Origin: Rhodobacterales bacterium
GTDB taxonomy: Bacteria > Pseudomonadota > Alphaproteobacteria > Caulobacterales > Hyphomonadaceae
DNA length: 60,903 nt
Assembly: GCA_014763715.1 (NCBI GenBank)
Contig: JACXUV010000023.1
Span: forward strand, 1 to 60,903
Direction of reading: 5' to 3'
The translations under genes and the position numbers were made by a program. Below, piece by piece: positions 1-60,903 of the stretch. Under the pieces are notes generated by a model. The model did not search any database, was not told the origin of the DNA, and saw only the letters and a program-made list of their open reading frames with translations. Positions within the stretch are counted from its first letter, which is position 1. Every line of letters starts with the position of its first letter.

Positions 1-1110
1 GCAGACGTCGCGGGCATCGCGCACGGTGTGCAGGATCTTCGCCTCAGGAAAAAGGCGCAGGATGAGGCCGATATGATAGAAATTGTCAGGCCGCTTATCA
101 GTCACAAAGCCAGTCAGCCCCGGCCTGCGCTGCAGCACACCTTCGATATAAGCGGCCCGGGCATCGGCAATTTGCTGATGCGATGCCGTGGCAAGGGCGG
201 CCGGATAGGGAGAGAAGTGCTTGGCGCCAATGGCAGGCAGCAGCGGCAACTCACCCAGTGTCTCTACCTGACTATGGGCTGACAAAACCTGCTCAAGGAG
301 GGTCGATCCGGACCTGAACTGGCCGAGGATGAAGACCGGCACGAAAGGGGCGGCAGGGATTGCCTGGTCCGTCCCATCGGCGGGCATGCCCATAAGGCTC
401 TGGATTACGGCATCATGCCGCGCGGCATCGAAAGCGGGTAATCCCTGCGGCCGGGCTGCTTCACTCAATCTGTTCGCTCTCGCATAGGCGGAGAAGGCTT
501 CGTCGTAAGCGCCGACACGGTCCATCATTTGGCCAAGAGCAAACTCGAGCCCTGCACGAGCGCCGGGTGTCAGGTCAGCTCTCTGAAGGGCGGTTTCAAC
601 CCTTTTGACGATGCTGTCTTCTCTGGTGCTGGGACGAGACAGATTGGCGATGCGTGCCAGAGGTTCAGTCTCTTGGGGCGCGAGCGCCAGGGCGCGCTCA
701 TACTGCGCAATGGCGGCCTCCCGGTCGCCAAGGTCTTCATAGGTGTTGCCAAGATTGAAGAGCGCCGGAACATAGCCCGCATTCAGTTTGATAGCTTCTG
801 TGTAGGCAGCGATCGCCGACTGGGAGTCCAGCAGGTCGTCAGCGTGAATGACGCCCTTGTTCAACCACACTTCTTCAGCCCCCTGGACGCCTCGCGCGAG
901 CGCCTGGTCATACGCAGCTAGGGCTTGTAGCGGCTCCCGGGCCCGGCGCAGAAGCCAGGCAAGATTGTACCAGCTGTCAGGAAGATCGGGTTCTATCGAC
1001 AGGACATCGCGGTAAGCCGCTATCGCTTCAGCGATGCGCCCGGAATTGCGAAGGGCGGACGCTTCCGCAAGACGGGCTGAATACCTGGCCGGATCGACAC
1101 CTGAGGACAT
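1..1110 (-). CDS. TPR-repeat sulfotransferase (3'-truncated by window edge)
   Basis: The minus frame is open from an ATG at 1108-1110 to base 1, giving 370 residues without a stop; the C-terminus lies outside the window. The first 180 or so residues are tetratricopeptide repeats (for example YNLAWLLRRAREPLQALAAY and FNLGNTYEDLGDREAAIAQY), which usually bind partner proteins. The second half is a sulfotransferase_3-type domain with a 5'-phosphosulfate-binding loop, FILGQFRSGSTLLEQ, near residue 255. Such proteins would transfer sulfate from PAPS to a carbohydrate or protein; the acceptor cannot be read from sequence. It follows purQ on the same strand after 40 bases. The family call is firm, the substrate unknown. 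Confidence 0.85.
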   Translation of the reverse strand, partial: MSSGVDPARYSARLAEASALRNSGRIAEAIAAYRDVLSIEPDLPDSWYNLAWLLRRAREPLQALAAYDQALARGVQGAEEVWLNKGVIHADDLLDSQSAIAAYTEAIKLNAGYVPALFNLGNTYEDLGDREAAIAQYERALALAPQETEPLARIANLSRPSTREDSIVKRVETALQRADLTPGARAGLEFALGQMMDRVGAYDEAFSAYARANRLSEAARPQGLPAFDAARHDAVIQSLMGMPADGTDQAIPAAPFVPVFILGQFRSGSTLLEQVLSAHSQVETLGELPLLPAIGAKHFSPYPAALATASHQQIADARAAYIEGVLQRRPGLTGFVTDKRPDNFYHIGLILRLFPEAKILHTVRDARDVC

Positions 1111-1150
1111 CAGAAAAGTCTAGCGGCCGCCGCTATGGCTGGCCAGCGCT

Positions 1151-1819
1151 TCAGGCTGCGCCGAGCAGGCTCTCGAACAGGGCCAGGCCGTCATCGCCGC
1201 CCTCATGCCCGCCAATGGCGCGCTCCGGGTGGGGCATCATTCCGAGCACGCGTCCGTTCGGGCTAAGAATGCCGGCAATGTCGCGCGCCGCACCATTCGG
1301 GTTCTGTCCGGGTGCATAACGGAAAGCGACATGTCCTTCACCTTCGATGCGGTCGAGCGTCTCGCTATCGGCAAAGTAGTTGCCATCATGGTGGGCAATC
1401 GGGATCACGATTTCCTTGTCACCCTGATAGGCACTGGTGAAGGCAGTGTTCGAGGTCTCAACCGTCAGAGCCTGCGGCTTGCAGACAAAATGAAGCGAGG
1501 CATTGCGCATGAGAGCGCCGGGCAGGAGGCCCGTTTCACAAAGGATCTGGAAGCCGTTACATACGCCCAGCACATAACCACCGCGCTCGGCATGGGCTTT
1601 CAGCTGCGAAATCACTGGCGAATTGCCAGCAATTGCCCCGCAACGCAGATAGTCGCCATAGGAAAAGCCGCCTGGCACCATGACCAGATCGGTGCCCTCA
1701 GGGATGGTTCCATCCTTGTGCCAGACCATGGCCGGCGCCTTGCCAGTCACCTTCAGGAGCGCGTCGTGAGCGTCACGATCACAGTTCGAACCGGGAAAGA
1801 CGATGACAGCGGTTTTCAT
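1151..1819 (-). CDS. purQ: Phosphoribosylformylglycinamidine synthase subunit PurQ
   Basis: This is the glutaminase subunit of FGAM synthase (de novo purine pathway, step 4), supplying ammonia to PurL. The 222-residue product begins [14 protein letters not shown], the conserved N-terminus of the family, so I reject an in-frame start 30 bases further upstream. The class-I amidotransferase nucleophile is Cys87 in LGVCNGFQ, and the His/Glu pair lies in MPHPER near the C-terminus. Length is typical. PurS and PurL, often adjacent in alphaproteobacteria, are not next to it here. Confidence 0.95.
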
Positions 1820-1902
1820 GGCGCAGCCTTTAGCAAGGAGTCGGGGCAAAAGGGAACGGGAAATAGCTCCGCATTAGACTACAAAGCGCAGTTTTTCCCA
1901 TT

Positions 1903-2244
1903 TCATGCGCCCCGAAAGATGAAAGCGGCCCCCAGAGCAATGAAAGCAAAGCCTACGGCATGGTTCCAGCCAAGTGGCTCCTTGAGGATCCAGACCGAAA
2001 AGCCGCTGAAGACCAGCAGTGTGATGATCTCCTGTATCGTCTTCAGTTGGGCGGTCGAATAGACTCCACTTCCGATACGATTGGCCGGTACGGCCAGGAG
2101 GTACTCGAATAGCGCGATGCCCCAGCTTGCCAGGATCACGACAAACAAGGGGGCGGTCTTGAACTTCAGATGACCGTACCAGGCGAATGTCATGAACACA
2201 TTGGATAGCGACAGCATCACGATCGGCAGAACGTAGGCAGGCAT
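1903..2244 (-). CDS. Small DUF486-type membrane protein (DMT-like)
   Basis: A 113-residue hydrophobic protein with four predicted membrane segments, resembling the DUF486 family, whose fold is half of a DMT/EamA transporter. I start it at ATG 2242-2244, preceded by GGAG at a suitable distance; a TTG five codons upstream is also in frame. Recognisable features are the N-terminal helix with the YGHLKF segment and the C-terminal helix AFIALGAAFIF. DMT-type small proteins often act as dimers, but no substrate can be inferred. It is followed by purQ on the same strand. Confidence 0.75.
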   Translation of the reverse strand: MPAYVLPIVMLSLSNVFMTFAWYGHLKFKTAPLFVVILASWGIALFEYLLAVPANRIGSGVYSTAQLKTIQEIITLLVFSGFSVWILKEPLGWNHAVGFAFIALGAAFIFRGA

Positions 2245-2296
2245 AAGAGACGGCTCCAATTGGTTTCATCTATCTTGTGGAGTCCGCACAAAAGAA

Positions 2297-2322
2297 AACG
2301 CCACCCGCAAGCAGGTGGCGTT
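2297..2322 (-). terminator. Rho-independent terminator of gltA
   Basis: A perfect 9-bp inverted repeat (AACGCCACC at 2297-2305, GGTGGCGTT at 2314-2322) with an 8-base loop lies 26 bases past the gltA stop. On the minus strand the stem is followed by TTTCTTTTGT, a good T-rich tract. Confidence 0.85.
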
Positions 2323-2348
2323 CGCAATATTAGTTTTGAGCGGCTGGA

Positions 2349-3653
2349 TTAGCGCTTTTCGATCGGAACATAGTCCCGCATCGCGGCGCCGGTGTAGATC
2401 TGGCGCGGACGGCCGATCCGTTGCGTCGGATCGTCGATCATTTCGTTGAGCTGCGCAACCCAGCCCACGGTACGGGCGAGGGCGAACAGGACCGTGAACA
2501 TCTGCTTCGGGAAGCCCATCGCATCGAGGATGATGCCAGAGTAGAAGTCGACGTTCGGATAGAGTTTCTTCTCGATGAAGTACTCGTCCTCAAGAGCGAT
2601 GCGCTCCAGTTCCATAGCGACTTTCAGGATCGGCGTATCCTTCAGGCCCAGCAGGTCCAGCACTTCGTGTGCCGACTCGCGCATGACTTTCGCGCGGGGG
2701 TCGTAGTTCTTGTAGACGCGGTGACCAAAGCCCATCAGGCGGAACGGGTCATTCTTGTCCTTCGCCTTTTCAATGTACTCAGGGATGCGGTCCGCGCTGC
2801 CGATCTCATGCAGCATGTTGAGGCATGCTTCATTGGCGCCGCCATGGCTCGGGCCCCAAAGACAGGCAACGCCTGCTGCAACAGCGGCAAACGGGTGAGC
2901 GCCCGAAGAGCCTGCGAGACGCACGGTGGACGTCGAGGCATTTTGCTCGTGATCGGCGTGCAGGATGAAGAAACGATCCATGGCCTTGGCAATGGCCGGA
3001 TCCACCTTGTAGTCCTCAGCGCTGACCGAGAAGCACATGTTCAGGAAGTTCTCGGCGTAGGACAGTTCGTTGCGCGGATCGACAAATTTCTGTCCGAGAT
3101 TGTACTTCAGGATGCGTGCGCAGAGCGTCGGCATCTTGGCGAGGAGGCGGATGGAGCTTAGACGGCGCTCTTCCGGGTCTTCGCTGTCCATGGCGCCCGG
3201 ATAGAAGGAGGCAAGGCCGCCAACGGTAGCCGTAAGCATGGCCATCGGGTGGCTGTCGCGGCGGAAGCCTTCAAAGAAGCGGTCCATCTGCGTGTGCAGC
3301 AGGGTGTGCTGCTTGATGGTGTCGTTGAACACTTCCAGTTCGGAGGTCGTGGGCAGCTCACCGTACAGGATCAGGTGGCAGACTTCCGGGAAGGTCGATT
3401 GCTCAGCCAGCTGGCCAATCGGATAACCGCGGTGCAGCAGAACACCTTCGTCACCGTCGATGAAAGTGATCTGGCTTTCGCAGCTCGCGGTCGATGTGAA
3501 GCCAGGGTCGAACGTGAAATGGTTCGTTTCGCCGTAAACACGGCGAATATCGATCACATCCGGCCCGTGCGTTCCGGAGAGAACCGGGAGTTCATAGGAA
3601 TTGCCAGCCACTTCCAGTTTTGCTGTGCCGTGCGGTTTCGTCTTGTTTTCCAT
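2349..3653 (-). CDS. gltA: Citrate synthase
   Basis: A 434-residue type II (hexameric, Gram-negative) citrate synthase, condensing acetyl-CoA and oxaloacetate at the entry of the TCA cycle. The catalytic motifs are present: the [10 protein letters not shown] segment, the [13 protein letters not shown] segment, and the C-terminal R-I-G-R-P-R-Q region. The start MENKTKPHG has an AAGG-type ribosome site 6-10 bases upstream. Its start lies 29 bases after the gltX stop on the same strand, so the two may be cotranscribed, with a strong terminator behind gltA. Confidence 0.97.
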
Positions 3654-3682
3654 CAGCCTTACCCTTCAAACCTTCTTGCTCT

Positions 3683-5158
3683 TCAGGCGCCCGGAGCAGT
3701 TTCCGGCGCCAGTTGATCATCAATTCGTCCAAGCGCTTCGTCCCGGCCGAGCCACTCCAGTACCGGCGCAATATCCGGTGCGGGAAGGCCGCCTGTGAGC
3801 GCAGCGCGTAGTGGTTGACCTATCTGCCCCATAGATAGGTCTTGTGCAGTGCAATACGAAGTTATCGTCACAGAAATCTGATCTGCCGTCCATTCCGGCA
3901 GGCGCTGCAGTTCGTCGCGCAAGCCGCGCAATCGGTCAAGTGCCTCACCTGAGACGGCCTTGCGGGCCTTCTTGTTCAGTTCCAGTGGCCGTTTTGCCAG
4001 CAGGAATGCAAAAGACTGCGCCAATTCCGGCAGCGTCGTACCCCGGTCCTTCATGTGGGGCAGGGCTGTCCTCAAGCGTTGTTCCGCTTCGCCGATCGGG
4101 CCTTCAGCTTCCCAATAGGGCTTAAGCAGATCAAACAGGCGGTCATCGTCTGCGAGGCGCATGAAATGCGCATTTACCTGGCCGAGCTTGTCAAGGTCCA
4201 GCCGTCCCGGGGCACGGTTGATGCCGGAGATATCGAAGGCGGCAATCGCCTCCTCATCCGTAAAGATTTCCTGATCGCCATGGCTCCAGCCAATACGGAG
4301 CAGGTAGGCCCGCATGGCTTCAGGGAGGTAGCCCATTTCACGATAGGCCAGGGTCGACAGTGCGCCATGCCGCTTGGAAAGCTTGGCGCCATCAGGGCCG
4401 TGTATCATCGGAACGTGCGCCATCTGGGGGATATCCCAGCCCATGGCTTCATAGATAGGGATCTGGCGGAAGGCATTTCGCAGATGATCATCGCCTCGGA
4501 TGATGTGGGTCACGCCCATATCGTGATCGTCCACCACAACGGCCAGCATATAGGTCGGCGTGCCATCAGCGCGCAAAAGGATCAGGTCATCCAGTTCGCT
4601 TGCCTGAATCCGGACCGTGCCCTGAACGCCATCTTCCAGCACGCGCTCTCCATCATCCGGCGCGCGCAGACGAACCGTATATGCAGCGTCTGCTGAAGGA
4701 GCTGGAGCACCGTCACGCCAGGGCGAACGGTATGGCGCGAGCAGGGCATGCGCTTCTGCCAGGAGGGTGGCCTTCTCGTCTTCGGAAATCCCTTCCGCCT
4801 TGGCAGCGGCGCGCTTTTCCTCACCAAGTTCGCGGCGCGCCTGCAGCTCTTCCTGGGTCGCGTAGCAACGGAAGGCCGTGCCGCGGCGGATCATCTCTTC
4901 AGCCACGTCCGCATGCCGACCGGCGCGTTCGAATTGCATTATCGGCGGCTCATCTGAGGTGAGTCCAAGCCACTCCATGCCTTCAAGAATCGCCGCCGTC
5001 GCTTCCGGTGTGGAGCGCTCGCGATCGGTGTCTTCGATACGCAGAAGGAACTTCCCGTTGTGATGTTTCGCAAACAGGTAGTTGAAAAGTGCCGTGCGAG
5101 CGCCTCCAATGTGAAGCATGCCAGTAGGAGAGGGGGCAAATCGCGTGACGACGTCCAT
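3683..5158 (-). CDS. gltX: Glutamyl-tRNA synthetase
   Basis: A 491-residue class I aminoacyl-tRNA synthetase that charges tRNA-Glu (and often tRNA-Gln in alphaproteobacteria, for later amidation). The HIGH-type motif APSPTGMLHIGGA is at residues 8-20 and the KLSKRHG signature at 259-265. A segment around residues 105-155 (EELQARRELGEEKRAAAKAE) is a typical GluRS insertion. The start is fixed by the conserved N-terminus. The start codon is separated from the divergent comEC start by only 21 bases, so the promoters of both genes must overlap or lie inside each other's coding regions. Confidence 0.97.
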   Translation of the reverse strand: MDVVTRFAPSPTGMLHIGGARTALFNYLFAKHHNGKFLLRIEDTDRERSTPEATAAILEGMEWLGLTSDEPPIMQFERAGRHADVAEEMIRRGTAFRCYATQEELQARRELGEEKRAAAKAEGISEDEKATLLAEAHALLAPYRSPWRDGAPAPSADAAYTVRLRAPDDGERVLEDGVQGTVRIQASELDDLILLRADGTPTYMLAVVVDDHDMGVTHIIRGDDHLRNAFRQIPIYEAMGWDIPQMAHVPMIHGPDGAKLSKRHGALSTLAYREMGYLPEAMRAYLLRIGWSHGDQEIFTDEEAIAAFDISGINRAPGRLDLDKLGQVNAHFMRLADDDRLFDLLKPYWEAEGPIGEAEQRLRTALPHMKDRGTTLPELAQSFAFLLAKRPLELNKKARKAVSGEALDRLRGLRDELQRLPEWTADQISVTITSYCTAQDLSMGQIGQPLRAALTGGLPAPDIAPVLEWLGRDEALGRIDDQLAPETAPGA

Positions 5159-5179
5159 GTCTCGTGAGGGCTCCGGTTA

Positions 5180-7249
5180 ATGCTACAGATGAGGCGTCCC
5201 GGCTGGGAGAAACACAAGGTTGCTCCGGAAGGCAAGGGGCTGGCACCAGCTATTGCAGCAGTGTGGACCAGCCTTTGGTCGATAGCGGCTATCGACTCGC
5301 GCCCTTTATTGTTCGCTTTTTCCCTCTGCGCGGGAGTTGTGGTCTATTTTTCCCAGCAAAACGAACCTGCAATGGGGATCTGCCTCCTTGCGACAATAAG
5401 TGCGGGCATATTCTTTCTGGCCACGCGTTGGGTTTGGCAGCTTTCCCGGCTCAATGTGCCAGCCTTGATTCTGCTCGGACTGACAGGTGGTTACACTGCC
5501 GCGACGGTCCGGACGGCCACTGTGGCGGCACCGGTCATTCTGTCCGAAACGCGCCCGCTGATGCTCGAAGGCTGGGTCAGGGAAGTTGAGCCCGGCACCA
5601 AGGGAGACAGGTTGCGCATTGAAGTGCACGCCTTGTCGGGGCTCAGCGCAGATGAAACGCCGGCATATGTGAGGGTCACACACCGTTTGAACCTGAACGT
5701 GGCGCCCGGGCGGTTCGTGAGGTGCTTTGTCGTCCTGCGTCCACCTCCATCTCCCTCACTCCAGGGGGACTATGATTTTCGCCGTCAGGCCTGGTTCGAA
5801 CAGCTGGGAGGCGTTGGATATGTCATGGGCCGCTGTCGCGGTGGTCCCCTCGGGGCGCCCAAAGGGACACTGAGGCAGCTATCTCTGGAGGTTTCATCAT
5901 TTCGTCGGCGGCTGGCAGAGCATGTGAAAGATGCGGCGGGCGAGCGTGCGGGGGGCTTTGCTGCGGCGCTGGTCTCCGGAGACCGGAGTTTCATGGCGAC
6001 AGAAGACCAGGAGGCGCTCAGGGCGTCTGGCCTGTCGCACCTGCTCGCTATATCCGGCCTGCATATGGCCATGGTCGGCGGGCTTGTTTTTTTGCTTGTC
6101 CGCCGAGCGCTGGCTTTCATCGAGCCACTCGCCCTGCGTGTGGCCGTACAGAAACCGGCAGCCGTCGCGGCCCTGATCGCAAGCTTCATCTACCTCATCA
6201 TCTCAGGAGACAGTGTATCCACACAACGGGCTTTCATCATGTCGGCTGTCGTGTTTGGCGCGGTCCTGGCTGACCGGGCGGCGCTGAGCCTGCGTTCCTA
6301 TGCCATCGCCATGATCCTTGTTGAGCTGTTGCAGCCGGAAAGTGTCATGACTCCCGGGTTCCAGATGTCCTTTGCGGCGTCCGGTGCCCTGATCGCGACT
6401 TATGACGCCTGGTCCCGGCGCCGCGCGGAGCATGAGCGAGTTCTGGGCGCTACCAGCTATACATGGGCTTCCCTGTTCGTGACGTCCCTTGTCGCGGGGA
6501 CTGCGACGGCTCCCTTCGCGATCTATCATTTCGACCGTGTGGCAGCCTTTGGTTTGCTCGCAAATCTTCTGGCGATGCCAATCGTGACTTTTGTGAGCGC
6601 GCCGTTTGCCGCACTGTCCCTGATCCTGACTCCCTTTGGTCTGGGGGATATGGGGCTAAGGTTGTTTGGCTACTCTCTGGAAGCTGTGCTGGCGATTGCG
6701 CACTGGTGCGCCAGCCTGCCGAGCGCCGCCATGACGCTTCCGAGAGCCATGCCACCCATGACGCTGCTCCTCTGTTCCGGAGCGATCGCCTGCGCGATGG
6801 CCGCGCGTGGTGTCGCGCGTATCGCCTTGGCCAGCATATTGTTGATACCTGCCGGGATCGGCTGGCTTCTTGCGCCGGATGTCATTGCCCATTGGGCCCC
6901 ATCCGGCGACCTGTTCCTGAAGGACGAAAGAGGGCAAATGACCCGTTACGAACTGGCAGAAGGCGACGGGCTGGCCCCGTTGCGTTATTCGGATGCAATG
7001 ACCGGGGAAGAGTGCATGGAGGCGACATGCACTATCCCGCTCGCAGGGCGATCGGGCCAGTTCGCTGAAGCCGTCATAAATGACAGGGCTGAGCCCCATG
7101 TCACAATTACCAGCGGAGAGCAGTCCATTCGCCTGAGCTGGCAAGATACGCAGGATAGCGGTGGCCTGACTGTAAAAGCAGGCCGAAAGGGCATGACGCT
7201 GGAAAAAGTATCTGCGTGCGGGAACCGCCCCTGGCGAGCCTGCCCCTAG
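5180..7249 (+). CDS. comEC: ComEC/Rec2 family DNA-uptake channel protein
   Basis: A 689-residue polytopic membrane protein. It has an N-terminal DUF4131-like region (membrane helices, then a small beta domain, residues 40-200) and the Competence domain from about residue 240, with the family hallmark [18 protein letters not shown]. In Gram-positive bacteria ComEC passes single-stranded DNA across the membrane. The roughly 130-residue C-terminal tail is soluble but lacks the metal-binding HxHxDH motif of the metallo-beta-lactamase domain found in long ComEC proteins; this shortened form is common in alphaproteobacteria. ATG 5180 follows a GTGAGGG site. The stop shares the bases CTAG with the lexA stop. 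Confidence 0.88.
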
Positions 7250-7929
7250 TCGTAGCGACGGACCAGCGCGACGAGACGTCCTTGAATGGCGACACGGTCC
7301 GGGCCGAAGATACGCGTTTCGTAGGCCGGGTTTGCCGCTTCCAGTGCCACAGACGCCCCTTTGCGGCGTAGACGTTTCAGTGTCGCCTCTTCACCATCGA
7401 TCAACGCAACCACAATGTCCCCGGTGCTGGCAGATTCCGTGCGACGGCAGATGACGATATCGCCCTCAAGAATGCCGGCATCGATCATTGAGTCACCCTG
7501 AACCTCAAGCGCGAAATGTTCCTCGCTGTCAGACAGACCATCTGGCGCGTTTACGTATCCATTGTCTTGCTGGATTGCAGAAATAGGGAGGCCGGCAGCA
7601 ATCCGGCCGATCAGTGGAACCGTACGCGGTGTGGCTTCAGGTGCTGGCCGACCTGCCGAGACAAGCGCTGGACGGAAATCCTTCCGGCCGCGTGGTGTGG
7701 CGCTTGCCACGGCCGATTCCGGTAATTTCAGAACTTCAAGTGCGCGTGCCCGGTGAGCGAGACGGCGGATAAAGCCGCGCTCTTCAAGGGCTGTAATGAG
7801 GCGGTGGATACCGGACTTGGATGCGAGATCGAGCGCTTCCTTCATCTCGTCGAAGGACGGGGAAACCCCGGTTTCCTTGATCCGCTCATTGATGAAGAGC
7901 AGGAGCTCTTTCTGCTTGCTAGTCAACAT
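7246..7929 (-). CDS. lexA: LexA repressor / SOS autoprotease
   Basis: A 227-residue LexA. The N-terminal winged-helix DNA-binding domain ([20 protein letters not shown]...) covers residues 1-65. The self-cleavage site is Ala112-Gly113 in RIAAGLPI, and the Ser/Lys dyad is Ser147 (GDSM) and Lys185 (ATLKR). I use ATG 7927-7929, the conserved LexA N-terminus; the open frame extends upstream but that stretch carries the SOS box. It represses itself and DNA-repair genes until RecA filaments trigger cleavage. It lies 62 bases behind trpC, with its own operator in the gap. Confidence 0.96.
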
Positions 7930-7966
7930 GTTGGGCCGCCTCTGGTCCGAATCTGTGTTCACATGT

Positions 7967-7981
7967 GTTCTACATGTGTTC
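7967..7981 (-). promoter_or_regulatory. SOS box (LexA operator) upstream of lexA
   Basis: GTTC-TACATGT-GTTC is the direct-repeat SOS box of alphaproteobacteria (GTTC-N7-GTTC). It sits 38 bases upstream of the lexA start, which fits autorepression. A third GTTC at 7957-7960 with a 6-base spacer to the second, and a repeated ACATGTGTT segment, extend the site on the lexA side. Confidence 0.85.
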
Positions 7982-7991
7982 ACGCTTCGGG

Positions 7992-8795
7992 TCAATCGCC
8001 GACGGTGCCGCGCAACTCTGCCACTGCGGCTTGCCGATGGTCACCGCGCTTCATCAGACTCTCGCCGATCAGGAAACGCCGGGCGCCTGTTTTCCTGAGG
8101 CGCGCAATATGCTCGGGCGTAGAGATGCCGCTTTCAGCGACCAGCTGCCTGTAAGGCGGTATCAGAGGGGCCAGACGCTCTGTTGTAGAGAGATCCGTCA
8201 CCATGCGCTTGAGATCCCGGTTGTTCACACCGAGCAGCGGGGAGGGCAGTCGCAGGGCCCGTTCCAGTTCGTCTTCATTGTGCGTTTCGACCAGCACATC
8301 CATGCCATAGCCCATCGCACAAGCGGTCAGCTCTGTTGCGAGTGCATCCTCAAGGCTTGCCATGATCACCAGAACACAATCCGCCCCCCAGGCCCGCGCT
8401 TCAGCTACCTGGATCGGATCGATCATGAAGTCCTTGCGCAGCATCGGAATGCTCACGGCATCACGGATGGCGGCAAAGTCATCGAGGCTGCCACCAAAGC
8501 TCGGGCCATCCGTCAGGACGGAAAGGCAGGCTGCGCCGCCGGCCTCATACTCTCGTGCAATTGCAATCGGATCCGCACCGGGGAGGATTTCACCAGCCGA
8601 TGGGCTTTTCCGCTTCAGTTCACAGATGAGCGCATTCTGGTCTTTGTCGGCCACGGCGTCCAAAGCAGCTGCGAAACCGCGCACCTTGCCAGCGTTCTGT
8701 GCCCTGGCATCCATGTCGGCAAAACTGGTCGAGCGCTTCAGGTCTGCGACCTCATCGCGCTTGTATTCGATAATCCGGTCGAGCGCTGTCGCCAT
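7992..8795 (-). CDS. trpC: Indole-3-glycerol-phosphate synthase
   Basis: A 267-residue TIM-barrel enzyme converting CdRP to indole-3-glycerol phosphate in tryptophan synthesis. Motifs: ELKRKSPS (phosphate and catalytic Lys), [16 protein letters not shown], and [10 protein letters not shown]. Its ATG overlaps the trpD stop by one base (TAATG), so it is probably translationally coupled. It is not fused to trpF. In several alphaproteobacteria moaC and moeA separate trpC from lexA; here lexA follows directly. Confidence 0.97.
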
Positions 8796-9826
8796 TACAG
8801 GGCTTCGCCTCGTGACAAAGTCACCAGCTTGCGCAGCGTTTGTTTGGCAACGCCGGTATCAATTGCTTCGGCTGCCATGGCGGCTCCAGTTTTCAGATCA
8901 TTTGCCTTGCCATGCACGTGCAGGCCCGCCGCAGCATTCAACAGGACAGCAGCCCTGAAGGGTGTTTCATGGCCGTCGAGCAATTCCGTGATGGCCATGG
9001 CATTTCCGGCAACATCCTCGCTTTCCAGTGCAGAGAGGGGGTGCGTATCCAGACCGGCGTCGGAAGGGTGGACCTCAAATTCGCGCAGCCCGCCGTCCTC
9101 TGTCACTTCGCACACCTTGCTGGGGCCCGCGATGGACAGTTCGTCAATACCGTCGAGACCATGGACAACCCAGGACCGTTCTGTTCCGAGCCGCCCCAGG
9201 GTCTCGGCCATGGGGCGCACCCATTCCGGCGCGAACACGCCCAGCACCTGATGGCAGGCGCCTGCCGGATTGGTGAGGGGCCCAAGCAGGTTGAAGATAT
9301 TGCGGATACCAAGCTTCGCGCGCACCGGCGCCACATGGCGCATCGCGCTGTGGTGCGTGCGCGCATAGAGGAAGGCCACGCCCGCACCATCCAGGCAGTC
9401 CCGGAACTCATCCTCGCTGATTTCCAGATTCACCCCGAGGGCTTCCAGAACATCAGCGGAGCCTGTCTTGGGCGGAACCGAGCGATTGCCGTGCTTGGCG
9501 ACTCGGCCACCTGCAGCAGCGATGATGATCGCTGATGCCGTGGAGGTGTTGAGGCTCTTCCAAGGTAAACCACCCGTGCCGCACGTATCGAGCAGCGGTC
9601 CTTCGACAGACACCTTGCGCGCATGCTTGCGCATGATCGTCGCCCCGGCAGTCAGTTCTTCAGCGGTTTCGCCTCGAACCACGAGCCCCATCAGGAAAGC
9701 GCCGATTTCCTCTGGCGAGGCCTCGTCGGAGAGAAGCGCATCAAACGCGCCTTCAAGCATGTCTGCTTCAAGAGGCTGGCGGCGGGCGAGCGCCTTCAGC
9801 GCATCGGAGAGAGAAGTATCGGTCAT
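8795..9826 (-). CDS. trpD: Anthranilate phosphoribosyltransferase
   Basis: A 343-residue enzyme that joins anthranilate to PRPP. It shows the glycine-rich DTCGTGG motif near residue 80 and KHGNRSVPPKTGSADVLEAL, the family signature for anthranilate and PRPP binding. Its start lies 158 bases after the trpG stop, an unusually large gap in an otherwise overlapping set; I see only a 5-bp hairpin (AGCGG/CCGCT) there and no open frame, so an internal promoter is possible. Confidence 0.97.
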   Translation of the reverse strand: MTDTSLSDALKALARRQPLEADMLEGAFDALLSDEASPEEIGAFLMGLVVRGETAEELTAGATIMRKHARKVSVEGPLLDTCGTGGLPWKSLNTSTASAIIIAAAGGRVAKHGNRSVPPKTGSADVLEALGVNLEISEDEFRDCLDGAGVAFLYARTHHSAMRHVAPVRAKLGIRNIFNLLGPLTNPAGACHQVLGVFAPEWVRPMAETLGRLGTERSWVVHGLDGIDELSIAGPSKVCEVTEDGGLREFEVHPSDAGLDTHPLSALESEDVAGNAMAITELLDGHETPFRAAVLLNAAAGLHVHGKANDLKTGAAMAAEAIDTGVAKQTLRKLVTLSRGEAL

Positions 9827-9984
9827 AGGCCGTCACCGATAGCGGGCTTGTGCCGCTCGCTCAATAGTCCAGAAGGGCCAGCACCCCTGCAATAATGCGA
9901 AGGGCGAGAGCGCTAAGCTATGAGCCGATAGAGAGCAGGTCGCGGCAAAGCCTGACCCATTCCGGTATTCTCGGAGCATGCGGT

Positions 9985-10575
9985 TTATTCTGCCGATGGA
10001 ACCTTTGCGAGAAAGTTCTTGAGCAGGGCATGACCGTGCTCTGTCAGGATGCTTTCCGGGTGAAACTGCACCCCATACACAGGCCGCGTCTTGTGATGCA
10101 GGGCCATGATCTCGCCGTCGTCGGTAAAGGCGTCAGCCACCAGGTCTTCCGGCAGGTCCTCCGGACGTACGGCCAGCGAGTGATAGCGAACCACGCTGTA
10201 TGTTTCAGGCAGTCCCTCGAAAAGGTCGCCACCCTTCTGGTGGATATCCGACAGTTTCCCGTGGCGGATTTCCTTGGCGCCTATGACTTTTCCGCCAAAG
10301 GCTGCGCCGATGGACTGGTGCCCAAGGCAAACCCCCAGAATGGGCATATCTTCCGGCGCCTGTTTGATGAGGTCGACGCAAATGCCTGCCTCGTTCGGGG
10401 TGCAAGGGCCGGGGGAGAGAAGAATACCGTCAGCCCCGCTTGCGAGCGCCTCTTCCACCGTCAGTTCGTCATTGCGCACAACGGTCGTGTCCGCACCCAG
10501 CTCCTCGAGATAGTGAACGAGGTTCCAGGTGAAGCTGTCGTAATTGTCTATGACGAGGATTTTCTTCCGGCTCAT
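9985..10575 (-). CDS. trpG: Anthranilate synthase component II (glutamine amidotransferase)
   Basis: A 196-residue class I amidotransferase supplying ammonia to TrpE. The nucleophile is Cys83 in LGVCLGHQ and the His-Glu dyad is in QFHPES. The N-terminus ILVIDNYDSFTWNL is diagnostic of TrpG/PabA. It overlaps the trpE stop by four bases (ATGA), so the two subunits are translationally coupled. A PabA double role in folate synthesis is possible, but the position behind trpE makes anthranilate synthesis the main role. Confidence 0.96.
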   Translation of the reverse strand: MSRKKILVIDNYDSFTWNLVHYLEELGADTTVVRNDELTVEEALASGADGILLSPGPCTPNEAGICVDLIKQAPEDMPILGVCLGHQSIGAAFGGKVIGAKEIRHGKLSDIHQKGGDLFEGLPETYSVVRYHSLAVRPEDLPEDLVADAFTDDGEIMALHHKTRPVYGVQFHPESILTEHGHALLKNFLAKVPSAE

Positions 10576-11999
10576 TGGTCGAACTCATAGGTTGCCGCCA
10601 GTTCGGCCGCGCGCTTCAGGGCGCCGGCTTTGTGCTGGGTCTCATCATATTCGTATTGCGGGTCTGAATCGAGCACGACCCCGCCGCCGGCCTGGATGTG
10701 CAGCTGCCCATCTTTGAGCACCGCAGTGCGCAGAGCGATACAAGTGTCGAGATCGCCGTTCCAGCCGAAATAGCCTACCGCGCCGCCATAAATGCCGCGG
10801 GCGTGGGTTTCCATCTCGTCGATGATCTGCATGGCACGGATCTTCGGCGCGCCGGAAACGGTGCCTGCCGGAAAGCCAGCAAAGAGTGCATCCACCGCAT
10901 CAAGCCCTTCGCGCAGGTCGCCTTCGACATGGCTGACGATGTGCATGACGTGACTGTAGCGCTCTACGATAAACTGTTCCGTGACCTGAACGCTTCCGAA
11001 AGCAGCTACGCGGCCCACATCATTACGCCCGAGGTCCAGCAGCATCAGGTGTTCTGCAATTTCTTTCGGATCGTTCAGCAAGCCTTCCGCCCGTTTCGCA
11101 TCTTCCACCGGATCTCCGGAGCGGGGACGGGTGCCGGCGATCGGACGGATGGCCACGCGGCCATCACGCACGCGCACCAGAATTTCCGGGCTGGAGCCGA
11201 CAAGGCGAACATCACCAAGATTCATGTGGAACATGAACGCAGACGGATTAAGCCGGCGCAGGGCCCGGTAAAAGCTGATCGACTTCTTGCTGAAGGGCGT
11301 TGAAAAGCGCTGACTGGGCACGACCTGAAAGATGTCTCCCGCCTTGATGTATTCCCGGCATGCTTCGACGATTTCGAAGTAGCGTTCCTTGCTTGTATTC
11401 GAGACGAGTTCCACCGGTTCAGCGGCCTGGTCTGCAGGAGGCAACACCGGCAGCGCCTGAAGCCGGCGCTCAATATCGTCGAGCTGCCTGTTGATTTCGT
11501 CTTCATTACCACCTTGGACCCGACCGATCAGTAGCAGTTCCTGGTAGATGTGGTCAAAGACGATCACGACCCCCGGGATCACAAGCAACGCCTCAGGCAC
11601 GTCCAGCACATCCGGCTTCGTGATCGATACCGGCTCGACGTGCTGGATCATGTCGTAACCGACATATCCGAATGCCCCCGACGCCATGGGAGGCAAGTCC
11701 TCATCCGTCTCTGCTTGAGCAGATTTCACAAAGGCGCGCAGGGCTTCGACGGGTGTTCCGTGCATGCGCTTGGCATCGGCGAATTCAGCAGTGGTGGCCG
11801 TTTCGGCGACACCGTCAGAAATCCGGAACCAGACCTGAGGAGCGCCGCCGATGAAGGAATAACGGCCAAGCCGCTCACCGCCTGCAATTGACTCGAACAG
11901 GAAGCTGCCCGGTGCATCCACGCCCAGCTTCAGCATCGCCCCTACAGGGGTTTCGACATCCCCGATACGCCGGCGGACAATCAGCTTTGCCTGGCTCAT
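10572..11999 (-). CDS. trpE: Anthranilate synthase component I
   Basis: A 475-residue chorismate-utilising enzyme making anthranilate. The N-terminal feedback site is intact: LFES at residues 34-37 and RYS at 46-48 correspond to the tryptophan-binding residues, so the enzyme should be feedback-inhibited. The catalytic C-terminal half contains GTRPRSGDP, DLGRNDVGR and FPAGTVSGAPKIRAM. Its ATG overlaps the stop of the upstream PpiD-like gene (ATGA). I see no Trp-codon leader peptide because trpE follows that gene without a gap. Confidence 0.97.
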   Translation of the reverse strand: MSQAKLIVRRRIGDVETPVGAMLKLGVDAPGSFLFESIAGGERLGRYSFIGGAPQVWFRISDGVAETATTAEFADAKRMHGTPVEALRAFVKSAQAETDEDLPPMASGAFGYVGYDMIQHVEPVSITKPDVLDVPEALLVIPGVVIVFDHIYQELLLIGRVQGGNEDEINRQLDDIERRLQALPVLPPADQAAEPVELVSNTSKERYFEIVEACREYIKAGDIFQVVPSQRFSTPFSKKSISFYRALRRLNPSAFMFHMNLGDVRLVGSSPEILVRVRDGRVAIRPIAGTRPRSGDPVEDAKRAEGLLNDPKEIAEHLMLLDLGRNDVGRVAAFGSVQVTEQFIVERYSHVMHIVSHVEGDLREGLDAVDALFAGFPAGTVSGAPKIRAMQIIDEMETHARGIYGGAVGYFGWNGDLDTCIALRTAVLKDGQLHIQAGGGVVLDSDPQYEYDETQHKAGALKRAAELAATYEFDQ

Positions 12000-13912
12000 T
12001 GGTCTGACGTTATTGAAGCTTTGTAGGCGTTGTACGCCGCGTTGTTGACCTTGAGCTTGATGGCACTGGCCATTTCGTTCTCTGTTGCCGTTTCAAGATC
12101 GGCATTCAGTGAAGAGATGACATTACTCGAAGCGACGCCATCTGCAGCAACCAGATCCGCCGGGGAAGGGTCGTTCACGGCTTTCAGCTGAACGATCATG
12201 TATTTATCGCCTGTACGGTTCGGATAAACGAACACGTCGCCAGCCTTGCCGGAGAAGACCCCGCCAATCGCAGAATTCGGCAGGCCGCTTTCTTCAGCAT
12301 TCATGCGGGTTATCGCGGCAGGAGGTGCCTCAATGGCGGCCTTAACCGCTTTTGCCTCGGCTTCCAGTGTGGAGGCGCCCGTATCGATCCGGTCCTTGAT
12401 GCTGTTCACCATGGTCTGGGCGGCTTCACCCTCATTCCGCATGATCAGGGCCGCGCGTACATCATCCTTCACTTCGTCAAAGCTGGGCGTTGAGGGTGCC
12501 ACAATATTGCGTGTGGAGACGACATAGGTCGCGTCATTGGTCGAATACTGGCTCGATGTTTCGTCCACATTCATGTCGAATGCCTGTTTGAAAGCATCGC
12601 TTGCTTCCAGCAGGCCGATCATGGGCAGCCCGTCCTTCGTGTAGCCATTCTGATCGACAGGTTCGAAGGAGATGACCGGCACATTCAGCTCGCCGGCAAT
12701 CTGGTTGAGATCGAAACCGGCATTGATCGAACGGTCCAGCTCTTCAAGTTTGGCATAAAGGAGTTGCGTGGCCCGCTCCCGAGCAAGGTCTGTGCGGATC
12801 TGCTCCGATACGGTCTCGATCGGGAAGACGGCACCGGGTTGAATAGAGACGAGGCGGGCAACAAGCCAGCGCCCATCGCCCATATCCTTGGGCCCGAAGA
12901 GCGCACCGCTTTGCTTGCCCGGACCGAACATGGCATCGCGCAGCAACGGATCTTCCATGTCTGCCGCCAGAGCCGTTTTGGATTCGCGGGTCACAACACC
13001 CTGCAGAGTGGAGGGGTCTGCGCCGCCCGCGAGCGCTGCGAATGCATCACGCGCCGCGTCGCGGGTCGCGAACATCAATTCGACATAGGTGCGCTGTTCA
13101 GGCTCGGAGAAGCGTTCGGATTTACCCGCCTCATAGATGGTCGCGATTTCCTGTTCGGTCACCTCGACCTGGCTCAGATAATCGTCTGCCGACACCTTGA
13201 TGACGTCGATGGCGCGACGCTCAGGTTGTTTCAGGGCATCCAGATTCTCATTGTAGAAGGCGAGAACCTCTTCTTCCGTCGGTGCCTTAGGCTTCTCAAC
13301 GTCTGCGGCATCAAGGATGAACCAGGCCACATCGCGCGATTCGGCGAGATACCGTGATTGGATGGCTTTGAGGGCCTCCGGCATCATCAGGCCGGCCGTT
13401 GTGCCGGTTTGAAGCGCCTTGAGGGTGAGATCGCTTTTCAGCTGGTCTTCGAATTCAGCCTGGGAGAAGCGGTTCTGCGCCAGAACACGCTGATATGTTG
13501 CAAGGTCGAGTTCGCCGGTCAGCGGGTTTTTGAAGGCGTCTTCCTTCTTGAGTTCTGCCACGACGGCATCCGTTGAAGGTTCAATGCCGATCTTGGAGGC
13601 AAAGCCGAGCATAGTCGTTTGCGACTGCTGTAGCTGGAACACCTGATCCACCATGCCGCGATTCACGGCCTCTTCCTTGGTGATGGGGCTATCGGACTGC
13701 TGATTCACGTTCCGCAGGAGCACTTCGATCCGGCGGTCAAAGGCATCGACGGGTACGGAAGCGCTGCCGGCGGCCATCAGGTCGGACCCCAGACCATTGC
13801 GGACCTGGTTGAAGATATTCTCAACACCCCACAGCGCCATCCCGACGACAATGATCATGGCGATCAACTTGCCAACAAAGGATTGCGTCAGGCTTTTCAT
13901 GAGCGCGAGCAT
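11996..13912 (-). CDS. ppiD: PpiD/SurA-type periplasmic foldase, membrane-anchored
   Basis: A 638-residue protein with one N-terminal transmembrane anchor (KLIAMIIVVGMALWGVENIF), a SurA_N-like helical region (residues 35-180), a parvulin-like region around 240-370 and a C-terminal region typical of PpiD. PpiD-like proteins stand at the SecYEG exit and assist folding of newly exported proteins; the isomerase centre is often inactive, and I cannot tell from sequence whether it is active here. The gene is first in the run ppiD-trpE-trpG-trpD-trpC-lexA, a conserved alphaproteobacterial order. It is divergent from tpiA over 83 bases. Confidence 0.85.
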   Translation of the reverse strand: MLALMKSLTQSFVGKLIAMIIVVGMALWGVENIFNQVRNGLGSDLMAAGSASVPVDAFDRRIEVLLRNVNQQSDSPITKEEAVNRGMVDQVFQLQQSQTTMLGFASKIGIEPSTDAVVAELKKEDAFKNPLTGELDLATYQRVLAQNRFSQAEFEDQLKSDLTLKALQTGTTAGLMMPEALKAIQSRYLAESRDVAWFILDAADVEKPKAPTEEEVLAFYNENLDALKQPERRAIDVIKVSADDYLSQVEVTEQEIATIYEAGKSERFSEPEQRTYVELMFATRDAARDAFAALAGGADPSTLQGVVTRESKTALAADMEDPLLRDAMFGPGKQSGALFGPKDMGDGRWLVARLVSIQPGAVFPIETVSEQIRTDLARERATQLLYAKLEELDRSINAGFDLNQIAGELNVPVISFEPVDQNGYTKDGLPMIGLLEASDAFKQAFDMNVDETSSQYSTNDATYVVSTRNIVAPSTPSFDEVKDDVRAALIMRNEGEAAQTMVNSIKDRIDTGASTLEAEAKAVKAAIEAPPAAITRMNAEESGLPNSAIGGVFSGKAGDVFVYPNRTGDKYMIVQLKAVNDPSPADLVAADGVASSNVISSLNADLETATENEMASAIKLKVNNAAYNAYKASITSDQ

Positions 13913-13995
13913 GAGGCGTGTACTTTCAACTATTTGCAGGATGGCTCAGTGCTTGCTAGGCGACCCGGCTAAGTCAATCAAGATAGGTAACGCTG

Positions 13996-14739
13996 ATGTC
14001 ACGGACACTGATAGCCGGAAACTGGAAGATGAACGGGCTACGCGCCTCCCTTGTGGAAATCCTGGCCATTGCCGGTGGGGTGACGCCAGCGAAGGAAAAT
14101 GTGGAAGCCTTGATCTGCGTTCCGGCCACGCTTCTGATGCAGGCGGCTGATCAGGCGCGTGAAAGCGAGCTCCAGATCGGCGGGGAAACCTGTCACCCGA
14201 ACGAAAAGGGCGCTCATACAGGCGATATCTCAGCCGAAATGCTGGCAGATGCCGGTGCATCCTATGTCATTGTTGGCCATTCCGAACGCCGGGCAGATCA
14301 TGCGGAAACAAGTGAAATCGTGGCCGCGCAGGCAGCTGCAGCCCTGCGTGCTGGCATCAAACCGATCATCTGTGTGGGCGAAACGGCAGCCGAACGCGAC
14401 AGTGGCAAGGCCATTGAAGTCGTGACCGGCATGCTGCAGGCATCGCTTCCGGAAGGGGCCCCGGCAGAGAATCTCGTCATTGCCTACGAACCCGTCTGGG
14501 CGATTGGCACGGGCAATGTCGCGACGGTTGAGGCCGTCGATGAAATGCACACCGCACTGCGCAGCACTCTGGTTGAGATCTTTGGCGCGAAAGCAGAGCT
14601 TATCCCGATCCTCTATGGCGGCAGCATGAAGCCGGATAATGCCGCGGCTCTTCTGGCTGTAAAAAACGTCAATGGCGGCCTGATTGGCGGCGCAAGCTTG
14701 AAGGCGGCCGATTTCCTCGCCATCTACGCAGAAGCTTGA
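13996..14739 (+). CDS. tpiA: Triosephosphate isomerase
   Basis: A 247-residue TIM barrel interconverting DHAP and glyceraldehyde-3-phosphate. Visible active-site elements are the N-terminal AGNWKMNG (Asn and Lys), the His motif IVGHSERR, the catalytic Glu in AYEPVWAIGTG, and the phosphate-binding LYGGSMKPDN. The start MSRTLIAGNWKMNG matches the family N-terminus. It is followed by secG and pyrG on the same strand, a common alphaproteobacterial order. Confidence 0.97.
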   Translation: MSRTLIAGNWKMNGLRASLVEILAIAGGVTPAKENVEALICVPATLLMQAADQARESELQIGGETCHPNEKGAHTGDISAEMLADAGASYVIVGHSERRADHAETSEIVAAQAAAALRAGIKPIICVGETAAERDSGKAIEVVTGMLQASLPEGAPAENLVIAYEPVWAIGTGNVATVEAVDEMHTALRSTLVEIFGAKAELIPILYGGSMKPDNAAALLAVKNVNGGLIGGASLKAADFLAIYAEA

Positions 14740-14827
14740 ATTCTCCCAGTCTGACTGAAGGCAGCACTTGGCCTGCGGCCGCATTGCCTATATGCGGGCG
14801 CCTTGGACGAAACGTATCGGATTTGTC

Positions 14828-15307
14828 ATGCAGAACGTTATCCTCGTGATTCACATCCTCGCCTGCCTGGTCATGATCGGGCTGGTGCTGGTTCAGAAGT
14901 CGGAAGGCGGCGGTCTTGGTATCGGCGGTGGGGGCGGTGGCGCCAACTCGCTGCTCTCAGGCCGTGGTGCAGCCGGCGCTGTGGTGCGCTCGACGATTAT
15001 CTTTGGTGCAATCTTCTTCATCACCAGCCTTGCATTGACGACTCTTGCTAATCGCGGCCGCGACAGCCGTTCGGATGTTGAGCGCGTGCTTGCCCCGGAA
15101 GAGGGGATTCCAGCGCCGACAGACCCGACAGACCTGTTCGATCCGTCCGCTCCGCTGCTGTCCGGTCAGGCGGGCCTGTCCGATGACAGCATCGCTGCTC
15201 CTGAAGCCGCGCCTGAGGCGGCCCCGGAAACCGCGACTGACCAGACAGCGGATACGGTTCAGCCCGAACCGGAGATGCCTGCCCCTGAAAGCGGAAATCC
15301 CCAATAA
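14828..15307 (+). CDS. secG: Preprotein translocase subunit SecG
   Basis: A 159-residue SecG with the conserved N-terminal helix MQNVILVIHILACLVMIGLV, the VQKSEGGGLGIGGGGG loop and a second helix (IIFGAIFFITSLALTTLA). I start at ATG 14828 because upstream in-frame codons do not belong to the family. The C-terminal 85 residues are a low-complexity Pro/Ala/Glu-rich tail typical of alphaproteobacterial SecG. SecG assists SecYE in protein export. Confidence 0.95.
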   Translation: MQNVILVIHILACLVMIGLVLVQKSEGGGLGIGGGGGGANSLLSGRGAAGAVVRSTIIFGAIFFITSLALTTLANRGRDSRSDVERVLAPEEGIPAPTDPTDLFDPSAPLLSGQAGLSDDSIAAPEAAPEAAPETATDQTADTVQPEPEMPAPESGNPQ

Positions 15308-17008
<1,701 letters not shown>

Positions 17009-17054
17009 ATATCGAGTATTGAACCTATCGCACATTTCCCCTTATGGTGGCAGA

Positions 17055-17825
17055 ATGCGACGCGCATGGGTTTTTTCTTTCTGGCTCTTATGCCTTGCGA
17101 CAATGATTGCGTCAGCGCAGGTTCCAGATGACCTAGAGGGAGACCAAGCAGCTCCGGAAGATGTTGTCGATCAATTCGAGAGAATCTGTATCACAAGTGA
17201 AGGCAATCTCTCCAACGCTTGGGAACTGGCTTTAGCTTCTGGCTGGACTGCAGCATCAGACGTTCCATTTGAACAGTATTTCTGGGGCGTTATGCCCTAT
17301 CATCGGGTCGGATTGACGGCAGAAAACCACCCCGGGATCGTGCTGCTACTGAGCGCTCAGGGGAATGTCACACGCGATCAGAGAACTGCCCTAAAAGCTG
17401 GTCAGCGCCCCTCATCAAACCCGATCGCAGCCAAAACACTTCTGGAGACTTCAAAGCTGCTGGGACGGCCCGAACCCGGTTGGATCGGTGGCACTGAATG
17501 CATGATCTCCGGCCGGGTTCACGACATGGGTTTTTTGTACCCAATAGCTGAACCCCTAATTCACCCGCCAGGTATTGAAGGAAAACGGCTTGTGTATAGC
17601 CGGACAGGAAGAACTGATCATGTGGGGGCTTATGAGGTTATCTATCAGAACCTTGGCTCCCACGTGAATCTGAATATCGGATATCGTGCCCCGGATGGAT
17701 CAGGTGGCTTTCACCTTACTTACAGTCACGCAATCAGCCTGGACGACCCAGTAGAAATCTACACTCTTCCGATCTGGCAGGATGACATATCTACTGTTTG
17801 GACAGCTGGAACTGGCCCACATTGA
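17055..17825 (+). CDS. Exported protein of unknown function
   Basis: I do not recognise this 256-residue protein. ATG 17055 gives a clear Sec signal peptide (MRRAWVFSFWLLCLATMIASAQ), so the mature part should be periplasmic or outside the cell. The rest is globular, with two Cys (ICITSEG and GGTECMISG) that could form one disulfide. Third-position base use is visibly more AT-rich than in neighbouring pyrG, which may indicate a recent arrival. Its 3' end overlaps the convergent methyltransferase gene by 35 bases. Confidence 0.7.
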   Translation: MRRAWVFSFWLLCLATMIASAQVPDDLEGDQAAPEDVVDQFERICITSEGNLSNAWELALASGWTAASDVPFEQYFWGVMPYHRVGLTAENHPGIVLLLSAQGNVTRDQRTALKAGQRPSSNPIAAKTLLETSKLLGRPEPGWIGGTECMISGRVHDMGFLYPIAEPLIHPPGIEGKRLVYSRTGRTDHVGAYEVIYQNLGSHVNLNIGYRAPDGSGGFHLTYSHAISLDDPVEIYTLPIWQDDISTVWTAGTGPH

Positions 17826-19014
17826 TGCGGCCATCCGTAAAGCCGGCTGCGCAATAGGCGAGATAGAAGTTCCACATCCTGCGGAATGGTTCATCGAAGC
17901 CCAAAGTCGCGATCTGGTCCCACGCCCCATTGAAGGCGCGGGACCACTCGCGGCAGGTCCGGGCATAGTCTTGTCCGAAATAGGTGACACCGTCGTGGCG
18001 CAGCCCCACGAGCTGGAACTGTTCTTTCAGCGCCTTCTCGCTGGGAAGCATGCCGCCCGGGAATATATGCCGCTGAATGAAGTCAACTCGCTTGCGGTAT
18101 CTGGGGAACAGCTGGTCATCAATCGTGATGATCTGCAGCGCGGCTCTTCGACGGTCCTTCAGGGATTCAAAGATCTTGCCGAAATAGCTCGGCCAGTATG
18201 ACTCACCGACAGCCTCAAACATCTCAATCGATGCGACACCGTCATATTGCCCCTTGTGATCCCGGTAGTCTTCAAGACGTATTTCGACCCGCTCACCCAG
18301 TCCTTCACGCTGCATGCGTTGCAAGGCGTATTCACGCTGAGAGGGAGAAATCGTAAGGCAGGTGACTTTTGCACCTCTTTGTTTGGCGGCGTATTCTGCA
18401 AACCCGCCCCAGCCGCAGCCGATCTCAAGAATATTGCTGGAAGGACCAGCACCGATCCGGTCACAGATGTTTCGGTATTTCGCCTGCTGCCCTTGCTCAA
18501 GCGACATGTTCGGGCTGTCAAAAACAGCCGAGGAATATGTCATCGAAGGATCGAGCCAGAGTGAGTAGAAATCATTGCCCAGATCGTAGTGGGCCTTGAT
18601 GTTCTTCCTGGCGCCTTCGCGGGAGTTACGATTAAAGAAGTGCCGGATCTTGTTCAGCCCTCGCACAACGGCACCGCCAACAGCTAATTTTCCCGTGGCT
18701 TCGAAATTCGCGGAGAAGAAACGCAATACTTCTGTCAGGTCAGGCGTTGACCATTCGCCATCCATATAGGCTTCCGCAAACCCGACATCGCCTCCCGCCA
18801 TGGCGCGTTTCACGAAATTGTAGTCATGGATATGTATGATAGCACTCGGACCGCGTTCTGCATTGGAAAACCGGATCTGACGTCCATCGGGCAGGTGGAA
18901 AAGAAGCATGCCGCATTGTGTCTTGAGGAGTGCAAAACAGGCAATCCGGAAGCTTGCCGGAACATTGCTCAGGGTCCGGATCGTGCTGGTCGAGGCTATA
19001 ATTGCTTCGGTCAT
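17791..19014 (-). CDS. cfa: Cyclopropane-fatty-acyl-phospholipid synthase family methyltransferase
   Basis: A 407-residue SAM-dependent methyltransferase of the CFA synthase type, which adds a methylene bridge (or methyl group) to unsaturated acyl chains of membrane phospholipids. Family features: HYDLGNDFYSLWLDPSMTYS, the SAM-binding loop ILEIGCGWGGFAEYA, and SIEMFEAVG. I prefer ATG 19012-19014, which has GGGAG at good spacing; an in-frame ATG at 19098 would add 28 residues. It lies just behind the photolyase gene on the same strand, an association frequent in alphaproteobacteria and consistent with a stress regulon. Confidence 0.9.
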   Translation of the reverse strand: MTEAIIASTSTIRTLSNVPASFRIACFALLKTQCGMLLFHLPDGRQIRFSNAERGPSAIIHIHDYNFVKRAMAGGDVGFAEAYMDGEWSTPDLTEVLRFFSANFEATGKLAVGGAVVRGLNKIRHFFNRNSREGARKNIKAHYDLGNDFYSLWLDPSMTYSSAVFDSPNMSLEQGQQAKYRNICDRIGAGPSSNILEIGCGWGGFAEYAAKQRGAKVTCLTISPSQREYALQRMQREGLGERVEIRLEDYRDHKGQYDGVASIEMFEAVGESYWPSYFGKIFESLKDRRRAALQIITIDDQLFPRYRKRVDFIQRHIFPGGMLPSEKALKEQFQLVGLRHDGVTYFGQDYARTCREWSRAFNGAWDQIATLGFDEPFRRMWNFYLAYCAAGFTDGRINVGQFQLSKQ

Positions 19015-19112
19015 GTCGGCTCCCTTCTTGAGTAGGGAATTGACGACATTGTGCCAGAAAGCACGAAAGAGTCCAAGAGCTCCGAAAAACGGCGCCATGA
19101 ATGGGTGGTGTT

Positions 19113-20549
19113 TTATCCGCTATCGCGTTGGCTTTTCAGGGTTTCGTAGGCATCAAGCGCTTGCTTGCGGCCCTCTTCGTGAGAAATGACCGGTTTCGGA
19201 TAATCCTCACCAAGTCGTATACCAGCGCGTTCAAGAATGACCTTGTCTGCAGCCCAGGGTGAGTGAAGAAGCTTGTCGGGCAGGCGCGCCAACTCCGGGC
19301 ACCAGCGTCGGACATATGAGCCATCCTTGTCAAATTTCTGGCCCTGCGTGATCGGGTTGAAGACGCGGAAATAGGGGGCAGCATCAGCGCCAGAACCTGC
19401 GGTCCATTGCCAGCTCGCCGGATTGGATGCCGGATCTGCGTCCACCAGTGTATCCCAGAACCACGTCTCGCCTTCACGCCAGTGCAGAAGGAGGTGCTTC
19501 GTCAGAAAGGATGCCACAATCATCCGCACACGATTGTGCATCCACCCCGTCGCCCACAGCTGCCGCATGCCTGCATCCACAATCGGAAAGCCTGTCAGTC
19601 CTCGTTGCCAGGCTTTCAGAGCCGCCGCGTCCCGCCGCCAGGGCATATGGTCGAAATCATGATTGTAGTTTGCCGTGGCAATGTCCGGGTAATGATAGAG
19701 CAGCACATAGGAGAATTCACGCCATGCAATCTCCGAAAGGAACTTCCAGCCGCCCCCCTCGCTGATCTGTCCCGCCTCCATGGCAGCGATGACCGCCCGC
19801 CAGACTTGCGCAGGTCCGATCTCGCCAAACCGGAGGTGAGGGGAGAGGCCGGATGTGCCATCTTCTTTTCCCGGCAAGTCACGTTCATCCGGATACGTGT
19901 TGACGGGCCCCGCGAGAAAGTCCTTCAAACGCTGGTGGGCGCCAGCTTCGCCAGGCGACCACAGCGGATCGAAGCTCCTCGACCAGTCCGGCTCACGCGG
20001 ATGCAATCCAAGCTCAGCCTGTGGGACGGAAGTCGGCTTCGGTCCCTTTAGGGACCTCGGGGCAGGCATGGCTGCCGGAGGTTCATATGAAGCACGCAAG
20101 GCCTTCCAGTATGGAGTAAAGACTTTGTAGAAACCGCCAGAGCCTGTTTTCAGCACCCATGGCTCGACCAGAAGGCGCGCATTGAAGCTCTGAACCTTTA
20201 TCCCGCGTTCCTTGAGCTTAGCCTTGATTGTCGCGTCGGTGTCGCGTTCGCTGGTTTCATACCGGCGGTTCCAAAACACCGCTTCGGCGCCCGTTTCGGC
20301 TATCACCTCATCCAGGCAGGCAGCGCTATCGCCAATCCGGAGGGTTAGATGCCCCCCCAGTCTCTCGATGTCCTTGCCCAGAGATTCGAGCGACTTGTCC
20401 AGCCACCACCTGGACGCGCCTCCCAATGGCCGCGTGGCTGCGGCATCATCGTGGACATATAGGCAAACCAGAGGCCGCCCTTTTGACGCTGCAGCAGCAA
20501 GTGCGGGATTGTCCGCGAGGCGCAGATCCTCACGGAACCAGACAATCAC
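19113..20549 (-). CDS. phrB: Deoxyribodipyrimidine photolyase (class I CPD)
   Basis: A 478-residue flavoprotein that repairs cyclobutane pyrimidine dimers with blue light. The N-terminal antenna-binding domain opens VIVWFREDLRLADNPAL. The C-terminal FAD-binding domain shows GFPIVDAGMRQLWATGWMHN, VRMIVASFLTKHLL and the ASNPASWQW segment typical of photolyases. The track start is a GTG (20547-20549) with no ribosome site at normal distance. A CTG at 20568-20570, seven codons upstream, has GGAG exactly six bases before it and would yield MSDALTPVIVWF; a stop lies a few codons further up. Confidence 0.93.
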   Translation of the reverse strand: MIVWFREDLRLADNPALAAAASKGRPLVCLYVHDDAAATRPLGGASRWWLDKSLESLGKDIERLGGHLTLRIGDSAACLDEVIAETGAEAVFWNRRYETSERDTDATIKAKLKERGIKVQSFNARLLVEPWVLKTGSGGFYKVFTPYWKALRASYEPPAAMPAPRSLKGPKPTSVPQAELGLHPREPDWSRSFDPLWSPGEAGAHQRLKDFLAGPVNTYPDERDLPGKEDGTSGLSPHLRFGEIGPAQVWRAVIAAMEAGQISEGGGWKFLSEIAWREFSYVLLYHYPDIATANYNHDFDHMPWRRDAAALKAWQRGLTGFPIVDAGMRQLWATGWMHNRVRMIVASFLTKHLLLHWREGETWFWDTLVDADPASNPASWQWTAGSGADAAPYFRVFNPITQGQKFDKDGSYVRRWCPELARLPDKLLHSPWAADKVILERAGIRLGEDYPKPVISHEEGRKQALDAYETLKSQRDSG

Positions 20550-20704
20550 AGGGGTAAGCGCGTCAGACAGGGAAAGCTCCGGTTGGTTCTATATACTCAC
20601 GGGTAGTATACGGCCCAGAGAGGCGTTTGGTTCTGCGGAGCCTGCGGCTTCGCCTTTTACGCACCCCCACCTGCGGCTATATCCAGAAAAAACCGGAGTA
20701 GAGT

Positions 20705-20743
20705 ATGACAGATTCCCTCATGACCGGAGCATTGCAGGGCTGA
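20705..20743 (+). other. Possible 12-codon upstream mini-ORF coupled to hldE
   Basis: ATG 20705 has GGAG six bases upstream (20695-20698) and reads MTDSLMTGALQG before TGA, which overlaps the hldE ATG as TGATG. The hldE start has no ribosome site of its own, so hldE may be translated by termination-reinitiation after this mini-ORF. Whether the peptide matters is unknown. Confidence 0.35.
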
Positions 20744-21858
20744 TGGCGCGAGCATCCCTCATCGACCTTATTGCGACGGCGGCTGGCCGGAAGATTGTCT
20801 GCGTCGGCGACGTCATGCTGGACCGGTTCGTCTATGGCGATGTCTCGCGCATCTCTCCGGAAGCGCCGGTTCCGATCATGCGCCGCACACGCGAAGCATC
20901 CATGCCGGGCGGTGCAGGGAATGTGGCGCGCAACCTTGCCTCTCTTGGCCTTCACACGGCCCTGATCGGCGTCGTCGGTGATGATCACGAGGGCCGGGAA
21001 CTGGCTGCCCTGCTGGGTAAGCTGCCGAATGTCGAAGCCGATCTGATCGCCATGCGCGGGCGGCCGACCACTTTGAAAACCCGTTTCGTGGCGGGATCGC
21101 AGCAATTGCTGCGCGTCGATGCGGAAGAAGTCGCCACTATCGACCGGGACATCGAAAGCGAACTCATTGCGTCCATCCATCAGGTCGCGGCTGGGGCCGC
21201 CCTCATCATCCTGTCGGATTATGCCAAGGGCGCCGTCACCGAAAACGTCATTCAGGCGGCTTTGGATGCGGGCGAAGCCCATGGCATTCCCGTCATCGCG
21301 GATCCAAAAGGACGTGATTTCAAACGTTATGGTGCTGTCGACCTGATCAAGCCCAACGGGCATGAACTGGCGCATGCCTTCGGCATGTCGACAGAGACGG
21401 ACCAGGATGTCGCCTCTGCGCTTGAGACTGCAACGCGCCTGCTGCCTGCGAAAGCCGTAGTCGTTACCCGCGCCGCCAAAGGCATGTCCTTCATTACCAA
21501 GGGCGAGGAAATCACTCACCGCGCCGGCAAGGCACGCGAGGTCTATGATGTGTCGGGGGCAGGAGACACGTCGATCGCCGCGCTAGCCCTTGGTCTGGCA
21601 GGCGGCGGAACGCTCAGCCAGGCGGTGGACCTCGCCATCGCCGCGTCCGGTATTGCCGTCGGGAAGTCCGGTACGGCGACAGTTTCCGCCGATGAACTCC
21701 GCGGCGCGCTGGAAATGGGGCTCGACCATGGCGGGGTTAGCCATATCCCGCTGGAGACCGCTATTTCGCAGGTTGCCACTTGGCGCGATGCCGGGCTGAC
21801 TCGGTGCAGATGTCGTGCTGGCGCGCGGCGGCACAGTGCACATCGTGCCGACCGTTAA
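20743..21858 (+). CDS. hldE: D-glycero-beta-D-manno-heptose-7-phosphate kinase; HldE truncated after kinase domain
   Basis: The first 350 or so residues are a full ribokinase-fold HldE kinase domain: IVCVGDVMLDRFVYGDV, the sugar-binding PGGAGNVARNLA, and the anion hole and catalytic base in DVSGAGDTSIAALALG. It phosphorylates heptose-7-phosphate on the way to ADP-heptose for LPS. In bifunctional HldE a nucleotidyltransferase domain (FTNGCFDILHPGH type) follows the linker seen here as ATWRDAGL. Instead the frame continues into 18 unrelated residues and stops. The lost domain's C-terminal tail survives downstream in another frame. The kinase itself may still work. The start ATG 20743 gives the family N-terminus; an upstream extension of the frame over the photolyase gene is not coding. 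Confidence 0.85.
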   Translation: MARASLIDLIATAAGRKIVCVGDVMLDRFVYGDVSRISPEAPVPIMRRTREASMPGGAGNVARNLASLGLHTALIGVVGDDHEGRELAALLGKLPNVEADLIAMRGRPTTLKTRFVAGSQQLLRVDAEEVATIDRDIESELIASIHQVAAGAALIILSDYAKGAVTENVIQAALDAGEAHGIPVIADPKGRDFKRYGAVDLIKPNGHELAHAFGMSTETDQDVASALETATRLLPAKAVVVTRAAKGMSFITKGEEITHRAGKAREVYDVSGAGDTSIAALALGLAGGGTLSQAVDLAIAASGIAVGKSGTATVSADELRGALEMGLDHGGVSHIPLETAISQVATWRDAGLTRCRCRAGARRHSAHRADR

Positions 21859-21919
21859 CGGCCAATCCACAACAGCAGCGATTGCGCGGGCAAAGGCTGG
21901 TACGTCCAGCGACGCCTAG
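21803..21919 (+). pseudogene. Remnant of the HldE nucleotidyltransferase C-terminus
   Basis: Read one base out of the kinase frame, this segment encodes GADVVLARGGTVHIVPTVNG followed by QSTTAAIARAKAG, which matches the C-terminal end of HldE/RfaE2 nucleotidyltransferases (GADLV-GGEV-QSTT-IAR pattern). It ends in TAG at 21917-21919, sharing CTAG with the convergent hspQ stop. So roughly 110-115 codons between kinase linker and tail were lost, with a frameshift at the junction near 21795-21803. Confidence 0.8.
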
Positions 21920-22368
21920 TTCGCGACACCCTTTTTCAGCTCATACGTGCCGCGTGAGGTCAGGTTGAACCATTCCTGGATATCGGGGTGGCTCAATGGT
22001 TGTGCCGAGTCATCCGGAACAAGGTTCTGCTCGGACACATAGGCGATGTAGTGTGTGCGCTCATTCTCGGCGAAGAGGTGATAGAAGGGCTGGTCCTTGC
22101 GGGGGCGAACCTCTTCCGGAATGGCCTCATACCACTCGTCTGTATTCGCAAACTGCGGGTCGACATCGAAAATGATGCCGCGGAACGGGAAGTGACGGTG
22201 CCGTACGACCTGACCGATCTGGTATTTTGCCGTAAAAGTAGAGACGGCATTGTAGCTGATATTCCGGTCGACTGGCCTGTCCAGCACATAGGGCGCTTCG
22301 GCGGGCTGCGTGCTCTTGCGGCTACGTCCCCCGGTCAACCATCCAAACAGGCCGCGTCTACTGGTCAT
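21916..22368 (-). CDS. hspQ: Heat shock protein HspQ / YccV-like
   Basis: A 150-residue protein whose residues 45-135 form the YccV/HspQ beta-barrel domain: KYQIGQVVRHRHFPFRGIIF, DVDPQFANTDEWYEAIPEE, and QPFYHLFAENE. In enterobacteria HspQ binds hemimethylated DNA and modulates Lon; the function in alphaproteobacteria is not established. I start at ATG 22366-22368, preceded by AGGAG at good spacing. An N-terminal basic stretch (about 40 residues, GGRSRKST) precedes the domain. Confidence 0.88.
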   Translation of the reverse strand: MTSRRGLFGWLTGGRSRKSTQPAEAPYVLDRPVDRNISYNAVSTFTAKYQIGQVVRHRHFPFRGIIFDVDPQFANTDEWYEAIPEEVRPRKDQPFYHLFAENERTHYIAYVSEQNLVPDDSAQPLSHPDIQEWFNLTSRGTYELKKGVAN

Positions 22369-22419
22369 TTGCGTCTCCTGTGATAGAGATTGCCCCAAGA
22401 TTTAAGTTTGGGCCACATC

Positions 22420-23574
22420 ATGGCTGACAAAAAAGCGGCGAACCGCCGGGGAAACCGGCGTGGTTCGCGCAAAGGGCGTAACGGACCGCTTTATGCGGCC
22501 GTTGACCTTGGAACGAATAATTGCCGCCTGCTTGTGGCGGAGCCGTGGGGGAAATCCTTCCGCGTCGTTGACTCACATTCGCAGATTGCTCGTCTGGGCG
22601 AGGGACTTCACGAGACCGGGCGCCTTTCGGATGCGGCCATTGAACGGGCGCTGGACGCCTTGAAAGCGATTCGCCGAAAATTGAAGAATCATGGCGTCGG
22701 CCGGGTTCGCTGCATCGCCACGGAGGCCTGCCGTCAGGCTGAGAATGGTCCGGATTTCATCCGCCGTGTCCATGAGGAAACGGGCCTGACCTTCAAGATC
22801 ATCAATGCCAAGGAAGAGGCCCGCCTCGCCACGATCGGCTGTCATGACCTGATGGGTGATGATGCCAAAACGGTGCTCGTGATCGATATCGGCGGGGGCT
22901 CCACGGAGCTGTCCTGGGTAAACGCGAAGGTGGCTCGGGAGGGCGGCTCGCACGGTCTCGTCAAGCGGGCACCGATACAGGACTGGACCAGCCTTCCGCT
23001 GGGCGTTGTCACCTTGCATGAGCGGTTCGGCCACCTGCCGGAAGAAGAAGCATTTCCGGCCATGCTGGAATACTGCCGTCAGGTGATTGAGGCCTGGAAG
23101 GGCACGGAGCGTGTCCGCCGCGCCATGGAGCAGGAAGGGGCACACCTCATCGGCACGTCCGGAACGGTGACCTGCCTCGCTGGCGTGCATCTGAAGCTCG
23201 ACCGCTACCGCCGGGACAAGGTGGATGGCAGCTGGATGAGCCGGGAAGAAGCCGATGCGGCCGTCACGCTGTTGCGCGACCTTGGGCCTGAGGGCCGTGC
23301 GACCTTGCCAACGATCGGTGAGGAAAGGGCAGGCCTCATGCTGTCCGGCTGCGCGATCATGCAATCGGTCTGGGATGCCTTCCCGGGCGAACGCATGCGC
23401 GTCGGAGACCGCGGCCTGCGCGAGGGGCTCCTCCTCTCAATGATGTATGGCGGCAAAGGGCAGCGCCGGCGCGGTAACCGCCGCCGCCCCGGTCATGGCG
23501 CAAAGGACGGTGATGTCGCCACCAAAACCGCTGAAGAGAAACAATCCGGTTCGGAGATGTCCCATGACGGATGA
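22420..23574 (+). CDS. ppx: Ppx/GppA family exopolyphosphatase
   Basis: A 384-residue actin-fold phosphatase hydrolysing polyphosphate or pppGpp. Nucleotide-binding motifs: AAVDLGTNNCRLLVAE near residue 25 and DIGGGSTELSWV near 155; the catalytic Glu lies in IATEACRQAENG. The N-terminal 20 residues are Arg/Lys-rich and the C-terminal 40 residues are a basic tail (KGQRRRGNRRRPGHG), which could contact polyphosphate or rRNA. rlmE overlaps its end by 11 bases, a pairing conserved in alphaproteobacteria. Confidence 0.92.
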   Translation: MADKKAANRRGNRRGSRKGRNGPLYAAVDLGTNNCRLLVAEPWGKSFRVVDSHSQIARLGEGLHETGRLSDAAIERALDALKAIRRKLKNHGVGRVRCIATEACRQAENGPDFIRRVHEETGLTFKIINAKEEARLATIGCHDLMGDDAKTVLVIDIGGGSTELSWVNAKVAREGGSHGLVKRAPIQDWTSLPLGVVTLHERFGHLPEEEAFPAMLEYCRQVIEAWKGTERVRRAMEQEGAHLIGTSGTVTCLAGVHLKLDRYRRDKVDGSWMSREEADAAVTLLRDLGPEGRATLPTIGEERAGLMLSGCAIMQSVWDAFPGERMRVGDRGLREGLLLSMMYGGKGQRRRGNRRRPGHGAKDGDVATKTAEEKQSGSEMSHDG

Positions 23575-24271
23575 TGACAAACGCCGCTGGAAAGGCCCCT
23601 CTGACAGCCGTGGTTCCTCTGGCCGCCGGATGGGCGAGCGCAAGATCATTGCCCGCAAGGCAAAGAATGAAAGCTCCAAGCGCTGGATCGAACGCCAGCT
23701 GCAGGACCCTTATGTCCAGAAAGCCAAGTCTGAAGGCTATCGCGCCCGTGCGGCCTACAAGCTGCTGGAAATCGACGAGAAGCTGAACCTGTTCCGGCGC
23801 GGCCAGCGCGTGGTCGACCTTGGCTGCGCACCAGGTGGCTGGATGCAGGTCGCCCAGATCAAAGGTGCGAGCGAAATCGCAGGGATCGACCTATTGCCTG
23901 TCGAGCCGATGGCGGGCGTGCATATCGTGCAGGGCGACATCAACAATCCGGACGATGTTACCGAGCTGATGAAAGGTCTGACCGGCGCACCTGATCTCGT
24001 GCTCTCGGACATGGCGGCCAATACGACCGGCCACAAGCAGACCGATCACCTGCGTACCATTGCCCTCGCCGAAATGGCCGCCGCCTTTGCAGTGGAGCAC
24101 CTCGCGCCGGGCGGGGCCTTCTGTTCAAAGGTTTTCCAGGGCGGCGCCACGAAGGAAGTGCTGGACCTTCTGAAGGCTAACTTCACCAGCGTGAAGCATA
24201 TCAAGCCGCCGGCAAGCCGCGCGGGCAGCCCGGAGATCTTTGTGGTCGCAAAGGGCTTCAAAGCGCGATGA
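23564..24271 (+). CDS. rlmE: 23S rRNA (uridine-2'-O) methyltransferase RlmE
   Basis: A 235-residue FtsJ/RrmJ enzyme that 2'-O-methylates a uridine of the 23S A-loop. The catalytic K-D-K-E set is recognisable: Lys in YRARAAYKLLEI, Asp in VLSDMAANTTG, Lys in FCSKVFQGG, Glu in AGSPEIFVVA. The SAM loop is VVDLGCAPGGWMQVA. I use ATG 23564 inside the end of ppx; longer in-frame starts fall in low-complexity ppx sequence. Confidence 0.95.
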   Translation: MTDDDKRRWKGPSDSRGSSGRRMGERKIIARKAKNESSKRWIERQLQDPYVQKAKSEGYRARAAYKLLEIDEKLNLFRRGQRVVDLGCAPGGWMQVAQIKGASEIAGIDLLPVEPMAGVHIVQGDINNPDDVTELMKGLTGAPDLVLSDMAANTTGHKQTDHLRTIALAEMAAAFAVEHLAPGGAFCSKVFQGGATKEVLDLLKANFTSVKHIKPPASRAGSPEIFVVAKGFKAR

Positions 24272-24280
24272 GCGCGTAGT

Positions 24281-25306
24281 TCAACCGATTTTGGGCTGTT
24301 CTGCCTCAGCTGCGCCGGGAGTGGCGCGGAAGTAGTCGTTCGCCGGGAACAGGTTCTGGCTGACCGAGACGATCGTCTCGATTTCCTCATCGCTCAGGCG
24401 TGTTTGCCAGTCATTCAGGCGCTGCGTCACCGACAGGCTCTCTCGGCCGGAAGTGGTCACAGGGCTCGCCGTGTCATTGGACGCGATGTTCACAGAGGAA
24501 ATGTGCAGCCGGTTCAGGATGGCAGGCCCCTGACGCAGGACATCTTCATACAGGATCAGGTGCGCCCGGCCGCTCTCAATACTCTGTTGGGCCGCTTGCT
24601 CACTCAGGCTCCACAATGCCGCAAGCCTGTGGGCAGGGGACTGATCGAAGTGCAGGAGGGCCTCCGCCCGTTCATGCTCCGGCGTGCCGGGCGTGAAATC
24701 CGTCAACTTGTACATCTCACCGAGGCGGACATCCTCAAAGCGCCAGCTCCAATCCGTTTCCTTGAAACTTGCAAATACCGCAGCCGGATTACGGCGGATA
24801 TGGATGATCGGAACATTGTATGTGTCGGCGACATCATTCAGCAGGAAGCCAAGCTGAGTGAACTTCACCACGAGGTCATCAGACCATGTCTTGGACCGGG
24901 ATGTCCTCAGGAAATGCGTATAGCCATGGGTGCCGATACCGCGCAGCGCCAGCCGGAGTTTGAACTGGTCACGCGCCGTCAGACAGTCTGCAGACAGGGG
25001 CATGTATACGTTGCGGCTGGCGTCAGATGCCTTCGGTCCTAGCTGGCTCCAGTGCTGTCCGGCAGCGGGAGAGAAGGGCTCGAACAGGGATTTGGCGTTC
25101 AGCGTCTGCACAAGCGTCTGCTGGAGCCAGGTCGTCCCGCTCCGCCAGAAGCCGTTGATCAACAGCGTATTCTTCAGCTGCTGCGAGGCGATGTAATCCA
25201 TCAGCCCGACAGAAGTGAGTTTTAGACGACCAAAGCCCCGCACGTGTTTCAACCTGCCTATGGATTGCTTGTTTACAACCAGAGGAACGGGCAAATCCTG
25301 GGCCAC
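24281..25306 (-). CDS. Sulfotransferase family protein
   Basis: A 341-residue PAPS-dependent sulfotransferase. The 5'-phosphosulfate loop is LINGFWRSGTTWLQQTL near residue 50, and a 3'-phosphate-binding segment is IIHIRRNPAAVFASF near 170. It is a different family branch from the TPR-sulfotransferase at the window start. The start is a GTG (25304-25306) with a weak ribosome site; an ATG at 25201 directly before the sulfate loop is an alternative. The substrate is unknown. Confidence 0.82.
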   Translation of the reverse strand: MAQDLPVPLVVNKQSIGRLKHVRGFGRLKLTSVGLMDYIASQQLKNTLLINGFWRSGTTWLQQTLVQTLNAKSLFEPFSPAAGQHWSQLGPKASDASRNVYMPLSADCLTARDQFKLRLALRGIGTHGYTHFLRTSRSKTWSDDLVVKFTQLGFLLNDVADTYNVPIIHIRRNPAAVFASFKETDWSWRFEDVRLGEMYKLTDFTPGTPEHERAEALLHFDQSPAHRLAALWSLSEQAAQQSIESGRAHLILYEDVLRQGPAILNRLHISSVNIASNDTASPVTTSGRESLSVTQRLNDWQTRLSDEEIETIVSVSQNLFPANDYFRATPGAAEAEQPKIG

Positions 25307-25444
25307 AGCGCTGTCTCTGGCGCTGAATCCCCCGAAAACAGGACATATTATATAGGTGCCGGCTGTTGCTGGTCTGGCCTGGCCCGAGGCGGCAACTAAA
25401 ATGCCCTGTAAGGTTATCCTGATCTGGCACAGAGAAAATCGGGC

Positions 25445-25466
25445 AAAATCCCCCTTAAAGTAGGGG
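25445..25466 (-). terminator. Weak Rho-independent terminator of the dodecin-like gene
   Basis: On the minus strand CCCC (25463-25466), an 8-base loop and GGGGG (25450-25454) are followed by ATTTTG, 32 bases past the dodecin-like stop. The stem is short, so confidence is modest. Confidence 0.4.
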
Positions 25467-25497
25467 TGAAGGATGCCTTAAAATCAAAAAAGATGAA

Positions 25498-25806
25498 TTA
25501 AATCCGTGTCTCGATCGTGTGGGGCGCATCACAATGCCGGGCGCCTCCGCAGGCGCGCTGGAAATAGAATTCGTTACTGCACATCCCGTCATGCGTCGGA
25601 TTGCTCATTTCATAGCCCAAATCAAGAGTGACCTGGTAGTGGGTAACCCGCCCATTCGAGATGAAGCCTCGTGCCGTCAGCACATCGAACCAGTCCGGTT
25701 CCTTGTAGCCCTCTCTGGCGATGCTCAGTGCGCGGGCGATTGCATCATCAACAGATACATCTGATGTGGCGGTGATTTGGCGTCGTGTCGAGGAGTTCCA
25801 AACCAT
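25498..25806 (-). CDS. Dodecin-like protein with Cys-containing C-terminal extension
   Basis: A 102-residue protein. Residues 8-72 resemble dodecin, the small flavin-binding dodecamer: VDDAIARALSIAR, then DWFDVLTARGFISNGRVTHY and QVTLDLGYEM, matching the family pattern (AIARA, W-F-EV, RG-I-GRV-HYQVTL-VGF). Dodecins normally stop at about 68-70 residues. Here about 30 residues follow, with three Cys (DGMCSNEF, QRACGG, RHCDAP), of unknown role. The flavin-stacking Trp is probably Trp39. Divergent from the GFA-family gene. Confidence 0.65.
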   Translation of the reverse strand: MVWNSSTRRQITATSDVSVDDAIARALSIAREGYKEPDWFDVLTARGFISNGRVTHYQVTLDLGYEMSNPTHDGMCSNEFYFQRACGGARHCDAPHTIETRI

Positions 25807-25947
25807 AGGAAGCGCTTTCCGATCCCTTACGCATCACTCCCTCCACTGAACCTATGCGCAAACCGGGAAAAGCGTTCCAATTAACTCTCACTTGCCCGAC
25901 AGCGCCTGACGCATCAGAATGCCGGGGAAAGAACAGGAGGGTTGGAA

Positions 25948-26355
25948 ATGACCATAACAGGCGGCTGCTATTGCGGCGAAATCCGTTACGTTGCGGAAGG
26001 CGAACCAGTCATGAAGGGCGAATGTCATTGCAGGGAATGCCAGTATATTACCGGCGGTCAGGCGAATGATTTCCTTGCGATGCCTGCGGAAGGCTTTTCC
26101 TATACCAAGGGCACGCCAAAACAATTCACGCGAAGTGATTTTGAGGGTGCGGCCACGCGCGAATTCTGTCCGACCTGCGGCACCCACCTTGTGACAAGGT
26201 CTCCGGCATTGCCCCAGGCTGTCATCATCAAGGTCGGCTCGCTCGATGATGTTTCAGTCTTCGGAGCCCCCCAGGTCGTGATGCAGACGGCCGACGCGCC
26301 AAGCTTCCATCACATCCCCGAGGGCGTACCGGCCTTTGAAAGATGGCCCGGATGA
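25948..26355 (+). CDS. GFA (glutathione-dependent formaldehyde-activating) family protein
   Basis: A 135-residue zinc-binding protein with the GFA/CENP-V pattern: GGCYCGEIRY, ECHCRECQ and FCPTCGTHL supply the two zinc sites. The family includes glutathione S-(hydroxymethyl) synthases, but many members have unknown substrates and no other formaldehyde gene is nearby. ATG 25948 has AGGAGG seven bases upstream. Its stop overlaps the next start (ATGA). Confidence 0.88.
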   Translation: MTITGGCYCGEIRYVAEGEPVMKGECHCRECQYITGGQANDFLAMPAEGFSYTKGTPKQFTRSDFEGAATREFCPTCGTHLVTRSPALPQAVIIKVGSLDDVSVFGAPQVVMQTADAPSFHHIPEGVPAFERWPG

Positions 26356-26774
26356 AGATACGACGTCTGGTCCTTGCCGGGGCGGCAATCTCAGTAATTG
26401 CCGCCTGCAGCACCATTCGGGAGTTTCATGACACCCATCCGGATTTCGGCAGCACGCTGCCGCCTTATGAGCGTATTCAGTTTGCGGCACAATTTGCGAC
26501 CGATGCAGAGCGGGTGCATTGTGAGGCGGCTGGCGGAACGGTGGAGCGGGCCGGACGTGCGGGCTGGGAACACTGTGTGCAGACTTACCCGGATGCCGGA
26601 AAGTCCTGTCATGATGGAGATGATTGTCTCGGGGATTGTCGTGCGCCGGAAGGCATCGAGACTCCCGGGCCAGACACACCCATGGAGGGCATGTGCCAGG
26701 CCCAGGACATTTCTTTCGGGTGTTATACCACAGTTGAAGGCGGAAAGGTGGCCCGGTCGATTTGCGTCGACTAA
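26352..26774 (+). CDS. Cys-rich lipoprotein of unknown function
   Basis: A 140-residue protein with a lipoprotein signal peptide (MKIRRLVLAGAAISVIAAC, acylated Cys at residue 19). The mature part has eight further Cys in spaced motifs (HCEAAGG, EHCVQTY, DAGKSCHDGDDCLGDC, GMCQAQDISFGCYTT, SICVD), which suggests four disulfides in the periplasm. I recognise the pattern from uncharacterised proteobacterial proteins but not a function. It overlaps the GFA-family gene by four bases, implying coupled translation. Confidence 0.75.
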   Translation: MKIRRLVLAGAAISVIAACSTIREFHDTHPDFGSTLPPYERIQFAAQFATDAERVHCEAAGGTVERAGRAGWEHCVQTYPDAGKSCHDGDDCLGDCRAPEGIETPGPDTPMEGMCQAQDISFGCYTTVEGGKVARSICVD

Positions 26775-26785
26775 GCCATCCGCAC

Positions 26786-27952
26786 TCAGACGGGCAGAAG
26801 GTGAGCTTCTGCTTCGTCCCGGTGCTTCTTCAGGTATTTCATGAATGGCGTGCCACCCGTACCGACATCGGGATCGTTTCCGCTGCCGCCTTTGGACTGC
26901 TTGTTGATGTAACTGGCTGCGTATTCAAGGTGACGCGTCCGGAAACGTGCAAGCTTTGACACGTTTTCATTATAGAGGGTTTTCAGCTCGGCATCGCCAG
27001 AACCTTCCACAAAGCCGCGCACCTTGCTGGCAGCTCGCACATCCTCGATCAGTCTGCGGTGCGTGGGCGGACGATATGCGTGCAACTCATCAAGAAAGCT
27101 TCGCAACGGGTCAGCGGCATGGCCCACGCTCAGCAAGGCATCCATCGTTGGCACGATGGACGATTGCGATCCCGTTTGCCCACGGAATGCCTGAGGAGCA
27201 CCACCCGTCTCTTCGACGCCTTCATAGACAAGACCGCCGCCCAGGGCCGGATTATCTTTCCAGCCATGGATCCACGGCCGCACCCGGTGGAAATAGCAAT
27301 AGGGATCGCATCGCTCAGGCATACGGTCGAAGATCGCGTTCACGTCGTCCCAGACCCCGGACATGACGGACAGGCAGCGCGCAGCCTCACTGGCGTTGCC
27401 CGCATCGGCTGCACTGATCAGGTTCAGGGCTTCCTCAAGCATTTCGCCGGCCCGGGCCTCAATCGCGACATGGACGAGGATGAACCATGCCTCGTCCATG
27501 CCGCCGTCGAAGTGCTGGAGGACTCGCACATTCGACAAGTCGATTGGCCCGGAAGAATCGATCAGGGCCCAGTTCTCCAATGTGTAGGAAGAGTAGGGGA
27601 GCAAGGGCGGCTGACCGAGGCTCTTGCCGAGTTGCCAGATCGGAATGGCCAGGCACGCGGGCAAAGCCTTCGGAGCCTCCGGCTCGCCCCAGACATAGGT
27701 CTGCACCATGAAAGAATAGTGCAGCATCGCGATGCGCTGCTCGGCCTCGCTGGCGGTTGCGCAGAAATCGGTGAGGTCAATCACCGGTAACCTTTCCAGC
27801 AAGGCCCGCACGCGGCCGGTGCAGATCAATTGAGGGATGGACAGCGCCATCTCCCGGGCCGGTTTCAGAGGGTAGGGCAATTCCACCTTTTCCGGATCAA
27901 AAGACGCAAGGAATCCTCTCTCACGGGACAACCCGTAGTCCGAAAGTCTCAT
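26786..27952 (-). CDS. Indoleamine 2,3-dioxygenase-like haem protein
   Basis: A 388-residue member of the IDO family, haem dioxygenases opening the indole ring of tryptophan to N-formylkynurenine. Evidence: the GQTGSQSSIVPTMDALLSVG segment (family: RGGSGAQSS-P-D-LLGI) and a candidate proximal haem His in RFRTRHLEYAASYI, plus the overall length. I start at ATG 27950-27952, with GGAGG upstream. No kynureninase or arylformamidase is next to it, so tryptophan degradation is not shown; bacterial IDO-like proteins can have poor tryptophan affinity. It faces the Cys-rich lipoprotein gene tail to tail. Confidence 0.85.
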   Translation of the reverse strand: MRLSDYGLSRERGFLASFDPEKVELPYPLKPAREMALSIPQLICTGRVRALLERLPVIDLTDFCATASEAEQRIAMLHYSFMVQTYVWGEPEAPKALPACLAIPIWQLGKSLGQPPLLPYSSYTLENWALIDSSGPIDLSNVRVLQHFDGGMDEAWFILVHVAIEARAGEMLEEALNLISAADAGNASEAARCLSVMSGVWDDVNAIFDRMPERCDPYCYFHRVRPWIHGWKDNPALGGGLVYEGVEETGGAPQAFRGQTGSQSSIVPTMDALLSVGHAADPLRSFLDELHAYRPPTHRRLIEDVRAASKVRGFVEGSGDAELKTLYNENVSKLARFRTRHLEYAASYINKQSKGGSGNDPDVGTGGTPFMKYLKKHRDEAEAHLLPV

Positions 27953-28083
27953 TTGGCGCTCCTCCCAGAGCAATTATTTTCATTTGTAACTAATTTCTAT
28001 GGGAGGTTCGTACGTAACGTCAATTACCCATTCAGCTCTTCTGACGGGGCAGCTTCATGAAGAGGAGAACGTGCCGGCGCGTC

Positions 28084-31016
<2,933 letters not shown>

Positions 31017-31112
31017 CATGACCCAGTCATGGGTTATGAAGTTTCCTAGATCGACGTGTGCTCACTGCGCTGAAGAGCGAGCGTAGGCCATTCGCCGGTT
31101 ACTCTGTTTCTA

Positions 31113-31538
31113 TCAGGTCTCGAACTGCGTCAGAAGCGTTTGGAGTTTGGCTCGCTCATCATCGTCCGATGCTAACTCGATGGCGTTACGTACCAGATAG
31201 TACTCTGTTTCATTCCGAATTGCGCCTCGCCGAACGATAGATTTCAGTTTCCTGGAGAAGCGGGAGCGGACTTCAGAGAGCGTGGGCAGGCCATTGAGCC
31301 TACACCCTTCATCAATCAGCATCACATCCGGGAGAGGCATGTCAGAGCACATTTCGATGGTGTCTCCTATCGCCATTTTCAGACCTCGCCGGGCACTGGC
31401 GGGCGCCGATTTCTCACTCTCGCTCAAGAGGGTGACGGGATGTATCGCTGGTGAAATAGGGCCAAAACCAAGCACTGGGTGCTCAAGTATGAACCCGAGC
31501 CAGGCTTTGAGGCTTTCGTATTCAGCTTCGGTCACCAT
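31113..31538 (-). CDS. Hypothetical protein, 141 residues
   Basis: I do not recognise this protein. It has no signal peptide or membrane segment. The C-terminal half is charged and probably helical (RSRFSRKLKSIVRRGAIRNE, YYLVRNAIELASDDDERAKL). It starts at ATG 31536-31538 without a strong ribosome site. It sits between guaB and an AT-richer 167-base gap, with base use less GC-rich than guaB, so it may be an accessory gene. It is probably real because no competing frame exists and the length is well above chance in this local composition. Confidence 0.5.
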   Translation of the reverse strand: MVTEAEYESLKAWLGFILEHPVLGFGPISPAIHPVTLLSESEKSAPASARRGLKMAIGDTIEMCSDMPLPDVMLIDEGCRLNGLPTLSEVRSRFSRKLKSIVRRGAIRNETEYYLVRNAIELASDDDERAKLQTLLTQFET

Positions 31539-31705
31539 TCACCACGTATAATCTGCTTAAAGTGGAAAACAAAGGCATATTTGATGCGGTGATCCAACAA
31601 TACCAATGGTTTCAATCTGTGTGATTTGTACACATGTGCGTCGGGTGCGCTTAATCTATCCACCACCCAAACCAACCGCATACGCCCCTGCGGTAATCTC
31701 CGCGC

Positions 31706-32299
31706 ATGAGCACAGATTACATCACCTTTGCCCTGAACCAGGTTCGCATGAGTCTGGCAGAGGCCACCTATGATGCCGGGCTGACCCGGTCTTCCGACAC
31801 AGTTCCGCAGTCCGCGGCGCGGTGGTGGAAAGCGCGGGTGAAGGCATTGGTGATTATCCTCCGCCGTCTGATCATGCTGATGGCGCTCAGCCTGTGCCTT
31901 GAGGCGGTGAAACCGCGTCCGCCAGCAAAGCCTCGACAAGACGACGAGCCTGTCATGACGAAGGCACAAGTCCCATACAGCATCGCGCTCAGTGGCCAGA
32001 CACAAGTCTATTCGCTGGACGGCCCCGGTTTTCCGGAAGGTGGCGCAGGGGCTTCCGGTCCCGTTCCCGCCGCGAATCTCATGCGGCGCTTCGAGGCGCT
32101 TGCCCGTATTCTCCGCAATCCGGAGAAATATGCCGTGCGCCTTGCCCGTGTCATGGAACGCCGCCGCCGCGCAGGGGCGCCGCGCCCGATTTGCCAGGCT
32201 ATGCCCACGCACCGGCTGAAGCCGGAACTTGGCGCCATCGCGGCGGCGCTTCCCATGCTGCTGGCAGATGCCTTTGACCAGTGGAACAATTCCAGCTGA
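31706..32299 (+). CDS. Hypothetical membrane-associated protein, 197 residues
   Basis: Not recognised. One hydrophobic segment near residues 47-66 (ALVIILRRLIMLMALSLCLE) may be a membrane helix or amphipathic anchor; the C-terminal half is basic (MRRFEALARILRNPEKYAVR, MERRRRAGAPRP) and ends in a helical segment. The overlapping antisense frame (31532-32212) is less credible because the plus frame shows the GC-rich third positions usual for this genome. Confidence 0.5.
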   Translation: MSTDYITFALNQVRMSLAEATYDAGLTRSSDTVPQSAARWWKARVKALVIILRRLIMLMALSLCLEAVKPRPPAKPRQDDEPVMTKAQVPYSIALSGQTQVYSLDGPGFPEGGAGASGPVPAANLMRRFEALARILRNPEKYAVRLARVMERRRRAGAPRPICQAMPTHRLKPELGAIAAALPMLLADAFDQWNNSS

Positions 32300-32351
32300 T
32301 CCACGCCTCTATCCAACACCTCATCGCCGGACGGGCTGAGGCCCGCGCCGG

Positions 32352-32969
32352 TCACACGTGCTGGGGATCACGCGGCTCCCGCCACATGGCTTCCATGGGA
32401 GGGGCGCCGGGGCCGACTTCGAACAGTTTCATCCGCTCGAAACCGTGGCTCTGATAGAAGCCGGTATTCATCGGGTTAGAGTTTTCGAGGTAGCAGGGCA
32501 GGCGCGCCTTGTCGGCGGCGGCCTTCATCGGCGCCATCATCAGCTTGCCGAGTCCCTGTCCACGGGCCGTTTTTCGCGTGCCGATGGTGAAGAGGTAGAG
32601 GTGTGGCTCCTTGGGGTGGTGTTCGTCCATCACCTTGCCAGCCTTCAGCGCCCGCACAACAGAGCCCTGCGTGCCCTTGAACAGAAGCGTCGGCAACAGG
32701 CGCAATGTCGGGCCGAGGCCCAGCTCCCGCCGGTTTTGCGACTCGATCCACATGGTCGCCCCACCATCACCCGCCAGATGGCAGATGCCATGCTTGAGAT
32801 AGAGCGCCTGCGCGAGCAGGGAAAAAGTCGGCTTCAGGGCGTGGGTGTGCCCGAAAATCCAGAGGTTCACCGGGTCGGTCTCGAAGGCTTCGCCCGTAAT
32901 ATCACCCATCTGTCGCCAGTCGGCCGCAGTAGCCTGGCGCAGCCCCTCCGGCAGCTCTATCTCCAGCAT
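32352..32969 (-). CDS. GNAT-family N-acetyltransferase
   Basis: A 205-residue acetyl-CoA-dependent transferase. The acetyl-CoA-binding motif A is TRKTARGQGLGKLMM near residue 135, followed by the motif-B segment ENSNPMNTGFYQSHGF. Its substrate cannot be deduced. It is divergent from the RsmB-family methylase gene, whose start lies 73 bases away. Confidence 0.85.
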   Translation of the reverse strand: MLEIELPEGLRQATAADWRQMGDITGEAFETDPVNLWIFGHTHALKPTFSLLAQALYLKHGICHLAGDGGATMWIESQNRRELGLGPTLRLLPTLLFKGTQGSVVRALKAGKVMDEHHPKEPHLYLFTIGTRKTARGQGLGKLMMAPMKAAADKARLPCYLENSNPMNTGFYQSHGFERMKLFEVGPGAPPMEAMWREPRDPQHV

Positions 32970-33042
32970 CTTCCGCCCTTTCCGGTTTCCTTATGTTTTT
33001 TAGGACGCTAACACAGCCCTCCCGAAAAGGAGCAAGGAAATC

Positions 33043-34347
33043 ATGCGCAACGGCGGACGTATCGCGGCAGCTATCGAAGTTCTTTCAGACGTGCTGACCC
33101 GTCACCAGCCGGTGAAATCCGCCGCGCGGGACTGGGGCAAACGCGCCCGCTATGCCGGCTCAAAAGACCGCGCCTGGGTTTCCGGCCTCGTGCTGGACGC
33201 GCTGCGCAAGAAGAACTCCATCGCCTATGCGATGGGGGACGACACACCGCGCGGCCTGATCCTCGGCGCGCTGGCCCATGCCTGGAGCTGGAACATCCGC
33301 GAGATCGACGCGGCGATGGATGAGGAACACGCACCCTCGAAGCTGACCCTGCAGGAGCGCGAACGCCTCGTTATGGCGCCAGACCCGACCGCCCCGCCGC
33401 ATGTGCAGGGCGACTATCCCGAATGGCTCGCGCCACACCTCGCACGCGTTTTCGGGGAAGAGGCTGCCGTCGAGGCTCAGGCCATGGCCGTCCGCGCCGA
33501 TGTCGACCTGCGGGTCAACACGCTGAAAGTGGATGCCGAGAAGGCAGCCGCGCCGCTGAAAAGCGCGAAAGCCGAGCCTTCGCCGCTTCTCCACAACGCC
33601 TATCACATTCCTGCCCGCGATCCTTCCCAGCGCGAGGCGAGCCTCGAAAGCATTCCGGCTTATTCGAAAGGCTGGGTCGAGGTGCAGGACGCCGGGTCCC
33701 AGATCGCAGCGGCGGCGGCGAACGCCCAGCCGGGTGAACAAGTGCTGGACTATTGCGCTGGCGGCGGCGGCAAGACGCTCGCGCTCGCCGCACAGATGCA
33801 GGGGAAGGGGCAGATCTTCGCCTACGACATCGACGGGCGGCGCCTCTCGGCCCTGATCCCGCGCCTGAAGCGCTCCGGCGCGCACAATGTTCAGCTGGTT
33901 CACCCTTCGGAGCCAACACAGCTGGAAGACCTGACGGGCCAGATGGATCTCGTCTTCGTCGATGCGCCCTGTACCGGCACCGGCACCTGGCGCCGACGCC
34001 CGGACGCCAAGTGGCGCCTGAAGCCGGGCCAGCTCGAAAAGCGGATGCAGGAGCAGACCGATATCCTCGCCAGGGCCTCGGCCTTCGTGAAACCTGGCGG
34101 CCGACTCGTCTACGCCACCTGCAGCTTCCTGATGGAAGAGGATGAAGACCGCGTGGCGGAATTCCTAACTGGCAATGACGGCTTCAAGGAAGAGGACGCA
34201 GCCGAAGCCGCCATCGCCTCTGGCCTGCTTACAGAAGAGGGCGCCGGAATGGTCCGCCGCTTCCGCGGTCCGTCAGGCTCCGTCCGCCTCACGCCGCGGC
34301 GCGCCGGAACAGATGGCTTCTTCTTTGCGGTCCTGCGGAAGCTCTAG
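33043..34347 (+). CDS. rsmB: RsmB-family rRNA (cytosine-C5) methyltransferase
   Basis: A 434-residue SAM-dependent RNA m5C methylase of the RsmB/NOP2 group. The catalytic centre has the two expected Cys: FVDAPCTGTGTWRRRPDAKW and VYATCSFLMEEDEDRV. The SAM loop is DYCAGGGGKTLALAAQMQ. The N-terminal 130 residues look like a shortened NusB-like RNA-binding domain, so target assignment to 16S C967 is by family only. A good AAGGAG site lies before ATG 33043. The stop shares CTAG with the convergent gene. Confidence 0.88.
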   Translation: MRNGGRIAAAIEVLSDVLTRHQPVKSAARDWGKRARYAGSKDRAWVSGLVLDALRKKNSIAYAMGDDTPRGLILGALAHAWSWNIREIDAAMDEEHAPSKLTLQERERLVMAPDPTAPPHVQGDYPEWLAPHLARVFGEEAAVEAQAMAVRADVDLRVNTLKVDAEKAAAPLKSAKAEPSPLLHNAYHIPARDPSQREASLESIPAYSKGWVEVQDAGSQIAAAAANAQPGEQVLDYCAGGGGKTLALAAQMQGKGQIFAYDIDGRRLSALIPRLKRSGAHNVQLVHPSEPTQLEDLTGQMDLVFVDAPCTGTGTWRRRPDAKWRLKPGQLEKRMQEQTDILARASAFVKPGGRLVYATCSFLMEEDEDRVAEFLTGNDGFKEEDAAEAAIASGLLTEEGAGMVRRFRGPSGSVRLTPRRAGTDGFFFAVLRKL

Positions 34348-35408
34348 TTCCCGCTGACGATCTTCTGGCCGGAATAGGTTGAGATCGCGCCTAGGAACTT
34401 CGTCACTTCCGCGCGCTCCTGCGCCGAGAGCTCCGGCCGCCAGATGTCGAACAGAAGAACCACGCGGGTCTGATCGGCCTCATTCTTCGCTTCATGCTCC
34501 ACGCTGTCGTCGAAGATGCAGACCTTGCCCTCCTCCCAATGGCGGGTATCGCTGCCCACACGCAGCCAGGCCGGTCCCGGCACCAGAACCGGCAGGTGGC
34601 AGATCAGCCGCGTATTGATCAGCCCATGATGCGGCGGAATATGCGCACCGGGCTTCAGAAGTGAGAACAGCACGCTCGGCGCCTGTCCCGGAAGATAATC
34701 GAGTGGGATGTTCTCAAACGCCGCCGCCGTGATCGGGCAACGCGCGCAGTTCTCCTCAACCCGCTCGCCATCTTTCCAGAGATAAAAGGCACTCCAATCG
34801 TCATTGCCGACTAAGGCATGGCTCTTCACGTTCGGCTGGCTATCCACCCGCTCAAGATAAGGGCGGAAAGCCGCATGATCGGCGAGGACGCCCATCAGCT
34901 CGCTTTTGATATCTGCTGTCTTCGCCTCAAGTTCCGGCACCCAGGCGAAATCTGCTGTGTCGTAAAACTGGATCTGTGGCAGGCCCGGGAAATAATATCG
35001 CGTCGGCTGCTGCAGATAGATACCGGACTTTCCGAGCAGAATATCCACCGATTGATCGAACCGGCTGGAGCGCGCCGACTTAGGCAACTCGCCTTCGATA
35101 AAGGCTTCATAAGCCTGCGCATATTCCCCAAGCCGGGCCTGCGCCCTGCGGATTCCCTGCTGAAGGGCAGGCGGAACCTGACCGCCAGAAAGCTGCAGTA
35201 CCTGTAATGCATTCTTGTACGCGAGGCTCGCATCCTGCGTCTGCCCGGCGGCATGTTGTACATCCCCAAGCAGCACCAGAGACGGCACATCATGGGGCGT
35301 TTCCTTCAACACGGACAGCAGCAGGGAGACCGCCTCGGCATATTGGCCAGAACGTGCGTGTTCGAAAGCTGTCTGCTTACGGGCTTCAAGTGTGAGAGCA
35401 GTTGTCAT
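34344..35408 (-). CDS. TPR + aspartyl/asparaginyl beta-hydroxylase-like dioxygenase
   Basis: A 354-residue protein. Residues 1-120 contain TPR-like repeats (ARKQTAFEHARSGQYAEAVS, LLGDVQHAAGQTQDASLAYK). Residues 170-345 form a cupin-fold Fe(II)/2-oxoglutarate dioxygenase domain: iron ligands are likely the His of IPPHHGLINTRLICHL and of DDSVEHEAKN, and the 2-oxoglutarate Arg is in ADQTRVVLLFDIWRPE. The family hydroxylates Asp/Asn in proteins or modifies lipid A-type substrates. I use ATG 35406-35408 and reject the upstream extension. Divergent from guaA over 99 bases. Confidence 0.82.
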   Translation of the reverse strand: MTTALTLEARKQTAFEHARSGQYAEAVSLLLSVLKETPHDVPSLVLLGDVQHAAGQTQDASLAYKNALQVLQLSGGQVPPALQQGIRRAQARLGEYAQAYEAFIEGELPKSARSSRFDQSVDILLGKSGIYLQQPTRYYFPGLPQIQFYDTADFAWVPELEAKTADIKSELMGVLADHAAFRPYLERVDSQPNVKSHALVGNDDWSAFYLWKDGERVEENCARCPITAAAFENIPLDYLPGQAPSVLFSLLKPGAHIPPHHGLINTRLICHLPVLVPGPAWLRVGSDTRHWEEGKVCIFDDSVEHEAKNEADQTRVVLLFDIWRPELSAQERAEVTKFLGAISTYSGQKIVSGN

Positions 35409-35507
35409 AGCCGCAGGAAATGACGGTCCGGAGGCAGGGTCAAGCGCCGCGGCGCCGCAGCCGCATCTGGATATAGACGAATCTCTCATCCTCGGCTAAG
35501 CGGCGCC

Positions 35508-37070
35508 ATGACTGACCAGAGACACGAACGCGCCCTTATCGTAGACTTTGGAAGCCAGGTGACCCAGCTGATCGCCCGGCGGCTCCGCGAGAGCGGCGTC
35601 TACTGCGAAATTCATCCGTTCAACAAAGTCGACGCGGCATTTCTGGCCGAATACGACCCGCAGGCGATTATCCTGTCTGGAGGTCCCTCCAGCGTCTACT
35701 GGGATAACGCCCCTATGGCGGACAGGGCGATCTACGAGGCCGGCGTGCCGGTACTCGGTATCTGCTACGGTCAGCAATTGATGATGCACCAGCTGGGTGG
35801 CCGGATCGAAGGCGGCACCAGCCGGGAGTTCGGCCGGGCCTTCATCGAAAAAGTCGTCGAGGACCCCTTCCTTGAGGGGCTGTTCCATTCGGGGGACCAC
35901 GAGCAGGTCTGGATGAGCCACGGCGATCACGTCGCTGAGATGGCATCCGGCTTTGGTGTGATCGCGAAATCACCCGGCGCACCTTACGCAATTATCGCCG
36001 ATCCCGAGCGGCGCTTCTATGGAACCCAGTTCCACCCGGAAGTCGTCCACACGACCCATGGCCGCCAACTGCTTCGCAACTTCACCCATGGTGTGGCCGG
36101 CCTGAAAGGCGACTGGACCATGGCAGCCTACCGGGCAGAAGCGATCGAGAAGATCCGCGCTCAGGTCGGGCAGGGGCGCGTCATCTGTGGCCTTTCCGGT
36201 GGTGTGGACTCATCCGTCGCCGCCGTCCTGATCCATGAGGCGATCGGCGATCAGCTGACCTGCGTTTATGTCGATCACGGCCTTATGCGGGCCGGCGAAA
36301 GCGATCAGGTCGTCAGCCTGTTCCGTGAGCACTACAATATCCCGCTCGTCCATGTGGACGCGTCGGAACTGTTCCTCGGCAAGCTCGACGGCGTGACCGA
36401 CCCGGAGCGGAAACGGAAGATCATCGGCGGCCTCTTTATCGACGTCTTTGAAGAAGAAGCGAAAAAGATCGGCGGCGCGGAATTCCTTGCGCAGGGCACG
36501 CTTTATCCGGACGTGATCGAGAGTGTCTCCGCCCTTGGCGGCCCGAGCGTGACGATCAAGAGCCACCACAATGTCGGCGGCCTGCCTGAACGCATGAACA
36601 TGAAGCTGGTCGAGCCGCTTCGTGAATTGTTCAAGGATGAAGTCCGCGCTCTTGGCCGTGAGCTCGGCCTGACCGACGCTTTTGTCGACCGCCACCCGTT
36701 CCCGGGCCCGGGGCTCGCAATCCGTATCCCCGGCGCAATCACCCGTGAGAAAGCCGACACGCTGCGCAAGGCGGATGCGATCTACATTGAAGAGATCCGC
36801 AGGGCGGGTCTCTACAAAGAGATCTGGCAGGCTTTCAGCGTACTGCTACCAGTCAACACCGTCGGTGTGATGGGGGACGAGCGCACCTATGAAGCGGTGC
36901 TGGCTTTGCGCGCGGTTACTTCGACCGACGGCATGACGGCGGACTATTACCCCTTCGAGCATGACTTCCTTGGCCGTGTTGCGACGCGCATCATCAACGA
37001 GGTGAAGGGTGTTAACCGCGTCGTCTATGACGTGACGTCCAAACCGCCTGGCACGATCGAGTGGGAATAA
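35508..37070 (+). CDS. guaA: GMP synthase (glutamine-hydrolysing)
   Basis: A 520-residue two-domain enzyme that aminates XMP to GMP. Glutaminase domain: [15 protein letters not shown], nucleophile Cys in [10 protein letters not shown], and QFHPEV. ATP-pyrophosphatase domain: [16 protein letters not shown]. The dimerisation domain ends [12 protein letters not shown], the invariant C-terminus. No ribosome site is obvious before ATG 35508. Confidence 0.98.
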
Positions 37071-37337
37071 TACCACCCGGCGGTTTCGCCCTCTGAAGTT
37101 ACGCGAAACCTGGCCGTGCGCGAGCACCGCCGCCTGAAAATGCGGGCGTGAAAATAAGGGCGTCGCGACAGGGCGGCTGCATGCTCACTGAGCAAGATGC
37201 CGTCTATCGTGTTGCCTTTAGGGCAGGACAAAAAAATCGAAAGTTTAACACTGCTTCTCCGCCCGAATGCATTGCCCGGGCCGGGCCATTCAGTAAGGTC
37301 CACCCGGAAACGCCCGCAGAGAATCGGATCAGTAAGT
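37071..37337 (+). other. Intergenic region before the Mur ligase-NRPS operon
   Basis: The longest gene-free stretch (267 bases). It starts with an 8-bp hairpin (GGTTTCGC 37082-37089, GCGAAACC 37103-37110, 13-base loop) 11 bases after guaA, with no T-tract, so it may be an mRNA 3'-end stabiliser or weak terminator. A near-duplicate TGAAAAT-GCGGGCG / TGAAAAT-AAGGGCG follows at about 37133-37162. A short run of seven A lies at about 37230. I see no convincing -35/-10 pair; the operon promoter is probably here. Confidence 0.5.
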
Positions 37338-37901
37338 ATGGATCTCTATGACAGTCGCAGGGCGATCAGCGACTTCCTGTTCGTAAAATCCCAACCGGAA
37401 CAAGTCGATCTCGCATTTGTTTTCTGCAGCCCGACAATCAGCAGCCTCCATCCAGCCATCTCCCTCTACAAGGCAGGGCTGGCTCCGAGAATCCTGATTT
37501 CCGGGGGCGGCCCATCCATTGATGGGGCCCCCGAATGGAGCCTCTATCGTGCGCATGCGCTTGCCTCCGGGGTCTCGGAAGATGCTCTCCTGCTTGAAAA
37601 AGCGGCCAGCAATACCGCGGAGAATGCGGCTTTAGGGGCCGCACTCATTTCATCAGAACTAGGCTGGGAAAGCATCCGGAGTTTGGCCGTCTGCGCCAAG
37701 CCCTTTCACATGCGCCGCGCGATCATGACCCTGCGAAAGCACATTCCAGAGGATGTGATGTTGATCGCTCAGCCTACGGACGATCCTGGCGACATCTCTG
37801 CCGAGACATGGTGGCAAACGGCGAGAGGACGCAAGCGCATATACACTGAACTTGGGAAGATCAGCGACTATGCGCTGAAGGGAGACCTCGGTGATGTCTG
37901 A
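37338..37901 (+). CDS. DUF218 (YdcF/SanA-like) cytoplasmic protein
   Basis: A 187-residue DUF218-domain protein: AFVFCSPT strand, then LYKAGLAPRILISGGG, and the family motif LLEKAASNTAENA followed by VCAKPFHMRRAIMTLR. Unlike SanA or ElyC it has no membrane helix or signal, so it resembles E. coli YdcF. DUF218 proteins of enterobacteria (SanA, ElyC) affect envelope integrity and cell-wall precursor supply, but the chemistry is unproven. The start ATG 37338 has a weak ribosome site. The next gene begins eight bases before its stop, so the pair is translationally coupled. Confidence 0.85.
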   Translation: MDLYDSRRAISDFLFVKSQPEQVDLAFVFCSPTISSLHPAISLYKAGLAPRILISGGGPSIDGAPEWSLYRAHALASGVSEDALLLEKAASNTAENAALGAALISSELGWESIRSLAVCAKPFHMRRAIMTLRKHIPEDVMLIAQPTDDPGDISAETWWQTARGRKRIYTELGKISDYALKGDLGDV

Positions 37902-40900
37902 CCTTGGCCAGCAGCACCTGATCGGTATCGGCGGAAGCGGGATGTTGCCTCTGGCGCTCTTGCTCAAACAGGCGGGGCATTCCGTTACCGGTAGCGATAA
38001 CCTTTGCGCGCCTGAACGTCTTGCCATGCTTCAGGATCATGGGGTTTCCGCGTTTCCCGGGAGTGATCCTGAACTAGTGAAGCGTGCCGATTGTGTCGTG
38101 GTGAGCCCCGCAATTCCTGAAATGCACGCGGAAAAGCGTGCGGCACGGCGCGCCGGAATACCGATCAAGACGCGTGCCGAGGTCCTGGCCGAGATAATCG
38201 ACGGCCGGCCCAATGTCTGCGTCGCCGGCAGTCATGGGAAATCGACCACGACGGCGATGCTTATCCATATCCTGAACAAGGCTGGCCCGCCTGATTTTGG
38301 CTACATGCTGGGCGCCAGCTTCACCACTTCAGATATGGCGCCCTCGCGACTAGGAGCGCACGGAGCACCTTTTGTGACGGAGGCCTGCGAAGCACACGGC
38401 GCTCTGGCATGCTGGCAGCCTACACACGCCATCCTTACCAATCTCGATAATGATCACGCAGATCATTATGATGGGCAGGCCGGACTGCAGAAGGGTTTTG
38501 CATCCTTCCTTGCGCGCCTGCCGAAGGATGGGCTGGCAATTGTATGTGGGGATGATCCGTATACAATGAAAATCCTGAGCGAGGTCAGTTGCGAAATTCT
38601 CACTTACGGTTTCGGCGAAGGGAACCAGTTGCGTGCGGTTCCGTATGGGGATGGCGAATTTTCTATTGTCCTGAGCGGTGCTGAGTTAGGGGTGCTCTCT
38701 CTGGCCGTTCCTGGACGTCACAATGTTCTCAATGCTTTAGCCGCTCTGGGCATGGCGCTTCGTCTGGGTGTCGCGCTTCAGGACGCAGCAGACGCACTGG
38801 CCGACTTCAACGGAATTGAGCGCCGTCTGCAGCGCATTCCCACAGATGGCTCTTGGCGCATTTTCGATGACTTCGCCCATCACCCGTCCGAAATAACAGC
38901 TTCGCTGTGCGCTCTGCGCGATACGACGAAAGGGCGGCTGATCGCGATCCTTGAGCCGCAACTGCACAGCAGGGTCGCGCGCCTAGCCTTGCCTATAGCG
39001 CAGGCATTAAGCGAAGCGGACCTCAGCTTCATCCTACCGGTAACGGCACACGGGGAAACCAGCAAGCAGATGGATGGTGATGCTGCGCTGGCAGATGCCT
39101 GCCGGTCTATGGTGCTTTCCACCTATCATGTCGCGGACCAGGCCGAACTATTACGTCTATTGAACGGCGAGGTGAGGGAAGACGACACGCTCGTCGTTAT
39201 GGCGGGAGGAGATGGCGCAGGTATCGCACAGCGGATCTCCAGGGATTTGTTGCGGCTGGAAAGTTGTGCACCCAGCATTCTCCTAGGGGACAGCCGACCG
39301 GAACCACCTGATCTTCTGGCTCTCGTTGCCAGGCATGCTGAAAGCCATCCTAATGCGCCTGCCGTCGAAATGGGGCATCGCTATCTCAGTTATGCTGAAC
39401 TGCTCCAAAGGGCGGATGATCTTGTCACAATGCTTGCAAATGCCGGTGTCACAGCCGGTGACCCCGTGGGGGTCTGTCTCAACCGTACCGTCGACCGCGT
39501 GACATCCTTCCTCGCAATTCTGCGGCTTGGCGGCATCTTCGTGCCTCTGGATCCGGCCTTGCCGCACGAGAGGCTGCGCTACATGCTGGAAAATGCAGGT
39601 GCACGAACGGTTGTCGTAAATGCGTCGAGCCCGGCCTTGCCGGATATGGGGCTTGCCTTTGTCAATTGCGGCCGCCTTCCGGAACGCGCCGAAAACGCCG
39701 AAATCAAATGGGATCAGACGGCAAGAGCGGCAGATGCGCTTGCTTATATGATCTTCACGTCCGGCACGACGGGGCACCCGAAGGCGGTCGAAATCTCGCG
39801 TGGTGCACTTGCCAACTACTCGGTTGCAGCATCCCGGCACTTCCAGATCACTTCAGCTTCACGCGTTTCGCAAATCAGCGGCTTCGGATTCGATGTCTCT
39901 GTGGGGGATATGGTGATGGCCCTCGCGGCAGGGGCCTGCCTTGTTTACCCAACTGACCTGCAGTCGACCCCCGGGCCTCCGGTTAGCCGCTTTATTGCAC
40001 AGGCCCAGCTGACACATCTGTCTCTTACGCCCTCCGCGCTGGCCGTTGTTCCGTCTGATGAGCACCCGCAGCTTTCCCACGTTATTGTGGCGGGAGAAGC
40101 ATGTCCGCCTGCCTTGGTGGAGCGATGGGGAAGGGGGCGCTGCTTTATCAATGCCTACGGCCCGACAGAGGCCACTGTCGAAGCTCTTTTTGCGCGTTGC
40201 ATTCTTGGGGCACCCGTAACAATCGGAAGACCGATCGACAATATGGGAGCATGCCTGCTGGACGCCCAATTGGAGGTCGTAGCACCGGGCGAGGAAGGCG
40301 AACTCTGCCTGTTCGGGGCCGGCCTCGCCAAGGGATATCGCCACTTACCCGAATTGACCGATCAGCAGTTCCCATGGGTGGAGATACCCGGCCATGGCAT
40401 GGTCCGCATCTATCGTACCGGAGATCGTGCGAAGGCCGGACCAGATGGCAACTTTATTTATCTGGGGCGTATGGACAGCCAGTTGAAGCTCAAGGGCTAC
40501 CGTATCGAAGCTGGAGAAGTCGAAGCGACCCTATGCAGCCTGCCGAGCGTGGTAGACGCTGCTGTATCACTTGTCTCTTCCGACCACCATCCAGACCGCC
40601 TCGTCGCGCATGTGGTGATGACATCAGACGCTCAGCCCCCGGATCCTGTTAAGATTCGGGAGCAACTGCTGGAACAGTTACCATCTTATATGGTGCCTTC
40701 GGTTTTTCTTCCTGTTCCTCAGATACCCCGTAATGCCAATGGGAAGCGCGATAGAAGCGCATTACCTGTGCCGCCTCAACTGACACAGGCACCCATGGCG
40801 CGCGCTATCGGGACACCAACCGAAGCAAGGCTCATGGCCTTGGTAGATGAGCATGTGGGTGCCAATGCCATTGCAGGTACGCGAGACAGTCTACGCGAAG

Positions 40901-41748
40901 CCGGCTTAGACTCGCTCGCAATGGCCAACCTTCTTTTTGCGATTGAAGACACTTTCAACATCACGCTCGATGTCGGCTTCGAGACAGGTTTTGACACCGT
41001 CGAAGTCCTGGCCCTGATGGTGGATTCCCAAAGCAAGGAACAAAAAGTAGTTTCAACACCCGATCTTGAGGAAACACTGGCCGCGCAAATCAATCCCTAC
41101 CTTGCAACGTGGCCCGGCAAGAAACTTGGCAGGGCCGGATTGGTTAGGAGTTTGGATGAAGACCATTCTCGGCCCAAGCTATTCTGGTGTTTCCAGGGTG
41201 GGCAAGAGCTTCAGCAGCTGAGCAATAACCTTAGCCATTCGGTATCGGTGTTTGGGCTGCGATCGGGTCACCTTGCCGTTGAATACAATGACGAGACCCT
41301 CAGCGCGCTAGGCAAACTCTATGCTGACGAGATCGCCACTATTGCTCCTTCCGGGAATTTGTTTCTGGGGGGGAACTGCCAAGGCGGGCTTGTGATGCTC
41401 CACGCGGGACTGGAACTCTTGCGCAGGGGCCGTGACATCCCCTTGACCATCCTCATGGAGCAGGGGCGCTTCCCCCACTATCCAGGTAAAACACTGCTGC
41501 TCTTCGGAGCGGGCAGCTATCTCAACCCCTATGGGCAGATCGCCTCACCCGAGGAATTGTTCCGTACAGCCTACCCGGCAGGCCACCATGTCGATATCAT
41601 CCCGGGTGCCCACGGACGCTATTTCCAGCCTGAGAATGTCGATGCCCTTGCGGCAACAATCCTTCGCCATATCAATCGCCATAGCAACGTGGGCAGGGCC
41701 GTACCGGACTTGCTTAGTCACGGGCAGGAGCTGGTCGAACCATCATAA
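37894..41748 (+). CDS. Mur ligase - NRPS adenylation - carrier - thioesterase fusion
   Basis: A single 1284-residue open frame. Residues 1-455: complete three-domain MurC/Mpl-type ligase, with GIGGSGM (11-17), ATP loop AGSHGKSTTT (111-120), TNLDNDHADHY (182-192), GIERRLQ (307-313) and DDFAHHPSEI (325-334). Residues 470-960: NRPS adenylation domain with A3 MIFTSGTTGHPK (619-630), A4 FDVS with amino-group Asp667, A5 NAYGPTEATV (753-762), A7 YRTGD (840-844), A8 LKLKGYRIEAGEVE (864-877), A10 Lys951. Residues 970-1045: carrier with phosphopantetheine Ser1007 in GLDSL. Residues 1095-1262: thioesterase with Cys1162 (GNCQGG) and His1240. No condensation domain. ATG 37894 follows GGGAG. Inference: it activates an amino acid and joins it to a muramyl or similar acceptor. 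Needs a phosphopantetheinyl transferase from elsewhere. Confidence 0.92.
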   Translation: MSDLGQQHLIGIGGSGMLPLALLLKQAGHSVTGSDNLCAPERLAMLQDHGVSAFPGSDPELVKRADCVVVSPAIPEMHAEKRAARRAGIPIKTRAEVLAEIIDGRPNVCVAGSHGKSTTTAMLIHILNKAGPPDFGYMLGASFTTSDMAPSRLGAHGAPFVTEACEAHGALACWQPTHAILTNLDNDHADHYDGQAGLQKGFASFLARLPKDGLAIVCGDDPYTMKILSEVSCEILTYGFGEGNQLRAVPYGDGEFSIVLSGAELGVLSLAVPGRHNVLNALAALGMALRLGVALQDAADALADFNGIERRLQRIPTDGSWRIFDDFAHHPSEITASLCALRDTTKGRLIAILEPQLHSRVARLALPIAQALSEADLSFILPVTAHGETSKQMDGDAALADACRSMVLSTYHVADQAELLRLLNGEVREDDTLVVMAGGDGAGIAQRISRDLLRLESCAPSILLGDSRPEPPDLLALVARHAESHPNAPAVEMGHRYLSYAELLQRADDLVTMLANAGVTAGDPVGVCLNRTVDRVTSFLAILRLGGIFVPLDPALPHERLRYMLENAGARTVVVNASSPALPDMGLAFVNCGRLPERAENAEIKWDQTARAADALAYMIFTSGTTGHPKAVEISRGALANYSVAASRHFQITSASRVSQISGFGFDVSVGDMVMALAAGACLVYPTDLQSTPGPPVSRFIAQAQLTHLSLTPSALAVVPSDEHPQLSHVIVAGEACPPALVERWGRGRCFINAYGPTEATVEALFARCILGAPVTIGRPIDNMGACLLDAQLEVVAPGEEGELCLFGAGLAKGYRHLPELTDQQFPWVEIPGHGMVRIYRTGDRAKAGPDGNFIYLGRMDSQLKLKGYRIEAGEVEATLCSLPSVVDAAVSLVSSDHHPDRLVAHVVMTSDAQPPDPVKIREQLLEQLPSYMVPSVFLPVPQIPRNANGKRDRSALPVPPQLTQAPMARAIGTPTEARLMALVDEHVGANAIAGTRDSLREAGLDSLAMANLLFAIEDTFNITLDVGFETGFDTVEVLALMVDSQSKEQKVVSTPDLEETLAAQINPYLATWPGKKLGRAGLVRSLDEDHSRPKLFWCFQGGQELQQLSNNLSHSVSVFGLRSGHLAVEYNDETLSALGKLYADEIATIAPSGNLFLGGNCQGGLVMLHAGLELLRRGRDIPLTILMEQGRFPHYPGKTLLLFGAGSYLNPYGQIASPEELFRTAYPAGHHVDIIPGAHGRYFQPENVDALAATILRHINRHSNVGRAVPDLLSHGQELVEPS

Positions 41749-41750
41749 GA

Positions 41751-42947
41751 ATGCGCATCTCCGACATCGCAAAACGCGCACGTGCGAATCTAGCGTCTGT
41801 GTTCAAGAATCCCGCCGGCACCTATCGCCAACTCAAGCGTGTCGTGCGTGCGGTACTGGGGTACGCGCGCGGTATGCTTGATTACCCGGCCGCATGGTTC
41901 GGTCTATCTCGGCCTCGCGATGAATTGGCTGCTTCGGTGGCAGAATTACTCATCGTCGGCTTCTATGGTTCCAATACCCGCTCGCTCTCGGCGCGGCTGC
42001 TCGCCAGACAGATCCATCGTGGCGAAATCGGCGGTGTTTTTTTCGTCAACCAGAACATCGGTTCGATAAAAGACGTGAAGAAATTGCTTCGCCTGTTTCG
42101 CGCTGGCCCCAATCAGCCATTAATTGCCGTCGACCACGAAGGCGGAATCGTTCAGCGGCTGAATAAGTCACATGGCTTCACCCAACTGCCAGCCGCCAAA
42201 CGCGTTGCAGCCAGGATGTCTCCGGATGAGGCACAGAAACTTTACACAATTGCCGGGCAGGAACTCGCTGCGCTTGGTTTCAACATCAATTTAGGGCCAG
42301 TTCTGGACTTCGATAATCCTGAAAACCCTGCAATCGGGAAAGCAAGGCGCTCCTATGGCGTCGACCCTGAACGCATCACGGCTTATGGCGAGGCCTTTAC
42401 ACGTGGCTTTGCCAGCGCTGGTGTTCTCTGCGCCGCAAAACACTTTCCTGGGCATGGTAACTCGGTGACCGACAGTCACCACGGGGTCGCGGATATTTCG
42501 ACCAGTTGGACGACCGCAGAGCTGGAACCGTTCGCGCGGCTATTTGCGTCGCCACACACGCCTGCAATGGTGATGATTGGCCACTTGCGCCACGATAGCT
42601 TATCGCCGGACGAACAGCTCGCCACGGTCTCGGCGCCGATCGTGACAGGGTTGCTTCGTGAGAAGCTTGGATACCAGGGCGCCGTCATGACAGGTGACAT
42701 CGATATGGACGCAGTAAGTCAACTCATGAGCCGGAAGCATGCGATTATACAGGCTCTGGCCGCAGGCAATGATCTGGTCATGATCAAGAACCTGTTTGGC
42801 TATGACCCTTTACTGCCACAGCATGTCGTGCGCTGGGTCCGCGAGGCGATCTCTCAAGGCGTCCTCACTGATGCTCAGATTAAAGCAGCCGCCGCCCGCG
42901 TTAGAGCGATCCGTCAGCGCATTGGACCGGGTCAGGCGGATCCCTGA
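41751..42947 (+). CDS. GH3 beta-N-acetylhexosaminidase, NagZ-like
   Basis: A 398-residue glycoside hydrolase family 3 protein starting two bases after the fusion gene. NagZ signatures are present: LIAVDHEGGIVQRLN, FNINLGPVLDFD, AAKHFPGHGNSVTDSHHGV (acid/base His-Asp dyad) and the nucleophile Asp in AVMTGDIDMDAV. NagZ removes GlcNAc from GlcNAc-anhydroMurNAc-peptides in the cytoplasm during cell-wall recycling. The first 50 residues are an unusual basic extension without a cleavable signal. Its position makes it part of the Mur-NRPS operon, supporting a muropeptide substrate there. It need not be the housekeeping NagZ. Confidence 0.88.
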   Translation: MRISDIAKRARANLASVFKNPAGTYRQLKRVVRAVLGYARGMLDYPAAWFGLSRPRDELAASVAELLIVGFYGSNTRSLSARLLARQIHRGEIGGVFFVNQNIGSIKDVKKLLRLFRAGPNQPLIAVDHEGGIVQRLNKSHGFTQLPAAKRVAARMSPDEAQKLYTIAGQELAALGFNINLGPVLDFDNPENPAIGKARRSYGVDPERITAYGEAFTRGFASAGVLCAAKHFPGHGNSVTDSHHGVADISTSWTTAELEPFARLFASPHTPAMVMIGHLRHDSLSPDEQLATVSAPIVTGLLREKLGYQGAVMTGDIDMDAVSQLMSRKHAIIQALAAGNDLVMIKNLFGYDPLLPQHVVRWVREAISQGVLTDAQIKAAAARVRAIRQRIGPGQADP

Positions 42948-43036
42948 TTTGGAAGGCCCCACCAATCCTGCCGCAAGGACAGTCTGGTATTTCCAACCAA
43001 CGTGGCAAAAACTGATTGTTCAAAGGGAGGCACAGG

Positions 43037-43831
43037 ATGCAACAGGCACACGATTTTCTTGAGGAAAGCCGGGCACTTCACACGCTGCTGACAGAACGGA
43101 CGGATCAGGACTTTGACCGGGTTACCCTGTTCAAGGATTGGACGATCAATGATGTCCTGCGCCATTTGCACTACTGGAACTGGATGGCTGAACTGCAACT
43201 CAGCGGTGAAGGCCGCCTTGAAGACGAACTCGCATCCGTTGGTGTGGAAGGCATGCGAACGCGTGAACAGGCGCATGTCGCTGGCGCTGGCGGGCAAACG
43301 CTGCTGGCAAGCTGGTGGGAGCAGGCTCTGAAAACGGCGCAGATATTTACCACAGCCGATCCCAAAGCGCGCCTGAAATGGGTTGGTCCCTCGATGAGTG
43401 CGCGCTCATCCATTACGGCACGCCTTATGGAGACGTGGGCGCACGGGCAGGAAGTCTATGATGTGCTCGGCGTTGAACGGAAGGATGAAGATCGCATCCG
43501 CAACATCGCCGTACTGGGTGTGAACACTTATGGATGGACCTATCTGGTACGGAAGCAGGAGCCGCCCGGGCCCATGCCTTTCGTGAAGCTGACAGCCCCC
43601 TCGGGTGAGGTTTGGAGCTTCGGTGAAGATGATGCCTCAAATTGCATTGAGGGAAGCGCATCCGAATTCTGTCAGGTCGTCACGCAGACCAGGAATGTCA
43701 AAGATACCTCCCTGGCTGTCATCGGCCCGGTTGCTACAGACTGGATGTCCAAGGCGCAGTGCTTTGCGGGTGGCCGGAACGATCCGCCTGAACCCGGCAC
43801 GCGCTTCCGGGCGGGCACTGCCAGTACCTGA
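43037..43831 (+). CDS. DinB/MDMPI-fold protein, TIGR03084-like
   Basis: A 264-residue protein of the DinB-like four-helix family, closest by eye to TIGR03084 proteins (mycothiol-dependent maleylpyruvate isomerase N-terminal fold). Metal-ligand candidates are the His in DVLRHLHYWNW and in METWAHGQEVYD. Alphaproteobacteria lack mycothiol, so the cofactor must differ; no activity is known to me. ATG 43037 follows GGGAGG. It precedes a crotonase and a CoA-transferase, so a role in acyl-CoA metabolism is conceivable. Confidence 0.75.
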   Translation: MQQAHDFLEESRALHTLLTERTDQDFDRVTLFKDWTINDVLRHLHYWNWMAELQLSGEGRLEDELASVGVEGMRTREQAHVAGAGGQTLLASWWEQALKTAQIFTTADPKARLKWVGPSMSARSSITARLMETWAHGQEVYDVLGVERKDEDRIRNIAVLGVNTYGWTYLVRKQEPPGPMPFVKLTAPSGEVWSFGEDDASNCIEGSASEFCQVVTQTRNVKDTSLAVIGPVATDWMSKAQCFAGGRNDPPEPGTRFRAGTAST

Positions 43832-43914
43832 GACGAAATCACCCCATCGGGACACATGGACAAGCCGGGCAGGGGCTGTCAGTTCTCCTGCCAGCATAAT
43901 TGGAGGTAAACCGG

Positions 43915-44712
43915 ATGTCGGTCATCAAACTCGAAAAACAGGGCCCAATTGTCATCATGACGCTGAACCGGCCGGACGCGATGAACGCGCTCGGCCAGGA
44001 TGGCGACGGCAAGGCCATCGCTGCCGCCTGCGCAGAGATCACGGCCGATCCGGAGATCCGCTGTGCCATTCTGACGGGGGCAGGACGCGCATTCTCTGCC
44101 GGTGGCGACGTCAAGGCCATGCAGAACAAGACCGGTGCTTTCGGTGGCAAACCGCACGACATCCGTGAGGGCTACCGCCGGAACATCCATGTCATCGTCC
44201 GTTCGCTCTACAATCTCGAAGTGCCGCTGATCTCGGCCATCAATGGCCCGGCGATCGGGCTCGGCTGTGATGTCGCCTGCATGGCCGATATCCGCATGGC
44301 ATCCGAAAAAGCCAAGATGGGGGTAACCTTCCTGAAGCTGGGCCTGATCCCCGGCGACGGCGGCGCCTGGCTCCTGCCACGCCTGATCGGTTCATCCCGC
44401 GCAGCGCAGCTCCTGTTTACAGGGGACGTAATCGATGCCCAGACTGCCTGCGAGTGGGGCTTGGTTTCGCAAGTTGTCCCCGCCGAAGAACTGATGGATG
44501 CCGCAATGGCCCTCGCCAAGCGCATCGCAGGCCAACCTCCCCAAGCACTGCGCCTCGCCAAGACGCTGATGCGTCAGGGCGCGACAACCTCTTACGACAC
44601 GATCATGGAAATGTCGGCCGCAGCGCAGGCGCTGATGCATGAGACGGATGACCACATGGAAGGCGTCAACGCCATCCTGGAAAAGCGCTCACCAGAGTTC
44701 AAAGGCAAATAG
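43915..44712 (+). CDS. Enoyl-CoA hydratase/isomerase family protein
   Basis: A 265-residue crotonase-fold protein. The oxyanion hole is formed by GRAFSAGGDVKAM and the later NGPAIGLGCDVACMADIR; the catalytic Glu position in FLKLGLIPGDGGAWLLPRL is occupied by Gly/Asp residues rather than two Glu, so it may be an isomerase or a hydrolase rather than a standard hydratase. ATG 43915 has GGAGGT upstream. It converges with the CoA-transferase gene three bases away. Confidence 0.88.
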   Translation: MSVIKLEKQGPIVIMTLNRPDAMNALGQDGDGKAIAAACAEITADPEIRCAILTGAGRAFSAGGDVKAMQNKTGAFGGKPHDIREGYRRNIHVIVRSLYNLEVPLISAINGPAIGLGCDVACMADIRMASEKAKMGVTFLKLGLIPGDGGAWLLPRLIGSSRAAQLLFTGDVIDAQTACEWGLVSQVVPAEELMDAAMALAKRIAGQPPQALRLAKTLMRQGATTSYDTIMEMSAAAQALMHETDDHMEGVNAILEKRSPEFKGK

Positions 44713-44715
44713 GGC

Positions 44716-45915
44716 CTACTTCACGATACCATCAGCATAGAGCGCCTCGATCTCGGTTTCTGGCAGGCCAAGGCCATCCAGTACGGCGCGCGTATGCTCT
44801 CCCAGCTTCGGTGATGGCCCTTTCGGGCCGTCATCGGCGCCAGGAAACCGCACCGGAGAGGCGGGTGAGGGAAAAGTTGACCCATCGCCTTTGCTGCTCG
44901 GCACCTGAACGATAGCGCCAGCGGCTTCAGTTTGAGGGTCTTTAACGACCTCCGCCAACGTCTGAACCGGCGCCCAGGCAATGGAATGCGCGTCGAGACG
45001 CTCGGAAATTTCAGCCTTGGTGTACTTCGCAAAACCGGCATCAATAATGTCGACCAACTCAGCACCATTCTGACGGCGCGCCTTGGAGCTGGTAAAACGC
45101 GGGTCTTCCATAAGATCTTCGCGACCGATCACCTTGCACATCGGTACCCAGTCCACATCGCCCTGACGCTGGACAATGCATACCCAGTGATCATCTCTGG
45201 TCTTGAAGAAGTTGGTCATGGGCACATTCTGCTCATGCCGGCTCTTGGTAGAGGCAACGCGATTGAAGAACAGCTGGATCGCGAAATCTGAGCCGAGGGC
45301 GTAGAGGCCCGCGCGGAAGAGGGAAGACTCCACAAGGCGCCCTTTGCCGGTGCGGGTTGCTTCCACCAGTGCAGCGCAAATACCCGCTGCCGTCGCCATG
45401 GACGTCGTATGGTCACCAAACGCGGTCCGCAGTGCGAAGGGTTCCTGACCTTTTGGCACGGTCAACGCCCCAACGCCTGTGCGGCTCCAGAAGCTGGCGA
45501 CGTCAAAGCCCGGCCGGTCCGCGTCAGGCCCCTCAAGACCGTATCCGGTGAGGGAGCAGTAAACGAGCTTCGGGTTGATCTTGCTAAGCTCTTCGTAGCT
45601 GAGGCCAGAACGTTCCAGCCCGCCGGGCCGGACATTGGTCAGAAACACGTCCGCCTCTTCAACCATTTTGCGAAGAAGTTTCTGCCCCTCGGGTTTCGAC
45701 GTGTCGATCGCGATGGACTTCTTGCCGCGATTGTCAAAGTCGAAGACCGGATTGTCCTGAATGTCTGTGCCGAGGGTACGGAAGAAAATTCGGATCGGGT
45801 CACCCCCGGGGGGTTCGACTTTGACAACCTCTGCGCCCCAGTCACTCAGGATCGATCCTGCACCAGGTGCAGCCATATAGGTTGCGTATTCGATGACCTT
45901 GATGCCCTCGAGCAT
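44716..45915 (-). CDS. CaiB/BaiF family (class III) CoA-transferase
   Basis: A 399-residue class III CoA-transferase. It opens MLEGIKVIEYATYMAAPGAG and has DWGAEVVKVEPPGGDPIR and LTNVRPGGLERSGL; the catalytic Asp probably lies in GYGLEGPDADRPGFDVASFW. These enzymes move CoA between carboxylic acids; the actual substrate is unknown. Its ATG has GGAGG upstream. The neighbouring crotonase suggests degradation of a carboxylic or steroid-like acid. Confidence 0.9.
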   Translation of the reverse strand: MLEGIKVIEYATYMAAPGAGSILSDWGAEVVKVEPPGGDPIRIFFRTLGTDIQDNPVFDFDNRGKKSIAIDTSKPEGQKLLRKMVEEADVFLTNVRPGGLERSGLSYEELSKINPKLVYCSLTGYGLEGPDADRPGFDVASFWSRTGVGALTVPKGQEPFALRTAFGDHTTSMATAAGICAALVEATRTGKGRLVESSLFRAGLYALGSDFAIQLFFNRVASTKSRHEQNVPMTNFFKTRDDHWVCIVQRQGDVDWVPMCKVIGREDLMEDPRFTSSKARRQNGAELVDIIDAGFAKYTKAEISERLDAHSIAWAPVQTLAEVVKDPQTEAAGAIVQVPSSKGDGSTFPSPASPVRFPGADDGPKGPSPKLGEHTRAVLDGLGLPETEIEALYADGIVK

Positions 45916-46107
45916 GAGCGCTTTCCTCCGGATGTTTTGTCTTTATGGCGCAGACTTTCGGATACTCTCGCGCCAATGGCCAGACCTTCCGCAAAGAGAG
46001 CTTAGCAGACAAAGCTCCAAACATGGGCTAACCTCACATAGGCTGACAGTAAGCGCATATCAGGGCTTGCCTGACGGCTCTGGATCGTGAAAACAGCCGT
46101 TTGCTGC

Positions 46108-46198
<91 letters not shown>

Positions 46199-46203
46199 CG
46201 ATA

Positions 46204-47223
46204 TCACCAGCGATTCCGGACTTCTTCTGCAAAACCGGGAAGGCCTTCGATCTTCAACACTGAACCGTCGTCCAGCTTCACATCACCAGAGAACCGGCCG
46301 AAAACCTGATCCTGTGCGGTTTTGAACACGCCCAGGTCTGTTGTGTGGTGACGATTGACGATGGGTTCAAACTGCAATTCGAACCGGCCGTCATTGCTAG
46401 TGAAGCGCCAAGGGGCTGAGCCTGGCGGACCATTCGGCATGTGGAAGGTCACCTGATCGAGCTTGTGTGCCTTGCCATCGACGAACACCATATTCTCGGA
46501 CGCAGCCGATGTGTCTCCGAAGCCGTAACCAATGTTGAAGCCAACACACCTGTCGCCACACATGCCGGAAGCGGATCCCCAGTACCAAACGTTACTATAG
46601 GTCCATACGCCCCGGCCCCAATCCAGCACGCCGAAGGCCGTCTCCGGTTCAAAACTGTAAGTATCCGAACCGATGGCAATCTCCCCAGACGCCGGGAGGC
46701 AATTGATTTTCTGATTGTAATAGAAAGCCTTGGGCGCTTTCGGAAAGGGCGTTGCGATGACCATCCGGTCCATATCAGGCTGAGCGAGCCACAATTCGCC
46801 CTTTAGTCCTTTGCCGCCGCCAAACCGGGGAGCATCTACAATCAGACGTCTTCCTCCAGCCTCGTGAAGGAAGGTCAGCGACATATCCTTGTGATGCTGG
46901 ACAATGTCTCCGCTGTCTGCCGTCTCCGGCAAGCCCATACGCCCCATAGGGAAGGGGATGACAGCGCCGTCATTCACTGCAGTTCCATTCTCCAAGTCCA
47001 GCCAGGATGTGCCAAGGAAACCAAGGTAGCCATTGTCGGCAACGGTCAATGCGATGCCGTAGTCCGGCGTGAGGATGCAGTAATAATCCCACTCCTTGAT
47101 GCGGAGGCCATTGGCCTTGATTGCCGACCGCTCATACTGCCGTACCTCTTGTGTCGCCCACCCCCGTTCGACCAGCCGGCCACGCGCGTCCAACAAGGGC
47201 CCTTTGCCCATTTTATGTTGCAT
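46204..47223 (-). CDS. DUF2804 domain protein
   Basis: A 339-residue DUF2804 protein, a family of unknown function predicted to be a beta-rich lipocalin-like fold. Visible conserved parts are GYLGFLGTSWLDLE, YYNQKINCLPASGEI, FGVLDWGRGVWTYSNVWYWG and FNIGYGFGDTSAASENMV. No signal peptide or membrane segment is seen. ATG 47221-47223 follows GGGAGG. It ends six bases from the tRNA-Ser 3' end on the opposite strand. Confidence 0.85.
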   Translation of the reverse strand: MQHKMGKGPLLDARGRLVERGWATQEVRQYERSAIKANGLRIKEWDYYCILTPDYGIALTVADNGYLGFLGTSWLDLENGTAVNDGAVIPFPMGRMGLPETADSGDIVQHHKDMSLTFLHEAGGRRLIVDAPRFGGGKGLKGELWLAQPDMDRMVIATPFPKAPKAFYYNQKINCLPASGEIAIGSDTYSFEPETAFGVLDWGRGVWTYSNVWYWGSASGMCGDRCVGFNIGYGFGDTSAASENMVFVDGKAHKLDQVTFHMPNGPPGSAPWRFTSNDGRFELQFEPIVNRHHTTDLGVFKTAQDQVFGRFSGDVKLDDGSVLKIEGLPGFAEEVRNRW

Positions 47224-47439
47224 CCGAATTTATCCTCCCGGGGGCTGATCTGAGCCAGCTCATTCTCTGATTGATTTCCTACCTCTTCACCTGCGTTTCC
47301 GGCAAACCGCAAGGGGGCCGCTTGAAATCTGGTAAACAGCCGGTAACCGTAGTCTTCAGATCCTTCAGGTGTGGTTCATAAGACCTGTACCACGCTGTGA
47401 TACTGAGGGTTCGCTGGAGGGCAGAAAAGCCGTCCCAAA

Positions 47440-47456
47440 GGGTCATGAAATGACCC
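47440..47456. promoter_or_regulatory. Perfect palindrome upstream of rlpA
   Basis: GGGTCAT-GAA-ATGACCC, 22 bases before the rlpA start codon. It could be an operator for a dimeric repressor or a hairpin in the 5' leader just ahead of the ribosome site. Confidence 0.45.
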
Positions 47457-47478
47457 GCAGCTCAGAATGAGGTGAACC

Positions 47479-48774
47479 TTGAAGACCGTTTGTTCCGCAT
47501 CAAAATCACTGCATCTGCCATCGCTTGCCCTGGCTGGCATGCTTGCACTTGCCGTTGCTGCGCCAGCCCAAGCCGACAAGCGCACCCCGGCACCGATTGT
47601 CTATGCAACGGGAACGTCACCTTATCCTGCCGGCAAGCCTCAATATATCCAGCCCAGCCGTTCGCCTGCGGCTACTGAAAAGAAACAGGCGCGCATTCAA
47701 TTTCGCTACCCGGGCTCCGCTGCTCCTGCCGCAACCACGCCCACAGGGCAGGGCGCGCAACCAAGCGAAGGAGCCGCACGTGAATATGCCAGCATTGAAA
47801 CCCCGGCCCCAGCCTATTCAAATTCCGCCGCTGTCGGCATGAATGACTTCGATGCTCGCGCTGCCGCAGCGAGGATCGAAGCACAGCGCAGCGTTTCCAG
47901 CATTGAAAGCGAAGCTCTGCCGAGCCTGCAGCCGATTGCTGTTCCAGCACCTGCTCCAGTTCAGGCCGCACCAGCCATGAGGGCAGAGCAGTTTCAGACC
48001 GCGGAACGTGATTTGACGCCGGCCATGTCTTACACTGTATCGAGCGAACCGGTTCCTGTGTTTGACGAAACCAGTGTCGCGATTGTGTATGGCGGTGAAT
48101 TCGATGGGTTGCCCACAGCAAACGGTGAAACCTACGACCCGAATACTATGACGGCTGCGCACCCCACGCTGCCACTTCCAAGTCTGATCCAGGTTGTGAA
48201 CACGGTAACCGGCAAAGAGGTCGTGTTGCGCGTCAATGATCGGGGCCCCTTCGAAGATGGCGCGTCTCTCCAGGTCTCTCCGCGCGCAGCATCCGAACTC
48301 GGCATGACCGGGGCAGGGAAGGCTACGCTGCGCGTTCGTTACCTGGGCGCAGCACCGGCCACGATTCTGCCTGAAGCTCCCGCTTCAGCAGCGCAGATGG
48401 TTGCAAGCTCGGAAGATACGTATCAGCCAGCTTCCGCCGCGGTTTCCGCGACATCTCCGGCATACGTTGCACCCGCGGCCTATGAGCCTGCACCAGTTCA
48501 GACAGCTTACACTTATCGTCCCTCCGCAACTCCTACGACCGTGGCGGATTTCTATGTCCAGATCGGATCTTTTACCGACATTTCCAACGCCCAGACCCTG
48601 AGCAACCAGGTTCAGGCCTCTCTCCCGGTAAGCATTGTACCGGCCCGTGTGAATGGCGCGGACTATTTCCGTGTCCGCGTTGGACCTATGGCTAGCCGGT
48701 ATGAAGCGGAGCGTGCCCGTGAAGACCTCTCCTATGCTGGGATCGCACAAGGTCGCATCGTTGTTGGCGAATAA
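47479..48774 (+). CDS. rlpA: RlpA-like septal lytic transglycosylase with SPOR domain
   Basis: A 431-residue exported protein. Signal peptide at residues 1-32 (cleavage after PAQA; no lipobox, unlike many RlpA). A Pro/Ala/Gln-rich linker runs to about 195. The double-psi beta-barrel (200-290) has the RlpA residues TANGE, TAAH and NDRGPF. A second Pro/Ala linker leads to a SPOR domain (350-431: DFYVQIGSFTDISNAQTLSN), which binds denuded septal glycan. RlpA cleaves such glycans during daughter-cell separation. The start is TTG 47479 with GAGGTG upstream; no ATG fits the signal peptide. Confidence 0.9.
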   Translation: MKTVCSASKSLHLPSLALAGMLALAVAAPAQADKRTPAPIVYATGTSPYPAGKPQYIQPSRSPAATEKKQARIQFRYPGSAAPAATTPTGQGAQPSEGAAREYASIETPAPAYSNSAAVGMNDFDARAAAARIEAQRSVSSIESEALPSLQPIAVPAPAPVQAAPAMRAEQFQTAERDLTPAMSYTVSSEPVPVFDETSVAIVYGGEFDGLPTANGETYDPNTMTAAHPTLPLPSLIQVVNTVTGKEVVLRVNDRGPFEDGASLQVSPRAASELGMTGAGKATLRVRYLGAAPATILPEAPASAAQMVASSEDTYQPASAAVSATSPAYVAPAAYEPAPVQTAYTYRPSATPTTVADFYVQIGSFTDISNAQTLSNQVQASLPVSIVPARVNGADYFRVRVGPMASRYEAERAREDLSYAGIAQGRIVVGE

Positions 48775-48806
48775 GCACACGCTGCGCCATTGACCCTGAC
48801 CACAAA

Positions 48807-48843
48807 CCGGCCCTTTTTCCTGTTTAGTCGGAAAAGGGGCCGG
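48807..48843 (+). terminator. Hairpin between rlpA and dacC (terminator-like)
   Basis: CCGGCCCTTTTTCC (48807-48820) pairs with GGAAAAGGGGCCGG (48830-48843): 14 bp with one G-U pair and a 9-base loop, 33 bases past the rlpA stop. The following ATTTGATT is only mildly T-rich. Its right arm can alternatively pair with TCCGGCC at 48851-48857. Confidence 0.6.
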
Positions 48844-48853
48844 ATTTGATTCC

Positions 48854-48879
48854 GGCCTCCGAACAGAATGTTGGAGGCC
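48854..48879 (+). promoter_or_regulatory. Hairpin that can sequester the dacC ribosome site
   Basis: GGCCTCC (48854-48860) is complementary to GGAGGCC (48873-48879), which contains the dacC Shine-Dalgarno GGAGG eight bases before ATG 48886. Together with the upstream hairpin it forms a chain of competing pairings. Confidence 0.45.
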
Positions 48880-48885
48880 CCTCCC

Positions 48886-50055
48886 ATGCACTTACCGCAA
48901 ATTGCCCGAAATGCTGTTGCTGCAGCGGTTCTGGTATTCGCCAGCTCTACAGGACTGGCGAATGCGCAGATGCTCGACACGCCGGCAACACATGCCGTGA
49001 TCATGGATCACGAAACGGGCGCGATCCTCTTCTCCAAGGATGGCGCAGAGCCTATGGTCCCTGCCTCCATGACGAAGATGATGACCGCCTACACGGTGTT
49101 CGAAATGGTCCGTCGGGGCGAGCTCTCCATGAGCGACAAGTTCACTGTCAGTGAAAACGCATGGCGCAAGGGCGGCTTCCCCTCTGGGACCTCCACCATG
49201 GGGCTTGCTCCAGGTGATACGCCTACCGTCGAAGAACTACTCCATGGCATCATCATCATGTCTGGCAATGATGCCTGCATCACGCTGGCGGAAAACATTT
49301 CCGGATCAGAAGAGGCTTTCGCCCGACGAATGACAAGTCTCGCCCATGAATTGGGGCTGAACTCAGCGAACTTTCTGAATGCGACTGGCCTCGAAGCCGT
49401 CGGGCATGTGATCTCGGCTGAGGATCTTGCAAAGCTCGCAAAGCTGACGATCGACAATTACCCACAATATTATGCCTGGTATTCGCTTCCTTCGTACACA
49501 TGGCGTGATTTCACTCAAGCGAACCGCAACCCTCTCCTGGAAGTCTCAGGTGCAGACGGCGTAAAAACCGGACACTTGGAAGTTTCTGGTTATGGTCTGA
49601 CCGCCTCAGCTGTGCGCGATGGCATCCGCCGCACCATTGTTATCAATGGCCTGCCATCCATGGCGGCACGGGCCTCTGAGGGTGAGCGTCTCATGCGCAT
49701 CGCCTTCAGCAGCTTTGATCTCAAGACACTGACCCCGGCGACTGTAGACCTGCCAGACGTGCCGGTCTGGCTGGGTGACGCGCAAACGGTACCCGTGAAA
49801 CTCGCGAACGATGTGCGTCTGGCCGGCTACAAGGCGAGCCTCGAAAAGGCGAAGACTGAAATTGTCCTGCCTGGCCCAGTTGAAGCGCCCGTGAAGAAAG
49901 GCGCAGAGATCGGCAAGCTGGTCATTTCGATTGAGGGGCAAGACCCCGTTGAAGCCCCAATCATCGCCGAAGCGGATGTTGGAAAGCTTGGTTTCTTTGG
50001 GCGTGCCATTGAAGGATTGAGCCAACTGCTTGGGGGTGGTGAGAGCCAGTCGTGA
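48886..50055 (+). CDS. dacC: D-alanyl-D-alanine carboxypeptidase (PBP5/6 type)
   Basis: A 389-residue low-molecular-weight penicillin-binding protein trimming the terminal D-Ala of peptidoglycan stem peptides. A signal peptide ends near ANAQ (residue 28). Active-site motifs: SMTK with Ser61 and Lys64, SGN in IIIMSGNDA, and KTG in ADGVKTGHLE. The C-terminal PBP5_C beta domain is followed by an amphipathic helix (GFFGRAIEGLSQLLGG) for membrane attachment. ATG 48886 has GGAGG upstream. tmk starts within its stop (GTGA). Confidence 0.95.
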   Translation: MHLPQIARNAVAAAVLVFASSTGLANAQMLDTPATHAVIMDHETGAILFSKDGAEPMVPASMTKMMTAYTVFEMVRRGELSMSDKFTVSENAWRKGGFPSGTSTMGLAPGDTPTVEELLHGIIIMSGNDACITLAENISGSEEAFARRMTSLAHELGLNSANFLNATGLEAVGHVISAEDLAKLAKLTIDNYPQYYAWYSLPSYTWRDFTQANRNPLLEVSGADGVKTGHLEVSGYGLTASAVRDGIRRTIVINGLPSMAARASEGERLMRIAFSSFDLKTLTPATVDLPDVPVWLGDAQTVPVKLANDVRLAGYKASLEKAKTEIVLPGPVEAPVKKGAEIGKLVISIEGQDPVEAPIIAEADVGKLGFFGRAIEGLSQLLGGGESQS

Positions 50056-50702
50056 GCCGAGGACGCTTCATAACTCTGGAGGGTGGTGAAGGCACTGGGA
50101 AGTCCACTTTGCTCTCCGCCTTGCGAGAGAGGTTGGAACGAGCCGGTCATACTGTCGTGCAAACGCGGGAACCCGGCGGAACAGAGCTCGCCGAAGTTAT
50201 CCGGACTCTGGTTTTGCATCCACCAGAGGGACAGAGCTGGTCACCCATAGCCGAGGCGCTTCTGATGAATGCTGCGCGCACGGACCATCTGGAAAAGAAA
50301 ATCAGGCCAGCGCTCGAAGCTGGTAGCTGGGTGCTGTGTGACCGATTTTCGGATTCCACGCGCGTCTATCAGAGCGTGCAGAACGGTGTTGGTCTCAGTG
50401 TGTTGAAGATGCTCGAAAACACAGTGCTCGGTGAAACCCACCCTGATATGACACTCGTGCTCGACGCCCCTGTGGATCAGGCGACCGGACGACGTATCGA
50501 GCGTGGGGGGAAGACTGATGCTTTCGAACAACGCAACACGTCATTTCATGAGGCTGTGCGCCAGGCGTTTATAGATGTGGCCAGAAGCGAACCAGAGCGT
50601 TGCGTACTTCTGGACGCGTCCCGTACAGCTGATGAGGTGGCAACGAGCGCCTGGCAGCATATCGAAGCGCGCTTCATTGTCGACCAGGGCACAACATCAT
50701 GA
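50052..50702 (+). CDS. tmk: Thymidylate kinase
   Basis: A 216-residue kinase phosphorylating dTMP. It has the P-loop LEGGEGTGKST, the REPGGT motif, the DR motif in LCDRFSDSTRVYQ, and a lid region around RRIERGGKTDAFE. The start is GTG 50052, overlapping the dacC stop as GTGA. It is coupled to holB by an ATGA overlap. The order dacC-tmk-holB-tatD is conserved in alphaproteobacteria. Confidence 0.96.
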   Translation: MSRGRFITLEGGEGTGKSTLLSALRERLERAGHTVVQTREPGGTELAEVIRTLVLHPPEGQSWSPIAEALLMNAARTDHLEKKIRPALEAGSWVLCDRFSDSTRVYQSVQNGVGLSVLKMLENTVLGETHPDMTLVLDAPVDQATGRRIERGGKTDAFEQRNTSFHEAVRQAFIDVARSEPERCVLLDASRTADEVATSAWQHIEARFIVDQGTTS

Positions 50703-51634
50703 GTGCCGCGCTGCCGTTGATTGGCCATGGCGAAGCAGAGCATGCATTTGCATCTGCCGCAGCCAGTGGCCGCATGCACCATGCCTGGATGATTGAAGGC
50801 CCCTCCGGCATTGGCAAGGCGCGATTTGCGATGCGGTGCGCAGCATGGCTGCTTGGCGCACGTGGACCTGTTGACGCGCCCTTCGGGGCCGCCGCTGATG
50901 ACCCCGTTATGTCACGGTGTTTGTCAGGCGGACATCCTGATCTCCGCATTCTGACGCGAGAACTGAACGACAAGGGCAAGTTGAAGCAAGACATCACAAT
51001 TGAACAGATACGCACATTCAATGAGTTCTTTACCTATCGACCTGCGCTCGGCGGGTGGCGCGTCGGGATAGTGGACTCTCTGGACGAGCTAAACAGAAAT
51101 TCAGCAAACGCAATTCTCAAGACACTTGAGGAGCCCCCCAAAGCAGCCATCATGTTCTTGATAAACCATGGCTCACGACCTGTATTGCCCACCATACGCT
51201 CACGGTGCAGGACACTGCGCCTCCATCCGCTTTCTGATGAGAATATGCAGGCTGTCCTGAAGCAGGAGGGCTTTCAGGGCGAAGCTTCACACATCCATCA
51301 CGGACGACCAGGATTGGCTGTCGAGCGCTCCTTAGAGACCTGCCGTATAGCTGCGAATGCAGCAAGAACGCTGATGAAATCATTGCCGCGACCCAATGAT
51401 GCCATCGTCACACGCGCCATTCAGGCAGCAGGTGCAGATGCGAGCGCATTCGCCGCGTTCCGGGACGAAGTTCTCTCGAAGCTAGCCGAAAAGGCTGTGG
51501 AGGCACCTCCGCAGGCGCGAACATGGCTAAGCTTAGCAAAGCTGATCGGCGAAATTGATGAATTGAACATGGACCCCGAACAGGCTGCAGCAAAACTGAT
51601 TTCCGGACTTTTGTCCGCATCCGGCCGACACTAA
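50699..51634 (+). CDS. holB: DNA polymerase III delta' subunit
   Basis: A 311-residue clamp-loader delta' subunit. The AAA+ fold begins IGHGEAEHAFASAAASGRMH; the P-loop-like EGPSGIGKARF has Ala after GK, consistent with delta' not hydrolysing ATP. The SRC motif is TIRSRCRTLRLHPL. Part of the tmk-holB-tatD run; its ATG overlaps the tmk stop. metG, which lies between holB and tatD in several relatives, is absent here. Confidence 0.93.
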   Translation: MSAALPLIGHGEAEHAFASAAASGRMHHAWMIEGPSGIGKARFAMRCAAWLLGARGPVDAPFGAAADDPVMSRCLSGGHPDLRILTRELNDKGKLKQDITIEQIRTFNEFFTYRPALGGWRVGIVDSLDELNRNSANAILKTLEEPPKAAIMFLINHGSRPVLPTIRSRCRTLRLHPLSDENMQAVLKQEGFQGEASHIHHGRPGLAVERSLETCRIAANAARTLMKSLPRPNDAIVTRAIQAAGADASAFAAFRDEVLSKLAEKAVEAPPQARTWLSLAKLIGEIDELNMDPEQAAAKLISGLLSASGRH

Positions 51635-51643
51635 ATCGCACAC

Positions 51644-52420
51644 ATGTTTGACACGCACGTAAATTTACACGGTGAACCATTTGCAGAAGACCTCGCAGAA
51701 GTGCTCGACAGAGCGCGCGCGGCAGGTGTGAACCGTTTTCTGGCGATATGCGACAGGTTTGATAATTTTCCTGCGGTACTAGAAATAGCCAAGGCACATA
51801 AAGACATCTGGTGCTCCGCAGGCGTGCACCCCCACCACGCCAAGGACTTCACGGACCTTTCGGTTGAGGCCCTGGCAGGGGCCGCAGCCGACCCGAAAGT
51901 TGTTGCCATCGGGGAAACAGGCCTTGATTTCCATTATGGATACAGCAGCGAAACCGACCAGGTGGCAAGCTTGCGTAAGCATATCCACGTCGCTCGCGAA
52001 ACTGAACTTCCGCTCATACTTCACACGCGGGAAGCAGATAGTCTGATGGCGAATATTCTGGAGGAAGAGTACCTGGCCGGAGGCTTCACGCCACTCCTTC
52101 ATTGCTACACTGGAGGCGCGGATCTTGCGCAGCGCGCACTGACCTTGGGCGCATATGTGTCGGTGTCGGGAATATTATCATTCAAGAGTGCGCGTGACGT
52201 GCGCTCCGTCATAGCAGACATTCCTATGGAGAGGATTATTCTTGAAACGGACTGCCCGTATCTCGCGCCCGTACCAATGCGGGGGCGGAGGAACGAACCA
52301 GCTTATCTGCGATATGTTGCAGACGCGCTGGCACAGCTCAAGGATCTTCCTGTCGAGGACGTGATACGAATTACAGACGAAAACGCCAGACGCCTGTTTC
52401 ACAGGACGGAAGCGCCATGA
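51644..52420 (+). CDS. tatD: TatD-family metal-dependent DNase
   Basis: A 258-residue TIM-barrel hydrolase. The metal-binding elements include the N-terminal DTHVNLHGE (the first HxH appears as HVN, usual in this clade), GETGLDFHYGYSSETDQ, LHTREAD, LLHCYTGG and LETDCPYLAP. TatD proteins are 3'-5' exonucleases on DNA/RNA, linked to repair. It starts nine bases after holB and overlaps the following gene by four bases. Confidence 0.93.
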   Translation: MFDTHVNLHGEPFAEDLAEVLDRARAAGVNRFLAICDRFDNFPAVLEIAKAHKDIWCSAGVHPHHAKDFTDLSVEALAGAAADPKVVAIGETGLDFHYGYSSETDQVASLRKHIHVARETELPLILHTREADSLMANILEEEYLAGGFTPLLHCYTGGADLAQRALTLGAYVSVSGILSFKSARDVRSVIADIPMERIILETDCPYLAPVPMRGRRNEPAYLRYVADALAQLKDLPVEDVIRITDENARRLFHRTEAP

Positions 52421-53220
52421 GGAGCAGTATGCGCTGCACGCTTCTTGGAACCGGCTCTTCTGGTGGCGTACCGCGCGTGGGTGGGGATTGGGGCGCATGC
52501 GATCCCGGGGAACCCAGAAACCGCCGCCGGCGCTGCAGCGTGCTGATCGAAAAAGGAAATAGAGACGACGGACTGACTTCTGTGCTCATAGACACATCGC
52601 CTGATTTGCGTGAGCAGTTACTCGATGCAGGCGTAACGGCTCTGGACGCCCTAGTGTACACTCACGAACATGCGGACCAGGTGCACGGCATTGATGACGT
52701 ACGTCCGCTCGTCATCAGACAACGAAGCCCTTTGCCAACATTCATGAATGCAGCCACGCGCGCAATTCTGACGAATAGATTTGACTATTGTTTCGAGGGC
52801 AATGGCGGATACCCCCCGATCCTGGATTTGCAGCCAGATATCCTGGCTGGACAGCCTTTCACAATCTCGGGGGCAGGTGGCGAAATTCAGATGCTTCCAC
52901 TCGACATGGAACATGGGCGCATACGGTGCCTCGGATTTAGGATTCAGAACTTTGCTTACTGCAATGATGTCAGTGACCTTCCGGACACGACGAAAGAGGC
53001 ACTTCAAAAGCTAGACACACTCGTCATCGATGCGCTGCGTTATGCTGATCACCCAACCCACGCCAACCTGGCAAAGGCGCTGGGCTGGATCGCGGAGCTC
53101 AAGCCGCGCCGGGCTGTGCTTACGAACATGCATGTGGATTTGGATTACCGCACGCTCAGGGCGGAACTGCCTGAAGGCGTCGAGCCCGGCTTCGATGGGA
53201 TGGTCCTGGATGTGAGGTAG
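52417..53220 (+). CDS. Metallo-beta-lactamase-fold hydrolase (PhnP-like)
   Basis: A 267-residue MBL-fold protein of the PhnP/tRNase Z-like branch. The metal motif is YTHEHADQVHGID; further ligands are the His of DMEHGRIRCLGF, Asp in LVIDALRYADHPTH and His in LTNMHVDLDY. PhnP hydrolyses cyclic phosphodiesters in phosphonate metabolism, but members in this tatD-linked position are not tied to phosphonates. A Cys cluster (GACDP, RRCSV) near the N-terminus matches the structural zinc site of PhnP. Confidence 0.88.
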   Translation: MRSSMRCTLLGTGSSGGVPRVGGDWGACDPGEPRNRRRRCSVLIEKGNRDDGLTSVLIDTSPDLREQLLDAGVTALDALVYTHEHADQVHGIDDVRPLVIRQRSPLPTFMNAATRAILTNRFDYCFEGNGGYPPILDLQPDILAGQPFTISGAGGEIQMLPLDMEHGRIRCLGFRIQNFAYCNDVSDLPDTTKEALQKLDTLVIDALRYADHPTHANLAKALGWIAELKPRRAVLTNMHVDLDYRTLRAELPEGVEPGFDGMVLDVR

Positions 53221-53426
53221 ACAAAGACGTCAGGATGTCTGTGATCAAACCCAAATACAAAATTTCCCATAATGATGATTATGCGACTTGTTGTTGTAAA
53301 GCCGAAGCGTTCTCAACTACTTAGGACCGATCAGGCTTGGTAACGACTACTGATGGGATCAGCCCAAGCTTACACAAGCTCGCACACAATTAGGGTGCGC
53401 GCCGTAAGAGCCTTGGAAAGCTTTTG

Positions 53427-53876
53427 TTAAGCTGCGCCCTTCGCCTTTGGACCCTGAGGGGCGCCCCCTTCCCCATCTGCTCCATTCACTATGGAGACAG
53501 GCATCGGGGGCCCGATCAGAGAAAACAGCATGTGGTCCAACATTGGCTTGCGAATAAAAGCGGCAAAACCTGCGCTCTGCGCCAACCGCTCGAGGCCTGG
53601 AGTTTCCCATCCCGACACCATGGCCGCAGGAACATCGAGCCCATCGTCCCTCAATGTCCGCAGAAGGTCGACACCGGACATGTCATCCATTTTATAATCG
53701 ACCAAGAGAAAATCGAAAGAATTCCTGAGAGGTGACGAGAGGAACTCAGAACCACTCGCAAAACCCATCGCCGCATAGCCACGCGTCGTCAGCAAAACCA
53801 CCAACGACCGGCGCACAGCCTCACTGTCGTCAATAACAGCGACATTTTTGGGTCTGTTCAGCAAAGCGTTCGACAT
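53427..53876 (-). CDS. Single-domain response regulator next to FixJ
   Basis: A 149-residue receiver domain without an output domain. The acidic pocket is VIDDSEAVRR, the phospho-acceptor Asp is in LLVDYKMDDMSG (about residue 60), and the conserved Lys is in FIRKPML. The last 30 residues are a Gly/Pro-rich tail. It lies 67 bases behind fixJ. In Caulobacter a single-domain regulator, FixT, inhibits FixL and carries an Fe-S cluster; this protein contains no Cys, so if it plays that role it must sense otherwise. ATG 53874-53876 preferred over a GTG two codons upstream. Confidence 0.85.
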   Translation of the reverse strand: MSNALLNRPKNVAVIDDSEAVRRSLVVLLTTRGYAAMGFASGSEFLSSPLRNSFDFLLVDYKMDDMSGVDLLRTLRDDGLDVPAAMVSGWETPGLERLAQSAGFAAFIRKPMLDHMLFSLIGPPMPVSIVNGADGEGGAPQGPKAKGAA

Positions 53877-53942
53877 GGCCACCCGACAACAGAACTATCG
53901 AGCATTCATGTTGGCGCACACACCAAAAGTTGTCTTTAGGTA

Positions 53943-54575
53943 CTAGTCCGTAACCTTTCCATCGAATCCGATACCCGCGGCAAAAGCGATGCGCAGCACA
54001 CCCGAAAGACTCGTGGCGCCCAACTTTTCCATCAGATTCGCGCGATGAATCTCAACGGTGCGCGGGGAGATATCTAGAGAATCGGCAATCGATTTATTGG
54101 TGTGGCCATCAACGAGCCCCTCAAGCACCTCACGCTCTCTGGGCGTCAGATGCTCAATCTTGCCCCGCGCCTCATCGACCAGAAGGTCTCTTTGAGACCG
54201 CTCGTCAAGACGCTGGAAAGCGCGACTAAGAGCGTCCACAAGAGTCTGTTTTTCATAGGGTTTTTCGACAAAATCGACCGCACCAGCCTTCATCGCTTTT
54301 ACTGCGACATTGACATCACCATGCCCCGTCAGAACGATAACAGGCATGGCTATACCGCGCGCGTTAAGCTGCTCCTGAACCTCCAGGCCATCCATTCTGG
54401 GCATCTGCACATCCAGCAAGATGCAACCAGCCGCAGCGTCCTCCACGACATCAAGGAAGGCCACGCCATCCGTATAAGTTTTCACTGCAAAACCGGCATG
54501 GCGAAGCATAAAGCTTGCGGAATGCCGCACGGCATCATCGTCATCAACGAGGTGGATCAGTCTCTGTTCGCTCAT
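53943..54575 (-). CDS. fixJ: Two-component response regulator FixJ
   Basis: A 210-residue FixJ/NarL-type regulator. Receiver: LVDDDDAVRHS, phospho-acceptor Asp55 in ILLDVQMPRMDG, Lys in VEKPYEK. The LuxR-type helix-turn-helix (LTPREREVLEGLVDGHTNKS, ISPRTVEIHRANLMEKLGA) occupies residues 145-200. Phosphorylated FixJ activates fixK and respiration genes under low oxygen. It overlaps fixL by four bases, and ccoNOQP is nearby. Confidence 0.94.
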   Translation of the reverse strand: MSEQRLIHLVDDDDAVRHSASFMLRHAGFAVKTYTDGVAFLDVVEDAAAGCILLDVQMPRMDGLEVQEQLNARGIAMPVIVLTGHGDVNVAVKAMKAGAVDFVEKPYEKQTLVDALSRAFQRLDERSQRDLLVDEARGKIEHLTPREREVLEGLVDGHTNKSIADSLDISPRTVEIHRANLMEKLGATSLSGVLRIAFAAGIGFDGKVTD

Positions 54576-55723
54576 GAAGATGCACTAGCCGTATCGCGCC
54601 GAAGTGTGAACCGAAAACACGTCCCACCTTCTGCAGACGCCAAGGCTTCAATCTTGCCACCATGAGCTTCAATGATCGTCTGACAAATGGATAGCCCAAG
54701 CCCCATCCCTTGCGATTTCGACGTCATAAACGGCTTGAAGAGGGTCTTTCGCACTTCTTCCGACATGCCCGGACCGTTGTCACAAACCTCAACAGTAACG
54801 AAGGCGTCAGGCCCCGGAATTGCGCTGACACGCATTCTTGGAGCAGATACTCCAATAAGAGCTTCTGCGGCATTTCGCAGGAGATTTATGACAACCTGCT
54901 GAACCTGAATTGGGTCAACCAGGACGCCCCCCAGATCCGGCGAAATTTCTTTGTCTATCGGAATATCCCCCACATCACCGGAAATCCGGGCAAGGGCGAT
55001 CGAATCAATCAGTAGCGGTTTGAGAGGCACAGAACGGGCATCAATTTCTCCTCGTGAGACATACCCGCGCAACTTCCTGACAATTTCGCCGGCACGGACG
55101 GCTTGTCGTGACGCTTCATCAAGTGCTTCGTGGAGAATTTCGCGGGCATTCTCGGAGTCAGATTCGAGTAAATCCCGAGCCGCTTCCAGATAGTTCGCCA
55201 CAGCCGTCAGCGGCTGGTTCAGCTCATGCGCCAAAGCCGACGCCATCGTTCCCACCGCACTCATGCGAGAAAAATGAACCAGCTCAGCCTGCATTTCCTG
55301 CATGCGCAGCTCATTCCGGCGTTGCTCGGAAAGATCGCGGACAAAGGCCGTAAACAGGTAGCGATCACCCACCTTGGCCTCGCCAATTTTAAGGTCTATG
55401 GGAAAAAGAGCCCCGTCTGAGCGCTTGGCTGATACGACCCTGCCGACACCAATGATGTGCCGCTTTCCGGTCTCCAGGTAGCTGTCGATGTAATTCTGGT
55501 GGTTGACCTCGTCGTGCCCCCCCATCAGCAGACTTACGTCTGCACCAATCACATCTTCTTCCTTGTAATTAAAAAGTTTTTCAGCCGCAGCGGAGAAAGC
55601 GAGGATCTTACCCTTCTCATCTATAACGATCATCCCATCGGGAACTGAGGCCAGAATTGACCTCAGATGAAGCTGCAGAGCCTCAAGGTCCGTCGAGACG
55701 GCATCTCCAGAAAAATCGCTCAC
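54572..55723 (-). CDS. fixL: Oxygen-sensing histidine kinase FixL
   Basis: A 383-residue soluble kinase with one PAS domain (residues 18-130). The region HQNYIDSYLETGKRHIIGVG resembles the haem-binding part of rhizobial FixL: His75 is the likely haem ligand and Arg95 the oxygen-contacting Arg. The HisKA phospho-acceptor is His166 in ALAHELNQPLTAV; the ATPase has NLLRNAAEAL, DNGPGM and GMGLGLSIC. No transmembrane helix and only one PAS domain, shorter than most FixL. Loss of oxygen should switch on phosphorylation of FixJ. Confidence 0.92.
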   Translation of the reverse strand: MSDFSGDAVSTDLEALQLHLRSILASVPDGMIVIDEKGKILAFSAAAEKLFNYKEEDVIGADVSLLMGGHDEVNHQNYIDSYLETGKRHIIGVGRVVSAKRSDGALFPIDLKIGEAKVGDRYLFTAFVRDLSEQRRNELRMQEMQAELVHFSRMSAVGTMASALAHELNQPLTAVANYLEAARDLLESDSENAREILHEALDEASRQAVRAGEIVRKLRGYVSRGEIDARSVPLKPLLIDSIALARISGDVGDIPIDKEISPDLGGVLVDPIQVQQVVINLLRNAAEALIGVSAPRMRVSAIPGPDAFVTVEVCDNGPGMSEEVRKTLFKPFMTSKSQGMGLGLSICQTIIEAHGGKIEALASAEGGTCFRFTLRRDTASASS

Positions 55724-55763
55724 AGTCCCGCTTTCCTGAACTCTTGCAGCAGCAAAGCAAGGC

Positions 55764-56042
55764 TCAGCGGGCGCGAATAGGCACGGCCTGCCGTGCGGTT
55801 CTTCCTGCGGAAACCATGGTTACCCCAACTGCATAGAAAATCATGGCTGCCCCGATCACAGAAACAGGGCAGCCCCAGCAATGCCCGGCAAAGGTCAGAA
55901 TCGAATCGCCAGATGCAGCCGACGCCGAACCGCAGCGAAAAGCCAGATAGTCCTCTAGTGTTTTGGGAGCGCTTGCATGCTGCCAGATCTTCAACAGGCC
56001 GGCCACGAGAAGAACGGTTCCCGCCGTAAGCCATTTTGTCAT
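55764..56042 (-). CDS. Small membrane protein with HCWGCP motif
   Basis: A 92-residue protein with two membrane helices (LTAGTVLLVAGLLKIW and SVIGAAMIFYAVGVTMV). Between them is FAGHCWGCPVSVIG, a CxxC next to His at the membrane edge, plus an earlier Cys (FRCGSA). It could bind metal or haem, or be redox-active; I do not know the family. ATG 56040-56042 has AAGGAG upstream. It precedes fixL by 40 bases on the same strand and is divergent from ccoN, so a role linked to the cbb3 oxidase or its sensing is plausible. Confidence 0.7.
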   Translation of the reverse strand: MTKWLTAGTVLLVAGLLKIWQHASAPKTLEDYLAFRCGSASAASGDSILTFAGHCWGCPVSVIGAAMIFYAVGVTMVSAGRTARQAVPIRAR

Positions 56043-56135
56043 CTGTTTGCTCCTTCAGATATGATTCAATACTCTTAGCGAACTAATGCGGATGCGACAG
56101 CGAAGCCCATCCGTAGTTTACCGTATACCGGATGG

Positions 56136-57863
56136 ATGTCGACATCGGCATCAAGGCGGCAGAATTCCAACGACTCGCAGGGGGTCAATAACGTGAGCAC
56201 GTTACTAGCAAGACGGTCTTCGGCATTTGCCAGCATTGGCAGTGTCGCGGCCTTTACAAGCATATTCGCCATCCTGGCATTGCTTATCGCCAGCCATGCA
56301 GCTGACCCACTTATGGGGGCGCATGCGTGGATTTTCCTAATTTTGACAATCGTCGGGCTATTGGCCACCGCTCTTTGGGCTGGCAGCTTGGGCGGCCGCA
56401 ATCCATTCGATCAGACGGTCTATGAAGATACGATTGTCAAATTCGGCGTGACGGCATCGATGTTCTGGGGGATCGCCGGTTTCCTAGTTGGGGTGATCAT
56501 CGCCCTCCAACTCGCGTTTCCCAACATCATGTATTTCGAACAGCTTGGCTGGACGAACTTCGGACGGCTTCGCCCGCTACACACATCTGCGGTGATTTTT
56601 GCTTTTGGCGGGAACGTCCTGCTGGCAACCAGTTTCTATGTGGTTCAGCGCACCTGCCGGACGCGTCTGGCGGGCGGCCTTTGGCCGTGGTTCGTTTTCT
56701 GGGGTTATAACCTGTTCATCGTGATCGCTGGCACCGGCTATCTGATGGGGGTTACCCAGTCCAAGGAATACGCTGAACCGGAATGGTACGCTGACCTTTG
56801 GCTGACCATTGTCTGGGTTGCTTATCTTCTCGTTTTCCTCGGCACTATCTGGAAACGGAAAGAGCCCCACATTTACGTGGCGAACTGGTTCTATCTGTCC
56901 TTCATCGTGACGATTGCGATGCTCCACATCGTGAATAACCTCACGCTGCCGGTCACACTGACAGGCTCGAAAAGCTACCAGCTGTTTGGCGGGGTTCAGG
57001 ATGCTCTTACCCAGTGGTGGTATGGGCACAACGCCGTGGGCTTCTTCCTGACCACGGGCTTCCTGGCCATCATGTACTACTTCATTCCGAAGCGCGTGCA
57101 GCGGCCGGTGTATTCCTATCGCCTGTCTATCGTGCACTTCTGGTCGCTGATCTTCATCTACATCTGGGCTGGTCCGCACCATCTGCATTACACGGCTCTG
57201 CCGCAATGGGCGCAAACGCTGGGTATGACCTTCTCGGTGATGTTGTGGATGCCCAGCTGGGGCGGCATGATCAACGGCGTGATGACGCTGTCGGGTGCTT
57301 GGGACCGTCTTCGGACTGACCCAGTCGTCCGGATGATGGTTGTCGCCCTCGCCTTCTACGGCATGTCGACCTTTGAAGGCCCGTTGATGAGTGTCCGCGC
57401 GGTCAACGCCCTCTCCCACTATACCGAGTGGGGTATTGCCCACGTGCACTCTGGTTCAATGGGCTGGGTTGGCTTTATCTCCTTCGGCGCTCTTTACTGC
57501 TCGACTCAATGGCTCTGGAAGCGGCCAGCACTCTACTCGCTCCGGCTTGTGGAATGGCACTTCTGGCTCGCAACGATCGGCATTCTTTTCTACATCGTTG
57601 CCCTGTATTTCGCAGGCATTCTCGAAGGCCTGATGTGGCGCGCATACAACGAATACGGCTTCCTGGAGTATAGCTTCATTGAAACCGTCGAAGCCAAGCA
57701 CATCAGCTATGTGATCCGCGCAGTGGGTGGCAGCCTCTACCTCACCGGCGCACTGATCATGGCCTACAACCTCGTCCGCACGGCTCTCGGCCATGGCGCT
57801 GCTGCTGAAGGCACCCGCCCGGTTGAAGCTCCTGCCGCCGCGACGCTTCAGCCCGCTGAATAG
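56136..57863 (+). CDS. ccoN: cbb3-type cytochrome c oxidase subunit I
   Basis: A 575-residue polytopic haem-copper oxidase subunit, catalytic core of the high-affinity oxidase. Haem and copper ligand His are in [40 protein letters not shown] and [20 protein letters not shown] 56136 gives a 20-residue hydrophilic lead; a GTG at 56193, with AGGGGG upstream, gives a shorter N-terminus and is equally possible. I see no TTGAT-N4-ATCAA (FNR/FixK) site between this gene and the divergent small membrane protein. Confidence 0.97.
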
Positions 57864-57874
57864 GAGACTTACTC

Positions 57875-58642
57875 ATGGGCTTGATGAAAAAGCACGAAAC
57901 GCTTGAGCGTCATTCTCTGGCACTCACGCTGGGTATCCTGGTCACTGTCGCTATCGGCGGGATCGTGGAAATCGCACCGCTCTTCTATCTCGAAAACACC
58001 ATCGAGAAGGTCGAAGGGATGCGCCCATATACGCCGCTCGAACTGGCCGGCCGCAATGTCTATATCCGTGAGGGCTGCTATGTCTGCCACTCACAAATGG
58101 TGCGCCCACTGCGGGATGAGGTCGAACGCTACGGCCACTACTCGCTGGCGGCGGAAAGCATGTACGACCACCCGTTCCAGTGGGGCTCTAAGCGGACAGG
58201 TCCTGACCTTGCCCGCGTAGGTGGCAAGTATTCGGATGCCTGGCATGTGGATCACCTGAAGGATCCGCAATCCATGGTTCCGGAATCGGTGATGCCACCT
58301 TACGCATTCCTGGCCGACAACAAGCTTCACTATGAAACGATTGGCGACCACCTGAAGGCACTTCGCTTCGAAGGGGTTCCGTACACAGACGAGATGATTG
58401 AGAACGCCAAGGCGGACCTCATCGCTCAGGCCGATCCAGATGCAGACTACGATGCACAGGATGCACTCGTCGCCCGTTATGAAGAAGCCGCCGGCCGCGA
58501 GGGCTCCGTCAGGATTGCGGACTATGATGGCAATCCTGACAAGGTGACCGAGCTCGACGCCCTTGTGGCTTACCTTCAGATGGTTGGCACTCTGGTGGAT
58601 TTCTCCACCTATGAAGCCGACGACCTGGATAACCGCAGGTAA
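57875..58642 (+). CDS. ccoO: cbb3-type cytochrome c oxidase subunit II
   Basis: A 255-residue monohaem cytochrome c, with an N-terminal membrane anchor ([20 protein letters not shown]) and a haem site [15 protein letters not shown]; the axial Met is likely in [10 protein letters not shown]. It passes electrons from CcoP to CcoN. It lies 11 bases after ccoN in the ccoNOQP operon. Confidence 0.97.
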
Positions 58643-58653
58643 GGGGCAGGGCT

Positions 58654-58815
58654 ATGTATGAGATTCTGTCAAAGTTTGCCCAGACATGGGGCCTGGGCTT
58701 TTTCGTTCTGATGTTCGCTGTCGCAGTCGCCTACGCGCTGTGGCCGTCGAACAAGGAAAAATTCCAAGCAGCGGCCCATTGGCCGCTCGATGAAGGGGAA
58801 CCTGGAGATGAGTGA
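58654..58815 (+). CDS. ccoQ: cbb3-type cytochrome c oxidase subunit CcoQ
   Basis: A 53-residue single-helix protein (MYEILSKFAQTWGLGFFVLM, continuing FAVAVAYALWPSNK) that stabilises the cbb3 complex. ATG 58654 is preceded by GGGGCAGGG. It starts 11 bases after ccoO, and its stop overlaps the ccoP start region by eight bases. Confidence 0.9.
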   Translation: MYEILSKFAQTWGLGFFVLMFAVAVAYALWPSNKEKFQAAAHWPLDEGEPGDE

Positions 58816-59695
58816 GACCGACAAGGAAGTTGATGTCCTGTCCGGTGTGGAAACAACCGGCCATTCCTGGGACGGCATCAAGGAGCTGAACAACCCCCTT
58901 CCCCGCTGGTGGCTGTATGTCTGGTATGGCACGATCTTCTGGGCGATCCTGTACATGATCGCCATGCCCGCCCTGCCATCGCTGCCGGGGCTCGGGAGCC
59001 GCAATACACCCGGCGTACTTGGAATGTCTGACCGTTCCGCCGTGGCCGAGAGTGTTGCCACCCTTCATGCTGAACGTAGCGCGGCCTCAGCCGAACTGCT
59101 GACCGCATCACTTCAGGACATTCAGAACAATCTGGACCTGCAGCAGTTTGCGATGGCAATGGGAGAAAGTGCCTTCGGGGATAACTGCGCCACGTGTCAT
59201 GGTGCTGGCGGCCGGGGCGCAAAAGGCTACCCGATGCTGGCAGACGATGTCTGGCTTTGGGATGGCACTCTGGATGGTATTGAGCAAACGATCCGCCACG
59301 GCATCCGGCATGAAGAAGATGTGGACACCCGCTTTTCCGCAATGCCCGCCTTTGGCCGGGATGGCCTGCTGACATCTGTTCAGATCGACGACCTGGTCCA
59401 ATATGTCCTCAGTGTCAGCGGTCACGAAGCGAATGCCGGTATGGCTGCGCGTGGAGAAGGCCTGTTCCAGTCGAACTGCGCCAGCTGCCACGGTATGGAC
59501 GCGAAAGGCTCCAGGGATGTCGGTGCTCCAAACCTGACGGATGCTGACTGGCTCTATGGTTCGAGCCCGGACGATATCCGCGCGACCATCACGAATGCCC
59601 GTAACTCCCATATGCCAGCTTGGCAGGGTCGTCTTGATGACGCCACCATCAAGGCACTAGCAGTTTACGTGCACTCACTCGGTGGTGGTGAGTAA
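58808..59695 (+). CDS. ccoP: cbb3-type cytochrome c oxidase subunit III (dihaem)
   Basis: A 295-residue protein with one membrane helix (WYGTIFWAILYMIAMPALP) and two c-type haem sites, NCATCHGAGG and NCASCHGMDA. Axial Met candidates are in FSAMPAFGRDG and SHMPAWQGR. It is the electron entry subunit. ATG 58808 gives MSETDKEVDVLSG and lies inside the ccoQ end, preceded by GGAG (in CTGGAG). Confidence 0.96.
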   Translation: MSETDKEVDVLSGVETTGHSWDGIKELNNPLPRWWLYVWYGTIFWAILYMIAMPALPSLPGLGSRNTPGVLGMSDRSAVAESVATLHAERSAASAELLTASLQDIQNNLDLQQFAMAMGESAFGDNCATCHGAGGRGAKGYPMLADDVWLWDGTLDGIEQTIRHGIRHEEDVDTRFSAMPAFGRDGLLTSVQIDDLVQYVLSVSGHEANAGMAARGEGLFQSNCASCHGMDAKGSRDVGAPNLTDADWLYGSSPDDIRATITNARNSHMPAWQGRLDDATIKALAVYVHSLGGGE

Positions 59696-59727
59696 GTATA
59701 TTTCTCTAATTTCTTGGTGCCCAGGAT

Positions 59728-60903
59728 ATGACAACCGTCATTGACCACACGAAATCTAATGCGCCTCCACCTTCACTCTATGAAGGGCGCAAGCAGATCT
59801 ATCCGAAGCTCGCGCATGGCAAGTTCCGGACGATCAAGTGGGTCGTGATGGCCGTCACCCTGGGCATCTATTACATCCTGCCCTGGATACGCTGGCCGCG
59901 CGGGGAAGGTATTCCCGATCAAGCGGTTCTCGCGGATTTCGCAGGCGAGAAATTCTATTTCTTCTGGTTCGAAATCTGGCCACAGGAACTCTATTACCTG
60001 GCTGGCCTGCTCATTGTGGCAACGCTCGGCCTGTTCCTGGTGACTTCTCTTTTCGGCCGGGCATGGTGTGGATACACGTGCCCTCAGACTGTCTGGACAG
60101 ACCTTTATATCTGGGTTGAACGTGCCTTTGAGGGAGACCGTGCAGCCCGCATGCGTCTCGACGCTCAACCCTGGTCCTTCAACAAGGCCTGGCGCAAATT
60201 GGGCAAGCACCTTGTCTGGCTAATCATTGCCTTCTGGACCGGTGGCGCATTCGTTCTTTACTGGCATGATGCGCCAACTGTCGCCAAAGGCTGGTTCACT
60301 GGCGAGGCGCCGCTTACGGCGTACTTCTTCGCGGGCATCCTTACATTCACGACCTACTTCCTGGCAGGATGGATGCGCGAGCAGGTCTGCACATATATGT
60401 GCCCTTGGCCGCGTATTCAGGGCGCTCTGACGGATGAGAATGCTCTGAACGTTACCTATCGCTATGATCGCGGCGAACCTCGTGGCCCACATCGCAAAGG
60501 TGAGAGTTGGGACGGCCGAGGCGACTGCATTGATTGCAAGCAATGCGTACAAGTGTGCCCAATGGGTATCGATATCCGTGACGGTGCGCAGCTGGAATGC
60601 ATCCATTGCGCTCTCTGCATCGATGCCTGTGACGACATCATGAAAAAGATCGGCCGGCCGACCGGGCTCATCGCCTACGATACAGATTTTGCCATCGCCG
60701 AGCGCGTCGCGGGTCGCAAGCCAAAGTATAAGATCCTGCGTCCCCGTACCATGCTGTATTCGGCACTCATGCTGCTTATCGGGGCCATGGTCGCTTTCGG
60801 TTACTTCAACAAATCGACGTTCGAGGTGAACGTCCTGAAAGATCGTTCGCCGCCGTTCGTCCGCCTGTCCGATGGGAATGTCCGCAACGGCTACACGCTG
60901 AAG
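59728..60903 (+). CDS. ccoG: cbb3 oxidase assembly ferredoxin CcoG (FixG), 3'-truncated
   Basis: The first 392 codons are in the window. CcoG is a membrane protein with two [4Fe-4S] clusters that supports copper reduction in cbb3 oxidase assembly. Visible: helices near residues 35-50, 90-108, 160-180 and 190-215, the conserved GRAWCGYTCPQTVW, the CTYMCPWPRIQ motif, and the ferredoxin motif CIDCKQCVQVCPMGIDIRDG followed by CIHCALCIDACDDIM. ATG 59728 follows CCAGGAT. It continues the ccoNOQP operon. Confidence 0.95.
   Translation, partial: MTTVIDHTKSNAPPPSLYEGRKQIYPKLAHGKFRTIKWVVMAVTLGIYYILPWIRWPRGEGIPDQAVLADFAGEKFYFFWFEIWPQELYYLAGLLIVATLGLFLVTSLFGRAWCGYTCPQTVWTDLYIWVERAFEGDRAARMRLDAQPWSFNKAWRKLGKHLVWLIIAFWTGGAFVLYWHDAPTVAKGWFTGEAPLTAYFFAGILTFTTYFLAGWMREQVCTYMCPWPRIQGALTDENALNVTYRYDRGEPRGPHRKGESWDGRGDCIDCKQCVQVCPMGIDIRDGAQLECIHCALCIDACDDIMKKIGRPTGLIAYDTDFAIAERVAGRKPKYKILRPRTMLYSALMLLIGAMVAFGYFNKSTFEVNVLKDRSPPFVRLSDGNVRNGYTLK

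What the first reader, a model, noticed from the sequence alone, without database searches (positions are those of the whole stretch)
37894..41748. Complete Mur ligase fused to an NRPS adenylation-carrier-thioesterase module in one polypeptide
One 1284-residue frame joins two ways of making amide bonds. The N-terminal 455 residues carry all motifs of a MurC/Mpl ligase (GIGGSGM, AGSHGKSTTT, TNLDNDH, DDFAHHPSE). The rest is a standard A-T-TE release module with intact A3, A5, A7, A8 and A10 motifs and a phosphopantetheine Ser. MurC-Ddl fusions are known in chlamydiae, but I know of no description of MurC-NRPS. It could attach an amino acid to UDP-MurNAc, to a muropeptide, or to an entirely different acid.
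Basis: partly seen in the sequence, partly recalled or inferred. Interest (0 to 1): 0.9.

Follow-up and report, generated by a model that had tools for sequence, protein, structure and literature searches.

The report
Cell-wall ligase fused to peptide-making module
One bacterial protein joins a cell-wall building enzyme to a complete amino-acid loading and release module, an arrangement kept across many bacteria and probably a new way of linking a cell-wall sugar acid to an amino acid.

Summary
In detail: one intact 1284-residue frame (37894-41748, +) carries three Mur ligase domains, then adenylation, carrier and thioesterase domains. It is not an assembly join: 97 of 120 listed hits (the window protein included) carry both Mur and adenylation domains, one on the complete Paracoccus aminophilus plasmid pAMI4. 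The fused Mur domains form their own clade, apart from MurC and Mpl. Catalytic residues of both halves are all present in 88 of 92 aligned members; the thioesterase has an invariant Cys nucleophile and, in a confident model, almost no lid. The gene sits in a conserved cassette: DUF218 directly upstream (7 of 7 loci), a NagZ-like GH3 hydrolase downstream (4 of 6). Some relatives with the same A-T-TE part carry an ordinary condensation domain where the Mur ligase sits. Best reading: the Mur ligase replaces the condensation domain and couples a muramic-type acid to a carrier-bound alpha-amino acid, which the Cys-thioesterase releases or transfers. That reaction, the acid and the amino acid are inferred, not shown. 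Six literature searches aimed at such a fusion found no description in the held library. New variant of known parts, of high interest.

The parts
37338..37901 (+). DUF218 (YdcF-type) protein, 187 aa from the start that matches the pAMI4 homologue; first gene of the cassette, overlaps the fusion start by 8 bases
   Evidence: PF02698 E 2e-16 (longer frame from 37197); 72% identical to the pAMI4 homologue; overlap read
37894..41748 (+). Mur ligase-A-T-TE fusion, 1284 aa
37915..38202 (+). Mur N-terminal (nucleotide-sugar) domain, residues 8-103
   Evidence: PF01225
38221..38757 (+). Mur middle (ATPase) domain, residues 110-288; P-loop K116, E163, E166, H188
   Evidence: PF08245; residues invariant where aligned
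38821..39204 (+). Mur C-terminal (amine-binding) domain, residues 310-437; Q356-L357 stand where H. influenzae MurC has H376-R377
   Evidence: PF02875; residue columns and alignment to MurC; MurC roles from PMC3060825 passages
39328..40746 (+). Adenylation domain, residues 479-951; motif-mapped specificity residues DVGLIAAVEK
   Evidence: PF00501/PF13193, TIGR01733 363.7 bits (cut-off 317.4), code mapping
40849..41007 (+). Carrier (T/PCP) domain, residues 986-1038, phosphopantetheine Ser1007
   Evidence: PF00550; Ser 92 of 92
41041..41745 (+). Lidless Cys-type thioesterase, residues 1050-1284; Cys1162 (41377-41379), His1240 (41611-41613)
   Evidence: AlphaFold2 model, fold matches, residue counts
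41751..42947 (+). NagZ-like GH3 hydrolase, 398 aa, starts after a two-base gap behind the fusion stop codon
   Evidence: PF00933 E 1.6e-49; KHFPGHG-DSH motif; NagZ model 158.7 bits, cut-off 207

Best explanation
It is a one-module peptide synthetase in which a Mur ligase has taken the place of the condensation domain. The A domain activates an alpha-amino acid and loads it on the carrier arm. The Mur domain phosphorylates the carboxylate of a muramic-type acid (most simply UDP-MurNAc) with ATP and lets the amino group of the carrier-bound aminoacyl thioester attack it. The lidless Cys-thioesterase then takes over the acyl chain and releases it to water or hands it to an amine. DUF218 and the NagZ-like GH3 hydrolase act on the same cell-wall-type sugar before or after this step. 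Shown: the architecture, its conservation, intact catalytic residues, the cassette, the presence of a condensation domain at this place in some relatives, the TE fold (by model). Inferred: the coupling of the two halves, the acid, the amino acid, the product and its role.
For: Catalytic residues of every step (Mur K116, S/T117, E163, E166, H188, R311, D326, H329; A-domain D667 and K951; carrier S1007; TE C1162, H1240) are all present in 88 of 92 aligned members; two of the other four have only a gap at the P-loop. Relatives with the same TE carry a Pfam condensation domain N-terminally in 4 of 7 scanned (L049, L053, L054, L058); their A domains start at residues 456-486, as in the fusion (479). 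In the TE-region search 60 of 67 hits (the window protein included) carry a Mur domain and 2 a condensation domain. In the Mur amine site, H376 and R377 of MurC, believed to bind the incoming amino acid (PMC3060825, passages), become Q (91 of 92) and L/M (92 of 92), while the second Arg (R360, 90 of 92) stays; this fits an amino acid whose carboxylate is masked. The UDP-binding GIGGxGM loop and Asp35 are kept (Asp35 88 of 92, 4 gaps). DUF218 is adjacent in 7 of 7 loci and fused to the front in eight listed proteins. The genome has a separate set of four Mur ligases on another contig, a MurC among them, and a candidate for an Sfp-type PPTase. The A-domain code varies between clades while Mur and TE motifs stay, as expected for a fixed acid and a changing amino acid.
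Against: No biochemistry. Loss of R377 is not diagnostic: standalone P0132, a strong MurC by model score (510.5 bits), has QPHLYTR, and the MurC-MurB fusions P0102 and P0113 have QPHTYSR; only the H-to-Q change looked confined to the fusion clade among the rows compared. The uracil-contact His70 of MurC is not conserved in the family, so a UDP-sugar is not certain. GH3 was not found next to the fusion in 2 of 6 loci (L051, L055). P0067 and P0070 lack the TE His in the alignment. A-T-TE proteins with neither Mur nor condensation domain exist. In the TE tree the Mur type is not one supported clade. The A substrate cannot be named.
Confidence: 0.45

Rival explanations
1. Two consecutive but separate reactions in one polypeptide: the Mur domain ligates a free amino acid to UDP-MurNAc as MurC does, and the A-T-TE half then activates another amino acid and transfers it, through the Cys-thioesterase, to the product or to another amine.
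For: Some family members pass the MurC model cut-off (P0067 402.3, P0103 358.0; 2 of 7 fusions tested, window protein included). A-T-TE chassis without any C or Mur domain exist (two in L056; P0243-P0245), so the A-T-TE half can work alone.
Against: Amine-site residues differ from MurC. Conserved fusion and a fairly constant Mur-A linker (the 446-479 segment is 32-45 residues long in 84 of 92) suggest cooperation.
Confidence: 0.22
2. The acid is not muramic: the Mur domain has been recruited to a different carboxylic acid (another nucleotide-sugar acid or a peptide) and the cassette makes an unrelated secondary metabolite.
For: Patchy distribution, a plasmid copy, lower GC3 than a neighbouring housekeeping gene (0.60 against 0.75 for guaA), uracil-contact His not conserved, a distinct branch from MurC.
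Against: The cassette points to murein: GH3 with the NagZ-type KHFPGHG-DSH loop and DUF218, whose E. coli members SanA and ElyC affect peptidoglycan (PMC12176290, passages). The GIGGxGM loop and Asp35 are kept.
Confidence: 0.22
3. Wall-modifying rather than metabolite-making: the product enters peptidoglycan as an altered first stem residue or a capped muramic acid, protecting the wall.
For: Mur, GH3 and DUF218 in one cassette; I noticed no shared exporter or tailoring gene, though the flanks were only partly annotated.
Against: The cell already has four Mur ligases on another contig, a MurC among them; a thioesterase release step is not needed for a UDP-linked precursor; the TE query did not match two genomes of the same genus (G183, G728), so the cassette is dispensable in the genus.
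Confidence: 0.1
4. Assembly or frame artefact joining two genes.
For: A near-identical short variant (P0121) and the Rhodobacter capsulatus copy (P0122) end in what looks like another reading frame.
Against: 96 listed relatives with both halves besides the window protein, complete plasmid pAMI4, even composition across the junction.
Confidence: 0.01

Closest known systems
MurC (UDP-N-acetylmuramate:L-alanine ligase, TIGR01082)
   Same: Three Mur domains, P-loop, metal and ATP residues, MurC-like N-terminal domain; nearest solved relatives are MurC structures (6cau, 1gqq)
   Different: Own clade (100/100 support), Q-L in place of H-R in the amine site, EACEA instead of EADES, fused to A-T-TE, extra copy in a genome with a normal MurC
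Mpl (murein peptide ligase, TIGR01081)
   Same: DDFAHHP motif; murein-recycling-type neighbour (NagZ-like GH3)
   Different: 172.4 bits against a cut-off of 388.7; lacks EPRSNT; separate clade
C-A-T-TE single-module NRPS with the same TE type (L049 Rhodobacter sp. CZR27 plasmid; L053, L054, L058)
   Same: A-T-TE chassis, TE with about 35-42% identity to the query
   Different: Condensation domain instead of a Mur ligase
Cys-nucleophile thioesterases SulM (sulfazecin) and ObiF1 (obafluorin)
   Same: Cys nucleophile in an NRPS-terminal TE (SulM: PMC11298585, passages; ObiF1 Cys recalled); SulM TE among the fold matches
   Different: Solved NRPS TEs have lid loops of 54-101 residues (same paper); here strands beta6 and beta7 are 11 residues apart in the model
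MurC-Ddl, MurC-MurB and MurG-MurC fusions
   Same: A Mur ligase fused to a second enzyme (also among the hits, by their Pfam domains; a MurB-MurC fusion is described in PMC4803751, title and abstract start seen)
   Different: Partners there are other peptidoglycan-precursor enzymes, not a peptide synthetase module

Membership tests
MurC | Score above the NCBIfam MurC equivalog cut-off (335.1 bits) | tested here: not met
   321.2 bits; of six other fusions tested, two pass and four do not
MurC | Placement inside the MurC clade | tested here: not met
   Fusions and four standalone-length kin form a separate group, 100/100
MurC | Amino-acid site residues (H376, R377, R380, Y346, H348 of H. influenzae MurC) | tested here: not met
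   Q356, L357, R360, F327, H329: two of five kept
MurC | UDP-MurNAc and ATP turnover with L-Ala | not testable with these tools
   Needs an enzyme assay; ATP and metal residues intact
Mpl | Score above the Mpl cut-off (388.7 bits) | tested here: not met
   172.4 bits; 175.9 in the genome search
NRPS adenylation domain | TIGR01733 cut-off and core motifs | tested here: met
   363.7 against 317.4 bits; A2-A8 and A10 found; D667 and K951 in 92 of 92
NRPS elongation/termination module (C-A-T-TE) | Condensation domain before A | tested here: not met
   No PF00668 match; Mur domains there instead
NRPS type I thioesterase | Alpha/beta-hydrolase TE fold C-terminal to the carrier | tested here: met
NRPS type I thioesterase | Lid of two or more helices between beta6 and beta7 | tested here: not met
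   11 residues, no helix, between strands 134-138 and 150-155 of the model
NagZ (GH3 neighbour) | NCBIfam NagZ cut-off (207 bits) and KHFPGHG-DSH loop | tested here: inconclusive
   158.7 bits, below cut-off; loop motif present

The most novel reading that the evidence does not exclude
A Mur ligase acts as the amide-forming, condensation-equivalent domain of a nonribosomal peptide synthetase: it uses a soluble nucleotide-sugar acid as acyl donor and a carrier-bound aminoacyl thioester as acceptor, founding a class of muramoyl-amino acid products that joins the peptidoglycan precursor pool to thiotemplate chemistry.
Probability: 0.4. Interest if true: 0.92.

Novelty: new variant of a known kind. 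Interest (0 to 1): 0.8.

Why it matters
Two of the best studied ATP-driven ways to make amide bonds, Mur ligation and thiotemplate synthesis, have not, as far as I could find, been described working in one polypeptide. If the Mur domain takes the place of a condensation domain, NRPS logic is wider than thought (acyl donor from primary cell-wall metabolism, activated as acyl phosphate). The cassette is small, occurs on a plasmid of a named strain, and its A-domain code differs between clades, so it predicts a family of unknown muramic-type metabolites or wall modifications that can be tested directly.

Tried and rejected
Artefact: rejected. MurC or Mpl misread as something new: rejected by scores and trees. 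The first tree put P0108 inside the fusion clade; P0108 and P0109 are MurG-MurC proteins of which I had cut the wrong part (19% of columns filled), so I rebuilt without them. In the rebuilt tree four standalone-length proteins lie inside the clade: P0122, P0125, P0127 look cut short or out of frame after the Mur part, and P0126 has an Mpl-like C-terminal domain. I did not look at the DNA behind P0122, so a separate A-T-TE gene next to it is not excluded.

'Loss of the carboxylate-binding Arg proves a carrier-bound acceptor': weakened, because standalone MurC-like proteins (P0130, P0132, P0134, P0136) also have Leu there and P0132 is a strong MurC by score.

Naming the amino acid: the motif-mapped code gave no hit in the paper library; positions follow GrsA numbering from recall. 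The sequence search of the TE against solved structures found nothing, so I used a model. The PufX family search, meant to find a Rhodobacterales genome, led to a family with one genome only. The single genome-contig scan gave one fusion, L007, and an unrelated A-domain hit, L008. About 450 extra C-terminal residues of P0048 have no Pfam match. Neighbour scans at four Mur-less relatives (L049, L053, L056, L061) gave no shared theme.

Rows left out: 92 of the 97 fusions were aligned (P0005, P0028, P0058, P0079, P0090 dropped as partial); 36 or 32 of these went into the trees. Two searches scored only the 7994 and 7999 candidates sharing most words, and listed 120. TE matches of genomes G714, G955, G1040, G1274, G1349, G1448 were not fetched, so it is unknown whether they carry Mur.

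Full report

NOT AN ARTEFACT. Of the 120 best hits listed for the Mur half among proteins of about 706-2247 residues, 97 (the window protein included) carry both Mur and AMP-binding domains; 24 further hits are not listed. Named sources of these include Parvibaculum, Paracoccus, Sinirhodobacter, Cypionkella, Asticcacaulis, Xinfangfangia (partial), Pararhodobacter, Neotabrizicola, Falsigemmobacter and a Lysobacterales genome (partial). One is on the complete plasmid pAMI4 of Paracoccus aminophilus JCM 7686. Composition is even across the Mur/A junction. The search with the Mur half alone (250-796 residues) lists a few further partial fusions (P0005, P0123, P0124, P0128), proteins that are cut short or run out of frame after the Mur part (P0121, P0122 from Rhodobacter capsulatus, P0125, P0127), one with an Mpl-like end (P0126), and then drops to 32-41% identity, MurC-type proteins. 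I saw no case of the two halves as a pair of separate genes, but did not inspect the DNA behind these hits.

THE CASSETTE. I read seven loci that hold a Mur fusion: the window, L011 (pAMI4), L007 (Asticcacaulis MAG), L050 (contig of the same length, 300,985, as that of the Sinirhodobacter ferrireducens protein P0008), L051, L052 and L055. A DUF218 gene lies directly upstream in 7 of 7 (and window); in the window and in pAMI4 its stop overlaps the fusion start by the same 8 bases. In eight listed proteins DUF218 is fused (P0078, P0079, P0082-P0086, P0089), in front of the Mur domain in P0084. A GH3 gene follows at once in 4 of the 6 loci whose downstream side is present (window, L011, L050, L052); in L051 the next gene is a transposase-type integrase close to the contig end, and in L055 no GH3 was found. 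The four GH3 proteins have KHFPG(H/Q)G....DSH, the loop typical of NagZ (role recalled), but the window's scores 158.7 against the NagZ cut-off of 207. The genome holds one other GH3 gene. Two E. coli DUF218 proteins, SanA and ElyC, affect peptidoglycan (PMC12176290, passages). I noticed no further shared gene; the flanks were only partly annotated.

DISTRIBUTION. It is rare and patchy. The TE query matched 2 of 385 genomes of the class: the window's own and G184, whose synthetase is cut by a contig start and is not Mur-like in front (by eye the end of a condensation domain). As a profile it matched 4 of 398 genomes of the phylum, 12 of 394 of one family and 5 of 248 of another; in the family of the Asticcacaulis MAG 1 of 149. 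Among the fetched loci of the two families a Mur domain was found in G881, G937, G1039 and G696 and not in G1193, G1085, G1020, G1001, G1239, G1177 or G1401; six genomes were not fetched. Two genomes of the window's own genus do not match (G183, G728). GC3 of the fusion is 0.60 against 0.75 for the neighbouring guaA. With a plasmid copy this suggests horizontal spread. G881, with the Sinirhodobacter-length contig, is of the window's class, which makes the window alphaproteobacterial (inference).

THE MUR DOMAIN. The genome has four further Mur-type ligases together on another contig, one of them in the MurC clade (L097), and no Mpl over the cut-off; its best Mpl-model score is the fusion itself, 175.9 against 388.7. 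In trees with MurC, Mpl, fused MurCs and a second alphaproteobacterial MurC paralogue, the fusions (with four standalone-length kin) form one group with 100/100 support (with a slicing error explained under Tried and rejected). ATP and metal residues are intact in all members that cover them. The residues believed to bind the incoming amino acid in H. influenzae MurC are His376, Arg377, Arg380, Tyr346, His348 (PMC3060825, passages and section 16). Here they are Gln356 (91 of 92), Leu/Met357 (92 of 92), Arg360 (90 of 92), Phe327 (83 of 92) and His329 (92 of 92). Leu at the R377 position also occurs in standalone MurC-like proteins, one of them a strong MurC by score (P0132), so only the His-to-Gln change seems special. 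The uracil contact His70 of MurC is not conserved. Scores on the MurC model straddle the cut-off of 335.1: window 321.2, P0036 275.3, P0044 283.1, P0084 323.6, P0094 331.0 below; P0067 402.3, P0103 358.0 above.

THE A-T-TE HALF. The A core motifs are present in the window protein; the Asp that holds the alpha-amino group (D667; role recalled from GrsA), Lys951 and the carrier Ser are in 92 of 92. The motif-mapped specificity residues are DVGLIAAVEK in 26 of 92 and related (DVG, DIG, DTG or DVA at the start) in 50 more; the other 16 differ strongly (for example DAHGNGIMIK in five): different members probably use different amino acids. I could not assign one. The TE nucleophile is Cys in 92 of 92, followed by Gln in 92 of 92. 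The spacing Cys-27-acid position-51-His holds in 91 of 92. Glu1189 (E 86, D 4 of 92) follows beta6; Asn1211 (92 of 92) follows beta7; either may be the third residue, since SulM and ObiF place Asp after beta7 (PMC11298585, passages). The beta6-beta7 stretch that forms the lid is 11 residues in the model, against 54-101 in solved NRPS thioesterases (same paper). An open Cys-thioesterase suits a bulky substrate and perhaps transfer to an amine (inference). P0067 and P0070 have no His at the 1240 position.

THE SWAP. Mur-less relatives of this TE include proteins with a Pfam condensation domain in front of A (L049 on a Rhodobacter plasmid, L053, L054, L058; 4 of 7 scanned), and A-T-TE proteins with neither (two in L056); L063 matched no family. 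In the four C-type proteins A begins at residue 456-486, in the fusion at 479, so Mur and condensation domain fill the same place. In the database search with the TE part, 60 of 67 hits carry a Mur domain (the window protein included) and 2 a condensation domain. The TE tree does not separate Mur type from the rest cleanly; a single origin of the Mur type is not ruled out.

MECHANISM. Put together: A loads an alpha-amino acid; Mur, where a condensation domain belongs, activates a muramic-type carboxylate as acyl phosphate and joins it to the carrier-bound amino acid; Cys-TE releases it. The genome has candidates for the needed PPTase (a 238-residue frame on C30, Sfp-like by length, besides an AcpS-sized one). 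What is inferred: that the amine donor is carrier-bound, the identity of the acid and of the amino acid, the fate of the product, and the roles of DUF218 and GH3. Confidence 0.45; rivals are listed with their tests.

PRIOR ART. Of ten searches of the held library six were aimed at this fusion; none listed a paper that, by title and abstract start, describes one. I read passages of PMC2922099, which mentions a Mur ligase gene next to a cyclodipeptide synthase gene, not a fusion. Only the best 10-20 titles of each listing were seen, and subscription papers are mostly not held. Database names for the relatives ('amino acid adenylation domain-containing protein', 'UDP-N-acetylmuramate--L-alanine ligase') each describe one half only.

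Noticed in passing
P0130, P0132, P0134, P0136: Standalone MurC-like proteins with EACEA(Y/F) (P0136: EADEAF) and QPHL(Y/F)(S/T)R, intermediate in motif between MurC and the fusion clade; possible source of the fused Mur domain or an unrecognised MurC variant.
   Followed up: partly
L095 8552-10105 and L096 8494-9891 (minus strand): A second, unlinked MurC paralogue in two alphaproteobacteria (GTSGKS P-loop, EVDESDG, QPHGFG), apart from MurC, Mpl and the fusions in the tree; function unknown to me.
   Followed up: partly
P0126: A 455-residue protein with the fusion clade's first two Mur domains and an Mpl-like C-terminal domain: natural recombinant or assembly chimera.
   Followed up: no
P0048, P0057, P0059: Fusions with about 450 extra C-terminal residues; in P0048, the one scanned, they match no Pfam family; they look glycosyltransferase-like to the eye only.
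   Followed up: partly
L049 5809-16710 (Rhodobacter sp. CZR27 plasmid): C-A-T-TE synthetase with the same Cys-TE followed by a glycosyltransferase gene, with a polysaccharide pyruvyl transferase gene nearby.
   Followed up: no
L023 8660-12433 (Asticcacaulis MAG): The same genome holds a second synthetase with this TE and, by the HHLVIDG motif seen by eye, a condensation domain, next to TonB-receptor-like genes.
   Followed up: no
P0122 (Rhodobacter capsulatus, 572 aa): The Mur part is intact but the rest reads as an unrelated, Arg/Pro/Ala-rich tail, so the fusion appears disrupted there; intact copies exist in relatives.
   Followed up: no
P0249: A protein with this TE type that also carries sulfotransferase domains (PF13469, PF00685).
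   Followed up: no
window 43016-43831 (+) and 44716-45915 (-): Downstream of the cassette: a TIGR03084 mycothiol-isomerase-like protein and a family III CoA-transferase; not among the annotated neighbours on pAMI4.
   Followed up: no
window 26786-27973 (-): An indoleamine 2,3-dioxygenase family protein (PF01231, E 7.9e-85), unusual in bacteria as far as I recall.
   Followed up: no
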